Virus record (IMG/VR): IMGVR_UViG_3300009164_000194
Coordinates: 1-34,343 of that record
DNA from: a virus
DNA length: 34,343 bases
Strand: one strand, 5' to 3'
A program made the translations under genes and the position numbers. The notes beneath the pieces are model-generated. The model searched no databases, was not told the DNA's origin, and saw nothing but the letters and a program-made list of their open reading frames with translations. Numbering within the stretch: position 1 is the first letter of the stretch; every line of letters begins with the position of its first letter. This document shows positions 1 to 34,343 of the stretch, one piece after another.

Positions 1-1217
1 AAGAATACATTCTCGTATTCTAAGTCCATATACAACGAATCTGCTACTTGCTGACCATTATCATTAATCTCAACTAAACAGTATGCTTTATTATAATCTT
101 TTGCTACTTTATATATTACATTAGGAAACATCAACGGACTGATCTTGTTGCTTCTATACTTTGCCACCACTTTGTATGGATATGCGGTTATATCGATAAC
201 CGTAAATGCTGAGTAATCTCCCCCAACACCACGCGAGGTATCCGCTACAAGCATATAGATATGATCTTGTCCCTCGTACGTTCCATCGTCTTTTTTGGTT
301 GCTCGTATAGGTTCTTCCAACACATCCAACCCGTCTTTCGTATAAACAAATTGACGAGTGGACATTTGGGAAATTGTGTCTGGATTAATAAGAGTATTGG
401 ATGAGCCCAGGAATCTGCATAAAACTTCTTGATTGAACTTGAGTTCGCCAAGCATAGATTTTTGTTCTGCCGCCCATTTCTCATCTCTACCTGGAATTCT
501 GTTGTAGGGAATAAACAATGGAACAAATCCATTTAGGCCTTGTTCTGCTTCGTTCCAGAATTTCCAAAAGTGATTATATCCTAGAGGAGTGGAAGTAAGA
601 AGAATCTTTGTTGTTTGACCTGCAGAAATTGTTGGATAAACAGATGTGAAGAATTGTTCTGCAACATTATTTGGGATAATTGCTGCTTCGTCAATATACA
701 ACCAGTTTACAGATTTACCTCGAATACCAGATGAGCTTGTCGCAGAGGTGAATACTTTAGAACCATTTTCAAGCTCAATGTCACCTTTGTTAAATGTCTT
801 AACGCCCTGTTGCATCCACATAGGAAGCATCTCATACATTAATTCGTATCGAGAAAGTACCTCGCGAGCAGCTGACGATTTGTTTGCCAGAATAGCAACT
901 GTTTTGTTTTCCTGGAATAACGTATACCAAAGAATACATGCTGCAGATGTAATGGTCTTACCTTGTTGGCGACCTTCCATCAGAATAACTTTACGATTAT
1001 TAAGTATTACGTGTACTTTTTCTTTTTGGCATTCGTATAATTTAAATGGCACAAGTCCAAAATCAAGAGAAACAATCTTACAGTAATTCTCAATAAAATA
1101 GATAGGATCCTGCATACAACGCATAAGTTCTTTAACTTGTTCTGCGCTGTAAGATTCAACAATACCTATCGGTTTAAGATTAGGATTGCCGTTATATGAT
1201 ATTTGTTTATTGCTCAA
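1..1217 (-). CDS. terL: Terminase large subunit, T4 gp17 family (3' end cut by window)
   Basis: Packaging motor ATPase and nuclease; it pumps DNA into the prohead at the portal and cuts the concatemer. About 405 residues are visible and the C-terminal part runs off the left edge. Seen: Walker A GRQQGKT (residues 82-88), Walker B LYIDEAA with D176/E177, coupling motif LLTSTP (206-211), start of the RNase H-like nuclease with VADTSRGVGGDYS (D326) and LVEIND (E383). The third nuclease acidic residue would lie in the missing part. The only usable start in this frame is TTG at 1217, because an in-frame TGA lies a few codons upstream and the first ATG is at codon 32, after conserved-looking sequence. 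The start overlaps the end of the small terminase gene by 11 bases. Family assignment is very secure; the TTG start is inferred. Confidence 0.96.
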   Translation of the reverse strand, partial: MSNKQISYNGNPNLKPIGIVESYSAEQVKELMRCMQDPIYFIENYCKIVSLDFGLVPFKLYECQKEKVHVILNNRKVILMEGRQQGKTITSAACILWYTLFQENKTVAILANKSSAAREVLSRYELMYEMLPMWMQQGVKTFNKGDIELENGSKVFTSATSSSGIRGKSVNWLYIDEAAIIPNNVAEQFFTSVYPTISAGQTTKILLTSTPLGYNHFWKFWNEAEQGLNGFVPLFIPYNRIPGRDEKWAAEQKSMLGELKFNQEVLCRFLGSSNTLINPDTISQMSTRQFVYTKDGLDVLEEPIRATKKDDGTYEGQDHIYMLVADTSRGVGGDYSAFTVIDITAYPYKVVAKYRSNKISPLMFPNVIYKVAKDYNKAYCLVEINDNGQQVADSLYMDLEYENVF

Positions 1218-1629
1218 TTGTCTTACCGTCGTCTTTGTTTTTCAACATCTTAAATAACTCAGCTGTAGATCCAGCAAATACCACATTATTATTTGTTACA
1301 TTTTTTGCAGATACGGGATCGCCATCTTTTAAATCTTTAACTTTTTTCTGCAACTCAATTAAATCTTTAGCAACATCTGATACAGTTTTAATTAGCTGAC
1401 CCGCCACTTCGTATGTTCTAGGATGCTCAGAATTTTTAGCAAGTTCAATCATGTCATCTAAAGTGTTTTCACTTTTATATATTAGATTGCGCAATGTGCT
1501 TCTTGCCAATTGATAATCATCTTCTTGATCTATGTTCTTGCCAGTTTCTGGGGCAATCGCAGGCAAATTCTCCGGAGTAGTTTGCGGCGCAATATCAAAA
1601 AGTTTATCAAGTTCAGGTATATTTTTCAT
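1207..1629 (-). CDS. terS: Terminase small subunit, T4 gp16 family
   Basis: 140 residues, the usual size for T4-like gp16, which forms a ring that recognises DNA and regulates the gp17 ATPase. The centre (about residues 38-102) is predicted as long helices (LARSTLRNLIYKSENTLDD, then an ELQKKVKDL coiled coil), matching the gp16 coiled-coil core. The N-terminal 35 residues are Pro/Glu-rich and probably disordered. It lies directly upstream of gp17 and overlaps it by 11 bases. Its ATG shares one base with the stop of gp15 (TAATG), so it is probably translated by reinitiation. Identification rests on the fold pattern plus conserved position between gp15 and gp17. Confidence 0.88.
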   Translation of the reverse strand: MKNIPELDKLFDIAPQTTPENLPAIAPETGKNIDQEDDYQLARSTLRNLIYKSENTLDDMIELAKNSEHPRTYEVAGQLIKTVSDVAKDLIELQKKVKDLKDGDPVSAKNVTNNNVVFAGSTAELFKMLKNKDDGKTIEQ

Positions 1630-2381
1630 TAAAAATCTTCAAAAGTTTCAATAAAGCCAATTGGATCGCCTGGCTTGGCTGAGGTTGGATCTGGTTGAAC
1701 AGTCATAGTAGATTGCTTATTTAATAATGCAGCATCACTATAAGTATTAGTAACAACTTTCTTAATAATACCTTGTCTATTAATTGGTCCATAATAGTTT
1801 AATTTCATTGTAAAACTTAATGTCCAAATAATAGAACGTCTATCTGAAAAATCACCTTCATAAGTATCTTCAAACGATATACCTTCTAATAGAATAGGCA
1901 AATCATTTTTAATACCCATTTGAGGGATTGTTTTCATTGTTAAATTATAATCCGGATTAAAGTATGGTAAAATTTGTTCTACTATTTGTAGACCATCATC
2001 TTGATTCTTGGCATATATGTATAGTGCAACTTGTATATTATACGGAGTTGGAGCATACTGAGTATCTAAAGTATTATTTGTAGCGTTGATTGCTCTATTT
2101 TGCTGAACCGGACTAATTTTTCTGTTAAAGTCATAAGTTAGAGATAACATTTCAAACGACATTCTTGGCAATACTACCTGAACTGGTCTATCATCTAGAC
2201 TCGGCTGTTGCTGTATTCTGGCTAAGAACTTTTGTTTAGGTACATAAGCTAATGGAATTCTTAATGTTTCTGCACTATTACCATCTGCGTCTTTACGATC
2301 AATAGTAATGGAATTAAACATATTACCAAAAGCAACAATTGCTTTTCGAGTTGTTCCCCAGTAAAATCTTTGATCTAACAT
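1629..2381 (-). CDS. 15: Tail sheath stabiliser / tail completion protein, T4 gp15 family
   Basis: 250 residues. gp15 caps the finished tail, forms a hexamer on the last sheath and tube ring, and docks to the neck. The N-terminus has the family pattern: a FYWGTTRKAIVAFGNMFNSI start with I-I-R spacing, then a strand-rich RIPLAYVPKQKFLARI segment and VVLPRMSFEMLSLTYD, which matches T4 gp15 (ILPRINLHLVDFSY). A later segment GISFEDTYEGDFSDRRSIIWTL is typical of this family. It is in the neck cassette between gp14 and gp16, with one-base TAATG junctions on both sides, so the three genes are probably translationally coupled. Secure. Confidence 0.93.
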   Translation of the reverse strand: MLDQRFYWGTTRKAIVAFGNMFNSITIDRKDADGNSAETLRIPLAYVPKQKFLARIQQQPSLDDRPVQVVLPRMSFEMLSLTYDFNRKISPVQQNRAINATNNTLDTQYAPTPYNIQVALYIYAKNQDDGLQIVEQILPYFNPDYNLTMKTIPQMGIKNDLPILLEGISFEDTYEGDFSDRRSIIWTLSFTMKLNYYGPINRQGIIKKVVTNTYSDAALLNKQSTMTVQPDPTSAKPGDPIGFIETFEDF

Positions 2382-3130
2382 TATTTAAATACCTCACCAA
2401 AAGGATTTCTTTCTGTGAAATCTAATATGTCCGTAATGCCGGTATCAAAGTCTTCGTTTCTAGCGCCAGCATCAACTGTTGTTATTTTGTAACTTTCTAG
2501 AATCATTGGCGTTTCTGTGTTAAATTCTAATAATAACGGCCCATCTGATTCTACCAATAATTCAAAATTATTAAGATTTTGATCTATCGAATCTGTATAA
2601 GTATCAATCTCATCTACGCCCGTATTAAAGGTTTCGCTGGAGAATTGCATTAACTCACACTGCATTCTAAATATGTAGAGTTTGCCAAGCTGATAGAATG
2701 GCGTATCACCTTCTACCTTGCGTATTTCAAAATAAGATTTGGTTAATGGGAAGTATAATACGTCACCTTCAGCTGGTCTGCTAGCCAAAACTGTTTGACC
2801 TTTACTACCAACTTCCTTATCCCATCTACGTCTTGATACTACAAAGGATGCAGTTTCACGAAGTTCTACACCAAACCGTGTTAGTAGATCTCCTTCACCC
2901 TCAAATCCGTTTGTGTTTTCCAAATACATCTCAATAGGATAGGCATTCTCATAGTGGTTTAACGGATCCTCAACCAAAATACGATCTTCATTAAAGGATG
3001 TTCGTGGGATATAATAGACTTCAAACCCATATATTTGTAGGCATTCAATTATAAGATCTTCGTAGAGATTCTGCTCCGAGGCTCTACCCATCGGAATGCC
3101 AGATTGAAAATAATGGTTAACTGTTGCCAT
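2381..3130 (-). CDS. 14: Neck protein, T4 gp14 family
   Basis: 249 residues. gp14 joins gp13 to form the neck ring that closes the packaged head and receives the tail. The opening NHYFQSGIPMGRASEQNLYE followed by an IYGFEVYYIPR segment is the hallmark of T4-like gp14. The rest is strand-rich with an acidic C-terminus. The gene follows gp13 after a 64-base spacer (3131-3194) and ends in a TAATG junction with gp15. Only the start at 3130 gives the conserved N-terminus. Very secure. Confidence 0.95.
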   Translation of the reverse strand: MATVNHYFQSGIPMGRASEQNLYEDLIIECLQIYGFEVYYIPRTSFNEDRILVEDPLNHYENAYPIEMYLENTNGFEGEGDLLTRFGVELRETASFVVSRRRWDKEVGSKGQTVLASRPAEGDVLYFPLTKSYFEIRKVEGDTPFYQLGKLYIFRMQCELMQFSSETFNTGVDEIDTYTDSIDQNLNNFELLVESDGPLLLEFNTETPMILESYKITTVDAGARNEDFDTGITDILDFTERNPFGEVFK

Positions 3131-3194
3131 AATTCTATAGACTTCTATTGACTTCGGTGTTAGTATATGCTATGAGGTTAGGTGATATTAAGTA
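3131..3194 (-). other. Spacer between gp13 and gp14
   Basis: The longest spacer in the neck cassette (64 bases). I see no terminator hairpin and no TATAAATA late promoter on the minus strand, so gp14 is probably read through from gp13. Confidence 0.4.
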
Positions 3195-3938
3195 TCAACC
3201 TGTAAAGAAATCTACTGGTAATTCAAATCTAGCTTGTATTTCAGTTTCAATTTTTAGTAATTCATCTTCTGCTTCATCATATATTTTACCACCATTTAAA
3301 ACAACTCCTCCAGGAAGTTGTACTCCATCAAATTTTTTCATATTTGTTCCCCATTGACGCTTTATTAAAGCAGTCGCATATCTTTTCAAGAACATATCAT
3401 TATATACATCCGTATATGTATCCGGATCTAATATTCTCCATGCTTCAACGACAATATTACTTCCTACATCAACATCCGCTGCCCAGTCCATATCTATGTA
3501 TAGACGATTCATATGGCGATTAAAACGAACAGGCTTAACGCCTACTAATGTTTGGTTAATTAATTCTAATTGTTGTCTAACTTGAGTATAATAAATTAAA
3601 TCAGTTGACATTAAAGAATAAAGATCATTAATTAGAATTTGATATCTAATGTCGAAAATATTTATCCCCGTCGATTTCTGACTAAAAGGCAATACTCGTT
3701 CTACACCAACAACCGCATCTGGAATAGGTATGTATAAATTAGTTAGATCAGTTTCAGTTATTAAATGCTTTAGGTAAACTTTTTCTACAGCATCATAGTG
3801 ATACTCTCTGTAGAATTGGAATGCGTCATCAATACGATCTTCAATTTGATCTTCATCAACATTAATTTCAATAACAGGGGCACCTAAACGTCTTAGGCAA
3901 TATTCTTTTAATTGTTCGCGAGATGTTATAGATGCCAT
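3195..3938 (-). CDS. 13: Neck protein, T4 gp13 family
   Basis: 247 residues, head-to-tail connector protein that acts with gp14 after packaging. The N-terminal helix-rich domain has the family pattern: SREQLKEYCLRRLGAPVIEI, then DEDQIEDRIDDAFQFYREYH. A central IYIPIPDAVVGVERVLPF segment and the C-terminal WRILDPDTYTDVYNDMFLKR segment also fit. It is preceded by the 110-residue structural gene through a TAATG junction and followed by gp14. Very secure. Confidence 0.95.
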   Translation of the reverse strand: MASITSREQLKEYCLRRLGAPVIEINVDEDQIEDRIDDAFQFYREYHYDAVEKVYLKHLITETDLTNLYIPIPDAVVGVERVLPFSQKSTGINIFDIRYQILINDLYSLMSTDLIYYTQVRQQLELINQTLVGVKPVRFNRHMNRLYIDMDWAADVDVGSNIVVEAWRILDPDTYTDVYNDMFLKRYATALIKRQWGTNMKKFDGVQLPGGVVLNGGKIYDEAEDELLKIETEIQARFELPVDFFTG

Positions 3939-4270
3939 TATTGTGTTACTCCTGGGTAAACAGTTACGATACCTTCAAAAATTTTAATAGCAACATTGCC
4001 TATATTTGCTTTAGCATCATAAACATACCTACCATACTTTATATTTGCGGTTGTAGAAGCATTCAAACTTAATTGAATATTTCCTGTACTGGCATCTATA
4101 ACAGTGGCAATTAATGTTGCTGTAGCATTTGCGCTTTTATACGATTTGCGCATTTGACTTCTAACAGTATATCCTGTTAAATCTACAGGTATTTTACTAT
4201 TTGTAACGTATTGCAGATTGGCAGTAAATGTACTGCCTTGATCTATTACTAAATTTTTAGTTATTGCCAT
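3938..4270 (-). CDS. Small structural protein, Ig-like/BppU-N-like
   Basis: 110 residues, strand-rich throughout. The pattern of the N-terminus (LVIDQGSTFTANLQY, then PVDLTGYTVRSQMRKS) and the later segment GNIQLSLNASTTANIKYGRY with a FEGIVTVYPGVT ending resemble the small immunoglobulin-like phage structural domain (baseplate upper protein N-terminal type) often found next to fibre genes. It lies between the giant fibre gene (3 bases upstream) and gp13 (TAATG junction), so it is likely a virion protein, perhaps an adaptor or decoration of fibre or neck. Exact role is not known; the fold call is by pattern only. Confidence 0.6.
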   Translation of the reverse strand: MAITKNLVIDQGSTFTANLQYVTNSKIPVDLTGYTVRSQMRKSYKSANATATLIATVIDASTGNIQLSLNASTTANIKYGRYVYDAKANIGNVAIKIFEGIVTVYPGVTQ

Positions 4271-4273
4271 TTA

Positions 4274-7200
4274 TTATCCGCAATGGTATGAGCAAGCAAT
4301 TTGCTTAACTTCTGTTGGTGATGAGAATGTAACATTTTCTCTTGCTTTTGCTACAGTATAATTATGCATTAAATCATCGCTTTGCTTCATTCCTTTGCCA
4401 GGTATTGAAGATGTTGTAATGTAATCTCCTATTTCAATATCACCATTTTCTCCACATACATTAATTAGACCTTCGCCTATACTGTTCACATATACAAACT
4501 TATGATTATCTACAATTGTTTGATAAATTGGATTTAATCTTTCAGCCTTTGTAATAGTAGGTGCAATTATACTAGGTGCATTTTCTATGTTAGCGGCATC
4601 TCCTACTGAATTATTCTCTATAATTTTGTCATATTCTTCAGATAGACAATGAGGAATGTATATATCGTTAGTATAAGATCGTAAAACTCCTAATACTGAT
4701 TTTTGATTTATTTCCTTAGATTTTGTAAGAATACTAATAGCATCACTAATATCTCGAGTTGCAACAATACTTACATCGACCAAAATATCACCCAATTCAA
4801 CAGTTTCAGTAGATGATACCAATCCATCATGTGAACCCGTAAATGATACAACCACGCCTGCCCCTGTAACTATAGTACCTTTAACTACTCGCATAGCATT
4901 ACCAAGTGCATCTGCAAGTGTTATTGCTGATAAACTAGTTCCATTGTAAGCATTTTGCGCAAAGTTTCCCGCAGCTACACCGTAATGTGCTAAAGTTACT
5001 ATACTATTATTAGTACCAGGACCAGGGCCAAAAACATCATTTTGAGCAATTATTTGGCCGCCTATAATATAGCCGCCAAGACTACCATATGTTCTCCAAT
5101 CTGCAGGCGTAGAACTATATTGTCCCCCAGACATTCTAAAAAATGCAAATGCATCTCCAGCTTGCAATCCATATCTATTAGCTGCAACTATCCCCGGTTG
5201 AGAAGTATTACTTGCACCTATTATACCAAAGTAATATGGATTCAATGTTTCTGCAGTAAGAACTCCATTATAGTTGCCAATTTCAGCACCTGCTCCAAAT
5301 CCATATTTTCCATAACTAACTGTTGTACCGGTACTTGATTGGATTTTATCTGCAGTAATTGTAGCTGCACTTATTTTATCTGCGGTAATTGCCCCCGCAC
5401 CAATTTTTCCTGCGGTAATTGCGCCTGCACCAATTTTATCTGCGGTAATTGCCCCAGCATCAATTTTATCTGCGGTAATTGCCCCTGTTGCAATTTTACT
5501 TGCAATAACTGTGCCATTAACTAATATAGAACCATTAAATTGTGCAATTACACTTGTCCATGCCGATCCCGAATATACTTTAGTTTCAGAATAATTTATC
5601 GAATTATTATATAGAGTAACTTCATCTGTTATTCTAGGACTTCCTCCGCCGGCAGTTGCAATTGCCGCGGCCGCAGTTGCATCACTCCAAGATGATGCAG
5701 CTGCGGAAGTTCTTATACTTCCTCTTGCACCAGCTCCTCCGGGAGTTCCGGGTGCACCTGGAGCACCTGCGGCACCAGCTTTTGCTTTAGATACGTTATA
5801 AACTCTTGTTAAAGATGCATATCCTGATCTAGTCGCTACAATTGTAACCGTTGCAGTATCTGCGGACATTGCAGTAACATTAATAACTTTATTCCCTACT
5901 CCGCTTGTTGATATAGTACATCCGGATGCTGTAGAAGTAAAAGTCCAAGAAGCCGTTGAAACAACTAATCCTTCATATACTACTGCTTCAGTAGAAACTC
6001 CTGCAAAAGAACTAACTGTACCTGAACTATCCGCAACAACAGTTTTGTTTTCATCTGTCAAATACATTAAAGGAGTAGTAGTACCGTTAACACCATTGTA
6101 TACTTTAAATAGACTAACCAAATCGCTATATGTTGTTCCAGAGTCTGTAATTGTTGCTGTAATTGTTACAGAATCAGACCCCATATTCGCAAATGTTAAT
6201 TTTCTAGAATTTGTAGTTGCGCCGCTTGTTAAAGTTGCAGTTCCTGCAGTAACGGCGAATGTAACAGTACCTGTTAGTCCAGTTAAGACTGCAGTTAATG
6301 TAATTTCTGGAGTATTTGTATATGTTCCTCCAGATACACCAAATCCAGGATGATCGTTTTGTAAATCCAAAAACTTTGCAATAGCAGTTGAACTTGATGC
6401 AAGATTTTGAAGAGTTGTTGATCCCCCGCCAATAATTGCAACAGGAATAGAACCTGAAAGACCACCGGCAGATATTATAGTAGCACCTGATGCATCTTTA
6501 ATTGTCAATCCTCTAGTATCTATTCGATCGGCAGTAATAGATCCAGCTGCAATTTTATCTGCGGTGATTGCACCTGCAGCAATTTTATCTGCGGTGATTG
6601 CACCTGCCAGAATTTTGCCTGCAGTAACTGCGTTTGTTGCAATTTTATCTGCGGTGATTGCATCTGTATCAATTTTAGCTGAAGTAATTGCCAATGCTTG
6701 AATTGCTCCTGCATATACTGCGTTTACCGCAATTTTATCTGCGGTGATTGCGCCTGTATCAATTTTGCCCGCGGTAATTGCACCGGCTTGAATCGCTCCC
6801 GCATATATTGAGTTTACTGCAATTTCATTTGCCGACACACATCCTGCGGTTAAATTACGAGCAAAAATTGAGCTAGCTGCAATCTCAGTTGCTGTAATTG
6901 CATTTGCCGCAATTTTTCCTGCAGTAATTTGATATGCTGCAATGTTATTAGCGTAAATTGCTTCTGCAGCAATTTTGCCTGCGGTAATTGCGTTTGCTTG
7001 GATTGCGCCAGCGTAAATTGAACTTGCGCCAATTTTATCTGCAGTAATTGCACCTGCAGCAATTTCAGTTGCACTAATAACACCTGCAGCAACTTTACCT
7101 GCAATTACAGAATTTGCTGCTAATAAATTAGAAGTAATTGCGCCGGCAGTAATTTCTGCAGCGCTAATTGCGGCCGCACCTATTTTACCTGCAATTACTG

Positions 7201-8065
7201 AACCTGCAGCAAGTTCAGTTGCTGTAATAATTCCTGCAGATAAGACAGGAGTACCAGATCCAGTAATAAAACTATTATAAGATGCCCATGCTCCATTTGT
7301 TCTTAAGTATAAATTACCATTATAAAATCCTTGTCTACCATTAAAGTCTCGACCATCGCCTGGTCCGGTTGGCAATGAAAATGTTGTAAATATTTCAACT
7401 CCGCTAATAGAACTTGCATTTGGAGTAAATGCAGTTTTAGGACTTACCCAAGCATTCCCTTGCCAAATGTATAGCCCGCCATCTGTTGTGTTATATGCCT
7501 GTTGTCCGTTTGCTGTACCATTTGCAGATAAATTAGATACCAATGACACTCTTGCCACTGCATTTGCGTTTGCTGCAATTGCCCCAATAATATTACCCAA
7601 ATTTCCCAATGAGGTAATATTACTAATATTTGCTAATGCGTTTGTAACAGCTCCCAAATTTACAACGGACACATTTGCAAGTTTGTTATCTAATATACCC
7701 AAATCAATTTTAAGATTTGCTAATCTAACATTTAGATTGGATAAATCTACTGCTCGTATATTTGCCAACTCTGCGTTAAGTAATGTTAAGTTTACAAGCC
7801 CAATTACATTTATATTTCCAGCGGTATTATTATAATACGTTACGTTTGTAAATACGTTTGTAAATACGTTTGTGGTAGTATTGTTATAATAAACAATATT
7901 TCCGCCCCCGCCACCTTGGCCATTATAATATGCTAAATTAGCATAGGCATACACGTTTACAAAATTTTGATTTATTTTTACAAAGGCAGTGCGTAAAGGA
8001 TCACCTTGGCCGTCATTTGCGACTGTGCCTATGTTTACGTTACTTACAGAATATGTGTTTGACAT
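4274..8065 (-). CDS. Giant tail fibre protein with ITADKI repeats
   Basis: 1263 residues, probable host-binding fibre. Order seen: N-terminal attachment-like region (residues 1-40, NVNIGTVANDGQGDPLRTAF, common at the start of aquatic T4-like fibres); an Asn-rich region; a repeat array at about residues 278-518 with 10-residue units of the type AGAITADKIA; an Ig-like strand-rich region (about 560-760); a short collagen-like Gly-X-Y stretch (about 762-780); a second ITADKI array (about 848-910); and a C-terminal domain from about 1072 starting with SFTGSHDG. The last domain ends with a segment INVCGENGDIEIGDYIT and SSIPGKGM, resembling the intramolecular-chaperone or autoprocessing domains of phage fibres. 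It follows a small coiled-coil gene that may assist it. Receptor specificity cannot be read from sequence. Confidence 0.88.
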   Translation of the reverse strand: MSNTYSVSNVNIGTVANDGQGDPLRTAFVKINQNFVNVYAYANLAYYNGQGGGGGNIVYYNNTTTNVFTNVFTNVTYYNNTAGNINVIGLVNLTLLNAELANIRAVDLSNLNVRLANLKIDLGILDNKLANVSVVNLGAVTNALANISNITSLGNLGNIIGAIAANANAVARVSLVSNLSANGTANGQQAYNTTDGGLYIWQGNAWVSPKTAFTPNASSISGVEIFTTFSLPTGPGDGRDFNGRQGFYNGNLYLRTNGAWASYNSFITGSGTPVLSAGIITATELAAGSVIAGKIGAAAISAAEITAGAITSNLLAANSVIAGKVAAGVISATEIAAGAITADKIGASSIYAGAIQANAITAGKIAAEAIYANNIAAYQITAGKIAANAITATEIAASSIFARNLTAGCVSANEIAVNSIYAGAIQAGAITAGKIDTGAITADKIAVNAVYAGAIQALAITSAKIDTDAITADKIATNAVTAGKILAGAITADKIAAGAITADKIAAGSITADRIDTRGLTIKDASGATIISAGGLSGSIPVAIIGGGSTTLQNLASSSTAIAKFLDLQNDHPGFGVSGGTYTNTPEITLTAVLTGLTGTVTFAVTAGTATLTSGATTNSRKLTFANMGSDSVTITATITDSGTTYSDLVSLFKVYNGVNGTTTPLMYLTDENKTVVADSSGTVSSFAGVSTEAVVYEGLVVSTASWTFTSTASGCTISTSGVGNKVINVTAMSADTATVTIVATRSGYASLTRVYNVSKAKAGAAGAPGAPGTPGGAGARGSIRTSAAASSWSDATAAAAIATAGGGSPRITDEVTLYNNSINYSETKVYSGSAWTSVIAQFNGSILVNGTVIASKIATGAITADKIDAGAITADKIGAGAITAGKIGAGAITADKISAATITADKIQSSTGTTVSYGKYGFGAGAEIGNYNGVLTAETLNPYYFGIIGASNTSQPGIVAANRYGLQAGDAFAFFRMSGGQYSSTPADWRTYGSLGGYIIGGQIIAQNDVFGPGPGTNNSIVTLAHYGVAAGNFAQNAYNGTSLSAITLADALGNAMRVVKGTIVTGAGVVVSFTGSHDGLVSSTETVELGDILVDVSIVATRDISDAISILTKSKEINQKSVLGVLRSYTNDIYIPHCLSEEYDKIIENNSVGDAANIENAPSIIAPTITKAERLNPIYQTIVDNHKFVYVNSIGEGLINVCGENGDIEIGDYITTSSIPGKGMKQSDDLMHNYTVAKARENVTFSSPTEVKQIACSYHCG
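5335..5520 (-). repeat. 30-bp coding repeat array 2 in the fibre gene
   Basis: Six in-frame units of about 30 bases, encoding GAITADKI-type repeats (residues about 848-910). Base-level similarity to array 1 is high (TTTTATCTGCGGTAATTGC core), so the two arrays could recombine with each other and change fibre length. Confidence 0.85.
6515..7230 (-). repeat. 30-bp coding repeat array 1 in the fibre gene
   Basis: Degenerate direct repeats of about 30 bases, encoding 10-residue units such as AGAITADKIA, IYAGAIQANA and ITAGKIAAEA. On the plus strand the core reads ATTTTATCTGCGGTGATTGC and is almost identical in several copies around 6550-6780. The repeats stay in frame, so they build a regular rod-like coiled or beta-structured shaft. 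Exact boundaries are approximate because outer units are diverged. Confidence 0.85.
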
Positions 8066-8287
8066 TTATTTTCCCGACTGAGAATTATTTACCAATTGTT
8101 GAAGCAATGATTTTATCTCGGTAATTTCCGATTTCATATTATTTATTTCATCTGAGATGTGCATCATTTTAGTAGTTGCTTCTTTTTTATTTCTATACTC
8201 TTTTAATCCTGCAATATCACGATTAATTAATGCAAGATTTTCTATATTTTTTACAAAACTATTTTCATTTTCTAATTTTACATACAT
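8066..8287 (-). CDS. Small coiled-coil protein upstream of the fibre
   Basis: 73 residues, no family recognised. The sequence is dominated by heptad-like helix from about residue 15 to 70 (ENLALINRDIAGLKEYR, then ISDEINNMKSEITEIKSLLQ). The gene fits exactly between the stop of the 571-residue structural gene (8289) and the start of the fibre gene (8065), and shares their strand and base composition, so it is probably real and co-translated. A fibre assembly helper or a small trimeric adaptor is possible, but this is inference from position and coiled-coil content only. Confidence 0.65.
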   Translation of the reverse strand: MYVKLENENSFVKNIENLALINRDIAGLKEYRNKKEATTKMMHISDEINNMKSEITEIKSLLQQLVNNSQSGK

Positions 8288-8288
8288 T

Positions 8289-10004
8289 TTAAATTACCGC
8301 AGTTGCTATTAAGTTTTTAATTTTTGGGACAATCGTTGTATTTTCTGCATAGAATACTACCTTAACTTGAAACTTATTAAACGATGTAAATGTTGTAGCT
8401 GCTCCTGTACCAACATTTGAAGTATATGATAAATTAGGAGTACCGGTTGTTACCAAAGAGTCGCCTTCTAAAATTTTATATGTTTCAGTATTAAACTCTG
8501 TTTCAGATGTGCCTACATATACTTTACCAATACTTCCGCTAATACTACTTTGATTAATGGCATTTGCTGTTTGATTAAAGAATGGTAACAATCTCCAATT
8601 TTTCTTTTCTATTGAGGTATCTCTTCCGTTATCTGCAGAACTAATTACTCTACAAAATACATCTATATCTGTACCAATTTTTCTATTAACGTCTAATTTA
8701 ACTTCTAATCCGGTGGAATCAAATCCATCTTCTAAAGTAACAATCTTACTAATATATTTAGATTGGGCAACTCCATTATTATATTGTAATTCTGAAGCCC
8801 GTGTATCCACCTCAAACGGATCAATTAAATTTTTAAATGAGTATAGTTTAGTTCTTGCTTTATCTATTGCAGGAGAAACATCTGTAGAATTATTTGTAAA
8901 TGTAACTTGTACTTTAGAATCCCCTACATTTTCGGTTACCCATCTAGCAACAAGTTTAAATGGTGTTTTTTCTTTAAATGCCGCATATGATTGCTGCACA
9001 TTATCTGACCAACGAATACCTTTAACTTCGTAATCTATCTTTGTTAGATCGCCAAAATTATATTGCGCAGTATCTAAAAAGATATTATCAAATTCTGTTC
9101 TAGGAATTGCTGCAGTTTGTAATTCAAAACTCTTTACACCTGTTTCAAATCTTGCTTTGTTTATTTTAAAACATAGGTCAGTATTTGTTTCTTCTAACCA
9201 TTGATTTGTATTTTGTGCTTTAAATAATCTTCCTGTATACGGTTCTTTACTTACAATTGAAGTACTGCCTAAAATAGTTTCTCCAAGTTTCCCTGCGAAC
9301 AGCGTATAGTTTGGAGAATTTGATAGAACAGAAAAAGAATATTCGCCAGGAGCTAGATATACTGGCGGGAATGAAAATTTGGTAGATGTACCTATTCCAG
9401 AATTAGGATCAGCTGGGACATTTACTTCTGAAGGATTTTTAACAACTGTAGTATCTGTTATGACGGTTCCTGCAGATGGTAATCCATTTATAAGACGTCT
9501 TAATTCTACTGAGACCGGCAATTCTGAATCTTTTGTAGCAAAAAATAATTCAATGGATGTAATAACAATTCCCTGATTATATCTTTCGGGCACAAAAAAT
9601 GTTTGTGTTACTGGGCTTAATGTGGTCGTTGCTTCTTGTATACCTGCTGCGTTTGTAGGTGCTACAACTTTTCCGCCACTTGTTAATGTATTATCTAATC
9701 TGTTAGATAAATTGGCAATTGCCCAAATTGGCGGATCAAACGCTTCGGTTCCTCCCTCGGCACTACCAAACGTAATTTGTATATCGCCCGAAGTATAAGA
9801 AGACCACCATTTATTTAAGATGAGTTTGCCCTTTATTCTACCTGTGCTATCTGATATTACCGGATCGCCTACTGTGCCATTGTCATTTACGCACATAGAA
9901 CTATGATCTACTCCGCCAACTTGTACTTTAATTTGAGTGTATGGCGGCAAATTAAACACATCAAAATTAACAACAGAAGAGGATAAACGTGTTACATTAT
10001 TCAT
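8289..10004 (-). CDS. Large virion structural protein (tail/baseplate periphery)
   Basis: 571 residues. Strand-rich, Asn/Thr-rich and almost free of long helices. The N-terminus (VVNFDVFNLPPYTQIKVQVG) and central lectin-like segments (SIELFFATKDSELPVSVELR, then APGEYSFSVLSNSPNYTLFAG) look like virion surface proteins of aquatic T4-like phages. The C-terminal segment (FNKFQVKVVFYAE ... VPKIKNLIATAV) resembles the end of DUF4815-type structural proteins. It sits in the fibre/baseplate-periphery block between an unknown gene and the fibre. Function is likely baseplate-attached fibre or spike component; not assignable to a T4 gene. Confidence 0.7.
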   Translation of the reverse strand: MNNVTRLSSSVVNFDVFNLPPYTQIKVQVGGVDHSSMCVNDNGTVGDPVISDSTGRIKGKLILNKWWSSYTSGDIQITFGSAEGGTEAFDPPIWAIANLSNRLDNTLTSGGKVVAPTNAAGIQEATTTLSPVTQTFFVPERYNQGIVITSIELFFATKDSELPVSVELRRLINGLPSAGTVITDTTVVKNPSEVNVPADPNSGIGTSTKFSFPPVYLAPGEYSFSVLSNSPNYTLFAGKLGETILGSTSIVSKEPYTGRLFKAQNTNQWLEETNTDLCFKINKARFETGVKSFELQTAAIPRTEFDNIFLDTAQYNFGDLTKIDYEVKGIRWSDNVQQSYAAFKEKTPFKLVARWVTENVGDSKVQVTFTNNSTDVSPAIDKARTKLYSFKNLIDPFEVDTRASELQYNNGVAQSKYISKIVTLEDGFDSTGLEVKLDVNRKIGTDIDVFCRVISSADNGRDTSIEKKNWRLLPFFNQTANAINQSSISGSIGKVYVGTSETEFNTETYKILEGDSLVTTGTPNLSYTSNVGTGAATTFTSFNKFQVKVVFYAENTTIVPKIKNLIATAVI

Positions 10005-10008
10005 TTTT

Positions 10009-10683
10009 TTAGTTTAAAAAGTTGTTAGTTAAAAATGCAGTTTTTAATTTTGCTAAATTTTCTTCTGCTAAATCTTGCACGCCTGTTGTGTGCGGGGATA
10101 AATCTAAATCTCTTGCAGATACTTGAGTATATGAATTTAAGTATCCGTTGTTTATTGTATAGTCCGAAGATGTTGTGATATTAGATGTAGAATAAACATT
10201 ATTTGTATTTAATGTAGTATTCACAAAAGATTCTAAAGCAGTCACATTCGAAGAAAATCCAATAACATTACTATAGAATTTTTTCTCAGGAATAATTACC
10301 TGAAAACTATTTGCAACAATTCCATTTGCAGTATTAAAGTTTGAAGGTATACTTCTAACAGTATTTTCAATTGCCGTTTGATTTACAACATTTCCTACAC
10401 TTTTAGTAGCAAGCGTATCTGCAATTGCCCTACCTGTATCAGTTTCATTTATTTTTAAATCTCTTATAGCATCGGCTGTGGCAATACGGTTTATATTTTG
10501 CACAGTTAATAATAATCCGTTTGTGTTTGCGCTATTTTTGTTATTCTCATCTTTAAGAATAAGTTTTGCTAAATCTATAGCAGCGTCTTTTGATGCCCCC
10601 AACCCAGTCACCATTGCAACTGCTGTGGAAGCAGGATTTACATCACCTGAGGATTTAACTAATTGTTTGAAAAAATTCGCCAT
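10009..10683 (-). CDS. Hypothetical structural-block protein
   Basis: 224 residues, no family recognised. The N-terminal half is helix-prone (SKDAAIDLAKLILKDENN, then IATADAIRDLKI); the C-terminal half is Asn/Ser/Thr-rich and probably extended. No membrane segment or signal peptide is seen. It lies four bases upstream of the 571-residue structural gene and 20 bases downstream of the DUF4815-type gene, so a virion or assembly role is likely from context only. Confidence 0.6.
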   Translation of the reverse strand: MANFFKQLVKSSGDVNPASTAVAMVTGLGASKDAAIDLAKLILKDENNKNSANTNGLLLTVQNINRIATADAIRDLKINETDTGRAIADTLATKSVGNVVNQTAIENTVRSIPSNFNTANGIVANSFQVIIPEKKFYSNVIGFSSNVTALESFVNTTLNTNNVYSTSNITTSSDYTINNGYLNSYTQVSARDLDLSPHTTGVQDLAEENLAKLKTAFLTNNFLN

Positions 10684-10703
10684 TTTTTACCTTAAATAAT
10701 TTA

Positions 10704-13700
10704 TTATGCTACCATATAGCTAGTATCTACATCTCCGCCTTTGCCGCCGCCAGAACTTGAAGCGGAGACAGTAGAATCGGTTGATGATGATTTTATAATA
10801 GTAGTAACCGTGTTTGTTTCTCCAGCAATTGTAGAGGTTGCGCCTGCTACTCCCGCTGTTTGATCAACGGTAATGTTTTGTTGTTGAACTGTTAGTTGAT
10901 TTTCTTGCACAATGTTGTCATAAACTAAGGATGCAAGGTCTCCCCCGCCTGTAATTACTGGAGGATAAATAACTGCTCTACCATTATCTCCAATCACCCC
11001 ATCTGGATTAGGATTAACATTTCTACTACTTGCAATAGTTTGACTAATAAATTCTTCTTCAGTATAGTTCATATATACTAAATCATTTAAGATTGACACA
11101 TCCGGATCTGTAACATAAAACAAATTATGTTCTATTGCCGCAAACGCTGGTCTGCATTCTTGTCTGGCAGTATCGATAGCTGCAGTAAAATCTGGACTCT
11201 TTACATATCCTGGGCCATATCCTGAAAAATTATCTACAAGCATTCCTGTTTTGTATAATATATTTCCTTGAGATCCATTTCTATCAAAAACCACATTATT
11301 TAATGCAATAATATCTAACCCTTGTTTCTTAACACGTTTTTCTAACGCAGTTAATTTTTGGTCAATTATAGAAATATCTTTCATAGTATAACGAGGTGCA
11401 TCATTGTATTCTATTAATATATCTTGATAGCTTGCAGTATACGGATCCACATATAATGTAGCAATTAATTGTCTAGTACTATCTGTAAAATCTTTTGGTG
11501 CTTTTGGATTTAAATCAGGTATACCGGAATCAATACTAAATTTATTTTGAGTTTTGTTTACACTAGCATCTCTATTATTTAAATAGAGTCTATCAATTCT
11601 ACCTAAATAAAATTCCACATCTGCTTCTGTGCCTGGTACTTCTGATGGATTTGGTTTAATATGAGAATCAAAATAAAATATATTTGACGTTCTGCCGTCG
11701 TATCCCGGTTGAACACTTAACGGGGTATCATCTTGTCTGCGTGGTCTATAATCTAGACAATCTCTTAAATTAAATTCTTCAGCATCTATTACAGATCTAT
11801 AAGTAGGGATTCTGGTGTATAGATTTGCAGGATATGATCCGGCATCTAATGCACCGGTGCCAGAATGCGTGAAATAATCAAAAGTAATTAGTACGTTACC
11901 TGGCGCAGTATTTTGTGCTCCCAAGAATCTAACGGATCCGTGATCGTACCAATTATCACTTTGCCCGGTATTTAAACTATAAGACAATAGCGATTCTTTC
12001 TTGACCTTTTCCCAATATGCGATATTTGTTAAAGATTCTCCGGTACTTGCGGTGTTCGCTCTAAAAATTAATCCATTGGACTGAACTAAATTGTTTGTAG
12101 AATAAGTGGTAGCTGAATTATAATTTCCTACGTAGGAATTGCTTCCTATTTTATAGATTCCTTTGTACGCATAAACATCGGATTTTAATACTGAATAATC
12201 TACTTGAGAAACTTGTATATTAGCATTGAATGTTTGATTTTCAACTAATGTTTTTGTTCTTCTTTGTAAAGTATCGTTTTCTAAAGTTGCAATAATATCA
12301 ACGGTGCCAGATAACACTACACTATTAAAATTTATAGTTAATTGTGTGCCTGTGCCATCTAAAGTTGCTGAAATGTTTTCCATAGGAACAAACACGTTGC
12401 CAGGATATCCCGCAGAATATGAATCCCGCACTACCATGGTATAATATTCTCTTTTTATTGAGTCGGTCAAAGACGATCCCAATGGACCAACAAATTTATT
12501 AGGCGAACCGGTACTTAAAGTTACAATTCCTCCGGTACCTAAAGTATTAGGATATAATTGAGAATAAACAACTTTATTCTTTAATACTTCCTTAACATTA
12601 TTTTTTGGTATTTTAAAAATATTTCTATTTTGGCCCACATCATAGTATCTTAGTTTATTATCAACTAATCCATATACTGGGTGTATATTCGCAAAGAATG
12701 TTGGTTTAGCATATGTGCCATTATTACCATAATTTATTGTAAATGGATTTTGTACACCAATAACAGATCTAATACTATCGGGAGTTAATGTTGTAGATGC
12801 TTGCTCATAATAGTACCAATAGAATCTAAAAGATGAATTTGACCCATATCCAGTTTCATACTGTATATGTTTAGGTACCACATATCCCACAAGTGTGGAA
12901 TTATTCATTGCAGTTCTATTAGTTGTAGAATGACACTCGTAGAAATCTTTGCCATCTAAATCTGCTAATTGTGGCAATCCAAAAGTAGGTGCTTCAATTA
13001 CAACATAAGTTCCAAAAAATGTATCTATATTCAGTGCTTCTACAGTATCGGTTGTTGTTGCTTTAGGTATTGAAATTTCAGTTTTTCCAGAAGTTGCAAT
13101 ATCATATCCACCAACAAATGCTCTTCCAGGGGTAACATAAAATTTTTCATCCTGTCCGTCAGGTGATGGGCCCGCTGTCTGTAATTTAAACGGTGAAACT
13201 ATGTAATTTCCAGATTCTGCATATGTTCTTGATGCTAGAGTTTTTGCAAGTTCTGCATATTTAGAATCACCGGTGGACTCAACTAAATCCAAATTACCAT
13301 TTTTATATCGGCCTATTTCTAAAAATGTTCCAGTTATATCTGGCTTATTGTCGGCTGTTAAATCTACACTGTCTAAAATTAATTCCATTTTTAATCTATC
13401 AGCGCCGGGAGCTAAATAATTTGAGCTACCAAATGCTGGATCAAGCAAGCTGATATCATCATTGTAATCAACTATATATTCTTGATATCTTAAAACAATA
13501 GATTTAGTAGGATATGCTGTATATTTCTGAGGTACAATTTTTTGTTTCGCAGTTTGTATAAAGAATCCATTTTTATAATAGGTGCCGGCACTAGTTCCAA
13601 ATATCAATGTTGGGCTAGTATTTCTTGTTTTAAACTGTATACTAACGTTATTATCAGTAATTCCTACATTTCTATTAACTCGTATACTAGTGCTTGTAAT

Positions 13701-14339
13701 AACTTCAACCACAAATAAATCAGATCCCAAACTTGATGAAATAATTTGATCACCTACTTTAATCGTTCCGGCAGATGCAGATAGAGTAATTATATCAGAG
13801 TATTCGTTTATACTTGCAGTGCCTACAATGTAGGAATCTGAAACAGCAGATACCGTCAATGCTGACGTGTTTTTCGCGTTTGCTTCAGCTATTGTGTTAT
13901 AAAAATATAAAGTTTCGCCTGAATTAAATTCACTTGTTCCTTCTGATTTAATTAAAGACATCACAAAAGTTGGAGGATCTCCTACATCAGGATTATCCGC
14001 ATCAAATACAAAATCTACTCTACCAATAATATTAGAAGTAGTTCCTGAAACATATTTGTTTAGATATACTTCTAAATTAGCAGTATTTGTGTTTGTTTGT
14101 AATTTAACTGCTCTGCCGGCATCATTAATAGTAACCGCTACAGGATCATCACTTAATATTCTGCTTCCATCTACAAAAATATGATTTGCAAATTTCTTTA
14201 TTTGATCCTGCAAAATACTTTGAATTTGCGTAAGTTCTCTTGCCTGTACAGGGGTACCTGGCTTAAAAAGAATTCTATAAAAATTCTTAGTGCTATCAAA
14301 ATCGTCATAATACGGATTTGTTGTTAAATTTACGGCCAT
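10704..14339 (-). CDS. Giant DUF4815-type structural protein
   Basis: 1211 residues. The N-terminus has the conserved signature of this phage family: NPYYDDFDSTKNFYRILFKP, then GTPVQARELTQIQSILQDQI and HIFVDGSRI. The rest is mostly beta-rich with repeated small domains, a helical segment near residues 985-1010 (SIIDQKLTALEKRVKKQGLD) typical of this family, and a Ser/Gly-rich tail. In aquatic T4-like phages such proteins follow gp8 and are virion components, probably connecting baseplate and fibres. That order is kept here: gp8 is 12 bases upstream. The structural role is well supported; the precise position in the particle is inferred. Confidence 0.85.
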   Translation of the reverse strand: MAVNLTTNPYYDDFDSTKNFYRILFKPGTPVQARELTQIQSILQDQIKKFANHIFVDGSRILSDDPVAVTINDAGRAVKLQTNTNTANLEVYLNKYVSGTTSNIIGRVDFVFDADNPDVGDPPTFVMSLIKSEGTSEFNSGETLYFYNTIAEANAKNTSALTVSAVSDSYIVGTASINEYSDIITLSASAGTIKVGDQIISSSLGSDLFVVEVITSTSIRVNRNVGITDNNVSIQFKTRNTSPTLIFGTSAGTYYKNGFFIQTAKQKIVPQKYTAYPTKSIVLRYQEYIVDYNDDISLLDPAFGSSNYLAPGADRLKMELILDSVDLTADNKPDITGTFLEIGRYKNGNLDLVESTGDSKYAELAKTLASRTYAESGNYIVSPFKLQTAGPSPDGQDEKFYVTPGRAFVGGYDIATSGKTEISIPKATTTDTVEALNIDTFFGTYVVIEAPTFGLPQLADLDGKDFYECHSTTNRTAMNNSTLVGYVVPKHIQYETGYGSNSSFRFYWYYYEQASTTLTPDSIRSVIGVQNPFTINYGNNGTYAKPTFFANIHPVYGLVDNKLRYYDVGQNRNIFKIPKNNVKEVLKNKVVYSQLYPNTLGTGGIVTLSTGSPNKFVGPLGSSLTDSIKREYYTMVVRDSYSAGYPGNVFVPMENISATLDGTGTQLTINFNSVVLSGTVDIIATLENDTLQRRTKTLVENQTFNANIQVSQVDYSVLKSDVYAYKGIYKIGSNSYVGNYNSATTYSTNNLVQSNGLIFRANTASTGESLTNIAYWEKVKKESLLSYSLNTGQSDNWYDHGSVRFLGAQNTAPGNVLITFDYFTHSGTGALDAGSYPANLYTRIPTYRSVIDAEEFNLRDCLDYRPRRQDDTPLSVQPGYDGRTSNIFYFDSHIKPNPSEVPGTEADVEFYLGRIDRLYLNNRDASVNKTQNKFSIDSGIPDLNPKAPKDFTDSTRQLIATLYVDPYTASYQDILIEYNDAPRYTMKDISIIDQKLTALEKRVKKQGLDIIALNNVVFDRNGSQGNILYKTGMLVDNFSGYGPGYVKSPDFTAAIDTARQECRPAFAAIEHNLFYVTDPDVSILNDLVYMNYTEEEFISQTIASSRNVNPNPDGVIGDNGRAVIYPPVITGGGDLASLVYDNIVQENQLTVQQQNITVDQTAGVAGATSTIAGETNTVTTIIKSSSTDSTVSASSSGGGKGGDVDTSYMVA

Positions 14340-14351
14340 TTTTATTTTACC

Positions 14352-15662
14352 TTAGAATTCTATAACTATATGAATATTTTCTGCTTGGTCTGAAGCTCTT
14401 GTAATTTTAGCGCGGTTTTCCACATATAAAATTTGACCAGTATTTTTCTTTACTTCGGCGGGTGTTATTTTACTAATAGTTCCCACTGCCAATGAATTCG
14501 CTCCGCGAATTTTTTCCCCTGCTGAAAATATAATATTCCCTGAAAATAATTCAATGGGAGTAATATATCTAATAGTAACATTACCAGATGTTACATTAGC
14601 ATTTGCACTTACTATAAATGCGTTTGAATTTGTATTATCTCCCCTAATATATTCATCTAATGAGAATGTACCGGTAACATTTGAAACATTTAACGTAATA
14701 GTCGCATCAAGTGTTGTTTCTGTTGCTATTCTAGATGTAGCGTTTGAGACTGGATTTTTTACTATGCCAATTCTTCTATAATCATTTACTACAGGAAAAT
14801 CTCCGCCACCTTCAGCATAATTAAGTCTAGTATTAATCATTACATATCTAGCACCTAACTCAGTTAACACATCTGAGCCATGCCCATTTATGGGAGAAAC
14901 AATAGCTCTTGCAATTGCATTAGACCCACCTCCCAAATCTAATATTGATAAATTTGCAAATGTATAACCTGATCCGGACGTATTAAGTGTTATGCGATCT
15001 ATTGTATTTGCTCCGGATAAAACTACATTGCCTATTCTTGCATTTATTCCGTCTCCCAAAATATTAACAGAAATATTAGAAGCAACACTATAATTGCTAC
15101 CTATATTTGTTACCACAATGTTATCAATTGTTCCTTTAATTGCAGTATTTAATACATCATAGTTTAAATTAACTGGCATAAAATCGCCTGTTAAAAATTT
15201 TAATAAATCTGTATCAGATAATGAATACAAATATTTCCATTGATATCCGTCAGACGTTGTTATAACATTTGTCGATGTTCCGGTTGGTTTAATAGATGAA
15301 GCTGCCCCAAAATTATTAGATATACATTTGTAAACATTGTTATCTTGTGTTAGTACATAAAAATTAGATCCGTATAGAGTTGAGCTTGCATTGTCATATT
15401 GTGAATACACTATGCCCGCAGACCAATTCTTACGTTGTACAACTTGTTTAAAATCATTAGGAACAATTCTTTTTAGTGCAACTGTATCTGCCCAATAAAC
15501 TGTATCTTGATATGGAACATTTACTGGGGTGGGTGCCGTTGGTTCGTTATCCCAACTTTGCGGTCTACCTATAAAAAGATACAGGTTATTAGTATCAGCA
15601 ACATACTCTACAAACTGAGTTGCGTTAAATACTCTAAAATTTTCTGTAATGATTTGCGCCAT
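14352..15662 (-). CDS. 8: Baseplate wedge protein, T4 gp8 family
   Basis: 436 residues (T4 gp8 is 334). gp8 is a dimeric wedge subunit that binds gp7 and gp10. The N-terminal part has YLFIGRPQSWDNEPTAPTP, then a W-rich VQRKNWSAGIVY segment and SDGYQWKYLYSLS, which parallels the T4 GDGYVWEYLFEI block. The C-terminus (GQILYVENRAKITRASDQAE, then NIHIVIEF) aligns well with the T4 gp8 end (MIYMENRPPI, DQTEEINILF). The extra length is a glycine/asparagine-rich beta insertion near residues 190-390. It follows gp7, as in T4. Secure. Confidence 0.92.
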   Translation of the reverse strand: MAQIITENFRVFNATQFVEYVADTNNLYLFIGRPQSWDNEPTAPTPVNVPYQDTVYWADTVALKRIVPNDFKQVVQRKNWSAGIVYSQYDNASSTLYGSNFYVLTQDNNVYKCISNNFGAASSIKPTGTSTNVITTSDGYQWKYLYSLSDTDLLKFLTGDFMPVNLNYDVLNTAIKGTIDNIVVTNIGSNYSVASNISVNILGDGINARIGNVVLSGANTIDRITLNTSGSGYTFANLSILDLGGGSNAIARAIVSPINGHGSDVLTELGARYVMINTRLNYAEGGGDFPVVNDYRRIGIVKNPVSNATSRIATETTLDATITLNVSNVTGTFSLDEYIRGDNTNSNAFIVSANANVTSGNVTIRYITPIELFSGNIIFSAGEKIRGANSLAVGTISKITPAEVKKNTGQILYVENRAKITRASDQAENIHIVIEF

Positions 15663-15691
15663 TATAATTCCATTAATTTTTTAATTATTTA

Positions 15692-17482
15692 TTACAGTAT
15701 ATTGAATATGTAATACACATGATCTGTAGATATAGGTAAATTTTGCACTCTACTATTTGAATAAGATGTCATACTTGAATCAAAAGGCGGAATGCTCATG
15801 TCACAAGTTATGCCTAAATAGTCCCAAATTTCGTTATCTATAGTAGGTTCAACATTTGCTGAAATTTGATTATTAATATAAATTTCACCGAACACCTCCA
15901 TTCCTGCAGGATGCACCGTGGCTTTAGCAATGTCTTTCCAGCTATCAATAGATTCCCCACTTCTTACAACATATGAATATGGTTGATAGAATATTTTAGA
16001 TTTATTTGTGGAATCTACTGCAGGCCCTTGGACGTATATTAATTCAGAGAGTTTTCCTCTATTATTTAACCAATACCCATCACTTTCTAAAACCGCACCA
16101 ACATTACTATATAGATTTGCCGCTCGGGTGTATTTTAAATTTGCAGAAAGCGAGGTAGGTGACAACCCAACCATGTTAAATCTAAATCGTGTGGAGTCTA
16201 AAACTGTGGTAACGGTTATCACATTCTCAGCACCATTTATATAGCTACTAGAATTGCCATAAAAAATTAAGTTTGCCGTTTTGCCTCTAGATAATCCATG
16301 AGGAACATCTGAAGTAAAAGTACCAATAGTATTATTAAGTGTAATATTTCCCGATACTATATTTAAAGGATCACTTAAAGATACATTAATATTTAATCCG
16401 GATAAAATAACTCCGTTATTTATTACAGGTTTTAAATTAAGATATGCCGCAGAATTTACAATACTTATTTTTCGAATTCCGCCTGTTTTCGTAAACCCGC
16501 TTATTTTAACATTAGCATCAAGTACACTAATTTTAGTGTTTGCATTATATCCGTTTTCACCATCAATTATATCGACCTTAATTAATTGCGGTATAATTTC
16601 TGCGTTTATAATTTCTTTTGTATTTGTTGCAACATCTATTAGTTTAGTTGCGGTAATATTTTCTATTAAAAAATTACCTTTAATATTTTCTAATGATAAT
16701 TCATATACGTCAGTTATAAATCCATCTGCAGGTTTAAATTTTACTACATTGTTTACAACTGCACTTGCTTTTGATATATCCCCTATAATTTTAGTATTAA
16801 CAAAGTCAAATATATTAGAGTTATCTATAGATACAACTCTTAAAGTATAATCTTTTTTCCATACGCCATCTGACGCTTTTAAAATTACCGTATCTGGATA
16901 AAAGAAACTAGCTTCGTCATTGAATATAATTCTAAATAATAATTTGTATGCTTCTTCAGTTCCCTTTGTCTTGTGAATATCTTTAAAGTGTTTTATAAAC
17001 GCGCGTTTGTCTGTAATGATGTTACGAGGAATATCATTACCATAATTTTTAAAGAAGTTCTCAATTAAAGAATCAATTGTTTTTTCACTATCTGCATATT
17101 GCCTTGCATTTTGTAATAGCTCTTGCGGGTGTTGATCTTGTTCTAAAAATTTATAATATGCTTCTAAAAATTTTATAAAATTTGAATTGGTATTTGTTTT
17201 TACAAAATTTAATTTTACAGACGTTAATGTTACTGGCGCAACTGTACTAATTTGAATTTTAGTACTTGATAAAATACCTATAACAAAAATTGAACCTGAA
17301 ATTTGCGAATGAGATAATTTATCGCCTGCCGCAATATCAATACTATTATTTACAGTTACAATATCAGATCCAGCAACAGTAGAACCAATTGCAAAACTCG
17401 CGGCCTCAGCTTCGCTAACACGCAGAAATTCAGGTATCTGCTGTGAAAATATTCTTGATAATTTTTCTGTTATTCGGCTCAT
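15692..17482 (-). CDS. 7: Baseplate wedge protein, T4 gp7-like
   Basis: 596 residues, shorter than T4 gp7 (1032). It sits between gp6 and gp8, as gene 7 does in T4, and begins inside the gp6 stop (ATGA overlap). The N-terminal region has QIPEFLRVSEAEAASF and a helical block (FIKFLEAYYKFLEQDQHPQE, IDSLIENFFKNYGNDIP, FIKHFKDIHKTKGTEEAYKL) that is the conserved part in T4-like phages outside the T-even group. The rest is beta-rich. In the wedge it would bridge gp10/gp8 with gp6. The call relies on the conserved block and on position; the large size difference means peripheral T4 domains are absent. Confidence 0.82.
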   Translation of the reverse strand: MSRITEKLSRIFSQQIPEFLRVSEAEAASFAIGSTVAGSDIVTVNNSIDIAAGDKLSHSQISGSIFVIGILSSTKIQISTVAPVTLTSVKLNFVKTNTNSNFIKFLEAYYKFLEQDQHPQELLQNARQYADSEKTIDSLIENFFKNYGNDIPRNIITDKRAFIKHFKDIHKTKGTEEAYKLLFRIIFNDEASFFYPDTVILKASDGVWKKDYTLRVVSIDNSNIFDFVNTKIIGDISKASAVVNNVVKFKPADGFITDVYELSLENIKGNFLIENITATKLIDVATNTKEIINAEIIPQLIKVDIIDGENGYNANTKISVLDANVKISGFTKTGGIRKISIVNSAAYLNLKPVINNGVILSGLNINVSLSDPLNIVSGNITLNNTIGTFTSDVPHGLSRGKTANLIFYGNSSSYINGAENVITVTTVLDSTRFRFNMVGLSPTSLSANLKYTRAANLYSNVGAVLESDGYWLNNRGKLSELIYVQGPAVDSTNKSKIFYQPYSYVVRSGESIDSWKDIAKATVHPAGMEVFGEIYINNQISANVEPTIDNEIWDYLGITCDMSIPPFDSSMTSYSNSRVQNLPISTDHVYYIFNIL

Positions 17483-19353
17483 TCAGTTACAACTGCAATT
17501 GTGTTAACAGTTAATCCTTGTAATCTATTAGCAGCTCCATTAAACGTACTATCATCTAATAGTAAAATTTCATTTTTACTGACCATAACATCCAAATATG
17601 AATCCTGCACTGTTACTGATAATCTAATATCTGTACTATCTTCGGTATAACCCGTAGGATATAATGAGTCTATTGAAATTATACCAGAATTATAATCAAT
17701 CGTTCCGTAATTTGCTATAATAGTTTTATCGGTATCTGCGTTTACTAATTTAAGTATACCTGACCCCAATCTGTTAGGGACAATATCATTAGGCACATCT
17801 TTAATTCGGGCTTCAACTGAATTGCCGTTTTGCGAAACCACAAACCTAGTAGTCTCTAAACTACCGGGTTCAATCCCGTTTTTAAATTTAATTGTATCTC
17901 CAACAACATAATGATTGTCATAATTCAATACAGGTGTTATTCTTTTCTGCAATTTAACAGTCATCAAATTGCCTACAATTGAATTATCCGCCGCATCAAT
18001 TGTTCGCGATAATTTAGAATAAACAAAATCTTTATCAAATCTTTGCAAGTCATTGCTGAAATACGTTTGTATTGTAGATACAACTAAATTTTTAATTTGT
18101 GTTGCTGACAATGTGGCAGTTTTAGTGTTGTATTTAACATTTACGGATAAATTAATATAAAAATAATCTGGCTCAATAAACTCAGGAACAATTGATAATA
18201 CTTGTTTACTTTGTAAAACTAAATTTGAAATGTCGTCTTTAGTTTGTTGTGTTACTTCATATCCGTCATACGGTTTTAATGAAATAATAACTTTGCCATA
18301 TTTTGGTGGATCATTATCATCTCCGCCCCACACTGATATAGATTCAACTAGAGGATAATTTTTAGATATTAGAACTTTATAATCTTCTGCAGTAACTGCT
18401 CTATTTTGTGAAGATCCAAATTTTGGAGCATTGAATCTAATACTTTCAATTGTTTCTCTAGAAGTTCCGCCTCTTGAATTTGAAGTAGGCGTAATTATAC
18501 CTGTAACTGATCCTCCGCCTATTTGTGCGCCGCAATAAAATTCTTGAGAAATATTACCGGAAACATTACCAAGAGTACCATTACTAATCAAATAGGTAAC
18601 TTTGACAAGATTTCCCCTATTTAATTTTTTACCTAAAACGCCATCCCCAAAATGTATTTGATACCTATCAGATGTATTTTCTTCTAAGAAATAAACATTA
18701 GACGTACCATCAATGTTTAAAGTATCTTCTGCTAATGAATATACAGTAGTTGTTGTATCTGATAATGAATTCTGTATAATAACTTGAATAGATGAAATGT
18801 CACAATTTTCATTAGGTAACACATATTTTTCTGCGGTACCAGGAACATCTACTGTAAATACATATTCTAAGGGAATTCCCTCTACAACTTCTACATCAGT
18901 AAATGTATATGTCCCAACATTTGGTTGAATTGTTACAGAATTTAAATTGACGAATGTTAAAGTATTCTCATTTATAGTAGTCGTAAAAGGAGTAAATCTT
19001 TCAAGTGTTAGAAAGTTTGGATTATTTGTTGGAGCGGCAACATCAAATGTTAACAGTGCTCTTGCGCCTTGTGTGGAAATTGGAGTATATCCCAAATGCT
19101 TTGCAATAGAAACTGCCGATGCTCGTTTAACTGCCGAGTCTAAAAACATCTCATTAACTACCATGTTTGCTAAGTAAGCATTGTAGTGTGTATTATAAGA
19201 TAGTACATCTAACAGAATAGATAACCCCGATCCTTCATAGTCAAAGTCTGTGAAGTATGGCGCGCCATCTTCATCTACGTAATTTTTTAAAAAGTCTTTT
19301 AGATTTGATTTTATTGTATCAAAATCTAATTCCGCTATTCTTAGATTGGACAT
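17479..19353 (-). CDS. 6: Baseplate wedge protein, T4 gp6 family (baseplate J-like)
   Basis: 624 residues (T4 gp6 is 660). gp6 forms the continuous inner ring of the baseplate and is the conserved core of contractile baseplates. The N-terminal region shows the family pattern: FDTIKSNLKDFLKNYV, then FTDFDYEGSGLSILLDVLSY with NTHYNAYLANMVVNEMFLD and LGYTPIS. The middle contains GDGVLGKKLNRGN and RFNAPKFGSSQNRAVTAEDY, which is the typical baseplate J-like block. It starts on a TAATG junction with gp25 and ends in an ATGA overlap with gp7. Very secure. Confidence 0.95.
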   Translation of the reverse strand: MSNLRIAELDFDTIKSNLKDFLKNYVDEDGAPYFTDFDYEGSGLSILLDVLSYNTHYNAYLANMVVNEMFLDSAVKRASAVSIAKHLGYTPISTQGARALLTFDVAAPTNNPNFLTLERFTPFTTTINENTLTFVNLNSVTIQPNVGTYTFTDVEVVEGIPLEYVFTVDVPGTAEKYVLPNENCDISSIQVIIQNSLSDTTTTVYSLAEDTLNIDGTSNVYFLEENTSDRYQIHFGDGVLGKKLNRGNLVKVTYLISNGTLGNVSGNISQEFYCGAQIGGGSVTGIITPTSNSRGGTSRETIESIRFNAPKFGSSQNRAVTAEDYKVLISKNYPLVESISVWGGDDNDPPKYGKVIISLKPYDGYEVTQQTKDDISNLVLQSKQVLSIVPEFIEPDYFYINLSVNVKYNTKTATLSATQIKNLVVSTIQTYFSNDLQRFDKDFVYSKLSRTIDAADNSIVGNLMTVKLQKRITPVLNYDNHYVVGDTIKFKNGIEPGSLETTRFVVSQNGNSVEARIKDVPNDIVPNRLGSGILKLVNADTDKTIIANYGTIDYNSGIISIDSLYPTGYTEDSTDIRLSVTVQDSYLDVMVSKNEILLLDDSTFNGAANRLQGLTVNTIAVVTE

Positions 19354-19754
19354 TATCTTGCTCTGCTAATAGTTGTTGCTACGGTTATAGGTTCTTCGGT
19401 ATTACTAAGTGCAAATGTCACTTCTATATCAATTGAATTTTTATCAGAATTATCAATAATTTGAATATCTAAAATTCTTGCCCTTGGTTCAAATTTTCGT
19501 ATAGTAGTTTCAATTGATTTTTCTAATGCGGTAATTGTGGATGGTATAAAATTCTCAAAAATCAACGCACTAACTTGACTACCTATTTCCGGGTGAAAAG
19601 GTCTCTCATAATTTTTTGTCAGAATTAAATTCTGAATAGCAGTTTTTACTGCGTCAGCATTTGTTCTAGTTAAAACATCTTTTGAATAAGGATGCGGCTT
19701 AAACAACAGATTTAAATCTGTATATCTTCGTACAATTCGATTTACGGTTGCCAT
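19353..19754 (-). CDS. 25: Baseplate wedge/sheath initiator, T4 gp25 family
   Basis: 133 residues, matching T4 gp25 (132). It nucleates the tail sheath on the wedge core with gp6 and gp53. The family motif EPR is at residues 89-91 (IRKFEPRARILDI), and the preceding PFHPEIGSQVSALIFENF segment is equally typical. It is translated into gp6 through a TAATG junction. A CATAAATA element at 19795-19802 lies about 40 bases upstream on the same strand and could be a variant late promoter. Very secure. Confidence 0.95.
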   Translation of the reverse strand: MATVNRIVRRYTDLNLLFKPHPYSKDVLTRTNADAVKTAIQNLILTKNYERPFHPEIGSQVSALIFENFIPSTITALEKSIETTIRKFEPRARILDIQIIDNSDKNSIDIEVTFALSNTEEPITVATTISRAR

Positions 19755-19794
19755 TTTTATATTTATTGTTTTTGGTAAGGGACTAGAACATTAT

Positions 19795-19802
19795 TATTTA
19801 TG
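19795..19802 (-). promoter_or_regulatory. Possible variant late promoter (CATAAATA) upstream of gp25
   Basis: On the minus strand the spacer between gp5 and gp25 carries CATAAATA, one base from the T4 late consensus TATAAATA, 40 bases before the gp25 start. The spacer (19755-19810) is one of the longer ones in this block, which fits a promoter. It is weak evidence because the DNA is AT-rich. Confidence 0.35.
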
Positions 19803-19810
19803 TAGTAATT

Positions 19811-21877
19811 TTATCCATAATTTACAAACGAATTTCGTGCCCCGGGAGCGTTAGCGCTATGATTTACTAACGTACCTATAGGCATCGCGGATTTTGAACC
19901 ATCATTGGATGATGCAACGTGTATCCATGCAACGATTCTACCATTAGATTTCTTTGCATATTCGAGTAATACTTGTTTATACGGAGTATTTGTCTCAATC
20001 CATTTTGCAATATCATAATAATCATCATTGGATCTGCCGGTGAATTGTATATCTGCTGCTTGGCCTCTGTCGTGATCTGATCCTTCGTTTTTGCTTCTAA
20101 AGCCGCTAGTAATAATCATATCGGGATATTGTTCTTTTACTTTATCCAATACATTTACTGCTAAGTGTTTTAAATTTCCTACAATTTCAGCAGCGGTTAA
20201 TCCATTTTGATCTTTGACTGCGTACGATGTAGCTGAAGGTCTTGTTGAAAGATCCCCTAACGTAAAGTATTTTGATAACTTCATTGAATCTGGGAACTTC
20301 TTTAGGCCTGCGAATTCAGATATATCTACGGGTGTAGGCTTAATGCCTCCGGTTACTGATGAAGATTTCTCTGTATTCGTATCTCTAGATAATGTTGTTA
20401 GATCTTCTAAGTTCGTAGAAATCTCATTATTTTTAATTCTTGCTGCAGTAAAAGTTTCTGCACTTTTATCTAAAGAATCTCCTAAGAATATACTCTCTGG
20501 ACTATCTGGTCTTACTGAATCTTTAATAATTACAGGTGTTGGTGATTTAACTTCCGGGGGAGTTGGTACTATAAGTTTAGTAGAAGATACTTGTATTGCT
20601 CCCATTTTTGTTTTTACGGTTGCTGCATCTAATAATAACTCCAATCCACCCTTCACACTTGCAGTTGTACCTGCGTGTAATGCAATCTCTTTTGCAGCTT
20701 TTGCAGCAAATGCTCCTGTTTTTGCATTTAATGTTATACTGCTGCCTTGTATATTAACAGGCCCGTCACTTGTAATTTGTAAACTAGATTTTCCCGATAC
20801 TTTAATATCATCTCCTACAACTTGAACTGTTTGAGCAGCTTGTACTAAGGCTGAACGATGTGTTAGAATACTTGCTTCGCCATCTACTTCAATATCCGCA
20901 TCATTTTGTACTAAGATTTTTGTAGTGCCGCCTACTGTTAAATTATACGCACCCTTGACATAAACATAACCATTTTTATCAGTTAATTCATAACTATCGC
21001 CTATAGTCTTTTTAACAGATGAACCATTAACATCTATTTCAATATAGGAACCTTTTTTATGATATATGTGTATTCTTTCAGCATTAGGGCTAGAATCTAA
21101 TTCAATAACATGGCCAGCTTCAGTTTCAATAACTTGGTTGTAAGGATACAACGCGTTGTATGCGGATTCCGGTTCATCCCATGTTCCGGTTGTTTGTGCC
21201 TTAGCTATACTTGTTTTTCTATTTTTCTTTTTTACCGCAAAATACTTATGTGATTTATCCTCAGCTGCTAATTTATTAGTATCAGGTTTTTCTGAATATT
21301 CTATCTTAGGATATACTCCGTTAGGATCCTTAAATGCTTTAGGTTTAATATCTGATGGATTATTTAAAGGACCTGAAGATGTTGCTTTGGGATTATTTGG
21401 ATGATTTAAAATTGCCCCATTCTGATCATAATTAGAATCTGCAACCTCTGTACCTATTTGTATAGGATTTCCATAACTATCAGTTACTGGATTGCCTGAA
21501 GAAGTTGTCAATAGATTATTTGCAGCTAATTGATCCTGCGCATTTTTTTTATCCGCGTTAGGATGCTTTTCATTTTTACCTGCAAGTGTCCCCATCATTA
21601 CAGGTTGTTGGCCTTCTTCATTATCTAAAAACCAACCAAAAACCCAAGTGCCTTCAACTGGGCCGACAGGTGCAATACCTATACCAGATGTTGCCGCAGA
21701 AGTTATAGGTTGCATCGGTATAGCCCAAGGCAAATCTTCTTTAGGTAACATTGTTAGATCATCTATATGATACCCAAATATTCTTACTTTACATCTACCT
21801 AATTTTTCGGGATCTATTCTATCTTCAACGACCCCTACCCACCAAGTAAAATTTTGTCCGCCATAAATGTTATTCAT
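19811..21877 (-). CDS. 5: Baseplate hub spike, T4 gp5-like, with C-terminal M15-type peptidase
   Basis: 688 residues. gp5 is the central cell-puncturing spike. Order seen: N-terminal OB-fold (residues 1-100, WWVGVVEDRIDPEKLGRCKV and WVFGWFLDNEEGQQP, as in T4 gp5); a linker; a beta-helix needle region (about 265-435) with repeated V-x-G/N strands; a Pro-rich linker (436-460); and a C-terminal domain (about 535-660). The last domain has the zinc-peptidase pattern H602-x-x-G-x-x-x-D609 (SDHDRGQAADIQF) and WIHVAS with H653, plus ITSGFRS, matching M15-type D-Ala-D-Ala carboxypeptidases. There is no T4-lysozyme domain between OB-fold and needle. So peptidoglycan cutting during entry would be by a peptidase and not a muramidase. 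Neighbours are the gp27-like hub gene and gp25. Confidence 0.9.
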   Translation of the reverse strand: MNNIYGGQNFTWWVGVVEDRIDPEKLGRCKVRIFGYHIDDLTMLPKEDLPWAIPMQPITSAATSGIGIAPVGPVEGTWVFGWFLDNEEGQQPVMMGTLAGKNEKHPNADKKNAQDQLAANNLLTTSSGNPVTDSYGNPIQIGTEVADSNYDQNGAILNHPNNPKATSSGPLNNPSDIKPKAFKDPNGVYPKIEYSEKPDTNKLAAEDKSHKYFAVKKKNRKTSIAKAQTTGTWDEPESAYNALYPYNQVIETEAGHVIELDSSPNAERIHIYHKKGSYIEIDVNGSSVKKTIGDSYELTDKNGYVYVKGAYNLTVGGTTKILVQNDADIEVDGEASILTHRSALVQAAQTVQVVGDDIKVSGKSSLQITSDGPVNIQGSSITLNAKTGAFAAKAAKEIALHAGTTASVKGGLELLLDAATVKTKMGAIQVSSTKLIVPTPPEVKSPTPVIIKDSVRPDSPESIFLGDSLDKSAETFTAARIKNNEISTNLEDLTTLSRDTNTEKSSSVTGGIKPTPVDISEFAGLKKFPDSMKLSKYFTLGDLSTRPSATSYAVKDQNGLTAAEIVGNLKHLAVNVLDKVKEQYPDMIITSGFRSKNEGSDHDRGQAADIQFTGRSNDDYYDIAKWIETNTPYKQVLLEYAKKSNGRIVAWIHVASSNDGSKSAMPIGTLVNHSANAPGARNSFVNYG

Positions 21878-21886
21878 AATTATCCT

Positions 21887-23224
21887 TCAATATGCGGTAG
21901 TTGATACATTTGTTGCATCTATTAAAGTTGCGGCAGCAGGATCAAACGAATCTTTTATTACTTCCATGGACATACTATGATTCAATAAGTTAATTTTATG
22001 ATTAATTGCAGTTATTAAATATCTGCCAGAATACCTAGGATCAATTTTGTCTTTAGCAATATCCATCTCACTTGGAGGCTCCATGTCTGGAAATTTTACG
22101 TTTATAAATTGCCCAGCTTCTACATCTGTTCGACCATGTATGATTATGTTTAATTTTAAATTATCTAATTCTTTCATATTTGACAATCTATTACCATAAA
22201 TTTCGCCCATGCGTTCATTATAATTCTTTTTAACTCCAGTATGCAAATTAGGATACTTGGGGTAAACCCGTACATGAGAATTTATATTACGGGTAACAGA
22301 ATTCTTTGAAAATAATGGGGAAGGATTATATTGAGTTGAATGTTTATAATTTGAGTATTGTTCAACATGATCGTATTCTGTGACTTCTTGTTTTTTATTG
22401 TATAAATTTAATGAAATTAGTTTACTTGCAAAATACCCAGAATCTAATCCTACAATATAGTCAAGCCCATTCTCCACAGATAATTGCGTAATTAACGTCA
22501 TCTTTTCTTGTATGTCGTCTGTACCCACAGATACGCCTGTTGCCGCGTATCTATAATCACCTATAGAATTTCCATTTTGAAATAAAGTTTCTAGACTGCC
22601 AAAATAAAATGATTTAGTTGATTCCCAGAATAAAAAATTACAGGCTTTTCCGTCGCTAGGAATAGTTTTCTTTGCTAACCAATTTATACATTTAAAAGGG
22701 CTCCACCCATTACTCACAAATTTTACATTATTATCTGCGCCTGTGAAAATAGTCAGATCTTTACCAATTTTTAAATTATTGTTAAATAAATCTTGTACTA
22801 TTTTTGTTATATTTCCTTTAAATGGGGAATACAACATTGCATATGAATCTACAATTGCTTCCGGCGAAATTAACTTTAATTTATAAATTTGAGTATTTTG
22901 ATCTCTTGCCAAGACTCTATCTTCAACTGTAAAAACCCTAAATATTTTTTCAATCTTATATTTTTTCTCGTCATTAAATCCAGGAGTTATTAAACGTACA
23001 CTTAAATATTCTTCCCCCGTAATTGGAAAATATCTTATCAAGTTTGCGCTATCTGATAATATTATTTCGCCGCTTATAACATTACTAAATATACTTTCGT
23101 AGATATTTAATTCTATAAGATAATCTAATAGAGAGACAGATTTACCGTTAGTGGTTATTAAAGATAATTCTTCTATTAATATTTCGCCTGGGGTCTGTAA
23201 CCCATCTTGAACTGCGCTACTCAT
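21887..23224 (-). CDS. 27: Baseplate hub protein, probably T4 gp27-like
   Basis: 445 residues (T4 gp27 is 391). gp27 forms the trimeric hub that carries the gp5 spike and bridges to the tail tube. The sequence opens with TPGEILIEELSLITTNGKSV, then LLDYLIELNIYESIFSNVIS, typical of hub proteins with tube-like domains. The C-terminal part has a VEAGQFINVKFPDMEPPSE segment followed by GRYLITAINHKIN, as in gp27/VgrG-type hub domains. It lies directly upstream of gp5, consistent with a gp27-gp5 pair, and overlaps gp53 by four bases (ATGA). The assignment is by pattern and position, so somewhat less sure than its neighbours. Confidence 0.75.
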   Translation of the reverse strand: MSSAVQDGLQTPGEILIEELSLITTNGKSVSLLDYLIELNIYESIFSNVISGEIILSDSANLIRYFPITGEEYLSVRLITPGFNDEKKYKIEKIFRVFTVEDRVLARDQNTQIYKLKLISPEAIVDSYAMLYSPFKGNITKIVQDLFNNNLKIGKDLTIFTGADNNVKFVSNGWSPFKCINWLAKKTIPSDGKACNFLFWESTKSFYFGSLETLFQNGNSIGDYRYAATGVSVGTDDIQEKMTLITQLSVENGLDYIVGLDSGYFASKLISLNLYNKKQEVTEYDHVEQYSNYKHSTQYNPSPLFSKNSVTRNINSHVRVYPKYPNLHTGVKKNYNERMGEIYGNRLSNMKELDNLKLNIIIHGRTDVEAGQFINVKFPDMEPPSEMDIAKDKIDPRYSGRYLITAINHKINLLNHSMSMEVIKDSFDPAAATLIDATNVSTTAY

Positions 23225-23814
23225 TCTTTTATAATCTTATTAAAATCAGAATCTATCCCTGATACTAATTCAGGTTTTAAAATACTAATACGCCTTCTTT
23301 TTTCATTTAGGGCATCTTCGTACATAAAATTTGTAATTGGAAATAAATTATTTGTAGGGGCATTCTGACTTACAATTGGTGAAGAAAATGTGCCAGAATT
23401 TTGTACTACTAATGAGATTGGATTATTAAAAGTTGATCCAGGTTGTAACATCCTATAACCATTAATTACATATTCTGATTGATTTGCATAATGATGAATA
23501 TGATATACTGCAGACGCACCGTATTTACCTTTACAATATTCATTCAACATATTGAAGTCCATGGGCCAATCAAATCTAGGATCAATAATGTCGTTTGCCA
23601 TTAATATAATCCAATGAAAATTTGAATCTCCGTAAAATTTATCTGCTAAAATTTCAGGAGTCTCGCCGTCACGCACATCATACTTATCAAAAAACGCATC
23701 ATTGTTTTTCAATTGATCTGATAATTTTATTCGTCTTAAGATATCAGGTACAATTTGATATGTATTTCTGTTATCAAGTGTGTACGCAAATAATGGAAAT
23801 TTACTAAAAAACAT
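23221..23814 (-). CDS. 53: Baseplate wedge protein, T4 gp53 family
   Basis: 197 residues, same size as T4 gp53 (196). gp53 clamps gp6/gp7/gp25 in the wedge and is needed for hub-wedge joining. It begins FFSKFPLFAYTLDNRNTYQI, then IVPDILRRIKLSDQLKNN, which is the typical N-terminus. The central stretch (residues 45-75, VRDGETPEILADKFYGDSNF, then HWIILMAND) is LysM-like, as known for this family. The start follows the gp48 stop directly and the end overlaps the hub gene by four bases. Secure. Confidence 0.92.
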   Translation of the reverse strand: MFFSKFPLFAYTLDNRNTYQIVPDILRRIKLSDQLKNNDAFFDKYDVRDGETPEILADKFYGDSNFHWIILMANDIIDPRFDWPMDFNMLNEYCKGKYGASAVYHIHHYANQSEYVINGYRMLQPGSTFNNPISLVVQNSGTFSSPIVSQNAPTNNLFPITNFMYEDALNEKRRRISILKPELVSGIDSDFNKIIKE

Positions 23815-24924
23815 TTAATACCCTTGTCGAATAGAATCTTTAGTTAATAATTCTAACTCTCTAAAACTCAATGTTATATTAACTTCTGTAGGTGAGCCAT
23901 CGGAAAACCCTGCAAACTGTTCGCCGCCGTAATCAACGGACATATCAGTTAACGCACATTGAGCAATTCTATTAAAGTATGGATTTTCTTGATTTTTATA
24001 ATAATATACAATCTCAAACTCTGAAGGATAAATATAAAAATATCCTCCTTTAGATAATTCAGGATGCATATGTTCTTTGAATGTTTGAATAATATTATAT
24101 ACTGCCTGAGATTCTGCTTTATCTTTTGGCATAAATTTATATCTAAAATTAAACTGTCTATAATCTACACCTTCGAAAAATACTTCTCTAAACGGATTTG
24201 TTTTAACTTTTGCACTTAATTGTGCAATGTCTCCTAATCCAGCAGAACCAAACCCAGGTAACATAGATGGAATTTTAGCTAATTGTAATGCAAATGCGGT
24301 TCCAAGTTCTCCGCCATTATTTTTAAAAGATTCTGTTACAGATGAATTATCAGTTAAAAATCCTCCCAATATTCCCATATCTTTATCTTGATAATTTACA
24401 CCATATTTAACGCTAGGTCTTTCTTCAAGATGCAATGTTATAACATCTTTTAATCTTGCTTTATTATCTGGAGCCAATGTTGACCCCAATGTAGCTGCAG
24501 CTACAACCGCTCCAGATGTTGCGGCTGTTACGGTGGCAGCTTTTATTCCCGACCAAGCTGCTCTACCGGGATCATCTATTGCAGTTTTTACTGCAGTAAT
24601 AACCCCTACCCCGCCAGCCAACAATCCTATTTTAGAAACAGTTCCGGTACCTGAGGTTGTTAAATTTATATTATCTTTTCGGCTATTGATAGAAGGGCGT
24701 ATACTAACATCCGCTGTTTGATACGATTCTTTAAACTTAGATTTGCCTCTAATATTAACAAAGAATGCTACATAGTGTTGTAAGTCGGGGTTTTTGCCCA
24801 CGCCGCTAGGATACGTATGCTGATTGACATTATACTTATTAGATTCCGGAAAACTAAAGGGAGCATCATATCGTTTTGCTCTATTTTCCGTATATTCTCG
24901 TATGTCTTTTGGGATATCTGCCAT
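23815..24924 (-). CDS. 48: Baseplate tail-tube cap, T4 gp48 family
   Basis: 369 residues (T4 gp48 is 364). gp48 sits on the hub and starts tail-tube polymerisation with gp54. The C-terminal end (VNITLSFRELELLTKDSIRQ) aligns with the T4 gp48 end (TLEITFREIITLNRASLYAEGF), and the preceding RQFNFRYKFMPKDKAESQAV with YNIIQTFKEHMHPE is a tube-like fold segment. The middle (about 95-170) is Ala/Gly/Thr-rich. It is the first gene of the leftward late block and is served by the leftward TATAAATA at 24955-24962. Fairly secure; gp54 has a related fold but lacks this ending. Confidence 0.85.
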   Translation of the reverse strand: MADIPKDIREYTENRAKRYDAPFSFPESNKYNVNQHTYPSGVGKNPDLQHYVAFFVNIRGKSKFKESYQTADVSIRPSINSRKDNINLTTSGTGTVSKIGLLAGGVGVITAVKTAIDDPGRAAWSGIKAATVTAATSGAVVAAATLGSTLAPDNKARLKDVITLHLEERPSVKYGVNYQDKDMGILGGFLTDNSSVTESFKNNGGELGTAFALQLAKIPSMLPGFGSAGLGDIAQLSAKVKTNPFREVFFEGVDYRQFNFRYKFMPKDKAESQAVYNIIQTFKEHMHPELSKGGYFYIYPSEFEIVYYYKNQENPYFNRIAQCALTDMSVDYGGEQFAGFSDGSPTEVNITLSFRELELLTKDSIRQGY

Positions 24925-24932
24925 ATTTTGCC

Positions 24933-24940
24933 TATAAATA
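24933..24940 (+). promoter_or_regulatory. T4-type late promoter, rightward (gp4 block)
   Basis: Plus strand reads TATAAATA, identical to the T4 late consensus, 28 bases before the gp4 ATG at 24969. Transcription would begin near 24946. The element lies within the expected 5' leader of the leftward transcript. Confidence 0.8.
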
Positions 24941-24954
24941 TTATAGTTATTAAT

Positions 24955-24962
24955 TATTTATA
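24955..24962 (-). promoter_or_regulatory. T4-type late promoter, leftward (gp48 block)
   Basis: Minus strand reads TATAAATA, the full T4 late consensus recognised by RNA polymerase with gp55 and gp33. It lies about 30 bases before the gp48 start at 24924. Transcription would begin near 24949. It faces the rightward promoter at 24933-24940. Confidence 0.8.
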
Positions 24963-24968
24963 TGAGTT

Positions 24969-25418
24969 ATGTACACCAAAACCTACAAAGGCCGATTTAG
25001 AGTATTGAATCCTTCAAAATATAAAGGCGATATTACTACGGTAATCTATCGGTCTCTATGGGAACTCAGATTTATGAAATGGTGCGATCAAAGTCCTTCT
25101 ATTATAGAATGGGGGTCTGAGACTGTTATTATACCCTATGTGTCTCCGGTTGATAGAAAGGTGCATAGATATTTTGTGGATTTCTATATAAAAGTTAAAT
25201 CTAAGAATAATACAACTGAGAAGTACCTCATAGAAATAAAACCTGAAAAATTTACTAAACCGCCAGAAATTCCAAAAAAGAAAACAAAACGGTTTATTGA
25301 CGAAGTTTTCCAGTACGGTGTAAATGAAGCTAAGTGGAAAGCGGCATTTGAATTTTGCACTGACCGAAATATGAAATTTTTAGTACTAACCGAAAAAGAT
25401 TTAGGATTAACCAAATAA
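24969..25418 (+). CDS. 4: Head completion protein, T4 gp4 family
   Basis: 149 residues (T4 gp4 is 150). It acts after packaging to make heads competent for tail joining. The sequence is a clear match: LNPSKYKGDITTVIYRSLWE, then IIEWGSETVIIPYVSPVDRK and VHRYFVDFYIK. The fold is TnsA/PD-(D/E)XK endonuclease-like; candidate residues E32, D71 and E89-x-K91 are present, so nuclease chemistry looks possible. It is the first gene of the rightward block, preceded by a late promoter, and its stop shares one base with the next start (TAATG). Very secure. Confidence 0.95.
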   Translation: MYTKTYKGRFRVLNPSKYKGDITTVIYRSLWELRFMKWCDQSPSIIEWGSETVIIPYVSPVDRKVHRYFVDFYIKVKSKNNTTEKYLIEIKPEKFTKPPEIPKKKTKRFIDEVFQYGVNEAKWKAAFEFCTDRNMKFLVLTEKDLGLTK

Positions 25419-25978
25419 TGGCTACAAACGCTTTTGAAACAATTAGGCTAAATGCCGCCGGAGAAGAAAAATCTTATCAATGGTATAGGCAACAAATTTC
25501 ATCTTTGGGCAAACTGACAAATACCAATCAGATATTAAAAGATACAAAAGTTGCTACAAGAATTATTCCTGGCGAAATGTACTTGTTTTACTATGACCCT
25601 AAGCACAAAGATACACTACCGTACTATGATAGATTGCCGTTAGTATTACCTTTTAGAAAAGTTCCCGACGGCTTTTATGGAATAAATCTACATTATTTAC
25701 CGTATATGATGAGATTTAGAATATTGGGGTTGTTATCTGATTATGCGACGGGTAAAGATGAAGATACAAGAATTCAGTTATCTTGGAGACTATTAAATGC
25801 TTCTTCAAGATTACATCCGGCAAAATTTGCAGTAAAACATTATTTAAATTCACACGTCAAATCTCGTCTTTATAAAATACCCTATAATGATTGGGTAACT
25901 GCCTCTCAATTACCCGTTGAAAAATTTGTCGGTGCACAGAAAACTAAAGTCTGGCAAGACTTTAACAGAACACTATAA
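25418..25978 (+). CDS. Conserved protein following gp4
   Basis: 186 residues. The central part (MYLFYYDPKHKDTLPYYDRL, then PLVLPFRKVPDGFYGINLHY with LPYMMRFRILGLL) has the look of a protein recurrent in marine T4-like genomes, usually left as structural or hypothetical. Aromatic- and basic-rich, no membrane segment, no signal peptide. Coupled to gp4 by a TAATG junction and followed 9 bases later by the tube-like gene, so a head or tail assembly role is likely. I cannot tie it to a T4 gene. Confidence 0.7.
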   Translation: MATNAFETIRLNAAGEEKSYQWYRQQISSLGKLTNTNQILKDTKVATRIIPGEMYLFYYDPKHKDTLPYYDRLPLVLPFRKVPDGFYGINLHYLPYMMRFRILGLLSDYATGKDEDTRIQLSWRLLNASSRLHPAKFAVKHYLNSHVKSRLYKIPYNDWVTASQLPVEKFVGAQKTKVWQDFNRTL

Positions 25979-25986
25979 AGGACATA

Positions 25987-26610
25987 ATGTCAAACTTTAG
26001 CATATCAAATTTTATTTCAGAAGTAAACAATAGGGGGTTAGCTAGACCTTCTAGATTTGAAGTATTTATTCTACCGCCTCCCGGATTAGGATCTCTCACT
26101 GGAAGTGGGCGATTTGTTAGTTTAATGTGTGAGTCTGCTAGTTTACCTGCAATGACGGTATCTACAAAACCTTTTAGGATTTACGGTGCAAGCTATCAAC
26201 GACCAGTATCGTCAGATTTTAATGGCGACGGAATAACCTTATCTTTCTATATAGATAATCAAATGGAAGTTAAATCTTTCTTTGACGCTTGGATGTTCAA
26301 AGTTGTTAATCCAAATTCTTTTAATGTTAGTTATCAGAAAGAATATGTTTCGCAAATTAAAATAGCACAATTAGATGAAAAAAATAATGAAAGTTATTCA
26401 GTATATTTAGAAGACGCATTTCCGAGAGCAGTAAATATGCTAGACTTGAATATGGGAGCAACGAATCAAGTACATAAACTAAATGTTACTTTTGCATACA
26501 GAAGATGGTTTCCCGAAAGTGAATTTTTAAACAGATTAAATTTTAATCCAAACCTATCGGATTTGCAACAAACTCGAAGCGGAACAGTGATAGGCCAAGC
26601 AGGGTATTAA
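25987..26610 (+). CDS. Tail-tube-like protein (gp19/gp54 fold)
   Basis: 207 residues. The layout is that of tail tube monomers: RPSRFEVFILPP at the start, ESASLPAMTVSTKPFRIYGA in the middle, GITLSFYIDNQMEVKSFFDA, and NMLDLNMGATNQVHKLNVTF at the end, followed by a basic-aromatic YRRWF. In T4 this fold occurs in the tube protein gp19 and the tube initiator gp54. Because gp18/gp19/gp20 are not nearby while gp48 is, a gp54-like initiator is the better guess, but gp19 itself is not excluded. Confidence 0.72.
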   Translation: MSNFSISNFISEVNNRGLARPSRFEVFILPPPGLGSLTGSGRFVSLMCESASLPAMTVSTKPFRIYGASYQRPVSSDFNGDGITLSFYIDNQMEVKSFFDAWMFKVVNPNSFNVSYQKEYVSQIKIAQLDEKNNESYSVYLEDAFPRAVNMLDLNMGATNQVHKLNVTFAYRRWFPESEFLNRLNFNPNLSDLQQTRSGTVIGQAGY

Positions 26611-26625
26611 CACAAGGAACTTATT

Positions 26626-27321
26626 ATGCCTTTACCAATATTAGAAACGCCAAACTATGAATTGATGTTACCATCAACTGGCAAGAAAATTAAATACAGA
26701 CCATTCTTAGTTAAGGAATACAAAATTCTATTAACAACAATGGAAGCAGAAAGCAAAGAAATATCTAGAATAGTTACGGAACTTGTAGATAATTGCACAT
26801 TTAAAAAATTAGATATCGATAAATTAGCAAGCTTTGATATAGAATACTTATTCTTAAACATAAGAGCAAGATCTATTAGCGAAACTACTGATATTATTAT
26901 CAATTGCGACTGCGGTGAAAAAATAGACTACAGTATGGATTTAACTAAGGTTGAAGTAGATAAACCAACTGATATAGAAAACAAAATTATGTTGACTGAT
27001 AATATTGGTGTTGTTATGCGATATCCTAGATTTGACGAAATATTAGATATATACGAAAACTCAAATTCTGATAAAATTTTATCATTAGTTGGAAATTGTA
27101 TAGATGCCGTATATACAAAGACAGAATACTTTGATAAAGATACTTATTCTGAAAAAGAATTAGACGACTTTGTTAGTTCATTCTCAAAGAAACAGTTTGA
27201 TCTGTTAGAAAAATTCTTTGAGAAATTGCCAAGAATTGTGCATCATATTGAGGCAGATTGCCCAGCATGTGGTAAGAAAAATACAGTGGATTTAGAGGGT
27301 CTGCAAAATTTTTTCGTCTAA
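26626..27321 (+). CDS. 26: Baseplate hub assembly chaperone, T4 gp26 family
   Basis: 231 residues (T4 gp26 is 208). It helps build the central hub but is not a major virion part. Seen: opening LPSTGKKIKYRPFLVKEYKI typical of this family; a CxC pair (C94, C96) and CPAC (C212, C215), which together could bind one zinc ion; otherwise helical and acidic. A good Shine-Dalgarno (AAGGA) precedes the start. The last codons contain the slippery heptamer A_AAT_TTT (27306-27312), with the stop three codons later. A fraction of ribosomes may shift -1 into the gp51-like frame, giving a 292-residue product. Secure as gp26; frameshift is inference. Confidence 0.88.
   Translation: MPLPILETPNYELMLPSTGKKIKYRPFLVKEYKILLTTMEAESKEISRIVTELVDNCTFKKLDIDKLASFDIEYLFLNIRARSISETTDIIINCDCGEKIDYSMDLTKVEVDKPTDIENKIMLTDNIGVVMRYPRFDEILDIYENSNSDKILSLVGNCIDAVYTKTEYFDKDTYSEKELDDFVSSFSKKQFDLLEKFFEKLPRIVHHIEADCPACGKKNTVDLEGLQNFFV
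27306..27312 (+). promoter_or_regulatory. Probable -1 ribosomal slippery site A_AAT_TTT
   Basis: The heptamer fits X_XXY_YYZ with X=A and Y=T in the gp26 reading frame, seven bases before the gp26 stop. A one-base backward slip enters the gp51-like frame exactly. An AGAGGG (27294-27299) six bases upstream resembles a Shine-Dalgarno stimulator, though spacing is shorter than in dnaX. No strong downstream hairpin was seen. Confidence 0.65.
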
Positions 27322-27503
27322 CTCTTTCTCATGATAGTTTAGTGAATTATTATCAATTAAATTTCTCGTTAATGCAGCACCATAAATACTCATTAACAGA
27401 AATTGAAAATATGATTCCATGGGAAAGAGAAATTTATGTATCTATGTTGATTAATTATATTAGTGAGGAAAATCGTAAAATACAAACTAAGAAACAGGGG
27501 TAA
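27312..27503 (+). CDS. 51: gp51-like hub assembly chaperone, -1 frame extension of gp26
   Basis: 63 codons open in the -1 frame relative to gp26, from the slippery site to TAA at 27501. The key part is YSLTEIENMIPWEREIYVSM, then LINYISEENRK, a helix pattern typical of gp51-like and of tail-chaperone T extensions. There is no ATG near the beginning; the alternatives are GTG at 27342 and ATG at 27372, neither with a Shine-Dalgarno, and the conserved-looking RLTLSHDSLVNYYQ lies mostly before them. I therefore read it as made mainly by frameshift as a gp26-gp51 fusion. An independent weak start cannot be excluded. Confidence 0.7.
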   Translation, partial: FRLTLSHDSLVNYYQLNFSLMQHHKYSLTEIENMIPWEREIYVSMLINYISEENRKIQTKKQG

Positions 27504-27508
27504 TTACT

Positions 27509-28081
27509 ATGTTTGGTAAAAATAAAAATGAAGAAGTTAAAGAAGAAAAAAAGAAACCAGATGAAGACTGGATGACCAAAAAATGGCGTCCTATGATGGC
27601 AATGATGTATATGACTTGCTGTTTGTTTGACTTTGCGCTGTTTCCAATCATGTTTACTGTTGTGCAGTTCTGGGAAGTTCAAGCTGCAAATGACGCATTT
27701 AGACAATGGGTGCCTATTACACTACAAGGCGGCGGATTATTCCATGTGGCCATGGGTGGCGTATTAGGTGTTTCTGCTTATGGTAGAACACAAGAAAAAG
27801 TTGCAGGTGCAGCAAATGTTTCTACATCAACAAGCGTTCCTACTCCAGAGTTAAGCAGTACTCCTCCGGTACAATCTCCTAGCTCGTTTGGCGGAGGATT
27901 TAATTCTGCGCCAATGCCAAGTGCAGGATCAAACTCATTTAACGCGTCGCCGGTAGCATCTTCAAATGCATTTGGATCGACTCCTGTATCATCCTCTGGA
28001 TACGGTGGAGGATTTGATTCTACACCAGATGTAGGGTTTGGCTCAACTCAAACTAAACCAATTGTTAGAAGACCGGTATAA
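27509..28081 (+). CDS. Holin-like small membrane protein
   Basis: 190 residues. Basic/acidic N-terminus (1-25), then two membrane segments at about 28-55 (MMAMMYMTCCLFDFALFPIM region) and 68-92 (GGGLFHVAMGGVLGVSAYG), then a long Ser/Pro/Gly-rich, probably disordered tail of about 95 residues. The W-R-P start before the first helix and the G-G-x-L-G-V pattern of the second resemble the 3TM holins of gene-transfer-agent type. A strong AGGGG sits seven bases before the ATG. Position between hub chaperones and a large tail/hub protein is unusual for a holin, so a tail-associated membrane protein is an alternative. Confidence 0.6.
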   Translation: MFGKNKNEEVKEEKKKPDEDWMTKKWRPMMAMMYMTCCLFDFALFPIMFTVVQFWEVQAANDAFRQWVPITLQGGGLFHVAMGGVLGVSAYGRTQEKVAGAANVSTSTSVPTPELSSTPPVQSPSSFGGGFNSAPMPSAGSNSFNASPVASSNAFGSTPVSSSGYGGGFDSTPDVGFGSTQTKPIVRRPV

Positions 28082-29637
28082 TGGCTACTAAAAAACCAGT
28101 TAATTCTTCGGGTGTTATGACTTCATTAATGGAGTCATTTACCGCAACGGCTAAAGATAAAGATATTGAAGCGTTAAAAAAATCAATAGATAATTTATCT
28201 AAGATTTTAGATAGACGGGTAGGCAAAGTTAAAAAATCGTCTGAAGCTGGCACGGAAAAAGAAGATAAACAAAGAACGCTGGTTGGAGATCTTAAAGACT
28301 TTGGAAAGGGGTTTATGTCCCCTTTTGCAGAAACAAAACGATATATTGTAGGGGGTAATAAACAAATGCCACCTAATATGGAATTAAAATCAGAAGAAGG
28401 CAAAGAAAACTCTGAAAATAAAGTATTAACATTATCGCAATTTAAAAATGAATTGCTAAAGATGAAAAATACAGAATTAGAAAAGAATTTACTTGCAGAA
28501 GTAGTTGTAATACGAAAAATTGTTGCGCAAAAGGCAGGCTACAGTACCAATAAAACTGCGGTACCTGCATTATCCGGAACAGGCTTAGAACCAAACTCAG
28601 ATGACGATAAACAACGTGATAGGGAATTATTGGCTGAAGCTATCGCAGATAAATTAAAAAATATTGGCTTAGGAAATTCCGACGGGGGTGGTGGAATTAT
28701 TTCAAGTATTCTTGAGGCACTTGGATTAAGTAAATTATTAGGTAAAACACCTAAAGTGCCTCCTATTCCTGGCGGAGGTAAAGTACCTCCTGTTCCTGGA
28801 GGAAAAGTTCCGGGAAAATTAGGGATAGGTGGGAGATTACTAGGTCCAGCCAGTCTTGCCTTGGGCGCGTATCAGGCAAGCGAATTTCTTGGCGAAACTG
28901 GATACGCCGATAAAATGGCCGCAGGTACAGGCAAGGATGCCGAAAAAGCATTTCGAGAAAACGTATCGCCTAAAATTGACCCAAACAAAATGGGCATGAC
29001 TCCGGAAGAAGCAAGAAATGCTCTTGGCGGGAGTGAGCGCGATGTGGAAAAATTGGGTGGTAGAGAAGCGCTATTAAAAATAGCTAATACTGATTTTCAA
29101 AGTTCAGGGTCTTCTAAAGATTTAAAAGAACAAATTAAAATAAAAGAACAAACCCTTAAGACATCTGGGCCAATGCTTAATGCAGAATATAGAGATAAAT
29201 TGCAGACTGATATCGATACGTTAAACAAACGTATACCTACTGCAGATATGCCAGATCAAATGGGAGCTGAAACTGCAAGATTAAATCGCTATGCTAATAT
29301 TGAGACAAAGCAATCATCTGCAACTGCAGAAAATGTTGCACCAAAGCAAGATCAATCATTAGAATCAAATCTTGCTAATAGTTTTACAAATGAGGCCCTT
29401 AAACAATTGAAAGCTGCTACAACCGGCGATCAAAAAATAGATTTATTAAAACAATTAGAAACTGAAAATATGGATTTAAAAGATTCTATGGAATCTATGT
29501 CGCAAATACTTGCACCTATGATATCTAATAGAACTATCGATAATAGTTCTCAGACATTTGTAACCTCTCCGCCAAAACCGTATTCATCATCAAACGGTTA
29601 TAATCGTTGGCAAACAAGAGTAGACGGTAAATTATAA
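28081..29637 (+). CDS. Large tail/baseplate hub protein, possible tape measure
   Basis: 518 residues, not matched with certainty. N-terminal part (1-55 and 115-150) is charged helix (IEALKKSIDNLSKILDRRVG; LSQFKNELLKMKNTELEKNL); a Gly/Pro-rich section with repeated KVPPxPGG follows at about 222-248; then a hydrophobic helix (LLGPASLALGAYQASEFLG, about 257-275); the last 200 residues are again helical and charged. Its size (T4 gp29 tape measure is 590), helical layout with one hydrophobic stretch and position after the gp26/gp51 chaperones fit a tail-length or hub protein. The TAATG junction couples it to the holin-like gene. It ends just before the terminator. Confidence 0.5.
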   Translation: MATKKPVNSSGVMTSLMESFTATAKDKDIEALKKSIDNLSKILDRRVGKVKKSSEAGTEKEDKQRTLVGDLKDFGKGFMSPFAETKRYIVGGNKQMPPNMELKSEEGKENSENKVLTLSQFKNELLKMKNTELEKNLLAEVVVIRKIVAQKAGYSTNKTAVPALSGTGLEPNSDDDKQRDRELLAEAIADKLKNIGLGNSDGGGGIISSILEALGLSKLLGKTPKVPPIPGGGKVPPVPGGKVPGKLGIGGRLLGPASLALGAYQASEFLGETGYADKMAAGTGKDAEKAFRENVSPKIDPNKMGMTPEEARNALGGSERDVEKLGGREALLKIANTDFQSSGSSKDLKEQIKIKEQTLKTSGPMLNAEYRDKLQTDIDTLNKRIPTADMPDQMGAETARLNRYANIETKQSSATAENVAPKQDQSLESNLANSFTNEALKQLKAATTGDQKIDLLKQLETENMDLKDSMESMSQILAPMISNRTIDNSSQTFVTSPPKPYSSSNGYNRWQTRVDGKL

Positions 29638-29643
29638 AGACAA

Positions 29644-29675
29644 AAAAGCCCAGAATTAACTGGGCTTTTCTTTTT
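29644..29675. terminator. Bidirectional rho-independent terminator
   Basis: Perfect 10-base inverted repeat AAAAGCCCAG / CTGGGCTTTT with an AATTAA loop, with a T-rich run after it on the plus strand (TTTTCTTTTT) and an A/T run on the other. It separates two converging operons: the rightward block ending at 29637 and the leftward gene ending at 29674. Confidence 0.95.
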
Positions 29676-29919
29676 ACTTCTTAGCTTTTTCGGCAGCTAA
29701 CTCTTCAGGTCGTTTAACAGTTGGCTTTGGAAGTTTCTCTTCTTTGGCCGCCCCTTCCTTTTTCTCTAACTTAATAACACCCGGTGTTGCTGTGGGTGTT
29801 GGTGCTGCAGGTTTTGCCTTTGCAGCCTTTGCTGGCTCTTTTTTCGTTTCTGCAGGTTCTGCTGCAAAACCAGAATGAGCCATAGCCATTGCGGCTAGAA
29901 ATACAATAAGGGATTTCAT
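29674..29919 (-). CDS. Small exported Ala/Lys/Pro-rich protein
   Basis: 81 residues from ATG at 29919. An upstream in-frame ATG at 29958 would overlap gp32 by 8 bases, but the inner start has a GGAGAAG five bases before it and gives a clean signal peptide: MKSLIVFLAAMAMAHSGFA, then cleavage before AEPAE. The mature part is rich in Ala, Lys, Pro and Glu (AKAKPAAPTPTATPG), probably disordered and periplasmic. No lipobox cysteine and no family recognised. The composition is like small exported proteins of Gram-negative bacteria and unlike the phage structural genes, suggesting recent acquisition. It follows gp32 and ends at the terminator. Confidence 0.75.
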   Translation of the reverse strand: MKSLIVFLAAMAMAHSGFAAEPAETKKEPAKAAKAKPAAPTPTATPGVIKLEKKEGAAKEEKLPKPTVKRPEELAAEKAKK

Positions 29920-29950
29920 GTTATCTTCTCCAAAAAGAATAGTTGCAAGC

Positions 29951-30883
29951 TTAATCATCGCTCGCTAGTTTTGAGAAATATGACAATGACTCGTCATCGT
30001 CATCAAAGTCAACTTCCTTTTTAGGAGCTGCCTTTGGCGCGGCTGTTGGGCGTGCTGCAGATGTTGCAGGTTGTACATAATTTGCATCTTCGCCCAATGT
30101 TACTTCTTCTGCTTTCTTAATTGCAGTAGTGCCTCCAGAAAGAACCATGTCTAGTTTTTTCTTAAGATCGTCATATGACTTGAAGTTTTTAGGATCAAGA
30201 AACGCTGTAAGGGAATGTTGCTTGTTCCAAATATTCTCGATAATAGAATCATCCTCGGAAATTGAACTTGGTGTATCAAACTCTGATTTATCGTAATTGC
30301 GATATCCTTCCACATTACGAATTTTTAATTTAAAGTTTGCACCTTCCCAAAAGTCGAACGGATTAAGTGGCTTTTCGTCCTCGAACTGTGGTTCAGCAAC
30401 ATCCTTAATTTTGTCGAAAATCTTTTTACCAAACTTAAACAAAAATACTTTGCCTTCATTTTCAGGATGCTTAGAATCCTGAACGATAAGAATATTAGTG
30501 TAGTAAGTTAGTTTGCGCTTTTGTTTTCGAGCAACTTCTTTATTGGCCTCTGAGCCTGAATTCCATAACTCAGTATTAAACTCAGATACAGGATCAGTCT
30601 TGCCAATAGTTGTTAGTGAATTTTCAATGTACCATTTTCCGGTTGGTCCTTGAAAACCGTGATTCCAAACTCTAACCCATGGAAGTTCTTCGCCCTTTGG
30701 GGGAGCTAAGAAACGAATAACAGCGTAGCCGTTGCCTGCTTTGTCAACCTCAGGTTGCCAGAAGCGGTCGTCATTTCTATTGTTAGATTCGGATTGGGGA
30801 TTTGCGATCTTTTCAACTTCTTTCATTAAAGAATCGAAGCCGCCGCGGGATTTGCGGAGATCTGCTAGTGAAGTGTAAGCCAT
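29951..30883 (-). CDS. 32: Single-stranded DNA-binding protein, T4 gp32 family
   Basis: 310 residues (T4 gp32 is 301). It coats ssDNA in replication, recombination and repair and recruits gp59 and other replisome parts. Seen: N-terminal basic cooperative domain; core with GYAVIRFLAPPKGEELPWVR, then NHGFQGPTGKWYIENS and EFNTELWNSG; a basic RKQKRKLTYY loop (LAST-like); PAAP-rich linker and acidic C-terminal tail with DFDDDDES. There is no cysteine anywhere in the protein, so the structural zinc site of T4 gp32 (H64, C77, C87, C90) cannot form. A good AAAGGA precedes ATG 30883. The leader has two repeated blocks (see separate entry). Very secure. Confidence 0.94.
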   Translation of the reverse strand: MAYTSLADLRKSRGGFDSLMKEVEKIANPQSESNNRNDDRFWQPEVDKAGNGYAVIRFLAPPKGEELPWVRVWNHGFQGPTGKWYIENSLTTIGKTDPVSEFNTELWNSGSEANKEVARKQKRKLTYYTNILIVQDSKHPENEGKVFLFKFGKKIFDKIKDVAEPQFEDEKPLNPFDFWEGANFKLKIRNVEGYRNYDKSEFDTPSSISEDDSIIENIWNKQHSLTAFLDPKNFKSYDDLKKKLDMVLSGGTTAIKKAEEVTLGEDANYVQPATSAARPTAAPKAAPKKEVDFDDDDESLSYFSKLASDD

Positions 30884-30892
30884 AGTATGTCC

Positions 30893-30933
30893 TTTCGTAT
30901 TAACGGTGTATGGTTTTCGTATTAGTATTAACG
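30893..30933 (-). promoter_or_regulatory. gp32 leader with paired direct repeats
   Basis: On the minus strand, CGTTAATAC occurs at 30933-30925 and again at 30905-30897, and TAATACGAAA at 30924-30915 and 30902-30893. The first copy includes the stop codon of the upstream small gene and the second ends at the Shine-Dalgarno of gp32. T4 gp32 represses its own translation by binding an unstructured leader; these repeats are a candidate operator here. Confidence 0.45.
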
Positions 30934-31116
30934 TTTTTTAATTTTTTGATTAGCGTATGCATAATCTAAGTACTCATCAAACGCATCGTCATCTTTATTG
31001 AACGATGCTACATTATATATAATCTTTCGATGTTTGTCAATCTTCTGTGTGCCCTTTTCAACTCGGCGCATTTTCTTTTCACGATCATAATAATCGTTCT
31101 TCTTAAACTTGTCCAT
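30928..31116 (-). CDS. Small basic hypothetical protein
   Basis: 62 residues, strongly charged (MDKFKKNDYYDREKKMRRVE; IIYNVASFNKDDDAFDEYLD), helical and without membrane segment. No family recognised. It lies between the coiled-coil gene and gp32 in the replication/late-transcription operon. Its size and high charge resemble small accessory proteins of T4-like phages. A GGTAGGAG sequence 20 or so bases upstream is too far for an ideal ribosome site, so translation may be moderate. Confidence 0.6.
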   Translation of the reverse strand: MDKFKKNDYYDREKKMRRVEKGTQKIDKHRKIIYNVASFNKDDDAFDEYLDYAYANQKIKKR

Positions 31117-31145
31117 TTTAAAAAATCAAGGCTCCTACCTTAAAG

Positions 31146-31367
31146 TTAAACATCTTCTTTGCCCTTAGCTTTAACCTTTAGGAAAGGCCAAGCCGCCATT
31201 CTCTTATTTAATTCCATTTGACTGTGTGCCAATTTAATCAAATATCTTTGTGTCTCTTTTAGAGATTCTTGCGTTGTTAAAAGCGATTCTTGTAACATTA
31301 AAATATCTTGTTCTAAACGCTTAATCTTCTGCGTTTTTAATTCCAACTCGTCTTCTAAAGATTGCAT
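31146..31367 (-). CDS. Small coiled-coil protein overlapping the gp59 end
   Basis: 73 residues. An uninterrupted coiled coil from about residue 2 to 45 (LEDELELKTQKIKRLEQDIL; MLQESLLTTQESLKETQ), then a Trp/basic tail (AAWPFLKVKAKGKEDV). Its start lies 47 bases inside the 3' end of gp59, in another frame. No clear Shine-Dalgarno, so it is probably coupled to gp59 translation. No family recognised. Because coding potential continues for 130 bases past gp59, I take it as a real gene. Confidence 0.6.
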   Translation of the reverse strand: MQSLEDELELKTQKIKRLEQDILMLQESLLTTQESLKETQRYLIKLAHSQMELNKRMAAWPFLKVKAKGKEDV

Positions 31368-31941
31368 CGTATTTTTCCATGTCGATTAAAAGAAATGGTT
31401 TGTACTTTTTGATAAGTCTAGAAACATCAGGCCACACTACCGTGTCACTAATCTCTCGATCAAACCTCTCGGTAAATTTATTTAGTCTTTCCAAAATAAC
31501 TAAAGTTTCTATACTAATTGTATTTCGTAAGAATGCTTTAATTATATATGGATGCTGACCTTTTGACACCGCAAAAATATCTTCAATTTTTAGATTAGAT
31601 TCTTCCAAATCATTAATAATATTATCTAATTCTTGTTCAAAATTGTATGATAAACTCTCAACACGCTTTTTCCACTCTTTATACCGTTGGCCGGCTTCTA
31701 AATCGAACATCCCGCCCCAACGGTCACCTGACACAAAATTTGCAACTAGAAAATTTGCAACTTCTTCATCTGAATAGCTTTTAGCAATTTTTCTAATTGA
31801 GAATAAATCTTTACGTTTAGCATAAGCTTGTCGACTTGCCCGTACTCTACCCTTTTGTTGAATCACATCATAATTGTCGGTTGTGAAATGTAATCGCAAA
31901 GCTAAGTACATTTTATAAACTGAGTATTCATCCATTATCAT
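31321..31941 (-). CDS. 59: Replicative helicase loader, T4 gp59 family
   Basis: 206 residues (T4 gp59 is 217). It loads the gp41 helicase onto gp32-coated forks. Typical segments: MDEYSVYKMYLALRLHFTTD, then NYDVIQQKGRVRASRQAYAK, a NFVSGDRWGGMFDLEAGQRY segment, and WPDVSRLIKKYKPFLLIDME near the end. All-helical, basic N-terminal half. It begins in an ATGA overlap with gp33 and lies three genes upstream of gp32, its binding partner. Very secure. Confidence 0.94.
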   Translation of the reverse strand: MIMDEYSVYKMYLALRLHFTTDNYDVIQQKGRVRASRQAYAKRKDLFSIRKIAKSYSDEEVANFLVANFVSGDRWGGMFDLEAGQRYKEWKKRVESLSYNFEQELDNIINDLEESNLKIEDIFAVSKGQHPYIIKAFLRNTISIETLVILERLNKFTERFDREISDTVVWPDVSRLIKKYKPFLLIDMEKYDAIFRRRVGIKNAED

Positions 31942-32207
31942 AGGGGTAATTTACCGCGCGGCCTCATATAGTTTTGTTCTTCTGCTTCGTTTTGAATTTT
32001 ATCTTTTAACGATTGGTTAATTAAATTCGCAACAGCTTCAACATCAATATCAATCTCATTACAATATTTTATTACTGCATCCATATAACCTATACTTTCG
32101 ATATACACCTTTTCCTCAATGTATAATGAAAATTCATTTTGTGATCTAAATCTTTTAGTTATAATTAAACTATCGGTCAATACTTCGTCTAAATTAAGTT
32201 CTGTCAT
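31938..32207 (-). CDS. 33: Late transcription coactivator, T4 gp33 family
   Basis: 89 residues from ATG at 32207. gp33 tethers RNA polymerase carrying gp55 to the sliding clamp to activate late promoters such as those at 24933-24962. The core IGYMDAVIKYCNEIDIDVEA, then VANLINQSLKDKIQNEAEEQ and NYMRPRGKLPL, is characteristic. An ATG at 32234 would add nine residues, but the inner start (MTELNLDEV) has an AGAAGA before it and overlaps the bilin reductase gene by only 14 bases. Stop overlaps gp59 start (ATGA). Secure. Confidence 0.9.
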   Translation of the reverse strand: MTELNLDEVLTDSLIITKRFRSQNEFSLYIEEKVYIESIGYMDAVIKYCNEIDIDVEAVANLINQSLKDKIQNEAEEQNYMRPRGKLPL

Positions 32208-32880
32208 TTGGTTCTTCTGGAAATAATACTTCATCCATAAAAGTTCTAAATACCTTTTCGTCGATACCTAAATTAATCATCATGGCAGGGGTATGAGGAT
32301 TCATTTTTTGAAACTTACAATAATTATTGTATTTCTCTTTATATGATTCGCCTGTTTTCTCAACACATCCTACATTATATAGGTAAACGTGTAAACTTTC
32401 AATAGCTATATCAGCTAATTTGTCCAATTCTTCTTCTTCGGATATATTGCCTGCCGCAATCATGCCTGGACTAAAAATTTGAGTTGCCCAATCGGGTAAC
32501 ACTCTGGGTTTATTCCATTCTAATTTTGAAGAACGATCAAGGAACCATGCATATACTGGGCAATTTCCATTTTTAGAAAAATCATGGAATGCACCTGTAA
32601 TCTTATTTGCTCCGCATACTACATCAAACCCAAATATAGGAGTAGGATCATCAAATTCTGGAAATATAGTCATGTGCATAACCCAGATCTTTTTTGCTTC
32701 TCGTGCATCTACAATTTCTACGTGCGCGCGACGATAATTTCTGTTAGTAAAAATATAATTTTCCCAAAGGTATCCATCACCTTGTTCTGCAGTATATTTT
32801 AATTCATCATCTGTGGTTTGTTCCAATGTCTCAAGAATATTTTGAGACAAAGGAATCATTTTATCCCATACTAAAGACAT
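32194..32880 (-). CDS. pcyX: Ferredoxin-dependent bilin reductase, PcyX-like
   Basis: 228 residues. Reduces biliverdin IX-alpha to a phycobilin using host ferredoxin. The diagnostic core is FPEFDDPTPIFGFDVVCGAN, then KITGAFHDFSKNG, matching the PcyA/PcyX-type P-x-F-G-x-D-V-V block. Candidate catalytic residues: E55 (RAHVEIV), H69 (VMHMTIFP) and D86 (FGFDVV), equivalent to PcyA E76, H88 and D105. As I recall, phage PcyX also uses H69 and D86, and PebS lacks the histidine, so PcyX is the best fit; PcyX makes phycoerythrobilin by four-electron reduction. The C-terminal helices include YLYNVGCVEKTGESYKEKY. It starts one base inside the heme oxygenase stop (TAATG), with AAGGA nine bases upstream, and overlaps gp33. 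Family secure; subtype and product need biochemistry. Confidence 0.88.
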   Translation of the reverse strand: MSLVWDKMIPLSQNILETLEQTTDDELKYTAEQGDGYLWENYIFTNRNYRRAHVEIVDAREAKKIWVMHMTIFPEFDDPTPIFGFDVVCGANKITGAFHDFSKNGNCPVYAWFLDRSSKLEWNKPRVLPDWATQIFSPGMIAAGNISEEEELDKLADIAIESLHVYLYNVGCVEKTGESYKEKYNNYCKFQKMNPHTPAMMINLGIDEKVFRTFMDEVLFPEEPNDRT

Positions 32881-33407
32881 TAATTAAATTCCTTAGCAAG
32901 TGCAATATTATAATCAAAAGCAACGCATGCTTCGGGTCCCATGTCATCAGTTAATTTAGCTCGGAAGTTGTTTGTTAATTCTTCCTTATTTTCAAACTGA
33001 AACATCTTGCCTGAACCAGGGACAAGCTTTGCAAAAATTTGTCCACCATTTAGATCACCTAAATATCGAACATACATATGTGCAATTAAATCTTCAGGTT
33101 TAGTAATGTCCATAATATATTGAATATACTTCAATGTCGGCTCTTTAATTGTATATGTCTTATCCGGAGTGACAAGTTCTTGAAAGTCTTCAAAAATTGC
33201 AGATGCACGATATAATCCAGCAAGTCCTTCATATGTACCTAGCTTAGGTCCTGTGATAGTTTCCATTGCATGATATATCAAGTATAACTGATATAAGTAT
33301 TCAGCATACTTATCTTTGCTAACACGCTTTTGAAAAATCTCTTTAATAAATGGTTGCGTTTCCGCTTCTTTGTGTTTTTCGTGGGTTTGTTCTTTTAATG
33401 TAGACAT
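32880..33407 (-). CDS. ho: Heme oxygenase (heme to biliverdin IX-alpha)
   Basis: 175 residues, shorter than cyanobacterial HO1 (about 240). It opens heme to biliverdin, CO and ferrous iron, using ferredoxin electrons. Seen: proximal heme ligand H12 in THEKHKEAE (human HO-1 H25 region); the family signature MYVRYLGDLNGGQIF (residues 111-125), including G117, D118 and the G121-G122 pair on the distal helix; helical throughout, no C-terminal membrane anchor, so it is soluble. It lies directly before the bilin reductase gene, so its product would be handed on. The start has no clear Shine-Dalgarno and comes right after the stop of the three-helix membrane gene (33410). Very secure as a family member. 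Confidence 0.95.
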   Translation of the reverse strand: MSTLKEQTHEKHKEAETQPFIKEIFQKRVSKDKYAEYLYQLYLIYHAMETITGPKLGTYEGLAGLYRASAIFEDFQELVTPDKTYTIKEPTLKYIQYIMDITKPEDLIAHMYVRYLGDLNGGQIFAKLVPGSGKMFQFENKEELTNNFRAKLTDDMGPEACVAFDYNIALAKEFN

Positions 33408-33409
33408 AA

Positions 33410-33721
33410 TTATTTAAATAGTATAAGTGCAAGAAGTACCGAATGAATTATAAATCCTACGCCAATAGTTACAATGTGGAGAATATCTTTTAAAATTACT
33501 GCTCGGACAAACAGCATAGATAGTCCTGCCCAAATGAATAAAATAAGATCAACGGGCGGCATCTTATCTGATAGACCAGACATGACGGAAATCATTGTCG
33601 GGACTGTTGCGGCATGAATAAGTACAATACCAATCCATGCAATTGTTTCAGCAGTAGCAACAGTTAATGTTGTTCTGCAATAATTAATAACATCTTGTAG
33701 TGTAGGATATTTAAAGTTCAT
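33410..33721 (-). CDS. Three-helix membrane protein, holin candidate
   Basis: 103 residues with three hydrophobic helices at about 24-46, 57-75 and 80-101, and a short N-terminal amphipathic part (MNFKYPTLQDVINYCRTTL). A Lys/Asp pair (K78, D79) between helices two and three is the only internal charge there. No family recognised. Its place three bases after a cell-wall hydrolase gene and its small size make a holin plausible. The other holin-like gene at 27509 competes for that role, and a membrane helper for the heme/bilin genes immediately downstream is another option. Confidence 0.6.
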   Translation of the reverse strand: MNFKYPTLQDVINYCRTTLTVATAETIAWIGIVLIHAATVPTMISVMSGLSDKMPPVDLILFIWAGLSMLFVRAVILKDILHIVTIGVGFIIHSVLLALILFK

Positions 33722-33724
33722 AAT

Positions 33725-34255
33725 TTATCTGTAAAAAATATGGTTACCAATTTTTGCGATTTGTTGACGTTTCCAACCAGGGGAAACATATGTTGCATGA
33801 TAATAAAGTGCATCGGTTAATCCAGCTAATCGGAATCCTTCAAGTAAAACTTTCTTAGCTACCTCATAAGATTCTTTATATGCAGATTGGTGAATTGGTC
33901 TTGCTTTTGTAGAAGTTTCGCAGTACCAACTAAATTGGCAAATCACTTTCTCATATACTACATTCTTTTGGTAAACTACTTTGCATATATCATTAGGAAA
34001 TCCAGCATTTGCTGCTCTGTTAATAGTTACTTGTGCTACAGCAACTTTACCTTCGAATGATTCGTTACCTGCCTCGTGGTAAATATTTTTTGCCAAACAA
34101 TCTAATTGTTGTTCTCTGACTGCAACCGTTGCGGTGTTATCATCAAATTTAGATTGTTTTAAATTTTGTAGTTTTAATGTTGTTACTTGTGTAAGTGTTG
34201 ATATTAAAAATACTGCGGATACTGCTACTAAAACTGATTTTGTATATGTTTTCAT
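33725..34255 (-). CDS. Cell-wall hydrolase, SleB/CwlJ type (endolysin)
   Basis: 176 residues. An N-terminal hydrophobic segment (residues 7-26, SVLVAVSAVFLISTLTQVTT) is a signal or signal-anchor, then a short linker and a hydrolase_2 domain from about 50. Seen: CLAKNIYHEAGNESFEGKVA with the catalytic glutamate E61, then VAQVTINRA, CQFSWYC and ALYYHATYVSPGW. The family hydrolyses peptidoglycan glycan strands (lytic transglycosylase-like). An export segment without lipobox suggests a SAR-type or secreted endolysin that works with a pinholin or holin next to it. It is preceded by a hairpin leader and has no ideal Shine-Dalgarno. Family secure; lysis role by inference. Confidence 0.88.
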   Translation of the reverse strand: MKTYTKSVLVAVSAVFLISTLTQVTTLKLQNLKQSKFDDNTATVAVREQQLDCLAKNIYHEAGNESFEGKVAVAQVTINRAANAGFPNDICKVVYQKNVVYEKVICQFSWYCETSTKARPIHQSAYKESYEVAKKVLLEGFRLAGLTDALYYHATYVSPGWKRQQIAKIGNHIFYR

Positions 34256-34263
34256 TTATCTAC

Positions 34264-34285
34264 GCAAGGGGATTTCTCCCCCTGC
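34264..34285. other. Hairpin in the leader of the hydrolase gene
   Basis: Inverted repeat GC(A)AGGGG / CCCCTGC with a 7-base loop, between a partial gene and the cell-wall hydrolase start. On the minus strand no T-run follows it, so it is not a normal terminator. It ends about nine bases before the start codon and could influence ribosome access or mRNA stability. Confidence 0.5.
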
Positions 34286-34292
34286 CTTCAGA

Positions 34293-34343
34293 TTACTTTT
34301 TACTAATAGTCTTTATATTATCTTGAGGAATGTTAGAAACAAA
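34293..34343 (-). CDS. 3' end of an unidentified gene (cut by right edge)
   Basis: The last 51 bases on the minus strand are open from the window edge to a TAA, giving 16 residues (FVSNIPQDNIKTISKK). Too short to identify. Strand and spacing fit the upstream member of the hydrolase/heme oxygenase operon. Confidence 0.4.
   Translation of the reverse strand, partial: FVSNIPQDNIKTISKK

Follow-up and report, generated by a model that had tools for sequence, protein, structure and literature searches.

A heme oxygenase–bilin reductase cassette upstream of gp33 in freshwater T4-like phages: a probable route to phycocyanobilin with in-place exchange of the reductase type

Phage cassettes that pair a heme oxygenase (HO) with a ferredoxin-dependent bilin reductase (FDBR) are already known, the described reductases being PebS, PcyX and the PcyA of phage CB_2. 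Cyanophage PebS belongs to the same superfamily as the enzyme described here and is likewise a phage FDBR paired with a phage HO, but it represents another FDBR branch, gives a much weaker match and shares 13-16% identity in structure alignments. Marine phage PcyX (EBK42635, PDB 5owg; also present in pelagiphage Mosig EXVC030M), a type of enzyme that forms phycoerythrobilin by way of 15,16-dihydrobiliverdin, is closer, as it falls in the FDBR AX clade and has an HO gene directly upstream with overlapping ends; Mosig is moreover a T4-like myophage, whose FDBR is 38% identical to ours. The third system, vHemO plus vPcyA/X of the freshwater phage CB_2, is compared here by its published description: CB_2 is a 527-kb pmoC phage with a predicted Methylocystis host (PMC7674155), and its FDBR, which lacks the Asp55 of PcyX, yields phycocyanobilin (PCB) when assayed, a product that the authors link to the missing Asp55 while calling the phage bilin pathway enigmatic (PMC11480375). 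PcyA itself requires Glu76, His88 and Asp105, with Ile86 important for catalysis and Tyr238 serving as hydrogen-bond partner of Glu76 (PMC9800206). Glu76 is PcyA-specific, is needed for reduction of the 18-vinyl group and is absent from PcyX and pre-PcyA (PMC10151467). It is puzzling that relatives of the phages that infect SAR11 and methylotrophs should carry a bilin pathway.

The window, by which we mean the whole stretch of 34,343 nucleotides analysed, is an IMG/VR record that is itself a 34-kb fragment, and derives from a freshwater phage. At one end, the following genes succeed one another on the minus strand:

33725..34255, minus strand: cell-wall hydrolase, likely endolysin (PF07486, 5.9e-25)
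33410..33721, minus strand: 103-aa hydrophobic protein, possible holin, directly upstream of the HO gene, with synteny kept in ~30 loci
32880..33407, minus strand: heme oxygenase, 175 aa (Pfam PF01126 Heme_oxygenase, 3.9e-25, above the curated cut-off)
32194..32880, minus strand: ferredoxin-dependent bilin reductase, 228 aa, Glu-type, AX clade, predicted to form phycocyanobilin (Pfam PF05996, tree)
31938..32204, minus strand: gp33, late-transcription coactivator (PF16805 Trans_coact, 4.9e-21; conserved start at 32204)
31321..31941, minus strand: gp59, helicase loader (PHROG 269, 4.5e-62)
30928..31367, minus strand: a pair of small ORFs (62 aa and 73 aa) located between gp59 and gp32, kept in the window lineage
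29951..30883, minus strand: gp32, ssDNA-binding protein (PHROG 224, 1.3e-116)

The remaining genes encode baseplate, neck, tail and terminase proteins, all T4-like; no tRNA was found within the window and defence-system models gave no match. The hydrolase and the 103-aa protein (33410-34255), the latter with several hydrophobic stretches and no family match in Pfam, PHROG and further profile searches, adjoin the cassette and form a likely endolysin-holin pair.

The initial annotation had read these genes, from the letters alone, as a heme-to-bilin pathway inside the gp33-gp59-gp32 operon of a phage that makes a reduced bilin, probably phycoerythrobilin (PEB), in time with the switch to late genes. 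Its two ORFs are confirmed, sharing base 32880 in a TAATG, as are the motifs (H12 and GDLNGG in HO, PIFGFDVV in FDBR), and profile and structure searches uphold both family assignments (PF01126 with HmuO/HO-1, PF05996 with PcyA/PcyX). The sequence likewise supports a phage-borne route from heme through biliverdin to a reduced bilin within this unit, and the window indeed holds no phycobilisome or photosystem gene; the PEB product and the late timing, on the other hand, fare poorly, as set out below. The overlap of the reductase with gp33 is also real, although its length depends on the start chosen: the ORF caller placed the gp33 start at 32234 (41-nt overlap), whereas relatives keep ATGACAGAAC at 32204, a start retained in both members of the sister pair L019/L060 described below, which gives an overlap of 11 nt.

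The HO shares with canonical enzymes such as HmuO and HO-1 the proximal histidine (His12), the GDxxGGQ distal helix (G117-D118-L-N-G121-G122-Q123), an equivalent of Arg183 (Arg149) and the all-helical fold, but it is shorter in its C-terminal half (175 aa versus 205-235); it also has Lys5. Across 50 phage HOs, H12, G117, D118, G121, G122 and Q123 are invariant and R149 almost so. The closest solved structure by sequence is a bacterial HO (5kzl, 2e-16), and the AlphaFold model (pLDDT 96.3) matches HmuO and HO-1 in Foldseek with TMq ~0.83. The reductase is placed among FDBRs by the Fe_bilin_red profile (PF05996, 4.8e-16, 59.6 bits against a cut-off of 31), by its fold (AlphaFold model with pLDDT 94.8; Foldseek match to PcyA at E ~1e-12, TMq 0.8) and by the central aspartate; the general pattern of FDBRs is retained, along with His53, His69 and Asp86. 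Three codons matter most for what follows:

32716..32718, minus strand: Glu55 (GAA), at the position of PcyA Glu76 and PcyX Asp55, from alignments and sequence
32674..32676, minus strand: His69, equivalent to PcyA His88, invariant in 60 phage FDBRs
32623..32625, minus strand: Asp86, equivalent to PcyA Asp105, invariant in 60 phage FDBRs

Close relatives give dN/dS values of 0.02-0.08 (reductase) and, in most comparisons, 0.03-0.08 (HO). When the window itself is set against close relatives that carry a window-type HO, the ranges are 0.06-0.08 (reductase) and 0.03-0.08 (HO), and values of up to 0.25 appear where the HO is more diverged. Profile matches, the state of the catalytic residues, the AlphaFold models and the purifying selection thus point to two functional enzymes.

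On balance we favour the following account, which we regard as probable though well short of certain. HO would open host heme, giving biliverdin IX-alpha, iron and CO, and FDBR would reduce biliverdin by four electrons taken from host ferredoxin, most likely to PCB, since it retains the PcyA acid-base set Glu55-His69-Asp86. The cassette would most likely be read together with early or middle replication genes, and the reductase behaves as an exchangeable module, replaced in place in some sister phages by an Asp-type, PcyX-like enzyme that is expected to make PEB. The genes and their position, the swap, the selection and the intactness of the catalytic residues are seen in the sequences; enzyme activity, product, time of expression and use are predictions.

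The association of the two genes is widespread. We retrieved 218 loci with a reductase, and HO is also present in 205 of them, a recurrence that speaks against chance pairing; the ends of the two genes touch or overlap in 187 of these 205, and the adjacency of hemO and pcyA/X in the described viral hemO-pcyA/X-alaS cassette (PMC11480375) is found in the window as well. In 105 retrieved loci with both genes, some of them one contig retrieved twice, FDBR lies directly upstream of gp33, overlapping it in 94 and separated from it by a gap of 60-100 nt in 10, and comparison of gene order with residue type identifies these 10 as Asp-type loci. The full order HO-FDBR-gp33-gp59-cc73-D62-gp32 recurs in relatives at 52-93% reductase identity. 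A large group of T4-like phages share one fixed site for the cassette, just upstream of gp33-gp59-gp32. Elsewhere its site differs: in Mosig and three further loci (L118, L120 and L123) an Asp-type cassette precedes gp13-gp14-gp3 instead of gp33, and in Mosig it lies among 2OG-Fe(II) oxygenase genes, four of which precede HO-PcyX (L066, 3599-8684) along with a gene named ferrochelatase. That name is probably wrong, as the gene has no match to PF00762, and ferrochelatase was set aside as a partner of the cassette because no such match was obtained even there. Reversed order, with FDBR before HO, is seen in two Asp-type loci (L224 and L226). HTVC008M and Melnitz (L231/L232), the isolates nearest by gp6 and gp32, gave no FDBR match; in Melnitz a tmRNA lies just upstream of gp33, where the window lineage has HO-FDBR, and both isolates carry curli genes near the gp33 locus. 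Naming a host from such nearest isolates (phages of Methylophilales and Pelagibacter) was abandoned, identities of 38-57% being too distant, and so was a bacterial origin of the reductase gene, for which only six genome contigs matched, mostly MAG contigs and possibly phage.

Within this fixed setting, the reductase alone has been exchanged. Seven contigs from seven IMG metagenomes (L058-L064) combine a window-type HO (85-87% identical to that of the window) with an Asp-type FDBR. The clearest pair is L019 (Glu) and L060 (Asp), whose DNA is 95-100% identical through HO, gp33, gp59 and gp32 but only ~50% in the reductase, with break points at the reductase start codon at one end and just before the gp33 start at the other; this is an exact single-gene replacement, in which the Asp allele carries along a spacer of ~80 nt. 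Two different backbones carry the Asp allele (L059 near L017/L019, L058 near L004/L010), and the Glu allele is likewise found on both, so that the reductase gene has moved by recombination. In the converse case, L020/L022, HO was replaced (53%) and the reductase kept at 91%, hence each half of the cassette is exchangeable alone. One contig (L137:5325-6666) carries two tandem reductases after HO, Asp-type then Glu-type, with an 8-nt overlap; alaS is also present on this phage contig, in a copy that contains a single in-frame TGA. An HO-FDBR cassette as such is of a known kind; what is new is the variant seen here, a Glu-type clade at the gp33 site whose reductase type is exchanged in place. The papers searched describe no such exchange, and we know of no report of it.

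The swap amounts to a natural experiment, two phages differing almost solely in their reductase. If the products differ and the host is shared, pigment identity is either selected, through a receptor or light, or irrelevant, as in iron supply and biliverdin disposal; because sister phages differ so cleanly, by an expected blue-green versus an expected pink pigment, the purpose of viral pigments becomes testable. That HO serves to supply phage replication with iron taken from host heme while the reductase merely removes biliverdin, whatever the pigment, is a serious contender, if somewhat short of an even chance. An iron role has been proposed before (PMC11480375), HO nearly always accompanies the reductase, predicted PCB and PEB types interchange with nearly everything else unchanged, and no GAF or phycobiliprotein domain, the sort of bilin-binding gene for which the initial annotation had left room, scored over the cut-off in a profile search of 33 long related contigs. 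These contigs are fragments, however, so that a receptor could be encoded elsewhere or by the host, and a waste step would not obviously need the type-specific residues kept in both types nor the strong purifying selection on the Glu type. The lone phycobilisome match, at 16.9 bits below the cut-off and within a 2199-aa ORF, was taken as chance, and a phage-encoded bilin receptor was accordingly dropped. A plant-type ferredoxin gene occurs, among the searched contigs, only in Mosig, a point against the favoured account; ferredoxin and any bilin receptor would have to come from the host.

A role as signal or chromophore for a host protein such as a phytochrome or bilin-binding globin, with a reductase type fitted to light colour or host receptor, strikes us as rather doubtful. 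The HO and PcyA of CB_2 do give a working phytochrome chromophore in coexpression (PMC11480375), the type swaps suggest selection for one or the other product in different settings, and both alleles coexist in one metagenome (dataset 3300042895, with L020 as Glu and L060 as Asp); against this stands the lack of a receptor among the searched contigs. Only tentatively, then, and as a speculation that we would put below an even chance by a good measure, do we suggest that the gp33 site is a natural pigment-switch locus, at which freshwater T4-like phages whose relatives have non-cyanobacterial hosts would change bile pigment by replacing the reductase alone (Glu to PCB, Asp to PEB) while keeping HO and the rest, with selection, be it for light colour, host receptor or redox, maintaining the locus. 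With regard to CB_2 beyond the cassette, alaS, which that phage carries as valaS, was not found in the window or in window-type contigs, all of them fragments, but is present in four other FDBR-bearing phage contigs (G020, G024, G041 and G043), and an AmoC search, aimed at the pmoC link, was silent in the 33 contigs and in the controls as well.

As to the product, the triad of the window enzyme is Glu55-His69-Asp86, against Asp, His and Asp in PcyX 5owg and Mosig. Of an initial set of 94 aligned sequences, in which the references are counted, 65 are Glu-type, 24 Asp-type and two Gln-type at position 55, and Glu55 is shared by the window and all 32 Glu-type representatives. Position 67, which corresponds to PcyA Ile86 beside the catalytic histidine, is Val or Ile in 32/32 Glu types (Val in the window) and Met in 26/26 Asp types. 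A tree for which column 55 was masked places the Glu-type phage enzymes, that of the window among them, in one clade with support 96/93 (86 in an earlier quick tree), apart from all Asp types and hence from the clade of 5owg and Mosig, although the Asp types themselves may not form one clade; the tree does not order its basal fork, so that Glu may be ancestral or may have been regained within the phage clade, with either one change or two required for Asp. Glu55, Val67, the Glu-type clade and the assayed CB_2 enzyme without Asp55 together make PCB the better prediction, and we consider PCB rather than PEB the somewhat more probable product.

PEB, the default of the initial annotation, was accordingly set aside as the most likely product, and a PcyX-like function despite Glu55 appears unlikely, though it has arguments of its own. 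The nearest solved structure by sequence is PcyX 5owg (4e-47), and the closest isolate, Mosig, is Asp-type. PcyA of cyanobacteria, cyanophages and alphaproteobacteria shares the Glu76-His88-Asp105 equivalents and a matching fold with the window enzyme, but identity is ~22% and its Tyr238 is replaced by Phe214, a residue whose conservation among phage FDBRs, Glu-type and Asp-type alike, is 90% or more; the PcyA equivalog model NF002760, whose cut-off is 206 bits, gives the window enzyme only 76, less than the Asp-type enzymes of L061 (100) and Mosig (90). An Asp-to-Glu change made in PcyX by Ledermann et al. (FEBS J) reportedly failed to turn it into PcyA, so that residue 55 alone does not decide the product. 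More generally, FDBR products are poorly predicted by single residues (PMC13193486). Against a PcyX function, nevertheless, the PcyA-like Glu55 and Val/Ile67 separate the window type strictly from all Asp types, the enzyme sits in a separate clade, and CB_2 offers a precedent for PCB formation. Under the favoured PCB reading, the Glu-type clade would widen the phage PcyA-like set well beyond CB_2, and the Glu/Asp sequence pairs should be useful for finding the determinants of product choice. Two phage reductases carry Gln at the Glu76/Asp55 position (L091:2333-3007 and L124:6001-6669), as does the E76Q PcyA mutant of PDB 3i95. That the cassette consists of decaying or inactive genes, or is an assembly artefact, is extremely improbable: contig L002, from a different record, is identical, ~100 loci are syntenic, dN/dS is close to 0.05 and the catalytic residues are invariant.

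As to timing, the coupling to gp33 had been taken to suggest expression with the late genes. The T4 late-promoter consensus, TATAAATA, is rarer in the window than chance would give (9.2 copies expected), being present in two copies:

24933..24940, plus strand: TATAAATA, late-promoter motif of the T4 type, 29 nt upstream of gp4 (motif search)
24955..24962, minus strand: TATAAATA, late-promoter motif of the T4 type, 31 nt upstream of gp48 (motif search)

Within the 34-kb window no copy precedes the HO-FDBR cassette, and late expression through gp33 was rejected on account of this absence and of the rarity of the motif. Since TATAAATA precedes gp4 and gp48 and not the cassette, expression with the early or middle replication genes appears more likely. 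The two divergent motifs are themselves likely T4-type late promoters; both lie in the gap between the divergent gp48 and gp4, and they occupy the same place in several relatives.
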